A stretch of DNA of 64,000 nt from Methanomicrobia archaeon. Its GTDB lineage: Archaea > Methanobacteriota_B > Thermococci > Methanofastidiosales > NM3. The position numbers were made by a program, and so were the translations under genes. The notes beneath the pieces are model-generated. The model was not told the DNA's origin, ran no database searches, and saw only the letters and a list, made by a program, of their open reading frames with translations. Each line of letters begins with the position of its first letter. The stretch's first letter is position 1. Location of the stretch: assembly GCA_030603445.1 (NCBI GenBank), contig JAUVXU010000002.1, positions 1 through 64,000 of the forward strand, read 5' to 3'. This document shows positions 1-64,000 of the stretch, in pieces.

Positions 1-656
1 GATTTCCATTCCTCCCCATTAGGTACTTCTAACACATTGGATGTCCCCGATGCAGCCCTCTTCTTTCTCATAAAATCTCTGTTATCTTGGGATTGTATCG
101 CTCTCCTCAAGTATGCCATCAGGAAGTCCCTAGGCCTCTTCCCTGATGAAGGGGGGAATCTTGTCCATGATTGGAAATTCTCATCACCCCAATTTATTTC
201 CTGTTCCAGCATACCGAGCTGGACTTCTTGTAGCAGGGATAATTCCTCTTCTTCCGTATCCATCTCCTGTGGGTCCTCACCACGAAAAATCTTTTCTATA
301 TGCTCGGGATGTTGATAACCATAGAAAGATTCTACAAGGTCGACATGTTTCAATGGTATCTCGTCACGTTCATCCACATGATATATCTTGAAATCGAAGA
401 GTCCCGCCTTTCTTCGCATATCATTTTTTTTCCTTTTCCAAGATGCGTAGGCCCCCTTGGCCATAAGCCCAGAATACTTTAATTGTATTTTCAATATGAA
501 TCCTGGTATCTCATTTATCTCAACGATGCTGTTTCTATGGGCCACCAATATTAACTCAGCAATCTCTATCGGCCTCAACTTTTCATCTCCCGTCGATATC
601 CGGAAATGGCCGTGTATAATGATTTTTCCTTGTTTGTTTTTTATTTTTGGAATCAA
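1..656 (-). pseudogene. Downstream part of a frameshifted gene of unknown function, open to the left edge
   Basis: On the minus strand one frame stays open from the stop at about 657 to the first base of the window, so the gene continues outside. It reads as ordinary soluble protein (for example GHFRISTGDEKLRPIEIAEL, then acidic stretches such as DTEEEEL). It lies in a different frame from the 583-1452 coding region. Removing one A from the A5 or A6 run at about 637-648 joins the two into a single product of at least 480 residues. I do not recognise the family. It could be a genuine pseudogene, a sequencing error in a homopolymer, or two overlapping genes; the join is inference, the open frame is seen. 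Confidence 0.6.
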
Positions 657-1452
657 CTATGTATTGTCCCAACCATTCAATTAACTGCATGTTCGTTGCA
701 GGGCATATACCGCGTGTCCTTGAGAATTCCTGCATTATCGAGTATAATCTATAAAAATCCGTCGTTTCCCTGGAATCTCGATTATCAATCACCTGATTGA
801 CGAACGAACATGTTTGGTATGGGACCCGGATACAAGATAACATATTGTTGATTCGTCCCACTTTGTAATCATATTTGCCTGTGAAAGTGGGCCTGTCATT
901 CTCGGAGTGATACTTTACATCCTCATTCCACCCCAAAATATCTAAGTAATTTAAGAATCCATAAAGACCAAAGGGAAGAATGTCCCCTATACGTTCTTCC
1001 AAATTCATCAATGATTCATATACCCTGCCTGAAGGTCTGTATCTTATCTTTCCATCGACAGATGTATGGTCCAAGAAAAAAGTATTCCTGTAGATAAACA
1101 CTAAAAGCATCTTAAAATCCTCAAAGTCGCGCATCGCCACAGCTGAGATGCGTTCCCACAAGTCTTGGAAGTTATAGTTCGTGGATTCCCCGACCTTGGG
1201 GGTCATGTCATGGATGTTAGGATTTTTCCTAGCAGTCTCCTTTCCTGGTTTTAGGAAGAACACCTCCATTCCGTTTGGCAACAAATCCACGATATGTTTA
1301 AGGGGTTCTTCTAGCGTCCCCATCTCCCATTCAAGTGCTTCAGATATCCTCAATTCCCTCATCTTGGTCAAGGCCTTATTGGTAATCCCTGATCTTACCA
1401 AAATTGTTTGGGGAAGGATATTTTGTATCATTATCACATATACTATAAACAT
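583..1452 (-). CDS. Upstream part of the frameshifted gene; hypothetical protein
   Basis: Unrecognised protein of 289 residues as read. The likely start is ATG 1431 (MIQNILPQTI), preceded by GTGATA, rather than ATG 1452. The C-terminal 22 residues are low-complexity and Lys-rich (SKNKKQTRK) and look like out-of-frame translation after an A-run, while the shifted frame continues naturally as KNKQGKIIIHGHF. No signal peptide or membrane segment is seen. Its base composition is less AT-rich than the following recombinase region. It is divergent from the small winged-helix gene at 1550, with a repeat-rich 100-bp gap between them, an arrangement typical of a regulator beside its target in an accessory element. 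Function unknown. Confidence 0.55.
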   Translation of the reverse strand: MFIVYVIMIQNILPQTILVRSGITNKALTKMRELRISEALEWEMGTLEEPLKHIVDLLPNGMEVFFLKPGKETARKNPNIHDMTPKVGESTNYNFQDLWERISAVAMRDFEDFKMLLVFIYRNTFFLDHTSVDGKIRYRPSGRVYESLMNLEERIGDILPFGLYGFLNYLDILGWNEDVKYHSENDRPTFTGKYDYKVGRINNMLSCIRVPYQTCSFVNQVIDNRDSRETTDFYRLYSIMQEFSRTRGICPATNMQLIEWLGQYIVDSKNKKQTRKNHYTRPFPDIDGR

Positions 1453-1471
1453 GTTGAAAATAGATTATTAC

Positions 1472-1507
1472 CCAAAAAGTACCAAAAAGTCATCAATTGA
1501 TCATCAA
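1472..1507. promoter_or_regulatory. Direct repeats and palindrome between divergent genes (candidate operator)
   Basis: CCAAAAAGT occurs twice at 1472-1480 and 1482-1490, and TCATCAA occurs at 1490-1496 and 1501-1507, with ATCAATTGAT forming a palindrome between. The site sits just upstream of the minus-strand gene and ahead of the MarR-like gene, so it is a plausible binding site for that regulator. Binding is inferred. Confidence 0.4.
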
Positions 1508-1549
1508 ATGGTAACAATGTTTTTTATGTAGCCATAGAATTCTAAATCA

Positions 1550-1816
1550 ATGTGGGCTCTTGTTTCCTATGCCAACACTAAAATAAGGAGTATGTGTCTA
1601 TTTCAATTAGAAAAAGGACCGAAAACTCCTTCTTCAATAGCCTTGTATGAAAATATCCATCTATCCCACGTTAGCAGAGCTCTCAGCGAATTATCTAGCA
1701 AGGGTCTTGTCACTTGTCTTACTCCCGAACAGCAGAAAAACCGGATATATGATATAACTGCCAGTGGCAAGGAAGTACTAACTAAGATTAGGAAGATTAC
1801 TGGAAACGAAGGATAA
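1550..1816 (+). CDS. Winged-helix DNA-binding protein (MarR-like)
   Basis: An 88-residue protein consisting of one winged helix-turn-helix. The helix preceding the HTH is IRSMCLFQLEKGPKTPSSIA, the recognition helix region is LSHVSRALSELSSKGLV, and the wing ends in YDITASGKEVL, all typical of archaeal MarR/ArsR-type domains. Starting at ATG 1550 retains the first helix. It is divergent from the frameshifted gene at 583-1452 and likely regulates the gap between them. The ligand is unknown and there is no extra effector domain. Confidence 0.7.
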   Translation: MWALVSYANTKIRSMCLFQLEKGPKTPSSIALYENIHLSHVSRALSELSSKGLVTCLTPEQQKNRIYDITASGKEVLTKIRKITGNEG

Positions 1817-2080
1817 ACATCCTCCCAATGCCATCTGACGATTACTTACACAATATCAACTTTATAAGAAAATCTAATAATCATTTTATTCGAGTAATAG
1901 TGTGTATATATGTGGATTATTAAGAATATATAATGTGTGCACTAATTATTTGTAATATTTTATTCTTTTCTCTTTTTTCAAAACATATAAATATTTTATA
2001 TATAATTATTATAATATTAGTTTTAAACTTATATATTATGATAAAAAGATTTATATATAATAAACATATTATAATAACAT

Positions 2081-2509
2081 ATGAAAAAAATATTCATAAA
2101 AGAGAAACAAACGAACATAATTTTGTCACTTGGAATCAAATCCCCCCAAAACATCCTCGATATATGCAAAAAGACCGACATCATCTACGCATACACGCTA
2201 AATATCCTCAAAGATCTTGAAGAAGAAGACATTGTTTACTCAGAAAAATCTGGAAGAGAACGTTATTACCGCCTAACAGACCCAGGAAAACAGATATATC
2301 AATATTTATCTGAATTCATAAAGAATATGGACTCTTTAGAATACGGAGAAGCAAAAATGTCATTAGAAGAAAAGAAAATACAAGAATATCGTGACAAAAT
2401 TGATAATTTAAAGGAAGAGCTCAAAAAAGAAAAGCTCTCAGGCGCCCACACGTCACAAAAACTTGATGTATTACTTGAGCAGTTGGGAAAGATCGAAGCG
2501 CAGCTATAG
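2081..2509 (+). CDS. Winged-helix regulator with C-terminal coiled coil
   Basis: 142 residues. Residues about 10-75 form a winged HTH (ILDICKKTDIIYAYTLNILK, then EKSGRERYYRLTDPGKQIYQ as the wing). The C-terminal 45 residues are strongly heptad-like and charged (EEKKIQEYRDKIDNLKEELK), predicting a dimerising coiled coil. The start follows a very AT-rich stretch with TATA-like sequence (2051-2060), so the mRNA may be leaderless. It lies 128 bp upstream of the recombinase gene on the same strand and could regulate it. The specific family is not identified. Confidence 0.7.
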   Translation: MKKIFIKEKQTNIILSLGIKSPQNILDICKKTDIIYAYTLNILKDLEEEDIVYSEKSGRERYYRLTDPGKQIYQYLSEFIKNMDSLEYGEAKMSLEEKKIQEYRDKIDNLKEELKKEKLSGAHTSQKLDVLLEQLGKIEAQL

Positions 2510-2596
2510 TAAATATCATGAATTTAACCCAAATAACCCGCCTTATTTGATAAAATAGGGCAAAGTTTAGCTAAAAAATGCGAAAATTATATATAA

Positions 2597-2622
2597 CGTC
2601 GTATAATATACATTATACGACG
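2597..2622. promoter_or_regulatory. Perfect 26-bp palindrome in front of the recombinase gene
   Basis: CGTCGTATAAT at 2597-2607 and ATTATACGACG at 2612-2622 are exact reverse complements separated by ATAC. The palindrome starts just downstream of an AT-rich TATA-like element (about 2585-2595) and ends 14 bases before the start codon, so it overlaps the expected transcription start. It could be an operator, or a XerA/dif-like recombination core, as the arm length of 11 matches Xer sites. The arms are seen; the role is inferred. Confidence 0.6.
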
Positions 2623-2639
2623 CAAAAAAAGGTGATATG

Positions 2640-3464
2640 ATGCTCGAAGAATTCGAAATGGAGCTTAATTTAAGAGGATATAGCCCCAAAACTACAGAAA
2701 ATTATCTAAATACTTTAAAAAATTTAGAGAAATATTCAAAAAGATCATTAAAAAAACTAAAAACTGACGACATTAAAGCTTATCTTTTCTATCTACAACG
2801 CGAAAAAGGAAACAATCTTAAATCAATTCATCGCCATTTAAACGCAATTAAGACATTTTACAGGACAAATGAACTAAATAATGCAGAAAATATAAAATTA
2901 CCAAAATTAACAAAAGATTTTCCAATTTATTTAAAAATAGGGGAAATAAAGAAGCTTATTTCTTCAGCTGATAATACTCGGGACAAAACAATAATACAAC
3001 TATTATATGCATCTGGGTTACGCGTTAGTGAATTAGCTGCTTTAAACATAGATTCGATTGATGAAAATACCGTGAAAGTGGTAAGGGGCAAAGGAGGAAA
3101 AGACAGAATCACCTACATTGATCCAAGTACAATGAAGCTAATTAAAGAATATATTACAACAAGAAACGATAAAGAAAACGCATTATTTATAAATAAATAC
3201 CAAAAAAGAATATCTGTAAGGTCTATTGAACGAATAATTCAAAAATATGCTATTAAAACGGATATAAACAAAAAAATTACCCCGCACACACTGCGCCATT
3301 CTTTTGCAACGCATTTACTACAAAATAAAGCAAATATAGTTGTCATAAAAGATCTACTAGGCCATTCTAATCTCTCCACAACTCAGATATATACAAACTT
3401 AACAGATGAATATAGAGAAGATATATATAATAAATCATATCCTTTAAAAAATATAAATTTATAA
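2640..3464 (+). CDS. xerA: Tyrosine recombinase, XerA/XerD-like
   Basis: Site-specific DNA recombinase of the phage integrase family, about 274 residues, close to archaeal XerA. Residues 1-80 are the SAM-like core-binding domain (RGYSPKTTENYLNTLKNLEK). The catalytic domain shows the first Arg in ASGLRVSELAAL (about 129), Lys in RGKGGKDR (about 152-155), HTLRHSFATHLL (about 217-228), LGHSNLSTTQIY with the nucleophilic Tyr at about 252. SD GGTGAT at 2631-2636 is too close to ATG 2637, so ATG 2640 is preferred. It probably resolves chromosome dimers or integrates a local element. The palindrome immediately upstream may be its site or operator. Confidence 0.88.
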   Translation: MLEEFEMELNLRGYSPKTTENYLNTLKNLEKYSKRSLKKLKTDDIKAYLFYLQREKGNNLKSIHRHLNAIKTFYRTNELNNAENIKLPKLTKDFPIYLKIGEIKKLISSADNTRDKTIIQLLYASGLRVSELAALNIDSIDENTVKVVRGKGGKDRITYIDPSTMKLIKEYITTRNDKENALFINKYQKRISVRSIERIIQKYAIKTDINKKITPHTLRHSFATHLLQNKANIVVIKDLLGHSNLSTTQIYTNLTDEYREDIYNKSYPLKNINL

Positions 3465-3673
3465 CATTTATAATAAATATATTCTTTTAATATATTAAAT
3501 ATTATTCTAAAATATAAAATAATTATATATAATAAAGTTATATAAAATTCATATCAAATAAAACATTACAAATAATTAATGCACAAAATAATAAAAGAAA
3601 AAAATCTAAATTAAAAAAATAATTAGTAAAAATGTTTTTAAATAGCTATTATAAAAATATATAGTTGTATATT

Positions 3674-6040
3674 ATGATTAAAACATATAAACTAATCCAT
3701 ATTGAAGACGATTTCGATTATTCTGAGATATTTCAAATGCAAATGCAAAGAATCGCCTCTAAAAGACACGACATAAAACTAGAGTTTGATGTTGCTTCTT
3801 CAGTTAAGGGTGCTCTTCAAAAGATTGATAAAAACAGCTACGACTGCATAGTTTGTGATCACCAGATTATTGGGGGAAATGGAATTGATATTCTTACAAA
3901 AATAAAAACTAGAAATATCTCCACCCCATTTATATTTTTAACAGGACAGGGTGATGAGCAAGTCGCCCGGGAAGCATTTGTGCACGGGGCAAACGACTAC
4001 TTCACAAAGGATATGGAACTTGTTGGGTATGACAGGATATATAACTCCATAAAAAGTAACATAGAGCATTTCAAAATACAAAAACAAAGAAAAGAATTTG
4101 AAGATAAACTAATGGAAAGCGAAAAGAACTTCGGAGAATGGGCAGACCTATTGCCTATAAGTATCTATGAAGTAGACAACACAGGCACTCTCCTATTTGC
4201 AAACAAAATTGCATACAACACATTTGGATATACACTTGATGATTTTGATGATTTTGATAATTTCATAAATATTTCCAATGTATTTATGCCAGAAGATATA
4301 GATAAAATTAAAGAAAATATAGGAAATATCATGAAAAATAGAACTATAAGTGTTAATGATTATACTGTATTAAAAAAAGATGGCACTCCTTTTCCAATCC
4401 GTGTATATGCCTCACCTATAATTCGCAATCATGAAGTGGTAGGATTAAGGGGTGCAATTATAGACAATACAAAAGATATAGAGATGCAAGAAAAACTTCG
4501 CGAAGAGGTTGCTACAACTCAAAGATATATTGATATTGCAGATATTATGGTAATATCCATAGATCTTGAAGGATATATTATCCAAATAAACAAGAAAGGG
4601 TGCGAGATTTTAGGATACGAAAAGGAAGAATTACTTGGAATAAACTATTATGACAGCTTTATTCCTATAAGTATCAGAGATAAAGTGAAAAATATTATTA
4701 ATATTATCAATCTCGATGAAAATAATATTTATCAGTATAATGAGAATATAATAGTGGACAGAAATGGAGAAGAAAAAATCATTGCATGGCATAACGCGCC
4801 ATTGAAAGACAAAACTGGCAAAATCATTGGCACCTTATGCTCAGGGGAGGATATTACAACAAAAAAGAAACTAGAAGAGGAGCTAAATGAGTCACAAGAA
4901 CGGTTGAAAAAACTAATAGTTGCCACCAAGGAAATAAATATCCTAGACAAAAGTAAGGCTCTAGAGAATATCTCTGATAAAATAAAAGGCATAGTCCCAT
5001 ATGATAGACTGGCCATATACGAAGTAGATCACGAAAAAGACATGCTTATTCCGATTCTTGCAAAAGGAGAATATTCGGAAGAAGTGTTAAATCACTCTTT
5101 TTTATTAACAGAAGGCATTACTGGAAGAGTTGCAAGGACTGGCGCAGTTGAGATAATAAATGACCCCACATCAGACGCAGACGCTAAAATCATTCCTAAA
5201 ACACCATTAGAAAAAATTGAGTACATACTAGCTGTTCCACTAATAGGGCATGAAAAGAAGATTCTTGGCGTCATAGACCTCTATAGGGATTATAACAAAT
5301 TCGATTCCACCGATAAAGAAGTTGTTGAAACTTTCGCAGCATATACTGCCACCGTATTAGAAAATGCCAAATTATATTCAAATATTACAGAAGCTAAAAA
5401 ACATAATGACATGTTTATCTCAATTCTTGCACATGATCTTAAAAACCCCCTTGCTATTAGCATGGCCTATGCTGAAATGCTAAACAGTGTCCCAGATGCA
5501 TGGCCAATCAACAAGAAGATATACAATGCTAACACAAGTATGGTTGATATAATTGAGAATGTATTATTATACGTGAAGCTGGAAGCTGGAGAAATAAAAG
5601 ATAAATATGTTAAAACAGACCTTAATGAAGTACTGTTTGACTCCATTTTAGAATTCAAAGAACGCCCAAAATATAAAAATATACATAATAGTTTGACTAC
5701 TGAAGAATATTTAATAAATGCTATTCCCATCTTAAGAAACGCCTTCACAAATCTTATAGACAATGCACTAAAATATGGGGATAATTGCGAAATATCTATC
5801 GAAGTCAAAAAATCAAGCTACGTAGTTAGAATAAAAGACAAAGGAGAAGGTATACCTGATAATCTAAAACCCAAACTTTTCAAAAAATTCGAAAGAATAT
5901 GGGGTGAAAACGGGATAAAAGGCACAGGCCTTGGTCTATCGATCGTTAAATACATAGTGAATCTTCATAATGGAAAAGTATGGGTTGAGGACGATCATCC
6001 GCATGGTTGCGTGTTTCTAGTTGAGCTTCCTAAAGCATGA
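3674..6040 (+). CDS. Receiver-PAS-PAS-GAF-histidine kinase
   Basis: A cytoplasmic signalling protein of about 788 residues. Receiver domain at 1-125 (IEDD near residue 10, phospho-acceptor Asp62 in VCDHQI, LTGQG, Lys in YFTKD), PAS at about 145-260 and 280-400, GAF at about 415-565, then a kinase core with H-box FISILAHDLKNPL, N-box LIDNALKYGD, G1 GEGIPD and G2 GTGLGLSIVKYIV. No transmembrane segments, so it probably senses an internal signal through PAS/GAF. ATG 3674 is preferred over TTG 3665. A TATA-like TTTAAATA about 35 bases upstream suggests a leaderless mRNA. The N-terminal receiver placement is typical of archaeal kinases. The signal and output are not identifiable here. Confidence 0.88.
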   Translation: MIKTYKLIHIEDDFDYSEIFQMQMQRIASKRHDIKLEFDVASSVKGALQKIDKNSYDCIVCDHQIIGGNGIDILTKIKTRNISTPFIFLTGQGDEQVAREAFVHGANDYFTKDMELVGYDRIYNSIKSNIEHFKIQKQRKEFEDKLMESEKNFGEWADLLPISIYEVDNTGTLLFANKIAYNTFGYTLDDFDDFDNFINISNVFMPEDIDKIKENIGNIMKNRTISVNDYTVLKKDGTPFPIRVYASPIIRNHEVVGLRGAIIDNTKDIEMQEKLREEVATTQRYIDIADIMVISIDLEGYIIQINKKGCEILGYEKEELLGINYYDSFIPISIRDKVKNIINIINLDENNIYQYNENIIVDRNGEEKIIAWHNAPLKDKTGKIIGTLCSGEDITTKKKLEEELNESQERLKKLIVATKEINILDKSKALENISDKIKGIVPYDRLAIYEVDHEKDMLIPILAKGEYSEEVLNHSFLLTEGITGRVARTGAVEIINDPTSDADAKIIPKTPLEKIEYILAVPLIGHEKKILGVIDLYRDYNKFDSTDKEVVETFAAYTATVLENAKLYSNITEAKKHNDMFISILAHDLKNPLAISMAYAEMLNSVPDAWPINKKIYNANTSMVDIIENVLLYVKLEAGEIKDKYVKTDLNEVLFDSILEFKERPKYKNIHNSLTTEEYLINAIPILRNAFTNLIDNALKYGDNCEISIEVKKSSYVVRIKDKGEGIPDNLKPKLFKKFERIWGENGIKGTGLGLSIVKYIVNLHNGKVWVEDDHPHGCVFLVELPKA

Positions 6041-6097
6041 TATAAAAAAATTGTAACTAAACATTTTATGCTTACTATAAATGCTAAAATATTATTA

Positions 6098-6127
6098 TGC
6101 CTTTATTAGGCAAACAATATTTTTTTT
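6098..6127 (+). terminator. Hairpin plus T-run after the sensor kinase
   Basis: TGCCT (6098-6102) and AGGCA (6108-6112) form a short stem with loop TTATT, followed after eight bases by a T-run at about 6119-6127. This is a plausible terminator for the kinase gene. Confidence 0.5.
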
Positions 6128-6203
6128 AAAAAAAAATACATAGTAAATATTATAAACTAATAAGAAATAATTATCCTCACTTATCTAAAAAGGACGCCTA
6201 ATT

Positions 6204-7532
6204 ATGAAAAAAGCAGTCGTTATTGGAGCAGGCATAAGCGGCCTCCTCTCTGGTTTAGTCTTGGTAAAAGAAGGATATAGCGTGACTGTACTAGAAGCCA
6301 TGGACAAAGTAGGGGGCATGTGCAGAAGCTATAACGTGAACGGATACAGTGTTGATACTGGGCCCCATATAATAACACGCCTCCAAAACGGCCCGCTCAG
6401 AAAACTAATGGACAAATATTTTGATGTTACTCCTGACTTCATACCCCATGGAGAGTATTATATAAGGTCCAAAGGCAAGATATGCCCTTTCCCATGGACG
6501 CTTGGGGCATTTGCATTCTTTGAGCACATACCTAAAAAAGATAGGATTATGCTGCTCCAGAACTTGCTTAGCTTATACTCACAAAGAATATTTAGTCCAG
6601 ATTTTGATAACATCTCTGTGTGGGATATTGTAAAGAACAAGTCTTATAGCGATAGAACACTTCGATTTATCGATACATTATGTAAATTCCTTACAGGCAA
6701 TGGTATGGAAAAAACGCCGGTTTCCAGATTTATGGACTCCCAGGACTATAAGAACAAGAACGAGAAAAAATCCCAGGATCCTATAGACTACCTTAACAGC
6801 TTGAAAAATATCATTACAAAGAAAGGGGCAGAAGACCAATGTTATCCTATTGGAGGATTACAATCAATAATTGAATCCATCTTAAAATCAATGCCTAAAA
6901 ACAATATAGTAATTAAGTGCGACTGTCCTGCAGAAAAAATAAATACAAATGATAAGGGGGTTACAGGCGTTGTCACAAAAGATGGGACCATACCGGCAGA
7001 CATAATTATCTATTCGTCATACTCCTCGGAGCTTCCAAATCTCGTTGATAACCTTCCAGAAGTGTATAAAAACGATTTGCAAAAACTAGAAAAAGTCATG
7101 TCATTGACGCTTTGGTTGGGGCTTGACAAAACATATTTTGACAAAATTGGAAGTGAGATCTGGATGGACAGCACCCCCCCAGCCTGGGTTGTGCCAGTTT
7201 CCAACTATGATAGCTCATTGGCACCGGAAGGTCATCAGCTTGTGGGATTTGCAACAAATTTGCCTGAAAAATACAATGATGATGATGAAAAATCCAGGCT
7301 TATGGCTGCAATAGAAAAAGAACTTCCAGGAATAAAAGACCATATAACAATGGAACACTACCAGATAGTTGTACCAGAAAAAGCTGCATGGGTCGTGCAT
7401 CAAAAAATGCCCTCGTGCAAAACCCCGATAAAAGGACTATATCTTGTAGGAACAGATACCACTCACAAGTCCATGGGCATAACGCGTGCGTCATATTCTG
7501 TTCTAAATTTGCTTGAAGCTATCAAAAAGTAG
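6204..7532 (+). CDS. FAD-dependent oxidoreductase, phytoene desaturase-like
   Basis: A 442-residue flavoprotein of the amine-oxidase/phytoene desaturase superfamily. The N-terminus has the FAD dinucleotide motif VVIGAGISGLLSGLVL with the acidic residue ending beta2 (VLEAMDKVGG), followed by GYSVDTGPHI. The C-terminus has the second FAD motif, GLYLVGTDTTHKSMGITRAS. Members of this group desaturate or saturate isoprenoids such as carotenoids or archaeal lipid chains, or oxidise porphyrinogens; sequence alone does not tell which. The start is ATG 6204 with upstream AAAGGAC. It lies directly upstream of the micropeptide array on the same strand, but a separate promoter intervenes. Confidence 0.8.
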   Translation: MKKAVVIGAGISGLLSGLVLVKEGYSVTVLEAMDKVGGMCRSYNVNGYSVDTGPHIITRLQNGPLRKLMDKYFDVTPDFIPHGEYYIRSKGKICPFPWTLGAFAFFEHIPKKDRIMLLQNLLSLYSQRIFSPDFDNISVWDIVKNKSYSDRTLRFIDTLCKFLTGNGMEKTPVSRFMDSQDYKNKNEKKSQDPIDYLNSLKNIITKKGAEDQCYPIGGLQSIIESILKSMPKNNIVIKCDCPAEKINTNDKGVTGVVTKDGTIPADIIIYSSYSSELPNLVDNLPEVYKNDLQKLEKVMSLTLWLGLDKTYFDKIGSEIWMDSTPPAWVVPVSNYDSSLAPEGHQLVGFATNLPEKYNDDDEKSRLMAAIEKELPGIKDHITMEHYQIVVPEKAAWVVHQKMPSCKTPIKGLYLVGTDTTHKSMGITRASYSVLNLLEAIKK

Positions 7533-7671
7533 AAAATAACCATAATTTTGCATCATATAGCAAAAAATTTAAATATAAGTAGTTATATGTATCAAATGAT
7601 ATACAAAAATCCTTTAAACTAACAAATTTTAAATCTTTGGTACACATATACCAAAATATTCGTATATATGA

Positions 7672-7717
7672 CGAAATATTTATATACTTTTAGACATAAT
7701 GCCATTTAGAAGGTGGT
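7672..7717 (+). promoter_or_regulatory. Promoter and ribosome binding site of the micropeptide array
   Basis: CGAAA followed by TATTTATATAC (about 7671-7687) matches an archaeal BRE/TATA element. Transcription would begin near 7707-7712. AAGGTGGT at 7710-7717 is a strong ribosome binding site 4 bases before the first ATG at 7722. Confidence 0.65.
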
Positions 7718-7721
7718 ATTT

Positions 7722-7802
7722 ATGAATAAAAAGGAACTTGTTGTACTTGGGATCTTCTGGATATTCCCAATACTAATGCGTGGTCTATACTGGGGTGACT
7801 AA
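7722..7802 (+). CDS. Micropeptide array, copy 1 (26 residues, type A)
   Basis: First of five tandem genes for near-identical 26-residue peptides. It opens MNKKELVVLGI and ends FWIFPILMRGLYWGD, a basic N-terminus followed by a hydrophobic, Trp/Phe-rich stretch long enough to cross or lie in a membrane, with one Arg near the end and a terminal Asp. It has its own promoter and the strongest SD of the set. The next ATG begins two bases after its stop, and the GGGGTGAC codons for its last Trp-Gly-Asp double as the next gene's SD. Single-membrane-pass or pore peptide is inference. I do not recognise the family. Confidence 0.8.
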   Translation: MNKKELVVLGIFWIFPILMRGLYWGD

Positions 7803-7804
7803 GA

Positions 7805-7885
7805 ATGGGTAAGAAAGATATTGTAATACTAGGTCTGTTTTGGATATTCCCAATACTAATGCGTGGTCTATACTGGGGGGACTAA
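7805..7885 (+). CDS. Micropeptide array, copy 2 (26 residues, type B)
   Basis: Type B version, opening MGKKDIVILGL with the same C-terminal FWIFPILMRGLYWGD. It differs from copy 1 only by Asn to Gly, Glu to Asp, Leu to Ile, Val to Ile and Ile to Leu, all at the N-terminal half and all conservative except the first, which shows selection on the protein. The second half is nucleotide-identical to copy 1 up to one base near the end, while the first half is closer to copy 4. The 83-bp spacing puts it in a different frame from copy 1, so it cannot be a fused repeat protein. Confidence 0.8.
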   Translation: MGKKDIVILGLFWIFPILMRGLYWGD

Positions 7886-7887
7886 GA

Positions 7888-7968
7888 ATGAATAAAAAGG
7901 AACTTGTTGTACTTGGGATCTTCTGGATCTTTCCGATATTAATGCGCGGCCTATACTGGGGGGACTAA
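7888..7968 (+). CDS. Micropeptide array, copy 3 (26 residues, type A)
   Basis: The peptide is identical to copy 1. Its first half is also nucleotide-identical to copy 1, but the second half carries several silent changes (ATC, TTT, CCG, TTA, CGC, GGC) with no amino acid change. Synonymous divergence with an unchanged peptide is direct evidence of coding constraint. It follows copy 2 by two bases and uses the GGGGGGAC at the end of copy 2 as the likely SD. Confidence 0.8.
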   Translation: MNKKELVVLGIFWIFPILMRGLYWGD

Positions 7969-7970
7969 GA

Positions 7971-8051
7971 ATGGGTAAGAAGGATATTGTGATATTAGGT
8001 CTGTTTTGGATATTCCCAATACTGATGCGCGGTCTATACTGGGGTGACTAA
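7971..8051 (+). CDS. Micropeptide array, copy 4 (26 residues, type B)
   Basis: The peptide is identical to copy 2, with silent third-position changes (AAG, GTG, TTA, CTG, CGC). A two-base gap separates it from copy 3 and from copy 5. The alternation A-B-A-B-A is therefore complete at protein level, suggesting duplication of a two-gene A-B unit rather than of a single gene, and that A and B may act together. Confidence 0.8.
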   Translation: MGKKDIVILGLFWIFPILMRGLYWGD

Positions 8052-8053
8052 TA

Positions 8054-8134
8054 ATGAGTAAAAAGGAACTTGTTGTACTTGGGATCTTTTGGATATTCCC
8101 AATACTGATGCGCGGTCTATACTGGGGAGACTAA
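8054..8134 (+). CDS. Micropeptide array, copy 5 (26 residues, type A)
   Basis: Last copy, type A, with Ser in place of Asn at position 2 and otherwise the same peptide as copies 1 and 3. The end is followed within 10 bases by pyrimidine-rich TTTTCTCTTTTT, a plausible termination region. It closes an operon made only of these genes; the next gene downstream has its own TATA-like sequence. Confidence 0.8.
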   Translation: MSKKELVVLGIFWIFPILMRGLYWGD

Positions 8135-8226
8135 ACATCTTTTCTCTTTTTAATTCTTCATTATCTTTTTAACATATTTTTTTATACTAGTCATTGTACA
8201 TACCATACAGTATAGGTTGTGCTAAC

Positions 8227-8613
8227 TTGAAAGTAGAAATAGAAATAGATGTTGATGGGAATATATTCTCTGGCATTATTACAGATTCTTCCAGCCCTAA
8301 AACGGCATCAGAAATTATAAGATCACTACCCCTAAATGGACGCCCCACAAAATGGGGGGGAGAACTTTATTTTCGCGTCCCATTCCATGTAGATGATGAG
8401 AATGCAACAGAAGACTTGAAAATTGGCGACATAGCATTTTGGCCGCCAGGTGATGTCTTGTGCATATTTTTTGGAAAGACGCCAATATCAACAAACGATA
8501 GTCCAAAACCAGCCTCTGCCGTAAACGTTGTTGGATATGTAGATAGTGCTTTGAAATTAAATGATTTTTCAGATGTTAAGAAAATAACAATCCGATTAAA
8601 AGAACACAAATAA
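8227..8613 (+). CDS. Cyclophilin-like fold protein (DUF369/TM1367 type)
   Basis: About 128 residues. It opens LKVEIEIDVDGNIFSGIITD and contains LPLNGRPTKWGGELYFRVPF, GDIAFWPPGDVLCIFFGKTP and a C-terminal DFSDVKKITIRL, the pattern of the small cyclophilin-like beta-barrel family found in archaea and Thermotoga. These lack a proven prolyl isomerase activity. TTG 8227 is preferred over ATG 8194 because AGGTTG lies ahead of it, a TATA-like TTTTTATAC lies at about 8180, and the family normally begins at this strand. It is separate from the array upstream. Role unknown. Confidence 0.7.
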   Translation: MKVEIEIDVDGNIFSGIITDSSSPKTASEIIRSLPLNGRPTKWGGELYFRVPFHVDDENATEDLKIGDIAFWPPGDVLCIFFGKTPISTNDSPKPASAVNVVGYVDSALKLNDFSDVKKITIRLKEHK

Positions 8614-8749
8614 CTTTTTTTAACAAAATTATATTTTTTTTATATCATATGCATTAACAATACGCTTTTCCCTCATACCATAACTACGCCATTGCAGCAA
8701 AGCTAGTTGCAAAGGCCTTTTTTAAATAGGACATGAAAAGGTGGGGAAA

Positions 8750-11251
8750 GTGAAGCTTAAAAAAATAGGGGTGATTATAGCGGGGGCCATGATCATAATT
8801 GCAACATTCACTTGCGCTGTTGCCAGTGAGACGATGGATATAGACAGGAGCTTTTTTATCGATGAAAGGACGGGCAGGAACAATTGCCTGGTAATCGTGG
8901 GGGCAGATGCTGCTGCAGCCGATGTCGTTTCAACTTCAATGATATCTGCACAGATAGGCAGCATGGCATACTACACCGAAGTAATAGAACAATCCTACAA
9001 TGCCGGCACCACGTATGCTGCCACAAAAACACCTGGAAGCGAAAGCTTTGAGGAAAAGATGCCTAACTACAAGAACGGCGGTAATGCGGACGTGTTTTTC
9101 GATGATTTTAGGGACGTATCAATCGACCCTGCATCCTTAGTTGTGCTGCCATATTCCTGCTCTAGCAATTATATAAGCTTAGATGAATTTGGAATAGATG
9201 TCACAGAACCATTGTGGGATTATGATGTCGCGATAAAATTATCAGATAGGCGCTATTCATATGAGATAGTTACGATCGATTTTTCTCCTAAAGGCCCTAG
9301 CTGCATCGATACGTTGCTTGATGCTTGTAACCAGAAAGACTTGAAGATAGTTGCACCGATAGATGACCCCCTGGATGATATGCTAAACTATAGCGGTCTT
9401 GGCGGGATGCTTGATAAATGCCAGACCTACCCCAACATCTACCCGCGCCACTATTGGGGAATGCCATCCAATCACCTAAATTGGCCTTCTCAAATGAACG
9501 ATCTATGCTGCGACCCCATAGGAGGAATATCATATAGAGCGATAGTTGATGGGAAGCTTCCTTTTACCACTGCAAAATACTGGGATGCAATTATTTGCCC
9601 AGAAGGCGAGACTTATAATGTCTGCTGCCCAAATATCCCTGTTCCCGTAAGGCTCTTTTGTAACACGTGCCCGGTGCACTTTCTTGGAGAGGCGTATGAT
9701 GCCATATCTTTTGGGACGGACGCTAATGGTTATGACTATATGCTATATGGCACGCCCGAATGGTACATAGGAGAAATATTCTATCCAGGAGAAGCAAAGG
9801 AATATGCTAACGGATGGACACTTGTTATAGATGACGTGGGCGTATATGAGAACAGTGCCTATATCACAATTATAGGTCCAAATGGCACAAAAAACCAACA
9901 CATCCTGGTGTCTAATGCGCGAACATCGCAATTCCCAAGTGAGGGCGAGGGTGATTTTGTCATTGGCACAAACGAGCCCAATGAGAAGAACGATGCTATA
10001 GCGTATATTCAAAACACGTTTGACATATATTCCCTTTGTGGCGCCAAGACTGGCGAGACCCTTACAGTGGAGCCTTGTTATGAGGGGGGAAATCCTGAGG
10101 GGGAAGTTGTGTTTGCCGTAAAATACTCTAATATGATGATTGGGGCATCAGGGAAATACACAGTGAAATGCCATGTGTACACCCTTACAGGCTGTGGCGC
10201 ACTAAGAGAACAACTGTATCCCGGAATATGTGATGCCAAAGACGGGGCTGCAGTAAGGGTTGGTGGCCTTGAATGGTACTTTGACATCGTGCCTGGGGAC
10301 GATATTGATGTAAATGACCTGGACAATGACATATCTTTATGGGAAAACGGCAATCCAAACTTCGATGCTGCAGATTCTCTAACAATATATGATCCTGTGA
10401 CCAACACGCCGCTTTGTGTGCCTTATCTGGAACTGTGGCTCGCAACGCCTGTGGAACGCACGGCATCGTGCGATGGAGTCGTATTGAAGGTGGCGTTGGA
10501 CTATTGTAGCGGGAAGAACTTCTTTACTATAGGGGTATTAGATGAATGCCCATGTGACTATAAAATAGATGGAGAAATAAAACGCTATGTAACAGCCCCA
10601 AAGCCTCCTGAAACAGTTACTTACCATATAGATATCGACCCTGAAAAACTTGTGAAACTAGACGACGAGATAACACCCAACCTAATGGAAGAGTATAATC
10701 TTATTCTTGTAGGGGGGCCTGCAGCCAACACCATTGTCAAGAAACTTGTAGAGTACAAATACACTTCTGAGGAGAAGTGGGCGACGTCAGAAGGAGAAAT
10801 GGAGCTTCTAAAAGACGTGTATGCAACAGGTAAGGACATCCTTATAGTAGCAGGAAAAGATAGAGGTGGAACAAATCTTGCTGCATGTAACTTAGTAGAG
10901 ATGCTTTTAGAGGCCCCCATATCAGGCACCTGCATAAAGATCGATAGTGTAAATTATAATGATGGCTCATCCCTTAACGATGAGTATGTGGCATTTAAGA
11001 ACGAAGGCGCTCTGGCAGTTGATATGGCCGGGTGGAAGGTCATAAATAAAAAAGGCAATACATTTGTGTTTCCCAAAGGATTTACCATAGGCCCAAACTC
11101 AAAGATAACGCTTCACTCCGGATACGGAACGGACACTTCAACAGACTTATATTGGAAGTTCGCTACCGAGATATGGGATGATGCAGGCGACCAGGTATTT
11201 CTAATAGATAGTAAAAACATTCTGATTGCATCCTTTTTGTACAACAGGTGA
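8750..11251 (+). CDS. S-layer protein with C-terminal lamin-tail domain
   Basis: Surface-layer protein of about 833 residues. GTG 8750 is chosen because AGGTGG lies 5 bases upstream and it gives a clean signal peptide (KLKKIGVIIAGAMIII, cleavage near VASE). The mature N-terminus (FFIDERTGRNNCLVIVGADA, then VVSTSMISAQIGSMAYY) matches methanogen S-layer N-domains. The S-layer C-domain follows (LILVGGPAANTIVKKL, GKDILIVAGKDRGGTNLAA). Unusually, about 90 further residues form a lamin-tail domain (FVFPKGFTIGPNSKITLHSG). Many Cys suggest disulphides. It is paralogous to the protein at 55144-57090, which lacks the tail. It likely forms or decorates the cell wall lattice. Confidence 0.85.
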   Translation: MKLKKIGVIIAGAMIIIATFTCAVASETMDIDRSFFIDERTGRNNCLVIVGADAAAADVVSTSMISAQIGSMAYYTEVIEQSYNAGTTYAATKTPGSESFEEKMPNYKNGGNADVFFDDFRDVSIDPASLVVLPYSCSSNYISLDEFGIDVTEPLWDYDVAIKLSDRRYSYEIVTIDFSPKGPSCIDTLLDACNQKDLKIVAPIDDPLDDMLNYSGLGGMLDKCQTYPNIYPRHYWGMPSNHLNWPSQMNDLCCDPIGGISYRAIVDGKLPFTTAKYWDAIICPEGETYNVCCPNIPVPVRLFCNTCPVHFLGEAYDAISFGTDANGYDYMLYGTPEWYIGEIFYPGEAKEYANGWTLVIDDVGVYENSAYITIIGPNGTKNQHILVSNARTSQFPSEGEGDFVIGTNEPNEKNDAIAYIQNTFDIYSLCGAKTGETLTVEPCYEGGNPEGEVVFAVKYSNMMIGASGKYTVKCHVYTLTGCGALREQLYPGICDAKDGAAVRVGGLEWYFDIVPGDDIDVNDLDNDISLWENGNPNFDAADSLTIYDPVTNTPLCVPYLELWLATPVERTASCDGVVLKVALDYCSGKNFFTIGVLDECPCDYKIDGEIKRYVTAPKPPETVTYHIDIDPEKLVKLDDEITPNLMEEYNLILVGGPAANTIVKKLVEYKYTSEEKWATSEGEMELLKDVYATGKDILIVAGKDRGGTNLAACNLVEMLLEAPISGTCIKIDSVNYNDGSSLNDEYVAFKNEGALAVDMAGWKVINKKGNTFVFPKGFTIGPNSKITLHSGYGTDTSTDLYWKFATEIWDDAGDQVFLIDSKNILIASFLYNR

Positions 11252-11299
11252 CCACAAACCCAAAATAGAATAAAGCAACATAATCAATATAGGGATAAT

Positions 11300-11737
11300 A
11301 TGGGTAAGGAACACAAGTACGAAACTACAGTTGTGTGGGCTGAAAAAAAGAAAGGAATTGTCTCGTTTGAAGATATTAAGAAGGAAAAGATAGAGGTGGC
11401 TGTTGCCCCTGAATTTATGGGCCATGTACACATCACTACCCCCGAGGACCTATATGTATCATCATTGAACGCGTGCATGATGTCTTATGTGATAGGCCTT
11501 GTTGAAAAGATGCGTATAAAACTTATTTCATATACATCTAAGGCCACGGGTTTGCTTTCAGAAAGCGGAATCGATTTTGTATTCTCAACTATCAGGCTTG
11601 ATATTACAGTTATAGTGAAAAGCGAAAAAGACGCCAAGAAGATGCGAAGAGCTATTGAGATGTCAGAAAAGGGATGTTACATTTCAAACTCCATACGAAC
11701 AAACGTCGAGGTAAATGCCGAGATATTAGTAGAATAA
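11300..11737 (+). CDS. OsmC-family peroxide reductase-like protein
   Basis: A 145-residue OsmC/Ohr-type protein. The two conserved cysteines are Cys59 in SSLNACMMSYVIGL and Cys126 in SEKGCYISNSI, the positions expected for thiol-dependent peroxidase activity. Residues 1-50 form the N-terminal beta part. The start is ATG 11300 after GGGATAAT. It lies 48 bp downstream of the S-layer gene and might be co-transcribed, with no obvious functional link. Predicted to detoxify organic or lipid hydroperoxides in the cytoplasm; the reductant is unknown. Confidence 0.82.
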   Translation: MGKEHKYETTVVWAEKKKGIVSFEDIKKEKIEVAVAPEFMGHVHITTPEDLYVSSLNACMMSYVIGLVEKMRIKLISYTSKATGLLSESGIDFVFSTIRLDITVIVKSEKDAKKMRRAIEMSEKGCYISNSIRTNVEVNAEILVE

Positions 11738-11865
11738 GATCTCCTTTAGTTTTTCGGTCGGCTTAAATATATTTTATAAATACAGCCCACTTAAGCTCTT
11801 TTCATATATTATTAACCCTTATAAAAAACCTTAACATTTTTATATGGGTCCATCAAACTCACACT

Positions 11866-12147
11866 ATGGCCAAACAAGTTAAAGCATCACATATACTTGT
11901 CCCAGGACAAGGAAAAGCACAGGAACTATTAGATAAGATAAACGCTGGAGAAAGCTTTGAGGAGATTGCAAAGAATCATTCCACCTGCCCTTCAGGAAAA
12001 CGGGGCGGGGACCTGGGTTACTTCGGCAGAGGCAAGATGATAAAGGAATTTGAAAAAGCAGCCTTTGACAATGAAAAGGGCTCGATAGTAGGGCCTGTAA
12101 AAACGCAGTTTGGTTGGCATATTATAAAAGTAACAGACAAAAAATAA
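11866..12147 (+). CDS. Parvulin-type peptidyl-prolyl isomerase
   Basis: A 93-residue single-domain parvulin (rotamase). Family signatures are VKASHILVPG at the N-terminus, the CPSGKRGGDLGYFGRG loop in the middle, FEKAAFD, and GPVKTQFGWHIIKVTD at the C-terminus. No signal peptide, so it acts in the cytoplasm as a folding helper. TATA-like TTTTTATATG at about 11838 lies roughly 27 bases ahead of the ATG, so the mRNA is probably leaderless. The size matches stand-alone archaeal parvulins. Confidence 0.92.
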   Translation: MAKQVKASHILVPGQGKAQELLDKINAGESFEEIAKNHSTCPSGKRGGDLGYFGRGKMIKEFEKAAFDNEKGSIVGPVKTQFGWHIIKVTDKK

Positions 12148-12313
12148 TATCCATACCATTTCTTCTTTTTTTAAAAATATTTGTATCGCAATATTTTCAC
12201 CATACATAGCGATATTGCTAGCGTTTTTTGTCTTGCGGCCATATGATTTTAGTACTGTACTTTGAAAAGTATTAAAAACATACTTTGCCATTATGTAAAA
12301 GAGGCGAAAATAG

Positions 12314-12889
12314 ATGAATAAGAACATAAAAACAATTTTTGTAATATTAATGCTCACTGCAACTATCTTAGCAGGTTGCATAAGCGGGGGAGAAAGCTCT
12401 AGTGAAGCTTTTGATGGATCTGCAGAATCCCTGCTTCTGACAAAAGACGACCTTCCTGAAAAGTACGGTGAATTCTTTGAAGTAGAACAGATAACAGACG
12501 CAGAAGAACTGTTTTCTGATAACACCACAGGCCCGAAACTGGGTTTTAAGGAAGCATACGCTGTAACTTCGATGTTTTTTGATGAAGAATTCAACTTTGG
12601 CATCTTTGCACAGCTTGTTATACGTTTCGAACTAGACAAGATGGACCAAGTACTAGGCGAATACAAGGCATCCCAAGAAGAAGACAATGAAGAGTTTGAA
12701 TCCGTAGACTTTGGAAAGATAGGCGATGAGACATACGGGATAAAGATAACTGATGAAGAATTTGGTTCAGAGCTCTACCAGATTGCTTTTATTAAAAAGG
12801 ACATTATGGTAGTGTTGATAGTAACCGGGGAAGAAGATTCTAAGGCTTTTATCAAAGATTTAGCAGAAAATATCGAATCGCGCATATAA
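12314..12889 (+). CDS. Predicted lipoprotein of unknown function
   Basis: 191 residues. A hydrophobic N-terminal segment ends in the lipobox LAGC (Cys about 21), followed by a Ser/Gly/Glu-rich linker, as in archaeal lipoproteins. The rest is an acidic globular domain (LLTKDDLPEKYGEFFEVEQI; YQIAFIKKDIMVVLIVTG). SD GAGGCGAAAATAG precedes the ATG. I cannot assign a family beyond surface-anchored lipoprotein. It is followed 50 bp later by a small membrane protein on the same strand. Confidence 0.75.
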   Translation: MNKNIKTIFVILMLTATILAGCISGGESSSEAFDGSAESLLLTKDDLPEKYGEFFEVEQITDAEELFSDNTTGPKLGFKEAYAVTSMFFDEEFNFGIFAQLVIRFELDKMDQVLGEYKASQEEDNEEFESVDFGKIGDETYGIKITDEEFGSELYQIAFIKKDIMVVLIVTGEEDSKAFIKDLAENIESRI

Positions 12890-12939
12890 ATTGAGATAAG
12901 ACAAATACACTTTTTAGATAATGAAGAGTTGATGATAAG

Positions 12940-13152
12940 ATGAACAAATTACAGTATGGGGGCATATTAGTCTCATGTATGGGGGCACTGCTGCTCCTTG
13001 CATGGACGATACTAAGGGCATCAGAAAATATAAATTTGCCAACAACTATCCAAGTAGCTTTGCTGTTTTTTGTTGGGGGAATAGTAATAGTACTTGCCTC
13101 CCTCATCTACGAGAGAAGCAAGGATGTAAAAGAAGAGAAGTTCCCTAAATGA
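12940..13152 (+). CDS. Small two-helix membrane protein (DUF131/TIGR00304-like)
   Basis: 70 residues with two predicted membrane helices (GGILVSCMGALLLLAWTIL and VALLFFVGGIVIVLASLIY) and a charged C-terminal tail. Size and topology fit the archaeal DUF131 family. SD-like GATGATAAG precedes the ATG. It overlaps the 3' end of the convergent CoA-transferase gene by eight bases. Function unknown. Confidence 0.65.
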   Translation: MNKLQYGGILVSCMGALLLLAWTILRASENINLPTTIQVALLFFVGGIVIVLASLIYERSKDVKEEKFPK

Positions 13153-14329
13153 TCTTTTCCTTCTCAAACTCATCTATTTCTTCAGCAGAATATCCGAGCT
13201 CTTCAAGCACTTCTCTGGTGTGCTCACCAAGCACTGCGGGCGGTATGCGCAGAGACCCTGGATCTTCTTTATATTTTACAGGTATGCCAGTATGCTTGAA
13301 CTTGCCTATGACTGGGTGATCGAACTCCTGCACCATCTCCCTGAAAAGAACATGCTCGTCCGTAAGCACGCGATCTATGGTGTTAATCGGGCCGCATGGA
13401 ACACCTGCAGCAGTAAGCTTTTCTAGCCACTCATCGCCAGACCTAGTCATAAGGACCTCCTCCATCATAGGTACGACTATGGCCCTGTTTTTCACGCGAT
13501 CGTCATTGGTCTTCATGACTTTATCGTCTTTCCATTCTGGTTTTTCCATAACATCGCACAGTATCTGCCACAGTTTGTCTGAGCCGGCCGCGATGTTTAT
13601 GAATATATCCTTAGTATTGAAAGCTTGGTATGGAACTATCAGCGGATGTGCTGACCCCATTTTCTCTGCCACTTCCCCTGTAGCGAAGTATCTCCCCGCC
13701 TGGAATGTAAGCCAAGATACCATACAATCAAGCATTGAAATATCTATGTGATCTCCCTTACCAGTTATCTGCCTCCGATAGAGCGAACCAGCAACGCCAA
13801 ATGCGGCAAACATCCCTGATGCAATATCTGTTACAGGCAGGCCTACCTTTACTGGTTCGCCGCCCTTTTCTCCAGTAATGCTCATAATGCCGCACATTCC
13901 CTGGATTACCTGGTCGTAACCTGGGCGTTTCATGTACGGCCCGTCTTGCCCAAATCCGGAGATTGACGCATACACGATTTTTGGATTTACCTTCTTGACG
14001 CTCTCGTAGTCTATTCCAAGGCGCATGGTAACGCCCGGTCTGAAGTTTTCCAAGACAACATCGGCATCCCTAACGAGCTTGAAGAATATTTCCTTACCTC
14101 GCTCATCCTTCAAATTCAACGTAACGCTCTTCTTATTCCTGTTGACACTAATGAAATATGATGAAACGCCATTAACAAAAGGGGGGCCCCATGCCCTGGA
14201 ATTGTCTCCTATACCCGGCACCTCTATTTTGATAATATCGGCCCCCTGGTCGCCTAACATCGTAGATGTGAACGGCCCAGAAAGTGCCTGTGTCAGGTCT
14301 ATGATCTTTATTCCTTCAAATACGCTCAT
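13145..14329 (-). CDS. CoA-transferase, CaiB/BaiF family (family III)
   Basis: A 394-residue family III CoA-transferase, which moves CoA between carboxylic acids through enzyme-bound aspartyl-CoA intermediates. Seen: KIIDLTQALSGPFTSTMLGD and DIIKIEVPGIGDNSR at the N-terminus, ENFRPGVTMRLGIDYE, and the catalytic Asp in VGLPVTDIASGMFAAFG (about 169). The C-terminus is typical (LGEHTREVLEELGYS). The substrate cannot be read from sequence; relatives act on formate/oxalate, carnitine or succinate/benzylsuccinate. No partner lyase or dehydratase is nearby. This family is common in bacteria and some archaea but not part of core methanogenesis, so transfer is possible. Confidence 0.9.
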   Translation of the reverse strand: MSVFEGIKIIDLTQALSGPFTSTMLGDQGADIIKIEVPGIGDNSRAWGPPFVNGVSSYFISVNRNKKSVTLNLKDERGKEIFFKLVRDADVVLENFRPGVTMRLGIDYESVKKVNPKIVYASISGFGQDGPYMKRPGYDQVIQGMCGIMSITGEKGGEPVKVGLPVTDIASGMFAAFGVAGSLYRRQITGKGDHIDISMLDCMVSWLTFQAGRYFATGEVAEKMGSAHPLIVPYQAFNTKDIFINIAAGSDKLWQILCDVMEKPEWKDDKVMKTNDDRVKNRAIVVPMMEEVLMTRSGDEWLEKLTAAGVPCGPINTIDRVLTDEHVLFREMVQEFDHPVIGKFKHTGIPVKYKEDPGSLRIPPAVLGEHTREVLEELGYSAEEIDEFEKEKII

Positions 14330-14476
14330 TATTACACCAAGGAAGGATTGACAGATTATATAATATAAAACTTGTGGAACCTATAATTTACATTATTTAT
14401 ACAATTCTTAATATTAAAAATATAACAAACATAGTACAAAAAAGTTTTAAAGGAATTACGTGATTGGGAAGATAGT

Positions 14477-14553
14477 GGGCTCGTGGATTAGTTCGGAATA
14501 TCGCTGCCTTCGCAAGGCAGAGACCTCGGGTTCAAATCCCGACGAGTCCACCA
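14477..14553 (+). tRNA. tRNA-Ala (anticodon CGC)
   Basis: Acceptor stem GGGCTCG pairs with CGAGTCC and includes the G3-U70 pair that specifies alanine. Anticodon stem CTGCC/GGCAG encloses loop TTCGCAA, giving CGC. T-arm TCGGG-TTCAAAT-CCCGA. Discriminator A at 14550 and encoded CCA at 14551-14553. No intron. Confidence 0.97.
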
Positions 14554-14579
14554 CATTTTTCATAATAAAAACGTGCAGA

Positions 14580-15515
14580 TCAGACATCGACCTGCAGTCC
14601 AAGCTTTTTCTCAAATTCCTTGTACCTGTTGCGCACTGTGACCTCTGTGACCTTTGCCACCTCTGCCACTTCTTTTTGTGTTCGTCGCTCCCCTTCCTGG
14701 ATGCTTGCGATGTAGAGTGCGGCAGCAGATGTGCCCATTGGGCCCTTTCCGGAAGTAAGGCCTGATTTAAACGCCATTTGCAATATCTCAATAGCTCTTC
14801 GCTGCACCTTGGGGGAAAGGCCAAGTTTGGATGAGAATCGAGGTAGGTAGCTAACAGGATTTGTTGGTGCAAGCTCGAGGCGCAGTTGGAATGATATGAA
14901 TCTATAGCTTCTTCCTATCTCCTTGCGCGATACATGCGACACCTCTTCTATCTCATTTAGTGTTCTTGGGATGCCAGCCTTTCTGCAGGCAGCATAAACT
15001 GATGCCGCAGTGACACTTTCAATAGAACGCCCGCGTATTAGGCCTGCTTCAAGCGCATTTCTATATACTACAGCAGCGTCCTCCTTGATAGTGTTTGGAA
15101 GGCGTAAATTTGAGCACAATCTGTTTAATTCCACCAAAGCAAATGATAGGTTGCGTTCCGCAGCATCATTTACCCTTATCCTTTTTTGCCATTTCCTCAA
15201 ACGATAAATCTGGGATCTGTTCCCCGAACTAATATCTTTTCCATAGATGTCCCTGTCTCGCCAATCAATCATTGTAGACAATCCTTTGTCATGGATCGTA
15301 AAAGTTGAAGGCGCACCCGTTCTCGCCCGGTTGTTTTTCTGGTCAAGGTCAAATGCTCGCCACTCAGGCCCCCTATCAATGATATCCTTCTTTATAACAA
15401 GTCCGCAGTCTAAGCACACAGTTTCAGCCCTGTTGAAATCTTTGATAAGTCGTGAGCTCCCACAATCAGGACATGTTGCACTATATTTTGGTTCCTTCAC
15501 GTCTGTATCGACCAT
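14580..15515 (-). CDS. tfb: Transcription initiation factor TFB
   Basis: A 311-residue archaeal homologue of TFIIB, which recruits RNA polymerase to TBP-bound promoters and contacts the BRE. N-terminal zinc ribbon with [10 protein letters not shown] and CLDCGLVI (residues 15-40), B-finger/linker with GPEWRAFD and the [16 protein letters not shown] block, then two cyclin-like repeats (about 120-210 and 215-305) ending in a HTH ([20 protein letters not shown]). It lies between tRNA-Ala and tRNA-Gly. Full length with all motifs intact. Confidence 0.97.
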
Positions 15516-15749
15516 ATTAATACCTCGTTTTATAAATAAGAAAATGTGCCAACAAGTGCATATAATAAACTATGTCGGTAACATTTTAACAGAAATATTT
15601 ATATACGCATTGATTAACACTTTATAAATGTTTCGGTAAATCTTTTATTGATATACATTTATTTGTATAAAAAATAAGGCTTTTTTGTATATTCGTCCAT
15701 TGTTGCAATGGAAAAATTTATATTTTAATATCTTTGATGAGGGTGTAGC

Positions 15750-15823
15750 GCGGCTATAGTCTAGTGGTAGGACGGAGGCTTCCCAAGCCTTTAGCGCGGG
15801 TTCGAATCCCGCTAGCCGCACCA
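15750..15823 (+). tRNA. tRNA-Gly (anticodon CCC)
   Basis: Acceptor stem GCGGCTA/TAGCCGC, D-stem GTC/GAC, anticodon stem GAGGC/GCCTT with loop TTCCCAA giving CCC, T-arm CGGG-TTCGAAT-CCCG, discriminator A at 15820 and encoded CCA. No intron. Confidence 0.97.
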
Positions 15824-15900
15824 TACATGATCTCATGAAAACTTATATTTCTTTATAACATATTTTTAAATAAGATAACAAGTGATATCAGGTGCGAAAA

Positions 15901-16338
15901 TTAATCCTCGTTCTCTGAATCACGTAAATACTGGCAATACATCCCTATGTTCTTAATGCGTTTTACAAAGTTCTCAACAGACTTTTCCACATAAAGATTC
16001 GCCCCAAGGCCGTAGCTTTTCTCTATATCTTTTATATCTGCTGATGTTGTTAGCATTATAACGGGTATGTCCCTTGTATCTTCGTTGTTCTTTACCCACT
16101 CAAGAACTTCAAGTCCATTTAGTTTAGGAAGTTTTATATCAAGCAGTATCATGCCTAGTAAAGAAATATCATTGCCAGCATGCTCTCCTTCTCCTTGTAG
16201 ATAATCAAGAGCTTTTTTTCCATCATCAACCCAGTCCACTGTGTTAGATGCCCACGATTTTTTAAGCTCCCTCATGATCAAATGGGCATGATCAGGCTCA
16301 TCTTCTACTAGAAGTATTTTGAAATTTTCAGATTTCAT
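15901..16338 (-). CDS. Stand-alone response regulator (receiver only)
   Basis: A 145-residue single receiver domain of the Rcp1-like type. Acidic pocket at VEDEPDH (12-13), phospho-acceptor Asp67 in MILLDIKLPKLNG, Thr in VIMLTTSAD, and the conserved Lys in YVEKSVENF. It has no output domain, so it works by protein contact or as a phosphate relay. It overlaps the 3' end of the histidine kinase gene at 16328 by 11 bases, so the two form a cognate pair. Confidence 0.92.
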   Translation of the reverse strand: MKSENFKILLVEDEPDHAHLIMRELKKSWASNTVDWVDDGKKALDYLQGEGEHAGNDISLLGMILLDIKLPKLNGLEVLEWVKNNEDTRDIPVIMLTTSADIKDIEKSYGLGANLYVEKSVENFVKRIKNIGMYCQYLRDSENED

Positions 16339-17518
16339 TGCTATTTCCCTCCTCTTTAGGAATGGTGAAGTAAAAAGTACTTCCCTGCCCTTTTTTGCTT
16401 TTAACCCAAATATTACCTTTATTATTTGATAGTATACGTTTAGTCAATGCCAGCCCAATGCCGGTTCCTTTTGTATCAATATCATATAATCTCTCAAACA
16501 CTTTAAAAATTTTCTCCGTATTTTTCGGATTTATCCCTACACCATTGTCTTTCACATAAAATGTATGGCACTCTTCGGAGCTATCATACCCTACTTCGAT
16601 AGCAGGACTTTTTTGGTCCCCCATGTACATAAACGCATTCCTAATAACATTATCAAACACCTCGTAGATATGGGGGCGCATAAAAATTATTGTAGGAAGA
16701 GCATCAGACACTGTAATGCTAAGATTTTCAATAGGATATTTTACAGAGCAGCTCGAGATTATCTCTTGGACCAGTGCTGACACGTCTATTCTCTCTTTTG
16801 AAAAATCATTCCTGTCTGCCCTGGAGAATTTTAGCAAATCATTTATCAACATGCCCATTTTGTCCGAGTTTGCCCTTATGCGTTCGATATAGTACAAACC
16901 TTCTTTTCCCAAAACTTCATGAAAATCCTCATAAAGTATGTTGGTCATGCCTTGAAGCGCATTTAGTGGCGACTTCAGATCATGTGAAACATTGTATACG
17001 AGTCGCTGCATTTCCTCGTTCCTCTCTTCAAGTTCTTGTGTTTGTATGGGGGAGGGGCCTTTTGATGATATATCGTTTGGGGATTTATCGACAAAAACGA
17101 TGATTATATCTGAAGCCTCAAACATATTAAGGTCAAGCATCTGCTTATTGCCCCCACACCTGCTGCAAAATCCTCTTATAGTATGGCTTTTGCCTGTTGT
17201 AGCAACCTTGGAAAGGGGCTCTAGAAGCATATCATGCCATAAAGAAGAAACATCTCTAAGGGTATTGTTTTTGATGCCTACGGAAGGAAGATGGCACATC
17301 GCGATTGCAGAGTTGTTTATATCTTTGATAACAAAATCGTATATGTCCCCATGATTGTCAGGTAAAGGGGATAGCAATATTATCCCTAGTGGAGACTTTT
17401 CAAAGACCTCTTGCAGCTTTAGGCATTTTGCTGCATCATTCCCTTTACTATTGCCCTCCCCTATAATAACAATCCTCCATTTAGATGTATGATACCAATA
17501 ATATAAGTCTATTTCCAT
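16328..17518 (-). CDS. PAS-like sensor histidine kinase
   Basis: A 396-residue soluble kinase. Residues about 30-150 resemble a PAS sensor (VFEKSPLGIILLSPLPDNHG; LNMFEASDIIIVFVD) with Cys residues in RGFCSRCGG that could bind metal or act in redox sensing. A short coiled coil (ELEERNEEMQRLVYN) leads to the H-box VSHDLKSPLNALQG, then N-box VIRNAFMYMG, G1 KDNGVGI and G2 GTGIGLALTKRIL. There are no membrane segments. The response regulator gene follows with an 11-base overlap. The signal is unknown; the CxxC is suggestive only. Confidence 0.9.
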   Translation of the reverse strand: MEIDLYYWYHTSKWRIVIIGEGNSKGNDAAKCLKLQEVFEKSPLGIILLSPLPDNHGDIYDFVIKDINNSAIAMCHLPSVGIKNNTLRDVSSLWHDMLLEPLSKVATTGKSHTIRGFCSRCGGNKQMLDLNMFEASDIIIVFVDKSPNDISSKGPSPIQTQELEERNEEMQRLVYNVSHDLKSPLNALQGMTNILYEDFHEVLGKEGLYYIERIRANSDKMGMLINDLLKFSRADRNDFSKERIDVSALVQEIISSCSVKYPIENLSITVSDALPTIIFMRPHIYEVFDNVIRNAFMYMGDQKSPAIEVGYDSSEECHTFYVKDNGVGINPKNTEKIFKVFERLYDIDTKGTGIGLALTKRILSNNKGNIWVKSKKGQGSTFYFTIPKEEGNSNEI

Positions 17519-17641
17519 AGAAAAAACTAACTATCTATAAAAGTGACGTGAAAATATATTTAATTTTTTCGTTTCATGGCCACAAATTACAAAATTATTA
17601 CAGAAACCTTTTTAAAGAATTTTTACTTTTTGACTATCAGT

Positions 17642-17716
17642 GGGACCGTAGGGTAGCTTGGCCAATCCTTCTGGCTTTGGGAGCCAGTGACTCGCGTTCA
17701 AATCGCGGCGGTCCCA
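17642..17716 (+). tRNA. tRNA-Pro (anticodon TGG)
   Basis: Acceptor GGGACCG/CGGTCCC, anticodon stem CTGGC/GCCAG with loop TTTGGGA giving TGG, T-arm CGCG-TTCAAAT-CGCG, discriminator A at 17716. CCA is not encoded (next bases CTA), unlike the other two tRNAs here. No intron. Confidence 0.96.
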
Positions 17717-17998
17717 CTAATTTTTCCATATAGCACTTCAAATACAACATAGAGGCACCACAGCCTTCTTTTCAATATACATATTCTCAATAATGGCGCC
17801 ACTGGACCAGCACTTGTATTCTTCAAAACTCCAATGTGCGAGGGCTACGCCCCCATTACATAAGCCCATAATTTAGCAAACGTGTTCCTATTAGGATAAA
17901 TTATGCAACGTCTAAACATACATCATTGCAATGTTACAGTTCCATTGACGCATATATTTTATGTCACTTTATGGCGTCACAAATATTGGTGAATCCAA

Positions 17999-18880
17999 GT
18001 GAAAAAATATTACTGGTGCATAATAATAGCAATTGTTGCCTGCGGGTGTATTTTACAAGAATCAGATGACATAAACAACAAGACACCTGAACTGTCTAAC
18101 TTGGTCTATGTAAGTTATGTAATTGACGGAGATACAATAGATGTTATCTTTGAAAACGGTATTAAAGAGAGGGTGCGCCTTGTTGGTATAGATACGCCAG
18201 AATGCTATTGTGAAAATAATTCAGAAAAATGGCCAGGAATTTATTCTGAGCAATCACTCAAACAGTGGGGAATTGCTGCAAAAGAATATTCTATTGACAG
18301 ATTACTGGGAAAATATGTTTCATTAGAGTTTGATTCACTATCAGGGATTAGGGGTTCTTATGGAAGATTATTGGCATATGTTATGCTTAACGGAGAGAAT
18401 ATTAACTTAGAGCTTGTTGCACTAGGATATGCAAGGGTATATGAAAAAGCGCCTTGTGAAATAAAAACAAAATTATTAGAAACACAAAAAGATGCGCAAG
18501 AATCAAGAAAGGGGGTATGGTCCTTAATAAGTGATGAAACTCGTGTTAATGGTCTACGTATAGATGGGATTATCTACGATGCAAAAGGGGACGATATAAC
18601 AAATATAAATGGCGAATATATCATATTGACCAACCATACAAATAGCGCCATTTGCCTTAGCGGGTGGGAAATTGTAAACGGAGACCATATACCTTATACA
18701 TTTCCGGAAGGATATGGCCTTGAGCCATATGAAACTATTATCATACACTCAGGCAAGGGAAACGATACCAAAACAGAGTTGTACTGGAACTCCAATGAAC
18801 CCATATGGGGTGATTTAGAGGGAATTGCCTGTTTATACGATTCACATGGGGTACAAAAAGACCTATACCAATACGGGTAA
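17999..18880 (+). CDS. Lipoprotein thermonuclease with lamin-tail domain
   Basis: A 293-residue surface nuclease. A short hydrophobic leader ends in ACGC (Cys15/17), a lipobox. Residues 35-175 form a staphylococcal-nuclease domain with the expected ligands and catalytic residues: IDGDTIDV, RVRLVGIDTPE (Arg60, Asp65, Glu68) and GSYGRLLAYV (Arg123). Residues about 185-290 form a lamin-tail domain (YTFPEGYGLEPYETIIIHSG) closely resembling the C-terminus of the S-layer protein at 8750. GTG start with upstream GGTGA and a TATA-like element near 17951. Predicted to degrade extracellular DNA or RNA at the cell surface. Confidence 0.88.
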   Translation: MKKYYWCIIIAIVACGCILQESDDINNKTPELSNLVYVSYVIDGDTIDVIFENGIKERVRLVGIDTPECYCENNSEKWPGIYSEQSLKQWGIAAKEYSIDRLLGKYVSLEFDSLSGIRGSYGRLLAYVMLNGENINLELVALGYARVYEKAPCEIKTKLLETQKDAQESRKGVWSLISDETRVNGLRIDGIIYDAKGDDITNINGEYIILTNHTNSAICLSGWEIVNGDHIPYTFPEGYGLEPYETIIIHSGKGNDTKTELYWNSNEPIWGDLEGIACLYDSHGVQKDLYQYG

Positions 18881-18886
18881 GTATAC

Positions 18887-19117
18887 TTACTGATCCATCG
18901 TAATTGCTATAACATATTCCATTATATCCTCTATTCTTCCAAGCGTGATTGTCAAAGTTTCTTTGAAATCATGAAGGTCGTTTGCCTTAACTTTTAGTAT
19001 AATGTCGCAGGGACCGGTCACCTTATCAGCTTTCTCGACACAAGGGAGCCTACGAAGTTCCCCCAATACCTGGTGCGTTTTTCCAATCGCAACTGTTATC
19101 ATAAGGTAAGCGTGCAA
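18887..19117 (-). CDS. Stand-alone Lrp/AsnC ligand-binding (RAM) domain
   Basis: A 76-residue RAM/ACT-like domain without the DNA-binding helix-turn-helix. Sequence AYLMITVAIGKTHQVLGELR, then VTGPCDIILKVKANDLHDF and a C-terminal YVIAITM match the Lrp/AsnC effector domain. TTG 19117 is chosen because it completes the first beta strand. Such proteins bind amino acids and may form mixed oligomers with full-length Lrp regulators. It is convergent with the nuclease gene, 6 bp away. Given the nearby amino acid clusters it might sense an amino acid, but that is inference. Confidence 0.82.
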   Translation of the reverse strand: MHAYLMITVAIGKTHQVLGELRRLPCVEKADKVTGPCDIILKVKANDLHDFKETLTITLGRIEDIMEYVIAITMDQ

Positions 19118-19418
19118 ATATACCCCTCTACTCCTAATTATACATTAAAACTTAAAGATTTTTGTACATATATGCTTTAGGGGAGCATATATTATGCAAA
19201 CTAACATAATTTTTAGTATAGATGACTTAACTACGACAATAATTATGGTATGTAGTTAAGCCCTAGAAGCTAATATGAACAAGATTTATAAGACATTGCA
19301 TAATTCTAAGCTTACAATAGATTTTTCCAACAGTGCGGATTTGAGGGCCAATACGCTAATCACAACAGATATAGGATCCCATCCATCTTTTCTTTTAATG
19401 GGCATAGTTAATAACATC
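19118..19418. other. Intergenic region with two perfect inverted repeats
   Basis: About 300 bases without a confident gene. ATATATGCT (19168-19176) pairs with AGCATATAT (19184-19192) across TTAGGGG, and CTTAACTAC (19226-19234) pairs with GTAGTTAAG (19252-19260). A 57-codon plus-strand frame (19275-19448) is open but has no ribosome binding site and runs into the convergent helicase gene. The hairpins could be terminators for the convergent neighbours or part of a small RNA. Confidence 0.4.
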
Positions 19419-22259
19419 TTACTTTTTCAAAAAAGTATTTCGCATTAGTTCACTTATCTTTTCAATCGATAAAGGCTCAATCTCTACAATCTCATTTTGA
19501 CTTACGTAGAATATCTTGCAGATTACAGGCTTGTTATAAAACTCGCTCACTGTATGGTAATAGAAAGACATCTGTTTTACATACTCGCCATGATTTAATT
19601 TTGATACATCTGTCTTGTAATCAATTACTTCAATCCTATCATCATATATAACAACTAAATCAATAATTCCCCTAACTAAGTCGTCGCCTACTGGTAGCGC
19701 ACACTCAATTTCAGGCTTAAGCTCTTTTGCTTTCAGATTTTGGATAAATTCCTTTATTCTAAGACATTCGTCAGAATCGTCTTTGACTTCCTTTCCTAAA
19801 GCTAATTGTTCAGAAATATTATGGATTTTTGATCCAAACTCCTTTCCTCTTCCCTTTTCATCGGGGGTATACTGTATAAAATCATGGACAGGATAGATAT
19901 TTCCTGTCTTCTCATACAGCGGGATATCAATTGTGCCATTTTCAGAACAAATAAGCATTTCTTGTTGCTCCACTTCACATCCCTCTATTTTCTCTACTTT
20001 GTCTTTGTCAGCTAGATCTTTGAAAAACATTGATGGTTTTGATGCTGTTAAAAAAACATATTGCTTCGCTCTTGTCATTGCTACAAAGAGGAGCCTTCTT
20101 TCCTCATCGTAATTTGTCAATACGGCGCTTTTCACCATATCAGATCTCCAGTTGTCAAAAATCACATGATATCCGTTCTTTTCTTGATATATTTTTGAAC
20201 ACCTAAGACCACAAATCCCGTCCCATGAAAGAATGCCATTATCCGAATTTGCGGAGGGAAACTGCTTTTCATTACAATTTGCAATTATCACCACAGGGTA
20301 CTCAAGCCCTTTCGCGCCATGAATGGTTTGTACTGTCACTGCATCCTCACTTGTATTAATATCGATATTATATGTTTCTCCTGATTCGATATTTCCTTCT
20401 ATGAAGTAGATCAGATTCTCAATTGACATTAGATTATTTGAAAATAGATTTCCCAATTCCTTGATAATGGCATTTGAATAAATGCTATCCATATTGAAGT
20501 GTTCAAATATCTTAGTAAGCAAGAACACGACATTTTTTTTATATCTAAAGATACTATTTCTTAGATCAATTATACCTCCAGGATAATTCTTACTCTTTAT
20601 TATCTGTCTTTTGTCGCCCAAAGAATAATTATAATAATCAAGGATTGTTATCCATCCCTTCTTATCGTTCTTGTTTGCAAGTATTCTTAATATGGCAAGA
20701 AGAAGCACTGATTCTTTTGTTTTGAATAGCTCAATACCGCCATCATAATTTATAGGTATCCCGTATTTTATCCCTAATTCCTGTAAATAAAGCCCAAATG
20801 TCCTAGTCCTTGAAAGAACGGCGATATCTTTGTAAGAGATACTCCTCTTGTTCACTCCTTCCACTATCGTTAGGTTGCTGTTGTTTACAAGCTTCTGGAT
20901 TTTTGACAAAATAAATCTTACTTCCATCTCTTTATCCTTGGTTTGATAAAATCTTATATCTGAACTATCGTTTAAGTTAAAATTAGCAGTTAGCTCGGTG
21001 ATGTTTTGGCCTAATGCCCTTGTATCCATGTTCTCGTTCACTGCCCCTTTGACATATAATGAGTTTATGGAAAAATCAAGTATTTTCTGAGAGCTTCTAA
21101 AGTTGAGCTCAAATTCCTTTTTTTCAGATTCTACCTGAAATAATATCCTTTCTTCAGTTCTGTTCAATAGTTCCTTATAGTGTTTAATCTTATCTTGGAA
21201 TTGTAGTATATTCTCGATAGTGGCATTCCTAAAACCGTATATCCCCTGTTTCCAATCGCCAACAACACAAAGATTGTCCGCCTTCATTAATAGCAGGGAT
21301 AGCATGAACTGAATCTCATTTGTGTCTTGGAACTCGTCTATCATCAAGTACTGGAAAGAATTATTGTCCCTAGTTGTTTTATTATGGTACAATTCTAAAA
21401 ATGTAAACATGATGAGAAAATCAAATGTCAATCTATTTTCTTTAACAGATCTTATTATGTAATAGTGATAGATATCATGGGCAAAATCAATCCATCTGCC
21501 CCTATCTTCTTCAAAGGCCTGTGCCAAATGATGTGGATTTACCTGTTTATCTGCTTCGATATGTTCCGGAATGTCAAAGTATAGCTTAGCATTTATTTTT
21601 GGTTTAAACCTCTTGAGCAGCTTAGATTGGGTTGAACCTTTAGAACCTTCTCCTTGTAAATTGAGCTTATCTACAATTTTAGTATAAATGGCTTGATCTC
21701 CCTTTAGAATATCTTCTCCTTCTAAAAACCATCCTTTATTTTCTGGAAATACGCCTTTTGATGAAAGTTTCTTTATAAGAGAAAATATCTCAAGATATCT
21801 TCCCCCAATTATCTTATATTCTACCTCATATTTTGGATGGCTCTTTTTGAAAGAGTTGTATACTCTTTTAAAAAAATTCTTTTCCAGCATCCCATTCTCA
21901 ACTAGTGAGAAGTTCCTGTTTAATCTTTCATTGATGCCAAGATATTTAGGCGCATCCTCGCAACCTTGGGAGAGGATCTGTTTGCAAAACGCATGGAATG
22001 TTGATATTCTCGCATCCATTACGTTAATATCCGGATTTGATTCAATCAACTTATTCAGAATCTTTTCTTTCATGTTCTCTGCAGCATTTTTAGTAAATGT
22101 CAAGAGAAGGATATCTTTTGGATAGATGTTTGGCTGCCCTAATATCTTGAGATATCTCTTGGTAATGGTGTAGGTCTTTCCTGTCCCGGGACCGGCGTCA
22201 ACAACATATATCCCTCCCGTATTATTTATCACATCGTCTTGTTTTAGATTTTGCACCAT
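19419..22259 (-). CDS. addA: AddA-like UvrD-family helicase with RecB-type nuclease domain
   Basis: A 946-residue SF1A helicase fused to a PD-(D/E)XK nuclease. Helicase motifs: Walker A AGPGTGKTYTITKR (about 22-35), TFHAFCK, motif II YLMIDEFQDTNEIQ, motif III VVGDWKQGIYGFR, motif V TVQTIHGAKGLEYPVV and motif VI LLFVAMTRAKQYVFL. The C-terminal nuclease has GSKIHNISEQ, then IIDLVVIYDDRIEVIDYKTD. This is the AddA arrangement. Its gene lies 6 bases after the AddB-like gene. Together they would resect double-strand DNA ends for recombination. Most archaea use HerA-NurA for this, so the pair is unusual. Confidence 0.88.
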   Translation of the reverse strand: MVQNLKQDDVINNTGGIYVVDAGPGTGKTYTITKRYLKILGQPNIYPKDILLLTFTKNAAENMKEKILNKLIESNPDINVMDARISTFHAFCKQILSQGCEDAPKYLGINERLNRNFSLVENGMLEKNFFKRVYNSFKKSHPKYEVEYKIIGGRYLEIFSLIKKLSSKGVFPENKGWFLEGEDILKGDQAIYTKIVDKLNLQGEGSKGSTQSKLLKRFKPKINAKLYFDIPEHIEADKQVNPHHLAQAFEEDRGRWIDFAHDIYHYYIIRSVKENRLTFDFLIMFTFLELYHNKTTRDNNSFQYLMIDEFQDTNEIQFMLSLLLMKADNLCVVGDWKQGIYGFRNATIENILQFQDKIKHYKELLNRTEERILFQVESEKKEFELNFRSSQKILDFSINSLYVKGAVNENMDTRALGQNITELTANFNLNDSSDIRFYQTKDKEMEVRFILSKIQKLVNNSNLTIVEGVNKRSISYKDIAVLSRTRTFGLYLQELGIKYGIPINYDGGIELFKTKESVLLLAILRILANKNDKKGWITILDYYNYSLGDKRQIIKSKNYPGGIIDLRNSIFRYKKNVVFLLTKIFEHFNMDSIYSNAIIKELGNLFSNNLMSIENLIYFIEGNIESGETYNIDINTSEDAVTVQTIHGAKGLEYPVVIIANCNEKQFPSANSDNGILSWDGICGLRCSKIYQEKNGYHVIFDNWRSDMVKSAVLTNYDEERRLLFVAMTRAKQYVFLTASKPSMFFKDLADKDKVEKIEGCEVEQQEMLICSENGTIDIPLYEKTGNIYPVHDFIQYTPDEKGRGKEFGSKIHNISEQLALGKEVKDDSDECLRIKEFIQNLKAKELKPEIECALPVGDDLVRGIIDLVVIYDDRIEVIDYKTDVSKLNHGEYVKQMSFYYHTVSEFYNKPVICKIFYVSQNEIVEIEPLSIEKISELMRNTFLKK

Positions 22260-22265
22260 TATTTG

Positions 22266-24869
22266 TCACGCCCCCAAGCACATGTCTTTATAATCGCAGT
22301 TATCACAGACTTTCTTGGATTTTGGCGTTTTAGGAAATCCAATTTTTGAATAAAGTTTAACTAATTCAAATTCCCTATTTACAAAATCCTGGAATTTATC
22401 AAGGTCCTCTTTGAAGAACAAAGCTATGGGATAATTTGACGCGCCTATCCTCAACCTATAAATCTCTTTAAAAAAATCTTCAACTATCCCTTTATTCTTA
22501 GTTGTATCCTTTATGTTAGTAGCTTTTTTCTCAAGTTTTCTGTATGCAGGAATATTTTTATCAAAAACAAACGGGTTCTTGATAGGATTATTTCTAAGAA
22601 CGGATTCAATATCTTTTTTCATCATTAGTTTAATAATATCCATTCGTTTTCCTTTAGAAGTTATTATCCCTAATCCCTCGTCAGATCGTATAAACTCATC
22701 AAATGTAGCAGGATAATACTTTATTCTAACAATATTGTCTTCTTGATCATCCGTTCGGCCAATGACCTTTTTATAATTTTGAATAAAGAAGTAGTAGTAA
22801 AATGAAAGCTCTTTGTCTGGATTAAATGATCTTAACTGCATAAGATAAACTAGTGGTTGAAAATCTGCTTCATCTTTAATTAATTCCAGATTTGATTTTG
22901 AAATTATCTTTCCAACAGTTTTTTTACTCTTTGAGGACTTGTAATCAACTATTATTGTATTGTTTATTACAAGATCAATAAAACCCTTTAATTTGGAATT
23001 AATATCCGAAAAAGATACTTCAGTATTATTCCCCGTTATTGGTTTATTTAATTTAATGCTCAATAAGTTCTCATCTTGTTTTTGAAAACTGGAATTTGAT
23101 TCAATATTATGATTAGCATCAATGCATAGTGAATCAATATATGATCTGATATTTTTAATCCCGATAAGAAACATCGTTTTCTCGATATCACTATTTGTAG
23201 ATTCCACCATGTTCATATACTCATCTAAAAGGATGTTTACGAAAAAATCATCACCCTTCTTATTGCAGAAATCTTTATGGCTAACATAAAACTCTGCAAA
23301 TGCATGAAGAAGCGTTCCCTTCATAAAATAAGTTTTTTCCTCACTTGGTACAACTCTTGAAAACTCAAATTTTTTAGGACATTCAAAAAATGTATTTAAG
23401 GAGCTTTGGGAAAACATGCCAAATTTATATATGCTATCTGAGGTGATTTTTTTTTCTTCTATTTGTGGGTTTCTATTTATATTGTGGCCTATTTTATGAA
23501 ATACCTCGTCATCAAATCCTTTAATTTCCTTGCCAAATATCTTGTTAAAATAAAAGCAAGGAATTGTTTTTTGATTGCCTTTTATAAGAGTAGCAAAATA
23601 GACTTGAACTTGGCCTTGTTTTATAAATATCTGGAACTTATTTAGATTGTTGTTTTCTTCTAGCTCCTTGTCGATGTATGGCAAAACAGGGACTTTTTTT
23701 GTCCAATCAGAATCAGGGTTGATATATAGACAGATGGGCTTGTCCACAACAACTGAGGATTTGCAATCTGCAAGAAGGACCCCTTTCTTACATGAACTAA
23801 TCTTTATATCAAAGTTATTTATAAAGTAAGTTAGGTCTGAAAAGTTATCCTCATTTATTTTTTCTTCATATAGGTACATTTGAAATAACGTTTCTTTTAA
23901 TTCAGGAGGAAAATCCACCCTTGTGAATAAAGACATATATTCTTTGTAAGACATGTTTCTTATCTGGATAAACTTTTGATATAGGTAGGTTAATTTCTTG
24001 TCTTTATTGGTATTGGCAATGTATCTTTCTAACAGATAATTATTATATTTATAATCAATATCTATGTTAAATGATTCTAGAAAAGGTTTAATCTCCTTAA
24101 CTATCGCCGCTTCCAAATGCAGCACAGTGTTCAAAAGGTCCAAAAATACCCTCACATTGAGATTTTCGTCCAAAAATTCCTTTATGTTAATATCAATTTG
24201 TTTTTTGTAAAGTTTTGATTTGATAACATTTAACACTGGGTCTTGAGTATTTAGTATAATAGCAAAATCATCTTGATTATCCTTGGTAATAATGTTGATA
24301 GCTTCTTCTATTAGTTGGTCCTGATCACTATAAGTATGGACATTTAAGACAGAGGATGAGTATTTTGTTAAGATACTTATTCTCACATATTTATCAGGAA
24401 TTGCCTTTTTATCAAGATTATTGAATAGATCTGGTTCGATAATAGCGATATTTTTAGGCAAGTACTCTTTAGAAAACTCCCTTAGAGCTTTTTGTACTGT
24501 TGGTATTTCTATGTATTTGTAGTATGTACCTTTTTCTTCTTTTGTAAGGTAATCTTGTATATTATCTGCATATTTTTCTATATCCTGTATCTTTTCAACA
24601 GTGTTGTGGATTGATTTTATGTTCTTTTTTAGTTTTTGGCTTAATTTAAGAATAGTTTCAGTCTTACTGTTGATTTTATCTAAGAATAATCTAGGTGCAA
24701 ACTTTGTTGCAAGTTCTTGTGGTGTGTATGCAAGTTTTCCTACCTGTGCTTTTTTTATTCTCCTATTAAGAGCTGTAGCTAAAGGGGCGTCATTAGTAAT
24801 CACCATATCAAAGTCTTTGACTTCCTCATACAACTCTTGAATAGATTTAGGGGACTTCATTTTAAACAT
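22266..24869 (-). CDS. addB: AddB-like nuclease with iron-sulphur cluster motif
   Basis: An 867-residue partner of AddA. The N-terminal half is a degenerate helicase-like region without a clear Walker A. The C-terminal half is a RecB-type nuclease (KLKGFIDLVINNTIIVDYKSSK, about 650-670). Cys497 in FFECPKKFEFSR and Cys855, Cys858 and Cys864 in VCDNCDYKDMCLGA match the four-cysteine 4Fe-4S staple of AddB and related nucleases. The missing Walker A also fits AddB of some bacteria. A TATA-like TTTTATATAA at about 24922-24932 (minus strand) is the likely promoter of the two-gene operon. Confidence 0.8.
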   Translation of the reverse strand: MFKMKSPKSIQELYEEVKDFDMVITNDAPLATALNRRIKKAQVGKLAYTPQELATKFAPRLFLDKINSKTETILKLSQKLKKNIKSIHNTVEKIQDIEKYADNIQDYLTKEEKGTYYKYIEIPTVQKALREFSKEYLPKNIAIIEPDLFNNLDKKAIPDKYVRISILTKYSSSVLNVHTYSDQDQLIEEAINIITKDNQDDFAIILNTQDPVLNVIKSKLYKKQIDINIKEFLDENLNVRVFLDLLNTVLHLEAAIVKEIKPFLESFNIDIDYKYNNYLLERYIANTNKDKKLTYLYQKFIQIRNMSYKEYMSLFTRVDFPPELKETLFQMYLYEEKINEDNFSDLTYFINNFDIKISSCKKGVLLADCKSSVVVDKPICLYINPDSDWTKKVPVLPYIDKELEENNNLNKFQIFIKQGQVQVYFATLIKGNQKTIPCFYFNKIFGKEIKGFDDEVFHKIGHNINRNPQIEEKKITSDSIYKFGMFSQSSLNTFFECPKKFEFSRVVPSEEKTYFMKGTLLHAFAEFYVSHKDFCNKKGDDFFVNILLDEYMNMVESTNSDIEKTMFLIGIKNIRSYIDSLCIDANHNIESNSSFQKQDENLLSIKLNKPITGNNTEVSFSDINSKLKGFIDLVINNTIIVDYKSSKSKKTVGKIISKSNLELIKDEADFQPLVYLMQLRSFNPDKELSFYYYFFIQNYKKVIGRTDDQEDNIVRIKYYPATFDEFIRSDEGLGIITSKGKRMDIIKLMMKKDIESVLRNNPIKNPFVFDKNIPAYRKLEKKATNIKDTTKNKGIVEDFFKEIYRLRIGASNYPIALFFKEDLDKFQDFVNREFELVKLYSKIGFPKTPKSKKVCDNCDYKDMCLGA

Positions 24870-25064
24870 CTGTGAAGAATTTTATTATGGCATGACAAAA
24901 TTGGATAACTGCTTTAAGATAATTATATAAAATACGTTTAATATGTTTTTTGTGCCTGTGTAGGACAAAATGAATAACAAAGATAGTTCACGAGGCGTTC
25001 ATAAAAGAAAGTGGACATCTTGAATAGATGTGTTGATTTTTTAGCTGCGTCAACAAGATGAAGA

Positions 25065-25796
25065 TCATTTACTTAATCTCTTGTCAATAGACATCAATTC
25101 CTCTATAAGTTTTCTTCGCACTTCCTGTGTAAAGCGATTATAGTGATGCATGTCAAAAAACAGCTGATCTGAATCGTTTTCAACAATTGTAACAAGTTCT
25201 TTTAGTCTATCGTGCGTTGCAGTTGCCACATCGACGGACTTGATATCTATCTTAGATAACGCATTTCCGAAAAAATGGATTAATGCAAGGGATCGGGCCA
25301 TCTGCCTATCATGCTCTTCAGGCGCCAGGACTATTGTTTCTAGCCCTATTTTTTCAAGAAACGATACTACACGTCCAAGCCTTTTTGTCCTTATAGGGCA
25401 AAGCGCTATTTTCTTTCCCCCTATACCGTTTTTTGTGGTGTCTGGTCCAAAGAGGGGATGTGTTCCTATGCATTCACAGTATTGTGGGACTATTTTTTGC
25501 ATAACTGCAACAGGATATTCTTTGACAGAACACGTGTCAAGGACTAACGCTCCTTTCTTCAAGAACGGAGCAATGTCATTTAGTACTTCCTCAATAGAGG
25601 ATATTGACAAGCACAGTATCACAATGTCTTGTTTTGCACACTCTTTTTGGTCTGTGTATCTTACCCCTATGCGTTTTGCTTCCTTTCTGCGATCTGTGCG
25701 ATTAGTAACAACTACTATGAAATGTTCCTTGAGGCATTTTGCAACATACTGGCCAAATCTGCCAAATCCAATTATTCCAACGCTATGTTCGCTCAT
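25065..25796 (-). CDS. tyrA: Prephenate dehydrogenase
   Basis: A 243-residue NAD(P)-dependent enzyme converting prephenate to 4-hydroxyphenylpyruvate, the tyrosine precursor. The Rossmann motif GIIGFGRFGQYVAKCL is at residues 6-21, followed by VVVTNRTDRR. The conserved TyrA segments are DTCSVKEYPV, CIGTHPLFGPDT (catalytic His in the HP of this motif) and a C-terminal helical part with MARSLALIHFFG. It is shorter than bifunctional TyrA, with no mutase or ACT domain. Last gene of the aro operon; its start overlaps the end of pheA by 4 bases. Confidence 0.9.
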   Translation of the reverse strand: MSEHSVGIIGFGRFGQYVAKCLKEHFIVVVTNRTDRRKEAKRIGVRYTDQKECAKQDIVILCLSISSIEEVLNDIAPFLKKGALVLDTCSVKEYPVAVMQKIVPQYCECIGTHPLFGPDTTKNGIGGKKIALCPIRTKRLGRVVSFLEKIGLETIVLAPEEHDRQMARSLALIHFFGNALSKIDIKSVDVATATHDRLKELVTIVENDSDQLFFDMHHYNRFTQEVRRKLIEELMSIDKRLSK

Positions 25797-26611
25797 ATAG
25801 CTACACCTTTTACATTTGAAGGATAAGAACCCAGGATTTTAAGTGACACGCAGTGTTCTTTTATATTATCGATAACTGATATTATCACATCATCTTTACA
25901 ATGCCCCTTAAACTCCGCTAAAAAAGCATACTCCCACGGCCTGTCCTTTATTGGCATAGACTCAAGTCTTGTCATGTTGATGTTCGCGCTGGCAAAAGGT
26001 TTCAATGCATCAAAAAGAGCACCTCCAACATGTTTTGTAATAAACATTATAGTCGTCTTGTCATCGCCTGATGCATCAGTCTCATTTGCAGATATGACAA
26101 AGAATTTTGTCATGTTCTCCTTGGAATCCTGGATATCCCTTTTAGCTATGCTTAAATCATAAAGTGCTGCTATCCTCTCATTTCCTATTAATGCTATAGT
26201 TTTGTCCTTTCGCACCTTGGCAGCTGCCGCAGCACCATCCCACCAAGAAATTGGTCTGCAGTCCATCCCGCTTAAAAATCCCTTGCATTGTGCCAATGCT
26301 TCGGGGTGGGCATATACATACTTTATATCATCAGGCAACGCATCTTTTCTTGTTATAAGGCAGTGTCTTATTCGTAATGCGCCTTCTTTGCATATCTTAA
26401 GGCTTGAACTTATAAGCAGATTTGTAGGTTCAACTATCCTTCCTGTCTGCGTATTTTCAACCGGGATTACCCCATAGTCTGCCCTACCTGTTTCCACGCT
26501 GTCAAAAACATCCTTAAATGTTTTATGGGACAGTGTTTCTGCCCCTTTGAAAAGTTTAAGTGCCATGCTCTCACTAAAGGCGCCCCTGTCCCCTTGGAAG
26601 GATACCTTCAT
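25793..26611 (-). CDS. pheA: Prephenate dehydratase with ACT domain
   Basis: A 272-residue prephenate dehydratase, which makes phenylpyruvate for phenylalanine. N-terminal GDRGAFSESMALKLF, DYGVIPVENTQTGRIVEP, then ENMTKFFVIS (the TRF-type catalytic loop with Thr in MTKF). The C-terminal ACT domain (residues about 185-270: GALFDALKPFASANINMTRLESMPIKDRPW) contains the ESRP-like signature, used for feedback inhibition by phenylalanine. The gene overlaps its neighbours by 4 bases on each side. Confidence 0.92.
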   Translation of the reverse strand: MKVSFQGDRGAFSESMALKLFKGAETLSHKTFKDVFDSVETGRADYGVIPVENTQTGRIVEPTNLLISSSLKICKEGALRIRHCLITRKDALPDDIKYVYAHPEALAQCKGFLSGMDCRPISWWDGAAAAAKVRKDKTIALIGNERIAALYDLSIAKRDIQDSKENMTKFFVISANETDASGDDKTTIMFITKHVGGALFDALKPFASANINMTRLESMPIKDRPWEYAFLAEFKGHCKDDVIISVIDNIKEHCVSLKILGSYPSNVKGVAI

Positions 26612-26880
26612 TTATTACACCTTTCTTGTACGCTTTTGCTCATTGATATTACTTCTTGTAAAATAGCCATAACCCCTTTAACAGGAAGACCTAGAGCATT
26701 TGCCTTCTCCTTCCAAAGTTTTAGGACCTGCCCTTCCCTATCAGGGTCGTGTACAGGCAGTTTTGCACTTTGTTTGTATGAGGCGATATCTTTGGCTAGT
26801 TCCATCCTTCTTAACAAAAGATCAAGTAATTTGGTGTCTACTATGTCTATTTCCCCTCTTAGGGCGTCTAGCGGCTTCAT
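26608..26880 (-). CDS. aroQ: Monofunctional chorismate mutase (AroQ type)
   Basis: A 90-residue all-helical chorismate mutase converting chorismate to prephenate. The conserved pattern is LDALRGEIDIVDTKLLDLL, RRMELAKDIASYKQ, DPDREGQVL and a C-terminal VISMSKSVQ. ATG 26880 is chosen because it overlaps the aroC stop as ATGA and starts right at the first catalytic helix. An in-frame upstream extension would lie within aroC and does not resemble the family. Supplies prephenate to pheA and tyrA immediately downstream. Confidence 0.92.
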   Translation of the reverse strand: MKPLDALRGEIDIVDTKLLDLLLRRMELAKDIASYKQSAKLPVHDPDREGQVLKLWKEKANALGLPVKGVMAILQEVISMSKSVQERCNK

Positions 26881-27950
26881 AGTCCCGACCTCATCAAAAG
26901 GTCTAGTGCGCATATCGCAGCCATGTTTTCTATCACGGGCACTGCGCGAATGCCAATGCACGGATCATGCCTTCCACTCATTTCAATGATGGTTTCTTTC
27001 TTCGTTTTCATGTCCACGGTTTTTTGCCGCTTTCCGATGCTTGGGGTAGGCTTTATTGCCACCTTGAAGACGATTGGCATGCCTGTGCTTATTCCCCCCA
27101 AAACACCGCCGGCATTATTTGACTTTGTGATTATCTTGCCATTCTTGAAAATGAATGGGTCGTTGTTTTCCGACCCTTTCATCGAAGCACTTTGAAAACC
27201 GCTTCCAAACTCCACGCCTTTGACAGCAGGTATGCTAAACATGGCGTGGCTTATGACGCTTTCAACTGAATCGAACATTGGCTCCCCTACACCAGGAGGC
27301 ATGCCTATTATCCTGCACTCTATGCATGCTCCTATGGAGTCTGAATCGCTCATTGCGCCGTATACTTCCTTCTCCATAAGACTTGCAGCACCTGCATCTG
27401 CGCAGTGTATGGCATCTTGGTCAATTCCCTCTATCTTCTGGTCCTCTATGCCTTCTTTGGCCTTTACATTGCCTATTTGAACAATATGCGAAAGCACCTT
27501 GATGCCCTTACCATCAAGCACCTGTTTTGCCAAAGCTCCTGCCATCACAAAAGCTGCTGTCATCCTTCCCGAGAATATTCCTCCGCCCCGCAAATCGTTA
27601 TGTCCTTTATATTTTATGGTTGCCATAAGGTCTGCATGGCCTGGGCGCGGTGTAACTTCTATGTTTTTGTATGCGCTTGAGTCAACATCCTCGTTTCGTA
27701 TGATCATCGTTATAGGGGCACCTGTTGAAACACCGTCTAAAACCCCGCTTAACAGCTGCATAACATCGCCTTCCTTTCTTTGTGTCGTTAATATGTTTCT
27801 TCCCGGCCTTCGCCTGTCAAGCTCTGCCTGAATGCGCCCCGTATCAATAGTTATCCCTGGAGGGCATCCCTCAACTACTGCGCCGATGCATGTGCCGTGG
27901 CTTTCCCCAAATACGCGTATTTTATATATGGTACCAAAACTAAACGTCAA
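26877..27950 (-). CDS. aroC: Chorismate synthase
   Basis: A 357-residue FMN-dependent enzyme making chorismate from EPSP. All three family signatures are visible: RVFGESHGTCIGAVVEGCPP near the N-terminus, then GHNDLRGGGIFSGRMTAA in the middle, and the C-terminal MSGRHDPCIGIRAVPVIENM. Full length with no odd features. It overlaps the end of aroA by 11 bases and the start of the mutase gene by 4. Confidence 0.97.
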   Translation of the reverse strand: MTFSFGTIYKIRVFGESHGTCIGAVVEGCPPGITIDTGRIQAELDRRRPGRNILTTQRKEGDVMQLLSGVLDGVSTGAPITMIIRNEDVDSSAYKNIEVTPRPGHADLMATIKYKGHNDLRGGGIFSGRMTAAFVMAGALAKQVLDGKGIKVLSHIVQIGNVKAKEGIEDQKIEGIDQDAIHCADAGAASLMEKEVYGAMSDSDSIGACIECRIIGMPPGVGEPMFDSVESVISHAMFSIPAVKGVEFGSGFQSASMKGSENNDPFIFKNGKIITKSNNAGGVLGGISTGMPIVFKVAIKPTPSIGKRQKTVDMKTKKETIIEMSGRHDPCIGIRAVPVIENMAAICALDLLMRSGL

Positions 27951-29217
27951 TTATATCAGCTCCGATAATTTTCATATCTTCTATAAACGCCGGATAGCTC
28001 TTTTTTATACACTCAACACCAGATATTCTTGTCACCCCGTCTGCAACTATTCCTGCAACTATACAGGACATGGCTATCCTATGGTCGTTATGAGAGCTTA
28101 GTAAAGCCCCATTCAACGGGGTTGGGCCCTTGATTAACAATGAATCCTTATTTTCATCTATCTTTGCGCCCATCTTTTTGAGCTCTGCTGTTATTGTATG
28201 AAGCCTGTCGCTTTCCTTTATCCTTAATCTGGATGCATTATATATCCTAGTTTCGCCTTTAGCCTGTGTGGCCAAAACTGCAAGTATTGGCACAAGATCC
28301 GGCACATCGGACGCATCTATATCACATGCGCTTAGCTGGGACCTTTGTGCATAGACGCCGCCATTTCTTGACAAGACGCTTCCCCCCATCCTTTTTAATA
28401 TGTTTAATATTTCCTTGTCCCCTTGTTTTGATTTGGGCATTAAGCCTGTTAGCTTGATGCTTCCGGAAAGTATGCCTGCAGCAAGCAAAGGTGCAGCAGA
28501 GCTAAAGTCCCTTTCCACCTCATAGTTGCATCTCTTATAAGATTGCCCGGGAAGAATAGTGAACTTTCCATAATTTTTTTCATATGTTATGGAAATACCA
28601 AATCTTCTTTCAACATCCATAGTCATATCTATGTATGGTTTGGATTGCAATGGTGTGGCAAGGGTAATAATCGTCTCTTTTCTTGCCTTAGGGCATGCAA
28701 GAAGAAGCGAGGACAGATACTGTGAACTTACATCCCCACGAAGCGATACATCGCCCCCCTCGATTCCCCCTCCGTTTATTATCAGTGGCGGCATGCCATT
28801 TCCCCTTGATGAGCGGCATATTGCGCCAAGCTGTTCTAGGGCACGAAGCAATTCCCCTGCAGGCCTGCTGCGCAGAGAATCGTCTCCTGTCAGGACGCTA
28901 GTCCCTGGTGCCAATACGCTAAGCGCCGTAAAGACCCTTAACGTAGTTGCAGACCCGTGGCAGTCTACAACGTTATCGGGTGTCTCCAATATACCAGTTC
29001 CCTCTATTGCAACGCCACCTTTTTTCAACGACACTTTCGCCCCAAACATCTCGCACGCACGTAGTGTTGCATTTGTGTCATCGCTATAAAGCACATCTTT
29101 TAACATTGATCTTCCGTCTGCCATCATTGCGCATATCATGGCCCTATGGGTGTAGCTTTTGGATGATGGCGGCCTTATGCCCCCCTCTATCTCGCTCTTT
29201 CGTACCTGAATTATCAT
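27940..29217 (-). CDS. aroA: EPSP synthase (3-phosphoshikimate 1-carboxyvinyltransferase)
   Basis: A 425-residue enzyme that joins PEP to shikimate 3-phosphate. PPSSKSYTHRAMICAMMADG near the N-terminus carries the substrate-binding Lys, Ser and Arg. Further family segments are NCHGSATTLR-type VDCHGSATTLRVFTALS, LRGDVSSQYLSSLL, RLRIKESDRLHTITAELKKMG and the C-terminal SHNDHRIAMSCIVAG. Typical length. It overlaps aroK by 4 bases. Confidence 0.97.
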   Translation of the reverse strand: MIIQVRKSEIEGGIRPPSSKSYTHRAMICAMMADGRSMLKDVLYSDDTNATLRACEMFGAKVSLKKGGVAIEGTGILETPDNVVDCHGSATTLRVFTALSVLAPGTSVLTGDDSLRSRPAGELLRALEQLGAICRSSRGNGMPPLIINGGGIEGGDVSLRGDVSSQYLSSLLLACPKARKETIITLATPLQSKPYIDMTMDVERRFGISITYEKNYGKFTILPGQSYKRCNYEVERDFSSAAPLLAAGILSGSIKLTGLMPKSKQGDKEILNILKRMGGSVLSRNGGVYAQRSQLSACDIDASDVPDLVPILAVLATQAKGETRIYNASRLRIKESDRLHTITAELKKMGAKIDENKDSLLIKGPTPLNGALLSSHNDHRIAMSCIVAGIVADGVTRISGVECIKKSYPAFIEDMKIIGADIIDV

Positions 29218-29738
29218 TTCCTGCCACCTTCTGTCAAATATATCACCCTCTTAGCAACCTCGCTTGGGTCCATGTCCGTAGTATCGATGATATGGTGTGC
29301 TGCACGCCTGTAGCTTTCAGAGCGTTTTTTAATTAGTTCATTTACCTGTTCATATTTATCTTCGGAGTTTAGCAACGGCCTTTCTAAACTATGATTTGTT
29401 CGAGAAACTATCGCTAAAACTGATGCGACAAGTAAGATAACTGTGGACGATTCCCTTAATATCTTGATATTTTCCTCATTTACCACTATACCGCCGCCGC
29501 AGCTTATCACAATGCCTTTGCATTTGGCAAGTTCTTTGAGCAGTCCATTCTCCATGTCTCTGAATCGTGGCTCCCCATCCTTCTCAAAGATGGATGCAAT
29601 CGTTGCGCCATGCCTTTGGGAGATTATATCATCCATATCAGCAAAACGTGTGCCCAGCCTTTTTGCAACAAGCTCCCCTATAGTTGTTTTCCCCGTGCCC
29701 ATAAAACCTATTAGCGCAATGTTTCCTTCCATAAGCAT
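29214..29738 (-). CDS. aroK: Shikimate kinase, bacterial AroK/AroL type
   Basis: A 174-residue P-loop NMP-kinase-fold shikimate kinase: Walker A GFMGTGKTTIGE (11-22), shikimate-binding DMDDII, REPRFRD-type EPRFRDME, CGGGIV, and the lid region TNHSLERPLL. Most euryarchaeal methanogens instead have a GHMP-type shikimate kinase that is unrelated in fold, so this is either a bacterial acquisition or a lineage trait. Genes on both sides abut or overlap. Confidence 0.93.
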   Translation of the reverse strand: MLMEGNIALIGFMGTGKTTIGELVAKRLGTRFADMDDIISQRHGATIASIFEKDGEPRFRDMENGLLKELAKCKGIVISCGGGIVVNEENIKILRESSTVILLVASVLAIVSRTNHSLERPLLNSEDKYEQVNELIKKRSESYRRAAHHIIDTTDMDPSEVAKRVIYLTEGGRK

Positions 29739-30581
29739 TCATCCTTTGTGGGCTTTTATTGCTGCACGCCTCATTATATCTATTGGAGCGCGTATCCCTG
29801 TCCAGATTTCGAAGCTATGCGCCCCTTGAAAAACGAGCATGTCAATTCCGCCTATTATGCCACATCCTGCCTTTCTCGCCTCTGCAAGAAGTGGCGTTAC
29901 CTGTGGGTCGTAAACCAAGTCCATGACCACCATGTCCTTGTGCAGGTTGTTATTAGTTATAGGAAGAGTGCTTTCCCCCATGCTATGCATGCCCACGGTC
30001 GTGCAATTTATTATAATATCAACTTCATCCATCTGTTTTTTGAAAAATGACATGTCCCCATATCCAATGGGTGCCCCCCTGATGTCCTCTAATATATTTG
30101 AGAGCTTACGGGCGTTTTCCAGACCCCTGTTTATTATCATGATATCTGCTGTTGTGTGTGACACAAGCGATACTGCAACAGCCCTTGCAGCGCCTCCTGC
30201 ACCTATCACTACTACGTTCTTGTCATCCAATTTTTTACATTTTTCAGTTAAGGCGTCAAGACAACCAATCCCATCAGTATTTTCGCCTATTAGCATCCCG
30301 TCCTTTACGTAAACTGTGTTTACCGCCCCGATAGATGCCGCTTCATCGCTAATTTTATCTAGATGTTTTACTATGTGGCTTTTGAGAGGATACGTGACAT
30401 TAGCACCATGCACCTTTCCAATGCGCATCATTTTCTCCAAGGCGCTAATCTCCGATAGATTTAATCTCACCTTTTCATAATGGTATTCTTTTTCCAGACC
30501 CACTGCCTTAATAGCAGCGTTATGCATCACAGGGCTTAGTGAATGGTGTATTGGGTCGCCTGCAACCACCAATAGATTCAA
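29739..30581 (-). CDS. aroE: Shikimate dehydrogenase
   Basis: A 280-residue NADP-dependent enzyme reducing 3-dehydroshikimate to shikimate. N-terminal GDPIHHSLSPVMHNAAIKA, catalytic Lys in GANVTYPLKSHI, ENTDGIGCLDAL, Rossmann GAGGAARAVAVSLV, and the C-terminal GGIDMLVFQGAHSFEIWTG. The basic residue expected after the second strand for NADP is in NRGLENARK. Its start overlaps aroD by 4 bases. Confidence 0.96.
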   Translation of the reverse strand: MNLLVVAGDPIHHSLSPVMHNAAIKAVGLEKEYHYEKVRLNLSEISALEKMMRIGKVHGANVTYPLKSHIVKHLDKISDEAASIGAVNTVYVKDGMLIGENTDGIGCLDALTEKCKKLDDKNVVVIGAGGAARAVAVSLVSHTTADIMIINRGLENARKLSNILEDIRGAPIGYGDMSFFKKQMDEVDIIINCTTVGMHSMGESTLPITNNNLHKDMVVMDLVYDPQVTPLLAEARKAGCGIIGGIDMLVFQGAHSFEIWTGIRAPIDIMRRAAIKAHKG

Positions 30582-31246
30582 TTGCCTAACCCCTTTAGCA
30601 CAATTTTCATATCTTCAACGTTCAATTGGCCTGGAGCGGTCTTATCCCTTGCAGCAACATACATAAATGGCGAACCGTAGTAAAGGGATGCCACTCTTGT
30701 TATCGCACCAATTTCCCCCATAGCAAACGCTATAAGGGGAAAGCCTATCTTTTTGGCTTCAAGCATCATGCCCAATATTGTGTGGCAATCATCTGGAGAG
30801 TTTGCTGTTGTGACTAGCTTTCCCATGTTAGCACCGCTTTTCTGTAATTTATGAAGAGTGTTTCGCAGTATCCTTTCTGAAGGCGTATCGGAAAAATAAT
30901 GCTTTGATATGATAGATGCCACATCATGATCCCTAGCATCATCCAATATAGATGCCCTTAGCTCATCATTAGTGTCAAGCTCCACATCTATGCCAGAAGC
31001 CCCAGCCCTTATGGCATCTTTCAATATATTTATCCTGTCTACTTCACTTCCCGTAAAACGACCCCCCTCCCAGGCCGGTCTGTTAGTTGCTATCACAGAT
31101 TGTTTAAGAGAAGAATAAAACGTTTCAAGCCCTCTTGCATCGTCCAAATAATCGATCCTATGCTCGACAAGAGGGGTATCTATATATTTTGCCACGCCAA
31201 GGCAGTGCTCGATGTTTTGTTCTGCCAAGCATGCACAAAGCTTCAT
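30578..31246 (-). CDS. aroD: 3-Dehydroquinate dehydratase, type I
   Basis: A 222-residue class I enzyme forming 3-dehydroshikimate through a Schiff-base lysine. Seen: VEHRIDYLDD, the EGGRF-type WEGGRFTGSEVDR, DVELD, the active-site His in SIISKHYFSDTPSE and the Schiff-base Lys in MGKLVTTANSPDD. C-terminal FAMGEIGAITRV and GSPFMYVAARDKTAPGQL are family hallmarks. Overlaps aroB' by 4 bases. Confidence 0.95.
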   Translation of the reverse strand: MKLCACLAEQNIEHCLGVAKYIDTPLVEHRIDYLDDARGLETFYSSLKQSVIATNRPAWEGGRFTGSEVDRINILKDAIRAGASGIDVELDTNDELRASILDDARDHDVASIISKHYFSDTPSERILRNTLHKLQKSGANMGKLVTTANSPDDCHTILGMMLEAKKIGFPLIAFAMGEIGAITRVASLYYGSPFMYVAARDKTAPGQLNVEDMKIVLKGLGN

Positions 31247-32160
31247 TTTTCAATCACCATTTCATCCATGACATGAATACCGAAGTGTCTTCCTCCTTCT
31301 TCTAGATGCACAAAGACCTTATCTCCAACTTTTATATCTGTGACCGCTATGCTTTTTCCATTTGATACAAGCTTCACAGTTTCCGCCTTTTGCAACACTG
31401 CCTTTGCGACCCTTTCGTCGCTTTTTGCTTCAATTAGAAGCAGTGGCCGCAGTTCTATTTTTGAACGTGCAACGTATGTCGTACGCGTATTTCCGTCTCT
31501 GTCGATTATTAAAACATCGTCACCTGCTTTTATCTCCTCTAAGTACCGCGTCTTGTTTCCTGGTGCAAATGCGTACAACGACAAAGCCCCGGCATTTACA
31601 CGAAATGGCCGTGGCGACACAAATGGATTTTCTTCCACTTCCGCTTGAATTAGAAACATTCCTTGAGAAGAAGTACCGACAAGCATGCCCGTGCCCTCAT
31701 CCATGAGATCACAAGTGTCAATGCAAACCCTTGCACCCAGGCCTAAATCCTTCACAACAGATATTGTGGCCTGCTCTATAGACAACTTTTCGCTTTGCTG
31801 CATGTATACGACTATCTTGGAGAGTTGGAGCGGATCATCAGTTTCTAACACTACTCCATCTGCCCCAATTTCAAGGGTTTCCAGTGCTATCTTTGCTTTA
31901 TTGGCGTCCTTTACCTTTACTAGCACATTCGTCTTCCCCTTAAGCTGTGCAACAATATTTTCTAAAGGTATTATCTCTTGATCTGGGAATTCCAAGATTA
32001 TGTTCTCACCTGTTGCCATCCCTATCACCTTCATTTCATCCAGCTTGTCGTTGACCTGGATTACAGGTGTATCATCTGTCTCATCGTAAAGGGGAAGTCC
32101 AAGAAAGATTGCTTCTTTTCTTACCTCTTCGCTATTTGTCTGTACCACAACTTGCTTCAT
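31243..32160 (-). CDS. aroB': 3-Dehydroquinate synthase II (archaeal type)
   Basis: A 305-residue archaeal dehydroquinate synthase, which oxidatively deaminates and cyclises the product of ADH synthase, replacing bacterial AroB. Seen: GADGVVLETDDPLQLSKI, GLGARVCIDTCDLMDEGTGM, GSSSQGMF-type VGTSSQGMFLIQAE, NAGALSLYAFAPGNKTRYL and IDRDGNTRTTYVARSKIE. ATG 32160 is chosen because AGGTG lies 7 bases ahead and it overlaps the upstream stop as ATGA. Somewhat shorter at the N-terminus than some homologues. Confidence 0.95.
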   Translation of the reverse strand: MKQVVVQTNSEEVRKEAIFLGLPLYDETDDTPVIQVNDKLDEMKVIGMATGENIILEFPDQEIIPLENIVAQLKGKTNVLVKVKDANKAKIALETLEIGADGVVLETDDPLQLSKIVVYMQQSEKLSIEQATISVVKDLGLGARVCIDTCDLMDEGTGMLVGTSSQGMFLIQAEVEENPFVSPRPFRVNAGALSLYAFAPGNKTRYLEEIKAGDDVLIIDRDGNTRTTYVARSKIELRPLLLIEAKSDERVAKAVLQKAETVKLVSNGKSIAVTDIKVGDKVFVHLEEGGRHFGIHVMDEMVIEK

Positions 32161-32948
32161 ATAGCACACCTCAATTCTTTTAGAGCTTCCTCTACAGAGG
32201 CTTTTTCGACGATAATAGAACGTATTGCATGTACTATGGCAGACGGATTTGTATGCTGGAATGCGTTTCTCCCTAATGAAACACCTATGGCGCCCCCTTC
32301 CATGGCACCTGATACCATCTCCAAAATATCTTTGTCATTGGAGCATTTCGGCCCGCCTGCTATCACGATTGGGACCGGGCATCTTCTAATCACATCCTTA
32401 AAAGAGTCTATATCCCCTGTATACATGGTTTTTACTATGTCTGCCCCAAGCTCGTAGCCTACCCTTGCAGCCAATGCCACTGACTCGGGGTCCATTGAGT
32501 TTGATACGTTCTTTCCACGAGGGTACATCATTGCCAAGAGAGGCATTTGTTTTTGTTCGCATTCTGTAGCTACTGCACCAAGTGCAGTAAGCATCTCTGG
32601 CTCGGATTCGTTTCCACCGATGTTTATGTGAACCGAAACAGCATCCGCCCCAAGACGCACGCCATCATCCACCGTGGCCACAAGGACTTTTTTGTTTGGA
32701 TCGTCTGCCACTCTTGTACTAGCCGACATATGCATTATAACCCCGCATCGTGTCGGTGTTTGAATGCTCCGTAGGATCCCTTTGTGCAAAAGCACTGCAG
32801 ATGCCCCTCCGGCATCTACGGAGGAAACGATTTTGTCCATATCCTCTAGTCCCCTTATAGGCCCATCAGTGGTCCCATGATCCATTGGTATTATAATGGC
32901 TTTTCCTTTTTCTGTAATCCTGTTCATTCGTATTTTTTTCCCATTCAT
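32157..32948 (-). CDS. aroA': 2-Amino-3,7-dideoxy-D-threo-hept-6-ulosonate (ADH) synthase
   Basis: A 263-residue class I aldolase that condenses a 6-deoxy-5-ketofructose-derived fragment with aspartate semialdehyde, the first step of the archaeal aromatic pathway. Seen: IIIPMDHGTTDGPIRGLED, DAVSVHINIGGNESE, the Schiff-base Lys in GADIVKTMYTGD, and phosphate-binding VIAGGPKCSND and GAIGVSLGRNAFQH. GGAGG at 32956-32960 (minus strand) is its SD, and it overlaps the small upstream frame as ATGA. Confidence 0.95.
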   Translation of the reverse strand: MNGKKIRMNRITEKGKAIIIPMDHGTTDGPIRGLEDMDKIVSSVDAGGASAVLLHKGILRSIQTPTRCGVIMHMSASTRVADDPNKKVLVATVDDGVRLGADAVSVHINIGGNESEPEMLTALGAVATECEQKQMPLLAMMYPRGKNVSNSMDPESVALAARVGYELGADIVKTMYTGDIDSFKDVIRRCPVPIVIAGGPKCSNDKDILEMVSGAMEGGAIGVSLGRNAFQHTNPSAIVHAIRSIIVEKASVEEALKELRCAI

Positions 32949-33347
32949 GGCAATTCCTCCGTGCCAGAAATATCCACGCTCCCGGAGGAGGCGTTGATAA
33001 TATGCTGTGTTCTTTGCAATTGGTGCAAAGAGTGTGCATGGTGCCTTGCATCAAGTACCTGGTGCAAACTACCATTAACCGGTAAATTGTCTAAAATAGT
33101 TGACCTAGATGCCCCTTCCAATACATTGTTCCTTGCTATGGTAGCATTTGAACACGATCTTATGACAGCCTCTATGTGTTCTTGAGCACAACTGCCATCT
33201 GTTGGAACAACGGCCTCATCAACTTGCTGTAATGTGGCACAAGAGTCAGGTGTTAAACTATGCTCTGCAACCAAGGAAAAGACATCGCCAAAGATAAAGA
33301 CGTCCCCCCCTTGTACAGTTTATATTTTCTCTTCTCATTGTTTTCAT
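32945..33347 (-). CDS. Possible frameshifted small gene at the head of the aro operon
   Basis: ATG 33347 has a strong SD (AAGGAG at 33357-33362), but its frame closes after 29 codons at 33258. A second frame, readable from TTG 33274, stays open for 109 codons and ends overlapping the aroA' start as ATGA. The two would join into a 133-residue product if the G7 run at 33304-33310 were G6. The product (NCTRGDVFIFGDVFSLVAEH and onward, rich in His, Ala, Ser) matches no family I know. Alternatives are a sequencing error, programmed slippage, a leader ORF followed by structured RNA, or chance. Several hairpins (TGCTA-CCA-TAGCA among them) lie in the region. Confidence 0.4.
32956..32991 (-). promoter_or_regulatory. 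Possible SD-sequestering hairpin ahead of aroA'
   Basis: On the minus strand CCTCCTCC (32984-32991) can pair with the aroA' SD GGAGG (32956-32960), or alternatively with the adjacent GGGAG. Just upstream TTTGC-ACCAATT-GCAAA forms another stem. The mutually exclusive pairing suggests translational control; this is inference from base complementarity. Confidence 0.4.
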
Positions 33348-33401
33348 TTTTTTATTCTCCTTTTTATGGTTTATAGAGTTCTCTTATAGGTTGTTGCAAA
33401 C

Positions 33402-33439
33402 AAACACGCATTTGATAATAAAAATCACAAAACGTGTTT
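33402..33439 (-). promoter_or_regulatory. Hairpin directly after the aromatic leader peptide (candidate attenuator)
   Basis: AAACACG (33402-33408) is the exact complement of CGTGTTT (33433-33439), with an inner TTTG/CAAA pairing at 33411-33414 and 33428-33431, giving an 11-bp interrupted stem. It begins five bases after the stop codon of the leader peptide, where a stalled ribosome would disrupt it. Confidence 0.6.
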
Positions 33440-33443
33440 ACAT

Positions 33444-33524
33444 TCAATAACTAAAGTAAAAACAATAAAAGCTACGAAAATCATTTTTTGTATCCTTGTA
33501 AATAGATGCGATTTTCATGCTCAT
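33444..33524 (-). CDS. Phe/Tyr-rich leader peptide of the aro operon
   Basis: A 26-codon gene in the only sizeable gap of the 14.6-kb aromatic supercluster. It has a good SD (AGGTGAT at 33528-33534) three bases before ATG 33524. The peptide ends NDFRSFYCFYFSY: seven of the last 11 residues are Phe or Tyr, the end products of the operon downstream. Such a run just before a stop and a hairpin is the classic layout of a ribosome-stalling attenuator leader, as known for bacterial pheA and trp operons. TATA-like sequences lie at about 33546-33555 and 33571-33578. Regulation is inferred; the ORF, SD and composition are seen. Confidence 0.7.
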   Translation of the reverse strand: MSMKIASIYKDTKNDFRSFYCFYFSY

Positions 33525-33586
33525 TAAATCACCTAATTATATTTTCCTTATAAACTTTTCGGTATTTTTGATATTATACTTCAATT

Positions 33587-34339
33587 TTATCTCAATCCTT
33601 CCCTTAGCTCCTTTATCTTATCCTCCAGTTTTTCGTCAGCATCTTCTCCAAATTCTTCTATTATCTTGACAAGTGCACTTCCAACGATAACAGCATCTGC
33701 ACCTGCACCCACTAGCTTCTTGACATGCTCTGATCTTGAAATTCCAAACCCTACCGCAAGCTGATTTTTACAAAGCGATTTTGTCTTATGTAAGGCTTCA
33801 AAAGCAATTTCCTGTACATCATCCTGCATCCCTGTTATACCGTAGTGTGACACCAAATAGATAAATGCACACCCGGAATCATCTATTTTCTTTAGCCTAT
33901 TATCTGCCGTGTTTGGCGCTACCATAAATATGGGCTTTATACCATAACTATCGCAGATTAACTGGTAATCTCCTGCTTCATCAAAAGGCAGATCTACAGA
34001 TATCACCCCATCTGCTCCTGCATCACGTGCATCTTGCATGAATTTTTCCACACCGCGCCGATATATTATATTATAATATGTCATCAAGACTATAGGGGTA
34101 TCAGAGCTCTTCCTAAACTTGCGAACTATGTCAAATATTGAATCAACGGTCGTCTTGGACTCAAGTGCCCTGTAATTTGCCCCTTGAATGGCCTTGCCAT
34201 CTGCCACAGGGTCGCTAAATGGAATACCAAGCTCTATTACGTCGGCATAACCATCAAGCACCTTCATGAATCTTAGGGTTGCGTCTGTTGATGGATCGCC
34301 TGCCGTGATAAAAGATATTAGAGCTGGAGCTTTGAACAT
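33587..34339 (-). CDS. trpA: Tryptophan synthase alpha subunit
   Basis: A 250-residue TIM-barrel subunit that cleaves indole-3-glycerol phosphate to indole, channelled to Trp[17 protein letters not shown], catalytic Glu in [15 protein letters not shown], catalytic Asp in [13 protein letters not shown], and phosphate-binding [15 protein letters not shown] and [11 protein letters not shown]. The 5' end overlaps trpB by 22 bases. Last gene of the trp operon; 62 bp downstream the aro leader peptide begins. Confidence 0.96.
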
Positions 34340-35493
34340 TGTAGCGCCTCCTTCACTATTCCGAGATCCTTGTCTCCCCTGCCTGATAAATTGACAACTA
34401 CATTTTCATCATTGTCCATACCTTTGGCCACATCCATGGCATATGCAAGGGCATGGGAGGATTCAAGTGCTGGTATGATGCCTTCGGTCTTTGATAGGCA
34501 TGAAAATGCATGCAAAGCATCATCATCTGTCACGCCGACGTATTCTACCTTCTTTTCATCTTTTAGGTAGGCGTGTTCTGGCCCAACTCCTGGATAGTCA
34601 AGCCCTGCAGATATGCTATGGGTGCCCGCTATCTGCCCCTCATTATCTTGAAGGAAGTATGATAGCATGCCATGCAAAACTCCTTTTTCCCCTGCACCAA
34701 GGGTAGATGAGTGCTTTCCAGTTTCAACTCCTTTGCCTGCGGCTTCTACACCTATCAACCTGATGCCATCATCCAAAAATGGATAAAACATTCCTATTGC
34801 ATTGCTTCCTCCCCCCACACATGCAACTATGCAGTCAGGGACGCCGCCGCATAATTCCTTCATCTGTTTTTTGGTCTCCTTGCCAATGACTATTTGCAGA
34901 TCCCTGACGATTTCAGGATACGGGCGCGGTCCAACAACTGAACCTACGAGATAATGCGTATTCTCAAACGATGATACCCAATCCCTCATAGCCTCGTTTA
35001 TAGCATCCTTTAGTGTGCAGCTCCCGTTATTTACAACATTTATCTTTGCACCAAGAAGCATCATTTTAAACACGTTTGTACTTTGGCGGTCGACATCCTT
35101 GCTCCCCATATATACTTCTGTCCTCATGCCAAACAATGCCCCGGCCATGGCAGTAGCAACGCCATGCTGTCCTGCCCCTGTCTCAGCTATCAATCTATCC
35201 TTGCCCATCATCTTTGCAATCAACGCCTGTCCGATGCCGTTGTTTATCTTGTGTGCGCCACCGTGCAGGAGATCCTCTCTTTTTAAGTATATCCTTGCAC
35301 CACCGACCTTGTCAGTGAGATTCTTTGCAAAATACAAAGGGGTCGGGCGGCCAGCATATGTATTCAAATAATACTCTAATTCACTGCAGAACCCCTTGTT
35401 ATGTTTTATTTTTCCATACATTGATTCAAGCTCCTCAAGAGGGGGTATCAAGACTTCTGGAACATACCTTCCCCCAAAATCCCCAAATTCCAT
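34318..35493 (-). CDS. trpB: Tryptophan synthase beta subunit (TrpB1 type)
   Basis: A 391-residue PLP enzyme joining indole to serine. [19 protein letters not shown] at the N-terminus, PLP lysine in [28 protein letters not shown], the phosphate loop [15 protein letters not shown] and [16 protein letters not shown]. Presence of the N-terminal extension and of trpA beside it indicates the alpha-dependent TrpB1 type, not TrpB2. Five bases separate it from trpF. Confidence 0.97.
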
Positions 35494-35497
35494 TTTT

Positions 35498-36118
35498 TCA
35501 CCTCACCTGTTTTACAAATTCTTTAATGCGTCCTGCATCTTTTATTCCATTTACCTCAACACCGCTTGATACGTCTACACCACAGGGTCTTACAAATTGG
35601 ATTATCTGCCCCACATTTTGTGGCGTTAGGCCGCCTGCAAGAATGATATCCGTCTTTTCAGCTACTATCTTGCTCACGTTATGGTCATGAACAATTCCGC
35701 TGCCCTGCCCCGTGTCAAGCAGCGCCATGTTTGCCCCATACTGTTTAATCTCATTTAACAAAAACTCGGCATCTTCTGATGGGTCTTTGCTAGCCATTGG
35801 CACCTTAAATGCCTTCATGACAAACACATCGTATGATGACCTTATCCTTTCAATATCATAGGAGGATATCGTCTGTGAATGCATCTGCACGTATCTTGCG
35901 CCAGTTTTCTTGATTATGTCTATCCAGCCCCCCACACTTGGGGTTGTAGAAACTGCAAAAACAGGAATATTTGCATGAGATATTATTTCTTTAGCAACAT
36001 CTAGGCTTACGCACCTATGTGATTTGGAATCAACTACTACACCTGTTGCATCAGCATATGCATCTACCATCTTTGTATCCTCCTTTACCATAAGTCCACA
36101 GATCTTCACAGTTGTCAT
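35498..36118 (-). CDS. trpF: Phosphoribosylanthranilate isomerase
   Basis: A 206-residue TIM-barrel isomerase converting PRA to CdRP. The catalytic Cys lies in [13 protein letters not shown], with [13 protein letters not shown] (in place of the usual SPR), MHSQTISS, the catalytic Asp in [26 protein letters not shown] and [15 protein letters not shown]. Normal length. It is 10 bases downstream of trpG. Confidence 0.94.
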
Positions 36119-36128
36119 AGTGCCACCG

Positions 36129-36710
36129 TCACAGTTTTCCCTTAGTAAGGTCTACGAAGTTACGTATGATCCTTACCCCATCATCATTTGAGTCGCTTTT
36201 AGTAAGGATGCTTTCTGGATGGAACTGCACGCCTTCCAACTGCATCTTTTTACACCGTATCCCCATAATTGTACCATCTTTTGTTGTTGCTGTAACCTCA
36301 AATCCGTTAGGCTTATCCATCAAGGCTAGTGAATGGTATCTACCTGCCATAAGAGGATTTTTTACATTTAGATACAACGAATTGTTATCATGAAATATAC
36401 TGCTTGCCTTACCGTGAACTGGTGGCACTTTTGCTACTGTGGCACCAAAAACATACCCAATAACCTGGTGGCCCAGACAGACCCCAAGCAAGGGTACACC
36501 TGCCTCAAGCACAATCTCCGGACTATTTCCAACGCATTCTTTTCTATCAGGTGATCCGGGGCCAGGAGATATTATTATCCCGTCAGGATCTATCTTTCTA
36601 ACATCTGCTAGCGTAGCTGTGTTTTGTGTTACTAAAACATCATCGAAAAATGACGCATACTCTGCAAGATTCCATACAAATGAGTCCTTATTGTCAATAA
36701 GAAGTATCAT
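36129..36710 (-). CDS. trpG: Anthranilate synthase glutaminase subunit
   Basis: A 193-residue class I glutamine amidotransferase supplying ammonia to TrpE. LLIDNKDSFVWNLAEY, IIISPGPGSPD, nucleophile Cys in LLGVCLGHQVIGY, and the His-Glu pair in EGVQFHPESIL. Start overlaps the trpE stop by 4 bases, indicating coupled translation of the two subunits. Confidence 0.95.
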   Translation of the reverse strand: MILLIDNKDSFVWNLAEYASFFDDVLVTQNTATLADVRKIDPDGIIISPGPGSPDRKECVGNSPEIVLEAGVPLLGVCLGHQVIGYVFGATVAKVPPVHGKASSIFHDNNSLYLNVKNPLMAGRYHSLALMDKPNGFEVTATTKDGTIMGIRCKKMQLEGVQFHPESILTKSDSNDDGVRIIRNFVDLTKGKL

Positions 36711-38011
36711 TCCCGTGCCCCCAGCGCTTTCATAACTGCGGACATCTTTTGTTCTGTCTCTGTAAACTCACTGATTGGATTGGAATCTGCAACAATACCA
36801 GCGCCAGCGCGCACTCTGCACACCTTGTCAAATTCAGCCATCCTGATTGCTATTGCCATATCCGCGCACCCGTTGGCGGAGAAGTAGCCTACACATCCCC
36901 CATACACCTTCCTCCTAGACCTTTCTAGCTCATCTATTATTTCCATTGCCCGGATTTTTGGTGCTCCTGTCAACGTTCCTGCAGGAAATGTTGCATCCAT
37001 GGCATTGTACTGGTTTTTGCTTTTCCCAAGAGTGCCTGTTACCTCTGTCTCGATATGCTGAACATGACTGTAACGCCGTATTTCCATAAGGGTGGGTATC
37101 CTTACGCTTCCCGGCAAACATGCCTTTCTTACATCGTTGCGGGCAAGATCTACTAGCATCACATGCTCCGCCCTTTCCTTCTCATCCTGCAGCAACGCCT
37201 TTGCTAATGCCTCATCCTCTTTAGCGCAATTTCCTCGTGGAGCTGTACCTGCAATTGGATTTACCCTTATGGTACTTCCCTCAACGGTCGCCATTGCTTC
37301 AGGTGATGAACCTACTACACTTTTGTCAAACTCCAGCAAAAACATGTACGGACTTGGATTTACCGCCCTAAGATTGGTATATGTTTGAAAAGGAGTAAGA
37401 TCTGTTGATACCTCATACTCTCTTGACAATACTATCTGAAAGGCATCACCTGAGAATATATACTCCTTGGCCTTTTCTGCCATGCCAACAAAAGCATCCT
37501 TATTTGCATCACAACCTATTATTGATGATGCACATTTTTTATTTTCCACTCCTAATACCATAGCTTTTTTGTGGATCTTGCAAGCATCTTTTGTGTCATT
37601 TTCAAATGAATGGAAATACAGTTCATTTGACATATTGTCATATACAAAAACATCTTTGTAATACCCAAATACAGATGGTTCTTTAGCATGGCCTCCGATG
37701 ATATTCTGTACAGAGTCGTACGAAACGTACCCTACAAAACCACCAACAAAGCGGTCCCCATACAGCTTTTGCTCGTGCAAGTCCTCAAGCGCATTGAATG
37801 GGTTTGTCTCCTTGGATACCCTCTTACCATCTATCCTGGTCCCTCTGCCATCTACCTCTACCACAAATGAGGGATTTGCCGAGATGTAGGTATACTTGGA
37901 CTTCCTTTTTTGTTTTCCAGTTGACTCTAAGATGAAAGGAAATAAACCCTCTTCTCTAATGGCGCCGTACAATTTTAGAGGATCAACAAACTCAAGCTTT
38001 TGGATATGCAT
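36707..38011 (-). CDS. trpE: Anthranilate synthase component I
   Basis: A 434-residue chorismate-using subunit that makes anthranilate. N-terminal LLES-like element FILESTGKQKRKSKYTYI, matching the tryptophan feedback site, then GGFVGYVSYD, FQIVLSREYEV, PSPYMFLLEF, GSSPEAMATVEGSTIRVNPIAGTAPRG in pieces, DLARNDVRKAC, and PAGTLTGAPKIRAMEIIDELE, VYGGCVGYFS. It overlaps the trpD stop by 20 bases. Confidence 0.96.
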   Translation of the reverse strand: MHIQKLEFVDPLKLYGAIREEGLFPFILESTGKQKRKSKYTYISANPSFVVEVDGRGTRIDGKRVSKETNPFNALEDLHEQKLYGDRFVGGFVGYVSYDSVQNIIGGHAKEPSVFGYYKDVFVYDNMSNELYFHSFENDTKDACKIHKKAMVLGVENKKCASSIIGCDANKDAFVGMAEKAKEYIFSGDAFQIVLSREYEVSTDLTPFQTYTNLRAVNPSPYMFLLEFDKSVVGSSPEAMATVEGSTIRVNPIAGTAPRGNCAKEDEALAKALLQDEKERAEHVMLVDLARNDVRKACLPGSVRIPTLMEIRRYSHVQHIETEVTGTLGKSKNQYNAMDATFPAGTLTGAPKIRAMEIIDELERSRRKVYGGCVGYFSANGCADMAIAIRMAEFDKVCRVRAGAGIVADSNPISEFTETEQKMSAVMKALGARE

Positions 38012-38966
38012 TTCTTATTTCCTCCAGCTTTCTTGTTGCTGTATCCCCCAGCACCGACTCTACAAGTTCCCTGCACTCATTCAAATCTTCATGCCTTGTA
38101 ATACTAAGCGCCATGCTGGCGTTAAGCAGGACAAAGTTCTTGTCCTGTTCCCTTCCCTTTCCAGCTAATACGGCTTTTATTCTCTTTGCGCTTTCAAAAG
38201 GGCCATTGCAGGAAGTAGGCTTTGTGCGATTTATGCCAAAATCTTCAGGGGTCACGAAATAGCGCTCCACACCATTTCTTGTTACTTCTGCCACCAAAGT
38301 CTTTCCATTAGGATTTACCTCATCCAATCCGTCTCCATAGACCACTTTTCCATTGCGAATATTTAGGAGGTACAATGCCTCGGCCACTTCACCTAAAAGT
38401 TCCTCAGAATTCACCCCTATCAATTGGTACGCTGGGTTTGCAGGATTTGCAAGCGGGCCCAAAATATTAAACAGCGTCTTTATTCCAAGTTTTTTCCTAA
38501 CAGGCATTATCCTCCCTAAAGTAGGATGATAAAAGGGCGCCATAAGAAAAGTAAAATTTGTGTTTGAAATGCCGCACTTGACATCTTTTGGTGTGATGTT
38601 AGTTTCAATGCCCAACGCATCCAAAACATTTGCAGAACCACTTCTTGATGTTATTGACACGTTTCCATGCTTTGCTACCCGAACAAAACACGACAGAAGA
38701 AGTGCCGATGCTGTGCTGACATTTATTGTTGATGAGTTGTCCCCTCCGGTCCCGCAGGTATCGGCAACATTGCCAAGGTCTAATCTTCCAGCCTTGTCCC
38801 TCATGGCTTTTGCAAACGCTGCAAGCTCTTCTGAAGTATATCCCTTCGTCTGCATTGCAACAAGGTATGCGCCTATCATCATCTCGCTTTCTTGTAAAAG
38901 CTGATTGTATAGGCCATATGCCTCTTCAAAGCCAAGATTGTGACCTTCCACTATCTTGCCAAGCAT
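37992..38966 (-). CDS. trpD: Anthranilate phosphoribosyltransferase
   Basis: A 324-residue enzyme adding PRPP to anthranilate. DTCGTGGDNSSTINVSTASA is the PRPP loop, KHGNVSITSRSGSANVLDALG binds anthranilate, and FLMAPFYHPTLGRIMPVRKKLG, TLFNILGPLANPANPAYQLIG and GLDEVNPNG complete the family pattern. Its start abuts trpC at 38966 with an overlap of one base. Confidence 0.96.
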   Translation of the reverse strand: MLGKIVEGHNLGFEEAYGLYNQLLQESEMMIGAYLVAMQTKGYTSEELAAFAKAMRDKAGRLDLGNVADTCGTGGDNSSTINVSTASALLLSCFVRVAKHGNVSITSRSGSANVLDALGIETNITPKDVKCGISNTNFTFLMAPFYHPTLGRIMPVRKKLGIKTLFNILGPLANPANPAYQLIGVNSEELLGEVAEALYLLNIRNGKVVYGDGLDEVNPNGKTLVAEVTRNGVERYFVTPEDFGINRTKPTSCNGPFESAKRIKAVLAGKGREQDKNFVLLNASMALSITRHEDLNECRELVESVLGDTATRKLEEIRNAYPKA

Positions 38967-39655
38967 TACACCGCCCCCATAAACTCTTTAAGAGCATTCC
39001 CGGGGTCTTGTGCCTTCATAAGGGCTGTCCCTATCAAGGCAGCATCTGTGCAGCGTGCTGCTCTTCTCATATCATCTGGTGTTGCTATTCCACTTTCGCT
39101 AACAAGTACTGCATTTCTATTTAGCATGCTGTACAGCCGCTCGGTGATCTCCACAGTGCCATCATCCTTCTCAAAACATGCGATGTCCCTGTTGTTTATC
39201 CCTATCATCGTAGTGGACGTCTGATTTGCTATATTAACATCATCAATCGTATGAACCTCGACTATCGTATCCAAGCCCAGGTCCATGGCATAATCCACAA
39301 ATTCGCTTGTCCTTTCCTTAAGAAGCCTCCCTATTAGAAGAATTGCCGAGGCTCCTGCCTCATATGTGCGGTCAATTTCTTTTGTATCAGTGACAAAATC
39401 CTTCCTTAGTACTGGCAAGTTCGATATTTTGCATATCTTTGAGAATAGCTCGGCATTGCCTTTAAATTCACTTGCAGTTATGTATGATATCCCTATAGCA
39501 CCATGCTGTTCGTATGCATCCAATATATCAATAGGGTTTCTCCCTTTGAGGAGATCCCCATATCTGGGTGAAAATACCTTTATCTCAGCTATTATCGAAG
39601 GCAAGTTTCTACATTTATTTTGGCGTATGGTCTTAGACAGGCCAAAATGAACCAC
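38966..39655 (-). CDS. trpC: Indole-3-glycerol phosphate synthase
   Basis: A 229-residue TIM barrel closing the indole ring. SIIAEIKVFSPRYGDLL (with Phe in place of the usual Arg/Lys-Ala/Ser), VLRKDFVTDTKEIDRTYEAG (catalytic Lys), AILLIGRLL, DTIVEVHTIDD (catalytic Glu), IGINNRDIACFE, LVSESGIATPDD and ALIGTALMKAQDP. First gene of the trp operon. GTG 39655 lies inside the SD-like AGGTGGT, so the true start might be a few codons downstream; the first 20 residues are not conserved. Confidence 0.93.
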   Translation of the reverse strand: MVHFGLSKTIRQNKCRNLPSIIAEIKVFSPRYGDLLKGRNPIDILDAYEQHGAIGISYITASEFKGNAELFSKICKISNLPVLRKDFVTDTKEIDRTYEAGASAILLIGRLLKERTSEFVDYAMDLGLDTIVEVHTIDDVNIANQTSTTMIGINNRDIACFEKDDGTVEITERLYSMLNRNAVLVSESGIATPDDMRRAARCTDAALIGTALMKAQDPGNALKEFMGAV

Positions 39656-39689
39656 CTGAATTAGTTTGTTTCATGATTTGAAAATACAT
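39633..39689 (-). CDS. Possible short leader ORF overlapping the trpC start
   Basis: ATG 39689 with upstream AAAGGA opens an 18-codon frame ending GGSFWPV and a stop at 39633, overlapping the first codons of trpC in another frame. It holds a single Trp codon four from the stop. It could couple trpC translation to tryptophan supply. Short and weakly supported. Confidence 0.3.
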   Translation of the reverse strand: MYFQIMKQTNSGGSFWPV

Positions 39690-39696
39690 GATTCCT

Positions 39697-39704
39697 TTAT
39701 AAAT
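39697..39704 (-). promoter_or_regulatory. TATA box of the trp operon
   Basis: GATTTATAAAGG on the minus strand around 39695-39706 is a good archaeal TATA element. The start of transcription would fall near 39672-39675, close upstream of trpC. Confidence 0.5.
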
Positions 39705-39735
39705 CTTTCTGAAAAAATGTTATAAATTATACATC

Positions 39736-39755
39736 TATGTATAGAATTATACATA
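39736..39755. promoter_or_regulatory. Palindrome upstream of the trp promoter (candidate TRP-box-like operator)
   Basis: TATGTATA (39736-39743) and TATACATA (39748-39755) are exact complements separated by GAAT, about 35 bases upstream of the TATA element. A further ATTATACAT copy lies at 39726-39734. The TGTATA half-site resembles the TGTACA TRP box bound by TrpY in Methanothermobacter, but differs at one base, so assignment is tentative. Confidence 0.5.
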
Positions 39756-39913
39756 AAACAGTACACAAATCTGTGATATCGTTTAAGCTGAATTTCGGTG
39801 AAAACATAGTAAAAGCATAACAGGTCAACTTTCAAAATACCAGTTCCACAATACGTTGCAGACTATAATAACTCATCCAAAAATTCTTTATCTCATGACA
39901 TGACAGTAGTTAT

Positions 39914-40129
39914 ATGCCATGTGAAGAAGAACGTAAGCTAAATGTGGTCAATATGCCAAACTGGGAGGACCTTCTCCCAATTCTAACAGAAACTTGCCCC
40001 TGTAAAGAGGATTTAGAGCGCTTGAAAGAATATAGGATAATATACAACGAGATGGTAGAAATCTTGGAAATATGGATGGAACGCCATGATGTATGTTGTA
40101 TATGTCGCAGGGACGATGAAGAGGAATAA
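39914..40129 (+). CDS. Small acidic Cys-containing protein
   Basis: 71 residues of unknown function. Five cysteines, including ETCPCKEDLERL and the C-terminal HDVCCICRRDD, suggest metal binding. The middle is helical (LERLKEYRIIYNEMVEILEI). TATA-like CTATAATAAC lies at about 39866. No good SD; an alternative in-frame ATG is at 39953. Confidence is moderate because codon pattern looks protein-like but no family is recognised. Confidence 0.5.
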   Translation: MPCEEERKLNVVNMPNWEDLLPILTETCPCKEDLERLKEYRIIYNEMVEILEIWMERHDVCCICRRDDEEE

Positions 40130-40225
40130 AAAGCTACTGCTTATTGCACTTTAAAGAGTGAAACACTATAAATACTAAGCTAATTTGCACCCCTCTTCAA
40201 AATATTCTATTCCCCTCTGAAGCAA

Positions 40226-40369
40226 ATGAAAGGGGGAAAATGGAAACCTTGCCAAGATCTACAGAAACATTTTATAGAAGCAATAACTACTTCAATGAAA
40301 GCCTATAAAGACGCACGCACGGTAGTTGCATTGTCAAAACAGCACACAAAAACCAAATGCGAAAACTGA
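40226..40369 (+). CDS. Possible 47-residue basic peptide
   Basis: An open frame MKGGKWKPCQDLQKHFIEAI followed by a Lys-rich tail ending KTKCEN, downstream of a TATA-like CTATAAATAC at about 40175. There is no convincing SD for this ATG. An alternative out-of-frame ATG at 40239 has AGGGGG ahead of it and encodes 22 residues. At most one is real. Confidence 0.3.
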   Translation: MKGGKWKPCQDLQKHFIEAITTSMKAYKDARTVVALSKQHTKTKCEN

Positions 40370-40403
40370 CTATTAAACAATATCTGTAGAATCGGTGAAT
40401 AAA

Positions 40404-40970
40404 ATGAAAATGCGTTTTTCAAGGCAAGAGATAAAGGAACTTTTTATCGCATGGATTATTTTGACTATAATATTATCCCATTTTAAATTAGCATTGTTTC
40501 CTGTAAGCTTTGCAGCTGTTGGTACAGCATTTGTTTGCCATGAGTTGGCCCACAAGTACTACGCACAAAAATACAATATGTTCGCCGAGTTCAAATTATG
40601 GAAAGAGGGATTAGCACTAGCCATGCTTCTGGCAGTTATGACAAAAGGGAACTTCGTGTTTGCCGCTCCGGGTGCAGTATACATATATGGATCATACATC
40701 ACCAAAGAACAAAACGGCAAAATATCTCTTGCAGGACCATTTCTTAATTTGATAATTGCCACAATTTCGTTGTTTATTTATGTAACAATTTCAAAATCAG
40801 TCTTGTTTTCATCTTTAGTAGTAATAAACGGATATCTAGGATTTTTCAATTTATTGCCAATCGCTCCACTCGACGGCAGCAAGATACTACAATGGGACAA
40901 AAATAAGTATTTCATTGCCCTTGCATGCGCCTTTATGATAATACTTTTCATAGAATATAATATATTCTAA
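40404..40970 (+). CDS. M50-family (site-2 protease-like) membrane metalloprotease
   Basis: A 188-residue integral membrane zinc protease. HELAH in VCHELAHKYYAQKY (His46, Glu47, His50) is the zinc site and LLPIAPLDGSKIL carries the third ligand Asp in the NxxPxxxxDG-like motif. About five hydrophobic segments are seen. It lacks PDZ or CBS domains, so it is a minimal rhomboid-sized S2P. ATG 40404 is chosen with GGTGAA 5 bases upstream, rather than GTG 40395. It lies just upstream of the CBS gene cluster; some M50 proteases are CBS-regulated, so a link is possible. Confidence 0.88.
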   Translation: MKMRFSRQEIKELFIAWIILTIILSHFKLALFPVSFAAVGTAFVCHELAHKYYAQKYNMFAEFKLWKEGLALAMLLAVMTKGNFVFAAPGAVYIYGSYITKEQNGKISLAGPFLNLIIATISLFIYVTISKSVLFSSLVVINGYLGFFNLLPIAPLDGSKILQWDKNKYFIALACAFMIILFIEYNIF

Positions 40971-41025
40971 AATGATACGGGAAAGTATATATATCTAAAA
41001 CCAATAGTACTAACGAGGCGGTAAT

Positions 41026-41541
41026 TTGGCAAAAATACTTATCGAAGACATAATCAACACCGATATTCTTATCATGAAATCCGCTGACTCTTTAATGGAT
41101 GCAGTAAAAAAAATGCACGAAAAAAACAGTGATTATGTGCTCATATGTGAAGACCGATTTCCTGAAGGAATTATTACTGAACGTGATGTCATGGCTAAAG
41201 TTTTGACAGTAGGTTTGAACCCAGAAAAGGTAAAATTGGGGGATATAATGACAACGCCTGTCACCAGCATAGAAAAAAATGTTGAAGTCATGGAAGCATG
41301 GAAAATTATCTCTGAGTCCAAAATAAAGCGATTGATCGTTACCGATAATGAATCGGCAATAGGATTTATCACTGCCTTTGATATTTTAGCTATAACCCCT
41401 GAATTATTCGAATGTGAAGAGAATATTAGCAATCCAGAAGGAGGATTCTGCGAATTTTGTGGTAACTACTTTATAAGCTTAAATGAAATTGAAGGAAAAT
41501 ATGTGTGCAATAGCTGTAAAGACCAACTCCTGGAGGAGTAG
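41026..41541 (+). CDS. CBS-pair protein with C-terminal zinc ribbon
   Basis: 171 residues: two CBS motifs (IINTDILIMKSADSLMDAVK; MTTPVTSIEKNVEVMEAW) each ending in the GIITERDVM-type strand, followed by a zinc ribbon CEFCGNYF...CNSCKDQL (residues about 145-168). CBS pairs bind adenosyl nucleotides such as AMP, ATP or SAM. TTG start with upstream GAGGCGGT. First gene of a four-gene run on the plus strand, 24 bp before the next. TATA-like AGTATATATATC at about 40986. Confidence 0.88.
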   Translation: MAKILIEDIINTDILIMKSADSLMDAVKKMHEKNSDYVLICEDRFPEGIITERDVMAKVLTVGLNPEKVKLGDIMTTPVTSIEKNVEVMEAWKIISESKIKRLIVTDNESAIGFITAFDILAITPELFECEENISNPEGGFCEFCGNYFISLNEIEGKYVCNSCKDQLLEE

Positions 41542-41565
41542 ACTACTTGTCAATGGAGGCCTGAA

Positions 41566-42360
41566 ATGAAAATAACAGGTATTATCAAACCTATTTTTGT
41601 TATAGATGCAAACAACTTTGCTACAAAAGCTAGACAGTTGCTTAGAAACGAAAAGATACTTTTTGTCGAAAAAGATGGCGTATTTAGAGGAATAATCGAT
41701 AGAACTACTGCATTGCAAATTACTGAAAGCAAAACAACGATAACTGCGCTTGATATAGCTAAACTGCCACAATACCAAACAACCCCAGATGATTCTGTGG
41801 AGCATATAGCTAAAAAAATGCTAAAATACGATACTTACATATTGCCCGTCTTTGAAGATAATGCCCCTGTCGGCTGGGTGGGACTGTCTGAGGTCATAGC
41901 CATATTAACTCTTGAGAACGAGTTTATAGCCAAAAGAAAGCTTTCTGAAATAATGAGAAAATATCCCATATTTCTCGATGTTGAAGATTCTATTATAAAA
42001 TTATGGAATATTATGGAAGAAATACGATTCTCAGGAGTCCCGATAACTAGAACTATATCTGCCAGAAATGGAAAATACAAAAAACTAGTGGGCTACGTAT
42101 CAAAAAAAGACATGCTTAACTCAGGACATGTTAGAATAGCCCTTGAAAATAGCAAAAGGCGTACAAATCCGCCTAAAATTGAGAAAGTAATGAACAGGAC
42201 ACCCCTAACACTAACAGAACGTGACACTGTATCTACATTTGTAGAACGCATGATTGAGAATGATGTCTCTCGTATTCCAATTGTCAACGAAGGTTATGAA
42301 CTAAAGGGGATCGTAGGAAAAATGGATGTCCTAAAACTCCTGGTTGAGGGAAAATCATGA
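41566..42360 (+). CDS. Four-CBS-domain protein
   Basis: 264 residues made entirely of four CBS motifs. The first is divergent (IKPIFVIDANNFATKARQLL), the fourth is the most canonical (VMNRTPLTLTERDTVSTFVE ... GIVGKMDVLKLL). SD GGAGGCCTG precedes the ATG. Its stop overlaps the start of the next gene by 4 bases, so translation is coupled. No enzymatic domain, so it is a sensor or scaffold for nucleotides. Confidence 0.87.
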   Translation: MKITGIIKPIFVIDANNFATKARQLLRNEKILFVEKDGVFRGIIDRTTALQITESKTTITALDIAKLPQYQTTPDDSVEHIAKKMLKYDTYILPVFEDNAPVGWVGLSEVIAILTLENEFIAKRKLSEIMRKYPIFLDVEDSIIKLWNIMEEIRFSGVPITRTISARNGKYKKLVGYVSKKDMLNSGHVRIALENSKRRTNPPKIEKVMNRTPLTLTERDTVSTFVERMIENDVSRIPIVNEGYELKGIVGKMDVLKLLVEGKS

Positions 42361-43283
42361 GAAAATATGTGTATGGAAAAATGGACCGGGGACCAATAGA
42401 GTTTGGTTCTAGAATAGCTGAACACGAAAGGGAAATAATGAAAATTGCTAGAAAAAATGTGGTTACAGTTCCACCATCTATTTCTATAAAAGGCGCTGCT
42501 GAAACGATGGTAGAATACCACACGCGCAGACTCCCTATCGTACACCCTGGCACAAACGTTATACAGGGAATAATTGTCACACGAGACATAATAGACTTCC
42601 TGGGAGGGGGAGAAAAATACAACATCGTGACGCAAAAGCATAACGAAAACTTTCTAGCTGCTATCAACGAATCAGTGCGCAGCATAATGGACAAGAACGT
42701 GATTTATATACGCGAGAACTACTCAGTAGGCGCAACGCTAAAAAAACTGGTCAATGAGGGTGTTGGTGGTTTCCCTATATTAAATAAACAAAAAAAAGTG
42801 ATAGGGCTCATTGAAGAAGAAGATTTTGTATACAACATCGCAGGACTTTGGGCAGGAACAACTGTAAAAAACATTATGACAAAAGATGTTTTAGTGTTGA
42901 CTCCTGGAACCAACTTAAAAGATACATCACGTCTCATGATAAAAAACAGTATAAGGCGGGTTCCGATGGTGTCCGATGACGAGTTAGTGGGTGTTATAAC
43001 AACTTTTGATATAATAGATTATTTTGCGTCATCCAAAATACTGGATAAAATGAAGTCTACAAACGCAGAAGACGCACTTTCAATAAAGATAAGCGAAATA
43101 ACGAAAAAAGAACCTGTAACTATCAGTCCCGATGAGGATCTTGGAAAGGCTGTTGAACTAATGAAAAAGAACAACAACGGTTTTCTGCCTGTAACTGAGG
43201 ATAAACAATTAGTAGGGGTCGTTACAGAACGCGACATCTTGATGAAATTAATAATGGAGGAATATACTTGGAAAGGACGTTAA
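42357..43283 (+). CDS. Four-CBS-domain protein
   Basis: 308 residues with a 35-residue N-terminal extension, then four CBS motifs (ARKNVVTVPPSISIKGAAET, IMDKNVIYIRENYSVGATLK, IMTKDVLVLTPGTNLKDTSR, ITKKEPVTISPDEDLGKAVE). The last ends GVVTERDILMKLI. It overlaps both neighbours (4 and 16 bases). Nucleotide sensing is known for the family; the target is unknown. Confidence 0.87.
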   Translation: MRKYVYGKMDRGPIEFGSRIAEHEREIMKIARKNVVTVPPSISIKGAAETMVEYHTRRLPIVHPGTNVIQGIIVTRDIIDFLGGGEKYNIVTQKHNENFLAAINESVRSIMDKNVIYIRENYSVGATLKKLVNEGVGGFPILNKQKKVIGLIEEEDFVYNIAGLWAGTTVKNIMTKDVLVLTPGTNLKDTSRLMIKNSIRRVPMVSDDELVGVITTFDIIDYFASSKILDKMKSTNAEDALSIKISEITKKEPVTISPDEDLGKAVELMKKNNNGFLPVTEDKQLVGVVTERDILMKLIMEEYTWKGR

Positions 43284-44038
43284 AAGAAATCGCAAACAAA
43301 GCAACTATAATAGACAAGGATAGACGCCTATCATATGCAATAGAGCTTATGGGAAAAAATCATATTGCTAAACTTCCTGTAACAGAGAACGGTGAATTAA
43401 TCGGTATTATAACAGAACGCGACATTATAAAAAAAATAGGTTCATCCAGAAGCCTTAACTTCAGGACATCCTCATTCCATATATCCTCTTGTATGACCCC
43501 AGAGCCCTTTTTCTTAGGCGAATCAGGAAAAATTCTTGAAGCACTCATAGCATTCAAAGAACATGACTTCTCCGGCATACCAATTATTGGAAAATATATA
43601 ATGATAGTAACCAAGATGGACATTCTAAAACACTTCGATGCACCAGGGTACGTATCTGAGAATCTAAATACAAAATTTCATGTACTCAACCCAAACGATC
43701 GCGTTATCCATGCACGACGCTTGTTGCTTGACAATAACCTTCATGCACTACCTGTATGGGATGGAGAGATTATAGGAATAGTAACAATTCAAGACTTGGT
43801 GTTTGGTATGAACGAGTTTAGGGAAAAAACACCAGGGAAATACATGGAAAAAAGATTAAAAGAATTCACAGTAGAATCCATCATGGCCCAGGACGTGAAG
43901 AGTGCAAGATTAGAAGATAGCCTAAATGATGTGAAAAAGATGCTTATAGACAGTAACTTCTCATCAATGCCGGTGTTAAACTACGAAGACCACATTGTTG
44001 GAATTATCTCAAAAGATGAGATTGTAAATGCAATATAA
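43268..44038 (+). CDS. Four-CBS-domain protein
   Basis: 256 residues, four CBS motifs, of which the first (ELIGIITERDIIKKIG) and last (IMAQDVKSARLEDSLNDVKK ... GIISKDEIVNAI) are canonical. TTG start at 43268 follows GGAGG at 43256-43260 within the upstream gene. Last gene of the CBS run, followed directly by a terminator. Together the four genes encode 14 CBS motifs. Confidence 0.87.
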   Translation: MERTLKEIANKATIIDKDRRLSYAIELMGKNHIAKLPVTENGELIGIITERDIIKKIGSSRSLNFRTSSFHISSCMTPEPFFLGESGKILEALIAFKEHDFSGIPIIGKYIMIVTKMDILKHFDAPGYVSENLNTKFHVLNPNDRVIHARRLLLDNNLHALPVWDGEIIGIVTIQDLVFGMNEFREKTPGKYMEKRLKEFTVESIMAQDVKSARLEDSLNDVKKMLIDSNFSSMPVLNYEDHIVGIISKDEIVNAI

Positions 44039-44063
44039 CCCCTTTTGTCCAGGGGTTTTTTTT
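44039..44063 (+). terminator. Terminator of the CBS operon
   Basis: CCCCT (44039-44043) and AGGGG (44051-44055) form a stem, followed by eight T at 44056-44063. It begins right after the last stop codon. Confidence 0.75.
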
Positions 44064-44119
44064 ATTCTTGAAAATAATTATCCATAAAATTTATATGCCC
44101 TGACTCTATCCCGCATATA

Positions 44120-44314
44120 ATGGAGTATATGGCCGATGTTATTGTTGATGGGGCGTTATGTACAGGATGTGGAATATGTGTTGATGAGTGCCCCTCCAAT
44201 GTATTTGACATGGAAGATGATTTGGCAAAACCAAATCGCCTCGAAGGTTGCACTGCCTGCAAACTATGCGAAATAGACTGTCCATCAGAAGCAATAAAAG
44301 TCAAAGAGAATTAA
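44120..44314 (+). CDS. Ferredoxin, 2[4Fe-4S] type
   Basis: 64 residues with two CxxCxxCxxxC motifs: CTGCGICVDECP and CTACKLCEIDCP. Full complement of eight ligands. A TATA-like TTTATATGC at about 44090 lies roughly 28 bases ahead of the ATG, so the mRNA is probably leaderless. A low-potential electron carrier of the cytoplasm, likely serving methanogenic or biosynthetic oxidoreductases. Confidence 0.93.
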   Translation: MEYMADVIVDGALCTGCGICVDECPSNVFDMEDDLAKPNRLEGCTACKLCEIDCPSEAIKVKEN

Positions 44315-44475
44315 ACATATTCTATAATCAAATTTTATACATATAACATCATCCCAATACAGATATTTAATGTATTTTTGTGTATTGGACTTTTTAAGGC
44401 AACATAAATATTCTAAAAAAAGAGGATAAAATTTATATAATGCCGAATAATTCATACATAAAAGGGATTGACACG

Positions 44476-44679
44476 ATGAAACCACAACGCTGCCCATATA
44501 TAAAGACGCGGCCCAACGGATTTTTTATGGGCGATGAAGAATACTGTTCTATTACAGGTACACGATTATCAAACATACATATAAATAAAGTAAGAACACT
44601 GTGTCATAAGGACTTCCTACTTTGTCAACATTATGCAAAGATGATAAAAAAAGATCTAGTGTCTGAACTGCAAAAATAG
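44476..44679 (+). CDS. Small Cys/His protein of unknown function
   Basis: 67 residues if started at ATG 44476 (MKPQRCPYIKTRPNGF), preferred because AAAGGGATTG lies ahead; ATG 44440 would add 12 residues. Cysteines in QRCPYI, EEYCSITG, RTLCHKDFLLCQHYAKM could bind zinc or an iron-sulphur cluster. A TATA-like element lies near 44425-44435. I do not recognise the family. Confidence 0.6.
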   Translation: MKPQRCPYIKTRPNGFFMGDEEYCSITGTRLSNIHINKVRTLCHKDFLLCQHYAKMIKKDLVSELQK

Positions 44680-44760
44680 TGCCACAGATTCATTAATTCT
44701 AATGATACAATTAAAATATAATTAGCATAATCTTAAAATATTTCTAAAATCAGACAAACT

Positions 44761-45084
44761 TTAGTCGCTTTCTATTTTTTCAACGATTTTTTTAATAAAA
44801 TCGAGCCCATCGTTTAGCAGTTTGTCGCCTTTATCTGTTATCGAGTAGTACTTTCTCTTTATTTTGTTCCCCTTTTCTTCACGAATATCATTTACAACAT
44901 ATCCTCCAGATTCCAATTTATAAAGAACCACATATGAGGTAATAGTGGCGGGGGTCCACCCAAAATTCTTCTCTATTTCTTCCTTTATTTCGTAACCATA
45001 CATAGGACGTTTTTGTAAAAGTTTTAAAACATATATCCACATTACTTCCTTTGTAAGTTTATGATTTAATCTATTAAGAGGCAA
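44761..45084 (-). CDS. PadR-family transcriptional regulator
   Basis: 107 residues with the PadR winged helix: VMWIYVLKLLQKRPMYGYEI, NFGWTPATITSYVVLYKLES, KRKYYSITDKGDKLL. It is a short, one-domain PadR with a brief C-terminal dimerisation helix. It lies divergently from the methanogenesis marker operon at 45221, so it might control that operon; the 136-bp gap between them would hold both promoters. Ligand unknown. Confidence 0.85.
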   Translation of the reverse strand: MPLNRLNHKLTKEVMWIYVLKLLQKRPMYGYEIKEEIEKNFGWTPATITSYVVLYKLESGGYVVNDIREEKGNKIKRKYYSITDKGDKLLNDGLDFIKKIVEKIESD

Positions 45085-45220
45085 TAGTATCGACCTTTAT
45101 GAATATTATATTTCCATATAATACTTCATTCAAATATAAATCTTACTGATTTGCGGCTGTGTTGCACAATTCAGCATGATTTACGATAGTTTTATATAAA
45201 ATCCAATATAAAAATCATAT

Positions 45221-45637
45221 ATGGAAGTTGTATCCAGACTTCTGGTTTTATCGCCTGATTCACAATATTCTCCTTCATATCTAGCAAGAGCTGCATCTGC
45301 CTTAGAAAACAATGTTTTCATAAAACAGACATGTTATGGAATATTATTAGAAGGCGAAAAGGAAGATGTGAATTATGTATCTTCTGAATTAAAAAAAATA
45401 GATCCTAATAGAATATTTACTAAAATAAGAGCATTTCCATTAGGGGATAAACGTCGCTGTAGGGCAAATAAAGGTTCAGCCCGACCAGGATTTTACTTTT
45501 TAGAGAAAGAAATTGATTTGCTCCCCTCTATCGTGAAAGGGCTTGAAAGCCCTGGTGATACAAAAAAAATAAAGTTAAAAAACACAAAAAAGATAACACC
45601 TGAGAAATTTAAAGAAATTATGGAGAAATCAATATGA
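45221..45637 (+). CDS. Methanogenesis marker protein 6
   Basis: 138 residues matching the methanogenesis marker 6 family, found only in MCR-bearing archaea. Characteristic stretches: LVLSPDSQYSPSYLARAASA and the RRCRANKGSARPGFYFLEKE block. Function unproven. TATA-like TTTTATATAAAATCC at about 45191 is 25-28 bases before the ATG, so the operon mRNA is probably leaderless. First of seven marker-type genes on the plus strand leading to mcr. Confidence 0.85.
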   Translation: MEVVSRLLVLSPDSQYSPSYLARAASALENNVFIKQTCYGILLEGEKEDVNYVSSELKKIDPNRIFTKIRAFPLGDKRRCRANKGSARPGFYFLEKEIDLLPSIVKGLESPGDTKKIKLKNTKKITPEKFKEIMEKSI

Positions 45638-46017
45638 TTTGTATATCTAAAGATTCAAAAGCTAATGAGCTCTGTAAAATGGCACTCGCCATTCATGAAT
45701 TATCAGGTGGCCTTCCTATCACCATGCGCTCAAAAAACCATAGGGGCGTGCGGGTCGAAAAAGGAAAAGTAGTAGACATAAACTACAGCGGACCTACACT
45801 TGAAGAAGTATTAAGAACAGGCAAAAAAATCCACACTACTCCTATAAAAGGCATTTATAAAGGCATACCAGTATGTGTTGTGCCAATAAAAAATGAGATA
45901 GGAGAAACGATAATTGCCCTTGGGGTCGTGGATATAACGATGGGCATATTTGAAGATCTTATGCTTATCACGTCACGCCCAGAAATTATAAAACTTAAAG
46001 AAAAAAACATGTTATAA
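45634..46017 (+). CDS. DUF2111 protein (methanogen-specific)
   Basis: 127 residues: ICISKDSKANELCKMALAIH, GGLPITMRSKNHRGVRVEKG, YKGIPVCVVPIKNEIGETII, ALGVVDITMGIFEDLM. The fold looks like a small ligand-sensing (PAS/heme-binding-like) domain and the composition fits DUF2111, which is found beside marker genes in methanogens. It overlaps marker 6 by 4 bases. Biochemical role unknown. Confidence 0.7.
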   Translation: MICISKDSKANELCKMALAIHELSGGLPITMRSKNHRGVRVEKGKVVDINYSGPTLEEVLRTGKKIHTTPIKGIYKGIPVCVVPIKNEIGETIIALGVVDITMGIFEDLMLITSRPEIIKLKEKNML

Positions 46018-46030
46018 GTGGTGAACCCCT

Positions 46031-46474
46031 TTGAAAGTTGCAATATTTCCTCCAAACTCACTAATTTTAGCTGATTTAATAGAACGTTCAGGACATGAAC
46101 CACTCACCATCATGAAAGAGCTTAGCGTTCGAGTTCGTGACCCGGAAATAGATTCTCCGCCACTTAACATTACTCCGGAGGACTCAAGCAGAGGCCTAAA
46201 ATACGCATCAGCAGAAGCACCATCTGGTGTTCGTGGGAGACTAGCTGTGTTCGGACCAATATATGAAGAGGCTGATGCAATTGTAGCACTTAAGAATTCG
46301 CCCATAAGCTTCGGGTGTTTGGGATGTGCCCGCACTAATGAATTTCTGTTATATATGATACACTCCTCCAAAAAACCACATATTATACTTGAGTATCCCT
46401 CTTCAGAAGAAGAAACGATATGCATAGTAAGGGAAATACTTGATTTTCTAAAGAGGATGGATAACAATGATTAA
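46031..46474 (+). CDS. Methanogenesis marker protein 5
   Basis: 147 residues: [73 protein letters not shown]. The CLGC pair could bind metal. Family membership is by these conserved blocks; activity unknown. It overlaps the next gene by 8 bases. Confidence 0.85.
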
Positions 46475-47696
46475 AATAGCCCAGATTTCCTGTGGAACAG
46501 AATACAGCGGTATTCAGAACGAAATAGAAAAGGCTGCCGAGATGGTAAATGCAAAGATAATCTTCCCCGATGTCCCACTTGATTATATTGGTGAAACTGC
46601 AGAAATAACAGGTTTTGATGTGCAATCAGCAGGGCTTAAGCTTATGTTTGCTCGAGCCAGGGCTTTGGTAGAAGGTCTAGTAGATGCTGATGCGGTCTTT
46701 CTTACCACTTGTTTTAGATGCGCTGAAGGTTCTTTACTAAAAAACGAGGTAAGAAGATATCTGCAGAATAACTCTGATATACCTGTTGTTATGTACTCCT
46801 TCACACAAAATACGAAAAGAGACGAACTCTTGACAAGAATGGAGGCATTGCAAACTATCGCTGAGAAAAAACAGTTGCTGGCACGCAAACGACAAGAAGG
46901 TCTTACCCTTGGTATTGACTCTGGTTCTGCTACCACCAAAGCTATTGTGATGCAAGACGATGAAGTTATCGGCACTGGTTGGCACCCAACACAAGCAGTT
47001 GTCCTTTCTGCAAAAAAGGCAGTAAATGATGCCCTTAAGACTGCAGGAGTGACACTAAAACAACTTGATTCTATTGGGACAACTGGTTATGGCCGCCGCA
47101 CGTTAGGAAAACATTACAAAGCAAATCTTATCCAAGAAGAGCTGACCGTCAACTCAAAAGGCGCTGTTTGGACAGCTGATTGTCAAGATGGTGAAGCGAC
47201 TGTAATAGATATTGGCGGCATGGACAACAAAGTCATCACAATCAACAAAGGCATACCCGACTCATTCACGATGGGCGGTATTTGTGCGGGTGCGTCTGGA
47301 CGATTCCTTGAGATAACCTCCAATCGCGTAGGTGTGGATATAACTGAACTGGGTGAGCTATCCCTCAAAGGCAATCATAAGAATGTTAACATGGCATCAT
47401 ACTGCATTATTTTTGGGATCCAGGACCTAGTAACGGAGCTTGCAGCAGGTGTTTCAAGAGAAGATGTTGCTGCCGCAGCCTGTTACTCTGTTGCAGAGCA
47501 AGTCTATGAGCAGCAACTGCAAGAGGTCGATATACGCGAACCAATAATTCAAGTTGGGGGGACGTCTCTTATTGGGGGATTGAACAAAGCTTTTGAAGAT
47601 ATTCTAAAAATCAAACCGATAGTTCCAAAATATTCCCAGTTTATCGGGGCTATTGGGGGTGCACTTCTCACATCAGCATACATAGGTGAAGAATAA
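46467..47696 (+). CDS. Methanogenesis marker protein 15 (BadF/BadG/HgdC ATPase-like)
   Basis: 409 residues. The N-terminal 150 are specific to the family, with Cys in ISCGTEYSG and [10 protein letters not shown]. Residues about 150-409 form an ASKHA ATPase: [20 protein letters not shown] (phosphate 1), [21 protein letters not shown] (phosphate 2), [13 protein letters not shown] (cluster-binding Cys as in dehydratase activators) and [15 protein letters not shown] (adenosine). Related activators drive ATP-dependent electron transfer through a 4Fe-4S cluster, which suits a role in reductive activation. Confidence 0.9.
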
Positions 47697-48262
47697 TGGA
47701 AGTGGAAGTACGAGGTGCTACACCCGAAGAGAATAAACAACAAAAAAAACTTTGTGAAGATATGTTTAAAGACTTGGGCCTTGGAAAAAAGCTCAAGAAA
47801 ATACTTATTATTTGCGATATAGGCATGCCCGCTTTTTATGTAGCATGTAAATTCAAAAAAGATGTGCAACCAATCTACCTAAAGGATATAGCAAGGATAC
47901 GTGAGCAAGCCACCTTCAAAAGACTGCAAATCACAGAAGAAAGATACTATGACCAGGTAATTAGCATCCTTGGAGAAAAATTCGGAAATGAGAACATAAT
48001 CCAAGACGAAAGGAACATCATCAAGGTAAAAGGAAGCACAACATCAGTAGAAAACATAAAAATATATGATTTTACAGAGGAAGTACGTGAAAGAATCATT
48101 GATGCCTTATGGCATATTCTTCCAGAAGGATTTAAGGTACGCCAATTCAAGCATTTTCCTGATGGATTTATCGTAATGGCAACGGACATCCCCCCCATAC
48201 AAGAATTCGCAGATCAAATTGAAAGTATGAAACAAGAGTTCGGGGGTGAAGAGGATGTTTAA
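47696..48262 (+). CDS. Methanogenesis marker protein 17
   Basis: 188 residues: LVEVRGATPEENK-type start, CDIGMPAFYVACKFKKDVQP, ISILGEKFGNENIIQDERN, DALWHILPEGFKVRQFKHFP, DGFIVMATDIPP. Marker 17 has been reported as a component of the ATP-dependent MCR activation complex together with marker 7, marker 3, McrC and A2. It starts within the marker 15 stop (one-base overlap). Confidence 0.87.
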   Translation: MEVEVRGATPEENKQQKKLCEDMFKDLGLGKKLKKILIICDIGMPAFYVACKFKKDVQPIYLKDIARIREQATFKRLQITEERYYDQVISILGEKFGNENIIQDERNIIKVKGSTTSVENIKIYDFTEEVRERIIDALWHILPEGFKVRQFKHFPDGFIVMATDIPPIQEFADQIESMKQEFGGEEDV

Positions 48263-49154
48263 GATGTATGTCTTCAAAGGAGGGACATATCGCCATGATG
48301 AGATTATAGAAAAAATCGAGGATCTTGGCGGGATAGTAATGCAAAAAACGCCTATGCAAACAGAAATAGATATCACTTTCGCACTGCAAGCCCCGGATCT
48401 TGACAACTTAAAAGAACTTGCGAAAAAACTCAAAGGAGATATTCTTGAAATTCCTTTTGGTGATATGGAAATAGCAATAGTCTCCCCTTCCCTTTCACGC
48501 CATCATCTTCCTCACCCCGTATGCGACATTTCTGAGTTCCTGCGAAGATATGGAGCTACCACTAACATCGTTGGTCTTGCCCGTGGTTATGGAAAAACAA
48601 TATTTCAGATAAAAGACATTGAAAAGAAAATGATAGAAGAACACGATGCAGCAATATTTTCCTATGGGCTTTTTTCTGATTGTATAGTTCTTAAAGAAAA
48701 GGAAACGAAAGAAATTTCCACCTCATACATAATATGTGGTGGGCCATCCAAGATGCCTTTTGATAATTATATTGGGAATATAGGACGAAAAGGGGGCAGG
48801 ATGCGCTCTGCAGCTGAGATTGCAACACTAGAAGAATTAAAAGAGATGCTACTAGAAAAAATAGAAAAAACAAGAGAAAGCATAGAAAAAGATCCCCCAC
48901 CATATGCCCCCGTTTACATAAAACGTGCGCTTGAGGAGCAACTTGGTATTAAAGGCACTCTTGGGGACAATCCTGTTGTGCTCCATCTAAATGGTCTTCG
49001 CATAAAACTCCCTTATAATATATACTATAATAAAATATGTGATGTAAAGATAGGAAACGTAACTCTGGGCGACCTATCAAGAATCAATAAGTCCTATATG
49101 AATGACACCATACTAGTGCGTCTCTTATCCGAAAGCGAATTGGGGGGTGAGTAG
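48255..49154 (+). CDS. Methanogenesis marker protein 7
   Basis: 299 residues: MFKMYVFKGGTYRHDEIIEK at the start (ATG 48255, GGTGA 6 bases upstream; GTG 48246 is the alternative), HHLPHPVCDISEFLRRYGAT, TNIVGLARGYGKTIFQIKDI, IICGGPSKMPFDNYIGNIGR and PPYAPVYIKRALEEQLG. Known as a component of the MCR activation complex that carries complex iron-sulphur clusters. It overlaps marker 17 by 8 bases, which fits co-assembly. Confidence 0.88.
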   Translation: MFKMYVFKGGTYRHDEIIEKIEDLGGIVMQKTPMQTEIDITFALQAPDLDNLKELAKKLKGDILEIPFGDMEIAIVSPSLSRHHLPHPVCDISEFLRRYGATTNIVGLARGYGKTIFQIKDIEKKMIEEHDAAIFSYGLFSDCIVLKEKETKEISTSYIICGGPSKMPFDNYIGNIGRKGGRMRSAAEIATLEELKEMLLEKIEKTRESIEKDPPPYAPVYIKRALEEQLGIKGTLGDNPVVLHLNGLRIKLPYNIYYNKICDVKIGNVTLGDLSRINKSYMNDTILVRLLSESELGGE

Positions 49155-49156
49155 CT

Positions 49157-50662
49157 ATGAATATAATGCTTGATTCAAACCCTACTAAAACGGATAAGAA
49201 CACAATAGAAAAAATTATAGGTTATGCCCCAACACCCGATATGCCCATAATAATAGAAAGAAAAACAACTAAAGATGTAACTATAAAAAATACATATGAT
49301 ATCACAACAACAAAAGGCATTTTGAGAATAGAGACCTACAACAACGAGTACTACCAATTCTTCAAAAACAACATTGAAAAGTTTGAGGGATTAAATATAC
49401 AATGGACAGATAAGAATACTGTAAATTTTGGCACCTTCCCTGTAAATTCCGATGTTACAAGAAAACAATTTGATTATGAAAGTTATGATGTGCTCTTTGG
49501 CCTTTCAGGTTTTGATAAATCACAAGGTGTGATAATCTTTGTAAAAAAAGGCTATATCGGAAATAACGGCCTTGAAAAAGGCGTTTTTGGTAAAGTGGTA
49601 AAAGGGAAACATCTGCTTTTCGAGATGGAATCAAGCGACAAAATAATCAAAATAGAAAAGCGACAAGTACGCTCTGAAATATTTGATTACAAAATCGTAA
49701 CTTCAGGTAATGAGCTTGTCCAAGAAAACGACCACATAATAACTAAGGTTGTGGTTGATCTTGACGAAAATTGCCCATATACTTGCGAGCACTTTCTATT
49801 CCTGACTGCAAATGGCATATTCGAAATCACCGAGTCCCTAAACACCTACTGCAAGAATGCTTCACTAAAAGGGGTAACCTTGCCAAATGAACAAACAAAA
49901 CTTCGTTCAAAAGGAAGCTTGAGCGTACGTATATCTGGTAAGGAAGAGGGATGTGTATATATCTATTTTAATGATTCCATAGAAGACAAAACGCATACGG
50001 TTTTTGGGAATGTTATTAAGGGGCTTGAATTACTACAACAACTTAAGCCTAAACAAAAAACCAAGATATCATCCTCTATAATGCGCATCAATACACTTGG
50101 GTTAACACAATTACAAGCTGAGAAGCTTGTAAAAAAGAGTGGAATAGAACATATAAGAGTAGGCAACGCATCAGACGATGCAATAATTATCAGGCAAGAC
50201 CCGGAATTGACCCTTGATGCAATAAAGAAAAACTCGATTGCCACAGAAGGTGTTGATCCTAAAAATGTTTTTAAAGTACAACTATATGAGGATGTTGCAC
50301 CAAATACTGTACGCTACTTCAAAATAATCACAGGATTAAAGACACGTGCACTTGGAAGACTTTCCGTAATATTTGCCCATGAGGAAGTGGACATGATCCT
50401 TTTTACAGGAGATACTAAACTAGGAGGAGACCTAATACCTGAAAATCACCCCACAAATATTGTAAAAGCAGGAGATATAGGTGTGACTAATATGGCATCA
50501 CGTCAAAAGGGGACAGTCGGGGTCCGATTCAATGACAACGACGAGTACGGCCCCACAGGAGAAGATTTTTCCCATACAAATATAGTTGCACATATTGAAA
50601 ATATCGGTGCATTGAGTTCGATTAAAGATAATGACACAATATATTTACTATTGGATGGCTAG
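49157..50662 (+). CDS. Methanogenesis marker protein 3 (cyclophilin-like)
   Basis: 501 residues. Two cyclophilin-like beta-barrel regions are recognisable: the middle (VVVDLDENCPYTCEHFLFLT) and the C-terminal part (VQLYEDVAPNTVRYFKIITG; GTVGVRFNDNDEYGPTGEDF; HIENIGAL). Marker 3 is described as part of the MCR activation complex. Two bases separate it from marker 7. It ends 250 bp before mcrB, in which lies a separate mcr promoter. Confidence 0.88.
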   Translation: MNIMLDSNPTKTDKNTIEKIIGYAPTPDMPIIIERKTTKDVTIKNTYDITTTKGILRIETYNNEYYQFFKNNIEKFEGLNIQWTDKNTVNFGTFPVNSDVTRKQFDYESYDVLFGLSGFDKSQGVIIFVKKGYIGNNGLEKGVFGKVVKGKHLLFEMESSDKIIKIEKRQVRSEIFDYKIVTSGNELVQENDHIITKVVVDLDENCPYTCEHFLFLTANGIFEITESLNTYCKNASLKGVTLPNEQTKLRSKGSLSVRISGKEEGCVYIYFNDSIEDKTHTVFGNVIKGLELLQQLKPKQKTKISSSIMRINTLGLTQLQAEKLVKKSGIEHIRVGNASDDAIIIRQDPELTLDAIKKNSIATEGVDPKNVFKVQLYEDVAPNTVRYFKIITGLKTRALGRLSVIFAHEEVDMILFTGDTKLGGDLIPENHPTNIVKAGDIGVTNMASRQKGTVGVRFNDNDEYGPTGEDFSHTNIVAHIENIGALSSIKDNDTIYLLLDG

Positions 50663-50908
50663 CATACATAATAAGATGTATCTATCAAAAATACCATAGT
50701 ATTCTCACATATAATGCTATAAAAATAATGAATAATATATATTTACATATTATAACAAATATTATATATGTATTTACTCTCTTTTTTTCTAATATTGGTG
50801 GAAAAACTTTATAAATAACAGGTCTCTCCTAATAGTGTAGTCCTAAAATGAAGGACCATAAACACCTTTTATAGGACAATTATAATAAAGGAATATAGGA
50901 GGGAAAAT
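50663..50908 (+). promoter_or_regulatory. mcr operon promoter and 5' leader with alternative hairpins
   Basis: CTTTATAAATA at about 50808-50818 is a strong TATA element, giving a start near 50836-50840 and a leader of about 75 bases. In the leader GTCCT (50840-50844) can pair with AGGAC at 50852-50856 or with a second AGGAC at 50873-50877. AGGAGGG at about 50897-50903 is a strong SD. The two competing stems suggest RNA-level control, which is inferred. Confidence 0.6.
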
Positions 50909-50911
50909 TTG

Positions 50912-52237
50912 ATGCCAAAGTATCAAGATAAGATAGATCTTTATGACAACAAAGGAAAACTCATAGACAGTGACGTTCCTTTGGAAGCAATAAGCCCCCT
51001 CAAGAACCCTGCAATTAAGAAAATTATTTCTCTAGTTCAGAGAGCTGTTGCAGTAGATCTTGAAGCTATTCAAAAATCTATGGCTAACGCTAAATACGGT
51101 AAAGCGTTCCAGATTCTTGGAAGGGGTGTAGATGCCCAAGTAGTTGAAAATGCTGATGCCATCAAAAAAAGGGTATTCGACATATTACAAGTCGAAGAAG
51201 GAGATGGCACTCGCGTAGAGATAATTTCTGAAGGAAAGAGATTGCTTATTGAAGTACCCGAGATACGAATTCGAGCAGAATACTCTGCAGGTATCACGGC
51301 AGCTGCAGCAGCTGTCGTACAGGCCATTATAGAAGAATTTGACGTTCCAATGTTCGATGCTGACCTAGTAAAGGCAGCAGTATGGGGAACATATCCTCAG
51401 ACTGTGAATCTTGCAGGAGCAAACGTGAAGACCATACTTGACGTGCCCCAGATGAATGAAGGTTTGGGATATGCACTTAGGAACATCATGGTCAATCACA
51501 TTGTGGCAATCACGGACAAGAGAGCAATGGATGCAGCAGCACTATCTTCGGTATTTGAACAAACCGCAATGTTTGAGATGGGCGATGCAATAGGCGCTTT
51601 TGAGCGACAGCATCTTTTGGGTCTCGCATATGAAGGCCTAAACGCCAATAACATCGTGCTAGACATTGTCAAGGAAAACGGCAAGAGCGGAACAGTCGGC
51701 TCATGTGTTGAATCACTTGTTGAGCGCGCCATTGAAGACAAAATAATATATGTGGAGAAGACCCTTGGTTCTGGTTATAAGAAGTATAACACAAAAGACA
51801 CATCATTGTGGAATGCATATGCATCTGCAGGTATGATGGCCGCAACAATGGTAAACTGTGGTGCCATAAGAGCAGCTCAGGCAATGCCATCAACGGTCCT
51901 TTACTACAACGACCTTATTGAACACGAGACAAGTTTGCCAGGTGTTGACTTTGGAAGGGCACATGGTACAGTTGTGGGTATGTCGTTCTTCAGCCACTCT
52001 ATATATGGTGGTGGCGGTCCAGGTATATTTAACGGTAATCACATCGTTACACGACACTCAAAAGGATATGTTATACCAACTGTAGCAGCTGCTATGGCTC
52101 TTGATGCAGGAACGCAAATGTTCTCACCAGAGATGACATCAGGCCTTTTCAAAGAAGTATTGTCGAACGTGCCCGAATTCAACCAGCCAATGAAACATAT
52201 TGCAAAAGCTGCTGTTGAAATAAAGGGGGATCTTTAA
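50912..52237 (+). CDS. mcrB: Methyl-coenzyme M reductase beta subunit
   Basis: About 441 residues. Beta subunit of the alpha2-beta2-gamma2 enzyme that releases methane from methyl-CoM and CoB with F430. Seen: [60 protein letters not shown], and the active-site region [20 protein letters not shown] (Tyr of SHSIYGG lines the channel) with [18 protein letters not shown] 50912 is favoured over TTG 50909 by SD spacing. Confidence 0.98.
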
Positions 52238-52249
52238 AAGGGATTTACC

Positions 52250-52570
52250 ATGAATATCAAGCCCGAAGTTCAAATCTTTCCGCTACGATTGTTATCAGAG
52301 GAGCGAGCAAGAAATCTACTTGATACATTATCTAAAGTAGATGGTGTTACAAAAATGGAATACAAAGGTTTCAACTCCAAAGACAAAGAAGACTTTAGAG
52401 TAGGCTGGATTTGGATCGAAATGGAATCAGACGAAGAAAGAATCATTGATGGCATAAAGGAAATCTGTAACGAAATATTGCCATTCGGGTATGATATAAA
52501 AACTGGTAGATTCACTAAATACAAGGCAACTACTGCCGACTATTTAAGAGGTCTTGTAAAGGAGGAATGA
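52250..52570 (+). CDS. mcrD: Methyl-coenzyme M reductase operon protein D
   Basis: 106 residues: [63 protein letters not shown]. McrD binds MCR during assembly but is not part of the active enzyme. Here it is shorter than typical homologues of about 140-170 residues, having little after the conserved core. It overlaps the mcrG upstream codons by 4 bases. No mcrC lies beside it. Confidence 0.88.
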
Positions 52571-52575
52571 TTATT

Positions 52576-53349
52576 ATGAAGTATAAAGCACAATTTGTTC
52601 CTGGAACGACGATTATTTCAGAAAACAGAAAAAAATATATGAATCCTGAATACAAGTTGAAGAAACTCAGATCATTATCTGATGAAGATATCGTACTTGT
52701 TTTAGGACACAGAGCACCTGGCGAGGACTTCAAGAGCGTTCACCCGCCACTAGATGAGATGGGGGAACCAGACTGTATAATTCGTGAACTTGTTGAACCA
52801 ACAGAAGGTGCAAAAGCAGGTGACAGAATCAGGTATGTACAGTTCACCGATTCAGTCTACTCCGCACCAATCACCCCATACCAAAGGGCATGGGCATATA
52901 TGCACAGATACAGGGGAATAGACACAGGTACGCTTTCAGGAAGACAGATAATTGAAGCTCGTGAGAGGGATGTAGAGAAAATAGCTAAAGAACTCATTGA
53001 AACAGAATTATTCGATCCAGCTAGAACTGGAATAAGGGGAAGAACCGTCCACGGACATGCTGTCCGACTGGATGAGAATGGCCTTATGTTCGATGCAATG
53101 AGAAGATACATGTACGATAAGGAAAGCGGCGAAGTAAAATATATAAAAAACATGGTGGGCGAACCAATAGACAGACCAGTTTCTGTCGGAAAACCACTCG
53201 CTGACTCCGAACTTGAAAAAATGACTACAATGTTTAGGGCAGACGGCGTCTCCGTCCGAGAAGATCAGGAAGTTCTCGAGATTGTTAACGCAGTCCATTG
53301 GGGCAGAACCTTTGGTGGATTCAAAAGCGTGAGCAGGGGGGGAGAATAA
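52576..53349 (+). CDS. mcrG: Methyl-coenzyme M reductase gamma subunit
   Basis: 257 residues. [100 protein letters not shown] in order. Gamma subunit contacting F430. The GGAGG at 52560-52564 is too close to ATG 52567, so ATG 52576 is preferred. It abuts mcrA. Confidence 0.98.
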
Positions 53350-55002
53350 ATGCAAAGCAAAAAGCTATACATTGATTCAATGAAAAAGAAATTTTCGGAG
53401 AAGCCCGAAGATAAGAGCACGACTTTCTATAACTACGGTACTTGGAAGCAGTCCAAGAGTAAGAGCTCATTCGTAGAATCTTCAAAGAAGATTGAGGCAG
53501 AAAGAGGAATCCCTGGTTACAATCCAGACGTAGGTCTTGCACAAGGCCAAAGGCTTCTCATGCCATACCAACTCAACCACACAGACTACATTGTAGATAT
53601 GGATGACATCCACTTTATCAACAATGCAGCAATGCAGCAGATATGGGATGACGTCAGAAGAACTGTCATCGTCGGTATGGATATGGCGCACAACATACTT
53701 GAAAAAAGACTTGGAAAAGAAGTAACGCCAGAAACCATAAACCACTACATGGAACTTATAAACCACACTATGCCTGGTGGAGCCGTTATCCAAGAACACA
53801 TGTGTGAAGTAAACCCAGAGCTTGCTTCTGATTGTTATGTGAAGATCTTTACTGGGGACGATGAACTTGCTGACCAATTAGACAATAGATTCCTAATTAA
53901 TATCAACAAGGAATTCCCTGAAAATCAAGCAGAATCAATCAAGAAAGCAATTGGAAAATCCACATATCAAGTTGTTAGGGTGCCTACAATCGTGGGGCGC
54001 ATCTGTGATGGTGGTACTATCTCTAGATGGTCTGGCATGCAGATTGGTATGACCATGATGGGTGCATACAACATGGCAGCTGGTGAAGCAGCAACAGCCG
54101 ACTTCTCCTATGCAGCAAAGCATGCTTCCGTAATAAACATGGGTTCCTTTATGCCGGTGCGAAGAGCACGTGGTCCAAACGAGCCTGGAGGTATACCTTT
54201 CGGAGTACTTGCTGATTGTGTACAGTCGTCACGTCTTTACCCAGACGATCCTGGCAGGCATACACTTGAGACAATAGCTGCTGGTGCTGTTATATACGAC
54301 CAAATATATCTGGGCGCATACATGAGCGGCGGTGTAGGATTCACCCAATACGCATCTGCTACCTACACAGACAACATACTTGAAGACTTTGTCTACTATG
54401 GTATTGACTATATCAAAGACAAGTATGGTGATTTCGGTTTAGCAAAACCAACAGTTGCTGAAGTCGAGAAGATTTCAACTGACATAGGCATCTACTGTCT
54501 TGAGACGTATGAAAACTATCCAACGGTCATGGAATCTCACTTTGGTGGAAGTCAAAGGGCAGCTTGTATTTCCGCAGCCTCTGGTTGTGCGACGGCTATG
54601 GCAACAGGTTCAGCGCAAGCTGGTGCAAGTGCATGGTACCACTCAATGATACTCCATAAGGAAGAAATGGGCAGACTTGGATTCTATGGTTACGACTTAC
54701 AAGACATGTGTGGTTCAGCTAACACATTCTCGTTCAGGTCGGATGAAGGTCTACCATTCGAGATGAGGGGTCCAAACTACCCCAACTATGCAATGAACGT
54801 AGGGCATATGTCTGCATACGCAGGTATAGCAACAGCCCCTCATGCAGCACGAGGAGATGCATGGACGCTTTCGCCTATAGTTAAAGTGGCATTTGCAGAC
54901 AAGAATCTTACATTCGACTTTGGCAATGTTACAAAGTGCTATGGAAAAGGTTGCATGAAAGAGTTCATGCCAGCAGGCGAAAGAGGGCCAATCATTCCAT
55001 AA
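53350..55002 (+). CDS. mcrA: Methyl-coenzyme M reductase alpha subunit
   Basis: 550 residues, the catalytic subunit. F430 axial ligand Gln148 ([11 protein letters not shown]), His258 (KHASVINMG) and Arg272 ([12 protein letters not shown]) at the positions that are N-methylated and C-methylated in Methanothermobacter, Tyr334 (GFTQYASA), Gln402 (GGSQRAAC), thioglycine site Gly447 and Cys454 in [13 protein letters not shown]. The residue before Cys454 is Met where Gln is usual (DLQDQCG). SD GGGGGAG precedes the ATG. No frameshifts; the operon is intact and single-copy in the window. Confidence 0.99.
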
Positions 55003-55004
55003 AT

Positions 55005-55045
55005 CTCTTTTTCTTTCTTTTTTTTATTCAAAAATTTTTTTTCAT
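55005..55045 (+). terminator. Poly-T termination region of the mcr operon
   Basis: Several T-rich runs (TTTTTCTTTCTTTTTTTTTATT and a later T8) follow the mcrA stop without a strong stem, as is usual for archaeal intrinsic terminators. Confidence 0.6.
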
Positions 55046-55143
55046 AATAAAATGTTTATAATCAAATATTGCACCGTTGCATTTTTATAGGAACACTATA
55101 TATTTAATCGGTAAGATAACCACACTATAGTGGATATAGCCAT

Positions 55144-57090
55144 ATGAATCTTTGGGGAAACGCCATGCATCTAAAAAGGATGTTGCTTATTACGTTATGT
55201 ATCGTTGTTCTTTTTACTTCATCAATTGGACAACTTTCATCAGAAGAGGATGTAGAGAGAGGTTTTTTTATAGACCCCCTAACAGGCCATCCTAATTGTG
55301 TTATTGTGGTCGGGAAAAATTCTGCAGTAGCAGATATACTATCTGCATCATGGATAGCTACACAGATAGGGTCTATGAGTTATTATGATGAGACAATAAC
55401 AATTTATGAAGAACATGAGATAAAATATGACTCCAATACAAAACTATACAACTCCATAGAATCAACATGGGACGATACGACAGAAAAAACACTTGGATTG
55501 ATGGATTTTAGATGGCATGATTCAGCATTTATCCCGGATTCTATAGCTGTACTGCCATATTCATGTTCTAAATCTCCTTCGTGGGACTATGATGTATATG
55601 TTGATGCTAATACGCCTTTTTTAGATTCTGACAATTTCATGGTGGATACAGGATTTTCTTATGAATCTGTATCCATAGACATGTCAATTCGTGACATTAA
55701 CACGGCACAAAAGTTCTGCAATGAGTGCAGTGCTGCAATAGACCAGCACAGTGAAGTAGTTAATGATGATGTTATCAATAAAACTCTCAAGCAGTCGCAG
55801 ACATACCCTGCCATTTTTCCAAGGCATTATTGGGGCACAACTGAAAAGAATATAGTATATGATCCAGTTGGAGGGATAGAATATAGGTCAATAGCTTATG
55901 GATACCCCATATTAAAAGACTCTATTGCATGGATGGCCACAACTGCAAATACTACGCTCCTAGAGAAGGAAAATATCCAAACAATAAAAGACGTATATAC
56001 CTCAAGTGGAGAGTTATATTTTCTTGGAGTTTATTATGATGTCCTTTACTTTGGCACCGATGAAGAAGGATATGACTACATGCTTTATGGCAAGCCCAAA
56101 TTAGAAGATGTTGAATTAGAAGAAAGATCCATATACCACTCCAGCAACGGGTGGTCTTTGCAAATTAGCTCCATAAACATTTACAATGCCAATATGAAGG
56201 TAAATATAACTGGTCCAAATGGCGTAACTAACACAAAAGAGATAAGCGTGGGTGAAACATTTGCCATAAATGATTCCCTCTTGCCCGGTGTTGAACCGAC
56301 AATTCTTGCAATTAAACTTAACAAGATCAGCATAAGAGCCGCGCGCATTGCAGAGTGCACCATTTATTCACTATCAAACTACGGGACTTTAAAAGAAACC
56401 ATCTATGGAACAGACGCGCCTTATGTATACTGTAATGATGAATCATGGTATCTTGACATAATGCCGGGAGATAGTGTGCAAGAAAAAGACCTTGATAACG
56501 AAGCGTCGCTTTACTTAACTGGAAATCCAAGTTATAGCGCATCTGACAGACTTTCAATATACGTTCCTGCGTCAGGGGAACCATTATGTGTGCCCTACCT
56601 GGAGCTATGGTTAGCTACCCCTGTAGAATTGGTAAGCATAGCAAATGAGAAAATGGAGATATGCCTCCAAGATATGGAAAAAAACGAATATATCCTCATA
56701 GAAATCAGCGATCATGATCACTCGGACTATCTAATAGACGATTATATCAAGATATATTGCAAAACTCAAATAGAAACTGATACCATACGAAACTATGTAG
56801 AAATAGATAGTTATTCTCTGGCACTAAAAGACAGCGAGCTTACGGTCGATATGAAAAGCGAGTACAACATTATACTTGTTGGAGGCCCTGTGGCAAATAG
56901 CATAGTTCAGGAAATGATGGCCTTGGACTTTACCACTTATGATGAATGGGCTCTATCTTCAGGATGTTTTAAGTTTTATAAAGATGTGTTCGTAACAGGC
57001 AAAGATGTGATTATCGTTGCCGGCAAGGATAGAGAAGCAACAAATCAAGGTGCTCGATCCCTTATTGATGCAATGTCAAGAATAAATTAA
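55144..57090 (+). CDS. S-layer protein paralogue without lamin-tail domain
   Basis: 648 residues. Signal peptide LKRMLLITLCIVVLFTSSIG, best started at ATG 55165, then FFIDPLTGHPNCVIVVGKNS, DILSASWIATQIGSMSYYDE, LPYSCSKSPSWDYDVYVD and the C-domain YNIILVGGPVANSIVQEMMA, FVTGKDVIIVAGKDREATNQ. It is clearly paralogous to the protein at 8750-11251, sharing TYPAIFPRHYWGT, GYDYMLYGKP and CVPYLELWLATPVE, but ends at the S-layer C-domain. A TATA-like TATATATTTA lies at about 55095. Next to UDP-ManNAcA genes, so its glycan may be made there. Confidence 0.85.
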   Translation: MNLWGNAMHLKRMLLITLCIVVLFTSSIGQLSSEEDVERGFFIDPLTGHPNCVIVVGKNSAVADILSASWIATQIGSMSYYDETITIYEEHEIKYDSNTKLYNSIESTWDDTTEKTLGLMDFRWHDSAFIPDSIAVLPYSCSKSPSWDYDVYVDANTPFLDSDNFMVDTGFSYESVSIDMSIRDINTAQKFCNECSAAIDQHSEVVNDDVINKTLKQSQTYPAIFPRHYWGTTEKNIVYDPVGGIEYRSIAYGYPILKDSIAWMATTANTTLLEKENIQTIKDVYTSSGELYFLGVYYDVLYFGTDEEGYDYMLYGKPKLEDVELEERSIYHSSNGWSLQISSINIYNANMKVNITGPNGVTNTKEISVGETFAINDSLLPGVEPTILAIKLNKISIRAARIAECTIYSLSNYGTLKETIYGTDAPYVYCNDESWYLDIMPGDSVQEKDLDNEASLYLTGNPSYSASDRLSIYVPASGEPLCVPYLELWLATPVELVSIANEKMEICLQDMEKNEYILIEISDHDHSDYLIDDYIKIYCKTQIETDTIRNYVEIDSYSLALKDSELTVDMKSEYNIILVGGPVANSIVQEMMALDFTTYDEWALSSGCFKFYKDVFVTGKDVIIVAGKDREATNQGARSLIDAMSRIN

Positions 57091-57307
57091 TATCGGGGCA
57101 TTTATAGTTAGGATATTGTGCCATATTAAATTATACATTGAAAAATATAATAATTTAAAAAAATAATTGGTAATAATTAATCATATATCGTTTTGACGCA
57201 TGTTGTTACTGTATATCTCATATTGGTTTTTAATACTACTTTTTTTATAAGTTATAAAAACCATTTCATGTGGAAAGATTAAATAAGAATTTACATAAAC
57301 TAACAAT

Positions 57308-58621
57308 ATGGAAAAAATACACAACAATAAAGCTGTAATAGGCATTGTTGGTTTGGGGTATGTTGGTTTGCCTCTTGCAATATGTTTTACCCAACAATTT
57401 ACAGTAATAGGTTATGATATTTCAAAAAAGAAAATAGCATCGCTATCAAAAGGCATGTCCTATATTAACGACGTGACAAATATAGAATTGGAAAAATGCA
57501 TTGGAAAAACATTATATCCAACAAACAACAGAAATGATCTAAAAAAATGTAATTTTATCATGATTGCAGTACCAACTCCCCTTACCCAAGATAAAAAGCC
57601 AGACCTTGCACCTATTGTCTCTGCAACTAAGGATATAGCTGCTGTGCTCCAGCATGGCCAGACCATAATACTTGAATCTACAACATACCCGGGGACCGTA
57701 GAAGAAGTAATGAAACCCATACTTGAGGAAAGCGGGCTTATTGCAGGGAAAGATTTCTATTTGGCATATTCCCCTGAGCGTATCGACCCGGGAAACAAGT
57801 CCCACACAGTATGCAATACCCCAAAGATAGTTGGTGGTATGAACGATGCAACTACCAACAAAGTAGCAGCGTTGTATCAAACTGTAATAAAAGCACCAGT
57901 TGTATCTGTTAGTAACATAAAAACAGCTGAAGCCACGAAAATATTTGAAAATGTGTTTAGGGCCGTGAATATTGCACTTGTTAATGAGCTGTCAATAGTG
58001 TTTGACAATATGGGCATAAATACCTGGGAGGTCATAAAAGCGGCATCAACAAAACCGATAGGATTCTTAGCACATTACCCTGGTGTAGGAGTTGGTGGAC
58101 ACTGCATACCCGTTGACCCATATTACTTATCTTATAAGGCAAGGAAGATAGGGCACCTTACCCGCTTCATTGAACTGGCTGGAGAGATTAACAAGTATAT
58201 GCCAATACACACTGTACATTTGGCGCTTGATGCCATATCTAAATCAAATGTAAATATAGGTAATGCAACTGTAACGGTGTTTGGGGCGTCTTATAAACCA
58301 AATACCAGTGACACGCGTGATTCCCCCTCATATGACATCATACAATACTTGAAAGGATATGTAGGCAATATACAATTTTATGACCCTTACGTAAAAGAAA
58401 TAGAAGTTGATGGAATCGTGTACAAAGGATGCGCATCAATAAAAGAAGCACTCAACTGCGACTGTATAATACTTGCAGTAGCACATGATAAATTCACAGA
58501 CGGCACACTAGAAGACATGATATTATCATCTTCGGTGCAAGCCGTTGTTGATGGGAAAAATATGATCAATAAAAAGAAACTACCTGGGATTACTGTAATA
58601 GGCATAGGTGATGGAATATGA
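57308..58621 (+). CDS. wecC: UDP-N-acetyl-D-mannosaminuronate dehydrogenase-type enzyme
   Basis: A 437-residue nucleotide-sugar dehydrogenase oxidising the C6 hydroxyl of a UDP-HexNAc. Rossmann motif GIVGLGYVGLPLAICF, VPTPLTQDKKPDLAPI, ESTTYPGTVEEVM, EATKIFENVFRAVNIALVNE, and catalytic Cys in GVGVGGHCIPVDPYYL. C-terminal FGASYKPNTSDTRDSPSYDI. WecC is inferred from the adjacent epimerase; UDP-GlcNAc dehydrogenase is the alternative. Overlaps the epimerase by 4 bases. Confidence 0.9.
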   Translation: MEKIHNNKAVIGIVGLGYVGLPLAICFTQQFTVIGYDISKKKIASLSKGMSYINDVTNIELEKCIGKTLYPTNNRNDLKKCNFIMIAVPTPLTQDKKPDLAPIVSATKDIAAVLQHGQTIILESTTYPGTVEEVMKPILEESGLIAGKDFYLAYSPERIDPGNKSHTVCNTPKIVGGMNDATTNKVAALYQTVIKAPVVSVSNIKTAEATKIFENVFRAVNIALVNELSIVFDNMGINTWEVIKAASTKPIGFLAHYPGVGVGGHCIPVDPYYLSYKARKIGHLTRFIELAGEINKYMPIHTVHLALDAISKSNVNIGNATVTVFGASYKPNTSDTRDSPSYDIIQYLKGYVGNIQFYDPYVKEIEVDGIVYKGCASIKEALNCDCIILAVAHDKFTDGTLEDMILSSSVQAVVDGKNMINKKKLPGITVIGIGDGI

Positions 58622-59727
58622 ATTTATTAGTTGTCGTAGGCGCGCGACCAAATTTTGTGAAAGTAGCTCCGCTCGTTGCAGAGCTTAAGAAGAAGGGCAT
58701 ATCATATGACATGGTCCATACAGGACAGCATTACGACAATTCACTTTCAAAAATATTTTTTGATCAGCTTGAAATACCAACACCTGACCTATATCTTGGT
58801 GTTGGGTCAGGCACGCATGGTGTGCAGACAGGAAAGGCCATGATGAAGATAGAAGAGCTCCTTATGAAGAACAACTATGACCTTGTCTGTGTAGTAGGAG
58901 ACGTCAACTCTACGCTTGCAGCAGCACTAGCAGCGGTCAAACTCCATATACCTGTGGCCCATATCGAATCAGGATATAGGTCATTTGATATGGGGATGCC
59001 TGAGGAAATAAATCGCGTCATAGTAGATAGGATTTCACAGCTGTTATTCGCCCCGACAGAAACAGCAGTATTAAACCTTATTAATGAGGGAATTTCACAA
59101 GAAAGGATATTTTTTGTAGGCAACATCATGGCAGAAACCTTGCTAAAAAACCTACATAAAGTAAAAAAACCTAAAAGCATTGATGCTAAGAAAAAAGAAT
59201 ACGTCCTTCTCACCGTACATAGAGCCGAGAACACGGACAATAAGAAAAAAATATTATCAATCTTTAATGGAATAGACAAATGCCCATACAATGTCATATT
59301 TCCCGCACATCCCAGGACTATCGAAAAATTAAAAAAATATGATCTTATGGACAAGATACAAAAGAAAGAAAATATAGAGATAGTATCGCCATTTTCTTAT
59401 CTTGAGTTCCATTATATGCTCTCCAACTCACGCGCCGTCCTAACAGATTCTGGTGGGGTTCAGGAAGAAGCTCTATTACACAAAGTCCCCTGTCTTACGT
59501 TACGCAAAAATACAGAACGAATGATAACCCTCCAATATGGTGCAAATACTCTAGTTGGAACTGACACCAAGTCCATAGCCGTAAATCTACAAAAAATACT
59601 GCAAGACAAAGATGCCAGTTGGCCTATTCCGCCTTTATGGGATAGTAACGTGTCAAAAAGGATAGTCGATGTTATACAAAATCATCCAGAACTACTTATC
59701 ATGCCTTCAAATGACTTCATTAAGTGA
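58618..59727 (+). CDS. wecB: UDP-N-acetylglucosamine 2-epimerase
   Basis: A 369-residue non-hydrolysing epimerase making UDP-ManNAc. VVGARPNFVKVAPLVAELKK, VHTGQHYDNSLS, VVGDVNSTLAAALAAVKLHI, HIESGYRSFDMGMPEEINR (catalytic pocket), LLTVHRAENTD, FPAHPRT and LTDSGGVQEEALLHKVPCLT, LRKNTERMITL. With wecC it supplies UDP-ManNAcA, a common sugar of archaeal N-glycans on S-layer proteins. No glycosyltransferase is nearby. Confidence 0.94.
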   Translation: MNLLVVVGARPNFVKVAPLVAELKKKGISYDMVHTGQHYDNSLSKIFFDQLEIPTPDLYLGVGSGTHGVQTGKAMMKIEELLMKNNYDLVCVVGDVNSTLAAALAAVKLHIPVAHIESGYRSFDMGMPEEINRVIVDRISQLLFAPTETAVLNLINEGISQERIFFVGNIMAETLLKNLHKVKKPKSIDAKKKEYVLLTVHRAENTDNKKKILSIFNGIDKCPYNVIFPAHPRTIEKLKKYDLMDKIQKKENIEIVSPFSYLEFHYMLSNSRAVLTDSGGVQEEALLHKVPCLTLRKNTERMITLQYGANTLVGTDTKSIAVNLQKILQDKDASWPIPPLWDSNVSKRIVDVIQNHPELLIMPSNDFIK

Positions 59728-59748
59728 AATGCATTGAATATCTATTGG

Positions 59749-60582
59749 CTATGGCATTTGATGACAATATCCCCTATGCCTAGCTATTACAAAAATCACT
59801 AAAGCAGACAGGGAAAAGATAAACAAGTATGGCAATACAACAAGCATATAATTATATGAAAAGACAGACCCAAATTTTTCTAATAACAACAAATGTGGCT
59901 TGTTAAAGGACGCCTGTATATCCATATAAATATATGCGGCTTCCAATATGCCTACAATGCACATTCCGATTGTTGCCCAAGAAAAGATGCATAAAACTTG
60001 TTTTTTATTATAGTGCATAAAGTAGCATAAGACAAACGAAAGCAAGAGCGCTAATACAGAAACATAACGCAGGTAATTAAGAAAATGCATTGCATCAATC
60101 ATATGCTGAAATGCTGCGCCATCTGAAAAAGCACTTAATTGAATAGACGATGGTAAAAACAGAAAAAACGCGTCAATTAGAAACGCTGGAACGTATAAAG
60201 ACAATATATTAGCAAGAGGTTGTTTGAAGATTGTTATATTAATTGATAAATCTAGATCCCCTGTTTTTCCCGTTATATACTTAAGCAATCCGGACATGAA
60301 CTTTGTACCTTCTTCTTCTATCCAATCATCATTAATAGTATCCAGCAAAACAGTATAAACATCATCAGTACCTTCCTTGGAAAGAGAAAAAGTGTTACTT
60401 ATCATAACAGAAATATCATAACTTATTGCTTGAGAAAAAGAAGTTGACCAATCATCATCTTCAATTATCTTTAGATAACTACCCTCATCCGACAAATAAG
60501 AGTATGATACAAAAGATATTACTAAAGAAGCAGCAGCAACGGCCATGCAAATTACCACCAAATAGTGTCGCCATTGTTTCAT
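59749..60582 (-). CDS. Integral membrane protein of unknown function
   Basis: 277 residues. One N-terminal helix (YLVVICMAVAAASLVISFVS), an extracytoplasmic region of about 140 residues with acidic patches (EDDDWSTSFSQAISYDISVM), and then four helices toward the C-terminus (VSVLALLLSFVLCYFM; FSWATIGMCIVGILEAAYIY; YMLVVLPYLFIFSLSALVIF). I recognise no family. It is convergent with wecB with a 21-bp gap. Confidence 0.7.
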   Translation of the reverse strand: MKQWRHYLVVICMAVAAASLVISFVSYSYLSDEGSYLKIIEDDDWSTSFSQAISYDISVMISNTFSLSKEGTDDVYTVLLDTINDDWIEEEGTKFMSGLLKYITGKTGDLDLSINITIFKQPLANILSLYVPAFLIDAFFLFLPSSIQLSAFSDGAAFQHMIDAMHFLNYLRYVSVLALLLSFVLCYFMHYNKKQVLCIFSWATIGMCIVGILEAAYIYMDIQASFNKPHLLLLEKFGSVFSYNYMLVVLPYLFIFSLSALVIFVIARHRGYCHQMP

Positions 60583-60711
60583 ACTTTAGAAGGTGCCATA
60601 AAGATTATTAATTTTTTCATATAAATCCAAGTTATAATGCAAAAACAAAACATACGCCAAACTTATGCAATGGTGCCTACGATAATATTTAAATAGTAAA
60701 AAAGATTTCAT

Positions 60712-61272
60712 TTGGTAGGTGATATCATACTAAGAAATAATCCAAACACATCCTGGAAAACTTCATCAAATCCGACAATAGACCCAAGTTGCGCCGTTGC
60801 CCCTACTGCAAGCGTAATAGGCAATGTAACAATTGGCAAGAATGTAAACGTTGCTCCGGGAGCAAGTATTCGCTCAGACGAAGGAGAATTTATTACTATA
60901 GGGAACAATGCTAACATACAAGACAACGCAGTAATACACTGCTTAAAAGGTGGAGAAGTTATCATAGGAGATAATGTATCTCTGGCACATTGTGCTATCG
61001 TTCATGGACCAGTAATTATCGGAGAAGGAAGCTTTGTAGGATTTGGAGCAGTTGTTGCATCCTCGACTCTCGGCAAACATGTATTTGTATCCCATAATGC
61101 AACGGTCATGGGCGTTACTATAACTGATGGAAAATACGTTCCCCCAGGAACTGTCATTCAGACAAAAAAAGAAGCAGACATGCTTGCTGACGTCCCAAGA
61201 GAGCTTGCTAAATTCAATGATGAGGTCGTTGAAGTGAACTGTGAATTAGCCAAAGGCTACAGAAGCCTCTAA
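60712..61272 (+). CDS. Gamma-class carbonic anhydrase homologue
   Basis: 186 residues of left-handed beta-helix hexapeptide repeats (IGNVTIGKNVNVAPGASIRS and onward). Zinc ligands His76 (AVIHC), His93 and His98 (LAHCAIVHG), with Arg54, Asp56 and Gln70 as in Cam, are all present, so activity is likely. It lacks the acidic loop and signal peptide of Methanosarcina Cam, so it is closer to CamH. TTG 60712 is used for lack of an ATG; GGTGAT at 60718 lies inside the frame, so the true start is uncertain. Confidence 0.88.
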   Translation: MVGDIILRNNPNTSWKTSSNPTIDPSCAVAPTASVIGNVTIGKNVNVAPGASIRSDEGEFITIGNNANIQDNAVIHCLKGGEVIIGDNVSLAHCAIVHGPVIIGEGSFVGFGAVVASSTLGKHVFVSHNATVMGVTITDGKYVPPGTVIQTKKEADMLADVPRELAKFNDEVVEVNCELAKGYRSL

Positions 61273-61273
61273 A

Positions 61274-61495
61274 TTATTTCATTGACTTTTTTATTTCCCT
61301 TGTAAACACTATGAAAATAATTGAAACAAAAAAGAATATAGCCCATTGACTCCAAAAAGGAAATTCTAAGTGAGCAGTTACCCCTGTTATCAAGCTCCCT
61401 AACGTTGGCCCAAAAAGATAGAAAGTACGTATGAATAGCTCACCTATTAAAAATACAGCGGCAAGTAGGAGCCAATAGACAACTATATCCTCCAT
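61274..61495 (-). CDS. NfeD-like short membrane protein
   Basis: 73 residues: VYWLLLAAVFLIGELFIRTF, LFGPTLGSLITGVTAHL, WAIFFFVSIIFIVFTREIKK. This resembles the membrane part of NfeD proteins without the soluble OB-fold domain. In other species NfeD partners with a stomatin, but none is beside it here. It follows the YbjQ gene by 12 bases and probably shares its mRNA. Confidence 0.6.
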   Translation of the reverse strand: MEDIVVYWLLLAAVFLIGELFIRTFYLFGPTLGSLITGVTAHLEFPFWSQWAIFFFVSIIFIVFTREIKKSMK

Positions 61496-61507
61496 ATAAT
61501 GCCTACC

Positions 61508-61819
61508 TTAAAGTTTGACCGCAGTACCGTATGCTAGAATTTCAGCAGCCCCCGCAGCTACCTGGGATGTTGTTAAACGGATTCCAATAATTGCGTCAGC
61601 ATCCATTTTCTTAGCATCCTGTATCATTCTGTCAATCGCTTCTTCACGAGCCTCAGATATCATCTCAGTGTATTCCTTTAATTCTCCACCAACGATGTTC
61701 CTTAATCCTGCTACTATATCCTTTCCAATGTGTTTAGCACGAATAGTATTGCCTTTTACAAGGCCCAGTACTTCCTTTACTTCCTTATCGGGAATTTTGT
61801 TTGTAGTTGAAAGTATCAT
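61508..61819 (-). CDS. YbjQ/UPF0145 family protein
   Basis: 103 residues: LGLVKGNTIRAKHIGKDIVA, GLRNIVGGELKEYTEMISEA, REEAIDRMIQDAKKMDADAI, IGIRLTTSQVAAGAAEILAYGTAV in order, all conserved in the pentameric heavy-metal-binding-like YbjQ family. Function unproven. A TATA-like element lies on the minus strand at about 61848 and the start follows TAGGTGACATT. Confidence 0.88.
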   Translation of the reverse strand: MILSTTNKIPDKEVKEVLGLVKGNTIRAKHIGKDIVAGLRNIVGGELKEYTEMISEAREEAIDRMIQDAKKMDADAIIGIRLTTSQVAAGAAEILAYGTAVKL

Positions 61820-61955
61820 AATGTCACCTATTACTTCTTAATAATCAGAATATAAAAGGGTTTCTAATCATTTTATTTAACACCTATACCAGAGAACCAG
61901 CTAGTTTATATGACGAAAGCTTTTATTACTTGACCTTAATAATTTTTGAGAGAAT

Positions 61956-62939
61956 ATGAAATATTCAAAAGAGAAAACAAGACCACCCAATACACCTCAA
62001 ATATGGGATAGTGATGTCAACATCCTAGTTGTAGGTGTTGGGGGAGCGGGCAATAATACAGTAAATCGGTTGCAACTCCGTAATTGTGGAAAAAACGTAA
62101 AAACAATAGCACTAAACACTGACCAGCAGCACCTTGATAGCATTAAAGCTGATGCAAAGCTTCTTCTTGGAAAAAATATTACAAAAGGGCTTGGCACTGG
62201 TGGTGATGTAAATAATGGAAAACAGGCTGCCATAAGTGAGCGCGAAGAAATAAAGGCACTGCTTGAGGGTGCAGACATCATATTCATAATCGCAGGCATG
62301 GGGGGCGGGACTGGAAGCGGTTCATCCCCTATTGTTGCTGAGGTTGCAAGATCAATTGGCGTGCTATCAATCGGTGTATTTACACTACCTTTCAAAATGG
62401 AAGGAAGTAACAGACGTGATATATCCAAAAGAAGTATTGATGCCCTAAAAACGCTCGTAGATACCACTATAGTAATTGATAACAACAAACTCTTGGAACT
62501 TGCATCAGACAAACCTATGGACAGTGCATTTTATGTTGCTGATGAACTAATCGCAGATATGCTTGAAGAGCTATCAGAAACAATAACTACTCAAAGCCTT
62601 ATAAACATTGATCTAGCAGACATTCATTCCATCATGAAGTGTGGTGGCCAGGCGATGATAGGCATAGGAAATTCAAAAGGGGAGAACAAATGCGAAGATG
62701 CAGTATATGAGGCCTTAACCAACAATCTCTTTGAAGTAGACTACAAAGATGTGAAAGGCGCATTAGTGCACATATCTGGTGGTCCAGATATGAAACTTGA
62801 GGAAGCAATAAATGTTTGTCGCATCGTCAATGAGAATATAGGGGATAATAAAGACACAAATATAATATGGGGTGCACGAGTAAAAGAATCGCTCAATGAC
62901 GAAATGAAAATCATGCTAATCCTAACTGGTGTAGCTTAA
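61956..62939 (+). CDS. ftsZ: Cell division GTPase FtsZ
   Basis: 327 residues. GTP-binding motifs VVGVGGAGNNTVNRL, ALNTDQQHL, tubulin signature GMGGGTGSGSSPIVAEV and FKMEGSNRRDISK. The C-terminal part (KGALVHISGGPDMKLEEAIN, NIIWGARVKESLNDEMKIML) ends without the acidic FtsZ1 tail. The length and termini suit archaeal FtsZ2-like proteins, but assignment to FtsZ1 or FtsZ2 needs a tree. Assembles the midcell ring. Confidence 0.95.
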   Translation: MKYSKEKTRPPNTPQIWDSDVNILVVGVGGAGNNTVNRLQLRNCGKNVKTIALNTDQQHLDSIKADAKLLLGKNITKGLGTGGDVNNGKQAAISEREEIKALLEGADIIFIIAGMGGGTGSGSSPIVAEVARSIGVLSIGVFTLPFKMEGSNRRDISKRSIDALKTLVDTTIVIDNNKLLELASDKPMDSAFYVADELIADMLEELSETITTQSLINIDLADIHSIMKCGGQAMIGIGNSKGENKCEDAVYEALTNNLFEVDYKDVKGALVHISGGPDMKLEEAINVCRIVNENIGDNKDTNIIWGARVKESLNDEMKIMLILTGVA

Positions 62940-63006
62940 ACTCATTTTAAATAATCTTAGCAATAAAATTTTTAAAGGAAAATAAGACTAATTGTAAGTG
63001 AGACCT

Positions 63007-63174
63007 ATGGAGAAAAATACAAAGCTGTGCAAATATTGTAAAAAAGAGTTCGAAACACATTCAAAGGGAAGAATAGTGCTTGAATTTTGGAAAGACCCTA
63101 AACATTTGTCTAGATTCTACTTTTGTACAAAAAATTGTTTCGTATCATTTTTGAAGGAAAATAAGATTATATAG
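63007..63174 (+). CDS. 55-residue zinc-finger-like protein
   Basis: A small gene with CKYCKKEF near the N-terminus and FCTKNCFVSFLKE near the C-terminus, that is CxxC then CxxxC about 28 residues later, the layout of TRASH/MYM-type zinc fingers. Basic and soluble. GTGAGACCT ahead of the ATG is a reasonable SD, and TATA-like ATTTTTAAAGG at about 62967 fits the promoter. Likely a metal sensor or adaptor. Confidence 0.65.
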   Translation: MEKNTKLCKYCKKEFETHSKGRIVLEFWKDPKHLSRFYFCTKNCFVSFLKENKII

Positions 63175-63251
63175 ATTTTTTATTAAAATAAAGCACATCT
63201 GATAAAAAATAATTCGAAATTATTATATGCCCCATATATGTTAATAATACA

Positions 63252-63701
63252 ATGAAACTAAATCATATTGCTTTACATGTGCAAAACCTGGAAACATCTA
63301 AACAGTTTTACAGTAATGTGCTAGGCTTGGAAACAGTGTTCGAACATCCCATAAAAGGTAAAGAGTTTGAAAAAGTAACTGGGATCAAAGGATTTGATGT
63401 TACCTTCGCTGTACTCACAGATAACACTTCTTCGGTAAATATTGAGCTTGTTGAGTTCAAGAAAGGATTTGATGAGAAAGCATCGGCATTTAATCACATT
63501 GCATTTGCTGTAAAGGATGTTGATGAATTATATGAAAAATTAATAAAAAAAGGCATATCCACCATATCCGAACCAGTAACGCTTACATACCCTCATGATA
63601 AAATTTGTGGAAAGCGCTTCTTCTACTTTCATGATCCTGATAAAAATATAATAGAAGTCTTCAACGATAGGGAAGGATTGTACTCAGGAAAAGGCAGCTA
63701 A
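63252..63701 (+). CDS. VOC/glyoxalase-family protein
   Basis: 149 residues with two beta-alpha-beta-beta-beta modules. The four metal ligands of the family are His5 (LNHIALHV), Glu65 (VNIELVEF), His82 (FNHIAFAV) and Glu135 (KNIIEVFND). FFYFHDPDKNIIEVF is typical. It could be a lactoylglutathione lyase-like or methylmalonyl-CoA epimerase-like enzyme; substrate cannot be told. TATA-like TTATTATATGCC lies at about 63219. Confidence 0.86.
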   Translation: MKLNHIALHVQNLETSKQFYSNVLGLETVFEHPIKGKEFEKVTGIKGFDVTFAVLTDNTSSVNIELVEFKKGFDEKASAFNHIAFAVKDVDELYEKLIKKGISTISEPVTLTYPHDKICGKRFFYFHDPDKNIIEVFNDREGLYSGKGS

Positions 63702-64000
63702 AATATTTTCTTTAGCTCCATCTCCCACTCCGCTTTACAATCACATTGCGCATTTATGGGGATTTTATTAAGATTATATTCTTCTATTTTCTTAATAATT
63801 GTATTATCGCAACTTCCACAGTTGTGTATGCCTCGCGCCTTTCCTGGAGCAACAGGATGGGACAGCACATACGCGTCCAGATCCATTAACTCATTGAGGC
63901 ATTCTACTAAGGTCCATAAGTATGGGGGGCGATAACTATTACGCAGCCAGAGTTGTTCTACAATCGAACCCTTGTGGATAGATACGGGATTAATAGATAT
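63698..64000 (-). CDS. Radical SAM protein, C-terminal part (RaSEA/TIGR01210-like), open to the right edge
   Basis: The minus-strand frame is open to the end of the window, so only the last 100 residues are visible. INPVSIHKGSIVEQLWLRNS followed by YRPPYLWTLVECLNEL resembles the C-terminal region of the archaeal radical SAM family TIGR01210, which includes RaSEA, the partner of ArcS in archaeosine tRNA modification. The tail has HNCGSCD and a CDCK. The radical SAM cysteines would lie outside the window. ATG 63886 is internal, not the start. Confidence 0.7.
   Translation of the reverse strand: MSINPVSIHKGSIVEQLWLRNSYRPPYLWTLVECLNELMDLDAYVLSHPVAPGKARGIHNCGSCDNTIIKKIEEYNLNKIPINAQCDCKAEWEMELKKIF

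Follow-up and report, generated by a model that had tools for sequence, protein, structure and literature searches.

In the window, by which we mean the whole 64,000-nucleotide stretch of archaeal DNA analyzed here, the gap upstream of the aromatic biosynthesis operon probably acts as a ribosome-read sensor of Phe and Tyr that controls the shikimate/Phe/Tyr operon in cis. With somewhat less assurance, the sequences of related leaders incline us to the broader view that Archaea control aromatic biosynthesis by a sensing step in which starvation triggers +1 frameshifting at a pair of hungry codons, one for Phe and one for Tyr, and that the shift has been secondarily hard-wired in some lineages by deletion of a base at the slip site. 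In the mechanism that we propose, a near-leaderless transcript would be translated from a first open reading frame, ORF1. When Phe- or Tyr-tRNA is in short supply, ribosomes would dwell on the aromatic run of ORF1 and the RNA fold after its stop would change. Ribosomes on a second frame, ORF2, would reach two YUU codons, one just before a Tyr codon and one just before a Phe codon, both downstream of a Shine-Dalgarno (SD)-like stretch; those starved for Phe or Tyr would slip +1, read past the early stop, and thereby either expose the start of the aro genes or couple to it. In Methanomicrobiales the cassette of slip sites is fused to the aromatic leader, and a shift at the leaderless ORF would lead into the aromatic run, which ends just before a hairpin; in many species this hairpin masks the SD of aroA'. 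From the conserved features described below, we infer that ribosomes do shift frame, that the shift is driven by starvation and increases aro expression, and that ORF1 acts on ORF2.

All features of the window described here lie on the minus strand. The gene presumed to be regulated first, aroA' (32157..32948; Pfam DeoC), encodes a DeoC/LacD-family protein, the enzyme for the first step of the archaeal aromatic pathway. It is followed by aroB', aroD, aroE, aroK, aroA, aroC, pheA, and tyrA (25065..32169), and Pfam matches confirm this content, pheA and tyrA included, as it had been read from the sequence without database searches. AroA' of the window is 54-61% identical to its counterparts in Methanomicrobiales and Methanocellales, the nearest outside its order, versus about 31% to those of Thermococcales. 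The identity is about 60% with Methanocella-like genomes, and the Thermococcales at about 31% belong to the same class as the window organism. Because AroA' is nearer to Methanocellales and Methanomicrobiales than to Thermococcales, horizontal transfer of the aro operon together with its leader is suggested. Apart from L058 and L059, the organism and group names used here (Methanocellales, Methanosarcinales, Methanocorpusculum-type, Methanoculleus-type, and Thermococcales) are presumptive, assigned in part from AroA' similarity. Two side observations concern gene models. The aroB' gene (31243-32169) begins at about position 64 of 344 of its profile (PF01959), and the copy in the sister species G001 also lacks the first 47 positions; either the N-terminus of this lineage is short or the start is mis-set. 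The HisG match of the window organism (L216, G000:C27:74437-74892) contains an in-frame TAG, reflecting a pseudogene, an assembly error, or a TAG read as a residue.

The gap between trpA and aroA' measures 638 nt. The sequence-only reading had described in it a 26-codon ORF whose end is packed with aromatic residues other than Trp, and this is borne out. ORF1 (33444..33524; 26 codons) encodes MSMKIASIYKDTKNDFRSFYCFYFSY and terminates in NDFRSFYCFYFSY before its stop; seven of the last 11 residues are Phe or Tyr and none is Trp. The presumed control codons (FRSFYCFYFSY) span 33447..33479. None of 400 shuffles matches the aromatic count of ORF1, scored as the best count per 600 nt over all three frames. 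A BRE/TATA promoter element, ACCGAAAAGTTTATAAG, lies at 33547..33563, with the TATA starting 30 nt upstream of the ORF1 ATG, and the position of the TATA predicts that the mRNA is probably leaderless or near-leaderless, as in relatives. The good SD once ascribed to ORF1 does exist, as an SD-like AGGTGAT lying 5 nt upstream of the ATG, but it may fall outside the mRNA because the TATA position implies a (near-)leaderless transcript. The stem reported right after the ORF1 stop is likewise present in the predicted fold (33401..33440), and hairpins also follow ORF1 in L029, L030, and L032. However, its stability alone is unremarkable (z -0.84), the larger fold from 33524 to 33330 reaching z -2.2. 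In the window fold, the aromatic codons of ORF1 can also pair with the start region of ORF2 over about 12 bp (33330-33479), a pairing not evident in relatives.

Part of the attenuator design that had been proposed for this region holds, namely a Phe/Tyr leader peptide with conserved aromatic ends upstream of an aro operon, but nothing terminator-like was found in 32900-33620. Rfam covariance models, including those for T-box elements and riboswitches, gave no match. Refolding the RNA with a ribosome stalled on ORF1 had been suggested as a check; in the window family, folding models predict only a weak effect of the stall on the ORF2 start, so we do not retain ORF1 stalling as a direct opener of that start.

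Below position 33400 the gap is not empty. The device as originally described was incomplete, having missed ORF2 (33347-33258), the two-site +1 cassette, and the open +1 frame that runs into aroA' and overlaps it at ATGA. ORF2 (frame A; 33258..33347), the ORF of the frameshift cassette, encodes MKTMRRENINCTRGGRLYLWRCLFLGCRA and is preceded by the SD GGAG at 33357..33360; a homologous R-G-x-R-L-Y peptide occurs in L029, L030, L032, and L232. An SD-like element, AAGGGGGGG (AGGGGGG; 33304..33312), lies before the Tyr slip site; within the order it was detected solely at aro leaders, one degenerate match aside. At this first slip site, CUU UAU (33294..33299), the P-site Leu codon could re-pair as UUU in the +1 frame while a Tyr codon occupies the A site. 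The second, CUU UUC (33276..33281), has a Phe codon in the A site. Frame B, the +1 frame of ORF2 (32945..33298), is open for 117 codons until its TGA overlaps the aroA' ATG (ATGA). It contains no stops, versus five and eight in the other two frames, and has no in-frame start codon before the slip site. Frame B resembled a broken gene, and a sequencing error in the run of seven G in ORF2 was considered and rejected. Relatives carry six G followed by AA, which keeps the length equal, and the relationship between frames A and B is therefore real.

We sampled the window family as four genomes with an aroA' leader, together carrying five devices. Loss of the ORF or of its aromatic codons in relatives had been named beforehand as the observation that would count against the leader. 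Instead, an aromatic-rich leader ORF precedes aroA' in all four genomes, its aromatic end kept while the flanks drift. The aroA' leaders of G001 and G002 (same genus; L029 and L032) and of G003 (same family; L030) are MNLSNMSWHCGNEGSSYRFGFFYY, MNLSIRTWQFEYEGSSYRFGFFYY, and MSTKISAPMQTAAWRDVRSFDWFYFSY, and the aromatic end is also kept in L232/L233. In each of the four genomes, a second short ORF with an SD lies 3' of ORF1, those of relatives ending in TRGERLYVGRSVWPAGRRLFRNNQC and HKRGERLYLGRHVWEPTARGRCFFPGTTQ. The core of ORF2 in the family reads AAGGGGGG-R-ACG-Y-CTT TAT, followed by CTT TTC or TTT TTC as the second slip site; CTTTAT at the first is identical across all five devices. Frame B measures 117, 60, 60, and 56 codons in the four aroA' devices, with no stops versus 1-8 in each other frame, and its TGA overlaps the aroA' ATG as ATGA in all four. 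No frame-B start codon precedes the slip site in three of them. In two further genomes, aroA' was either not found (G004) or preceded by another gene with no leader (G009).

A cassette scan across the 21 genomes of the order returned the aroA' leader of each of these four genomes, an additional copy in G001, and a match in G006 that we rejected as degenerate and internal to a gene; the reversed pattern gave no matches in the same 21 genomes. The extra G001 copy (L232/L233) is a complete device, with a promoter, an ORF1 encoding MDMKQNPSSHRFTSMDFSFGSFSYTFY, an SD, and an ORF2 encoding MSTGRNDDTRGDRLYRRCLFS with CTT TAT and CTT TTC. Its frame-B TGA overlaps the start of aroB', below which lie aroD, aroE, aroK, aroA, aroC, pheA, and tyrA. 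In this sister species the operon is split, and each half carries the device. ATG/TTG codons do occur upstream in frame B of L233, which counts against entry by slippage only. For the window family, the output step is most simply read from the sequence as coupling through ATGA.

In Methanomicrobiales, all 89 leaders read have an aromatic-rich frame before aroA', again with drifting flanks. The distance from the end of this frame to aroA' is usually about 36-80 nt, reaching 233 nt in a few leaders. The last 15 residues of the frame hold on average 7.3 aromatics, versus 3.1 for shuffled leaders and 2.7 when the reverse strand is read (89 leaders). Codon usage was compared in the 30 best-matching (Methanoculleus-type) leaders, where the aromatic end uses TTT for 74% of Phe and TAT for 95% of Tyr, compared with 5% and 6% in aroA' of the same genomes. 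Such rare control codons are what is expected of attenuators. The spacing from TATA to AUG is 28-36 nt, and in most leaders the AUG so positioned starts an ORF that is usually 14-22 codons long, M(C/R/Q)GECFFAGECFYLG and stop, with the aromatic run in the +1 frame. The cassette sits at this leaderless AUG and is built of 18-nt units, for example GGUGA-AUGU-UUU UUC and GGUGA-AUGU-UUU UAU. Two leaders (L095 and L105) have three such units rather than two, the first without its Phe pair. Many genomes, for example L071, also have a third overlapping frame within the first unit, ATG TTT TTT CGC CGG TGA (MFFRR and stop).

The P-site codons of Methanomicrobiales cassettes are only TTT (119) or CTT (27), and the A site invariably holds a Phe codon at site 1 and a Tyr codon at site 2. 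A P-site codon able to re-pair in +1 (YUU.U) is present in all 73 cassettes and in all five family devices. The YUU.U motif defined the cassette, yet no leader read has the F-F/F-Y peptide without it. The SD-like element lies 4-6 nt from the slip codon in cassettes and family alike. To relate the cassette to the reading frame, the AUG was chosen by TATA score alone and the presence of the slip-site pair was then compared with the frame offset. A cassette accompanied offset +1 in 72 leaders, no cassette accompanied offset 0 in 14, and in three the wrong AUG had been chosen. After correction of these three, the cassette predicts +1 in 73 of 73 leaders and its absence predicts an in-frame AUG in 16 of 16, across more than 20 different leader lengths. 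Frame B contains no stops in 3574 codons, versus 168 and 187 in the other frames; the zero frame thus stops early while the continuation frame stays open, as in a programmed +1 frameshift. Within the cassette, pN/pS is 0.22 in frame A versus 2.5 in frame B, from which we conclude that selection acts on the frame-A peptide of the cassette. For the middle of frame B, pN/pS is 0.68, and no amino-acid constraint is seen there. The ratio for the aromatic end is uninformative because the residues between the aromatics vary freely. Taken together, the aromatic ends, the two-site cassette, the strict frame rule, the hairpin position described below, and the ATGA overlap are conserved.

The alternative that survives best, although we consider it improbable, is a plain leader-peptide attenuator without frameshifting, in which the cassette ORF would be a small, independent sensor of Phe and Tyr, with the aromatic frame starting at its own GTG or ATG within the cassette or by re-initiation. 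A GTG or ATG does occur in frame B before slip site 1 in all 73 cassette leaders, mostly from the GGTGA motif, and internal initiation of frame B in Methanomicrobiales is possible and compatible with the sequence. Furthermore, Methanocellales and 16 Methanomicrobiales have a single in-frame leader. However, such a start would sit a few nucleotides past the leaderless AUG, with no room for an SD, and a frame-B start near the stop of ORF A is found in only 17 of the 73. It would also leave three of the four family aroA' devices without an in-frame start, and the invariance of YUU-U before the Phe and Tyr codons speaks against it. Moreover, lineages that lost the cassette have brought the AUG into frame through deletions at the slip sites themselves. 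Relative to the cassette-bearing L087 and L112, L123 lacks one T inside slip site 2 (CTTTAT to CTTAT); L148 and L152 lack 1 nt at slip site 1 relative to their cassette-bearing relative L149; and Methanocorpusculum-type leaders lack 4 nt at slip site 1. Each deletion puts the AUG in frame with the aromatic end, and the three lineages look as though they have hard-wired the shift. Because deletions at the slip sites restore the AUG frame, an aromatic frame with its own start codon is hard to reconcile with these leaders.

Under the frameshift reading, the fold after the aromatic run is the candidate output step in Methanomicrobiales. A hairpin starts no more than 12 nt from the leader stop in all 86 leaders measured (mean z -2.2). 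In one subgroup, compensatory changes were found in 12 cells versus 5.2 in shuffles, with 89.5% of cells paired. In about half of the leaders this hairpin is predicted to mask the SD of aroA', and in about half such masking is not seen. A stalled ribosome was simulated by making the RNA unavailable for pairing as far as 9 nt beyond the leader stop, and gains of more than 0.3 in SD accessibility were counted. By this measure, the SD opens up in 37 of the 81 Methanomicrobiales leaders modeled, versus 6 of 81 shuffled controls. Where the SD is masked, control may be translational, which the modeled folds fit.

The aromatic leader is conserved in about 100 genomes. We searched 394 genomes of the phylum for the cassette pattern; 44 carry it, once per genome and all Methanomicrobiales, and the reversed pattern gave no matches in the same set. 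Where leaders were read, the cassette match of the genome is the leader of aroA'. In Methanocellales, four of four cases have just one aromatic leader, read in frame, for example one ending in SELSFSFGFCFWFN, and apparent competing stems and U-runs were seen in these leaders by eye. No leader was found at aroA' of Methanosarcinales. Upstream of aroA' in that group (L197-L199, L202-L205, and L208) is a palindromic motif like GTGCTA..ATGTCACA..TAGCAC, a likely transcription-factor operator. Trp or His leaders were absent from the trp and his genes of nine genomes, and the trp operon of the window begins right after its promoter.

Another reading is that the 18-nt direct repeats where the transcript begins serve as a DNA operator bound by a transcription factor, the reading frames being mere by-products. 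We regard this as quite unlikely. The units are near-identical and in tandem, two or three copies just after the promoter, and Methanosarcinales aroA' has operator-like palindromes instead, both of which would suit an operator. Such an operator leaves unexplained the selection in frame A, a +1 frame with zero stops that ends in rare aromatic codons, the perfect association of cassette and offset, and the ATGA coupling; in the window family, moreover, about 200 nt of transcript precede the cassette. Marginally less credible still is that RNA polymerase slips on T or G runs and so gives access to frame B, or that ORF2 and frame B make a functional small protein by frameshifting. Many cassettes do contain runs of six T or of six to seven G, but at many sites there are only three or four T (CTTTTC, CTTTAT, TTTTAT), too short for ordinary slippage. 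We rejected frame B as a conserved protein, since it has no Pfam match and its middle is unconstrained, its fixed part being the aromatic end or the aroA' overlap. Short ORFs are common and the hairpin alone is unremarkable, but a chance aromatic ORF without function is contradicted by the conservation in about 100 genomes and by the shuffle, frame, and selection statistics, and we dismiss it.

Archaeal amino-acid operons are usually thought to be controlled by transcription factors, TrpY and the like. In the open-licence full-text literature we found no description of an archaeal amino-acid leader-peptide attenuator and no earlier description of such a Phe/Tyr frame-slip switch, although a tool paper contains the passing remark that archaea, too, have leader peptides acting by attenuation (PMC10219788). 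The proposed device is directly testable because it is small, is present in cultured methanogens, and has natural pre-shifted alleles.

By analogy, the device would combine the workings of an attenuator leader with those of a frameshift sensor of the prfB kind. With the bacterial attenuators (pheL-pheA, trpL, and hisL) it shares a short ORF with a run of end-product codons just upstream of the operon, a hairpin directly 3' of the stop, and rare control codons. Unlike them, it is archaeal, its ORF is near-leaderless, and no terminator was found in the window; its run covers Phe and Tyr (and Trp elsewhere), and to the leader ORF it adds another that carries slip sites, together with translational coupling. 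The opening of a hairpin by a stalled ribosome, which is predicted to free the SD in about half of the Methanomicrobiales leaders, resembles ermC-type translational attenuation, but the signal here would be a hungry aromatic codon and not an antibiotic with a nascent chain. The +1 frameshifting of prfB (RF2) offers a YUU.U site, an upstream SD-like element (AGGGGG/GGUGA here), a slow A-site codon, and an early stop avoided by the shift. In bacterial prfB, the SD-like element lies 3 nt from the slip codon, whereas the spacer here is 4-6 nt; the slow codon would be a sense Phe or Tyr codon, the sites are two in tandem, the product would be regulatory, and the host is archaeal. We do not file the device in either family because it lacks the terminator of the one and the 3-nt SD spacer of the other. 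Finally, as in hungry-codon frameshifting, the shift is expected when the A-site aminoacyl-tRNA is scarce, although that phenomenon is known from starved E. coli. A 2016 review knew of no example in which hungry-codon frameshifting makes starvation-specific products, called pheL frameshifting incidental, and described the archaeal frameshifting cases as mostly -1 (PMC5009743). If the proposed mechanism is true, a leader that senses two amino acids by hungry-codon frameshifting would answer that remark (PMC5009743).
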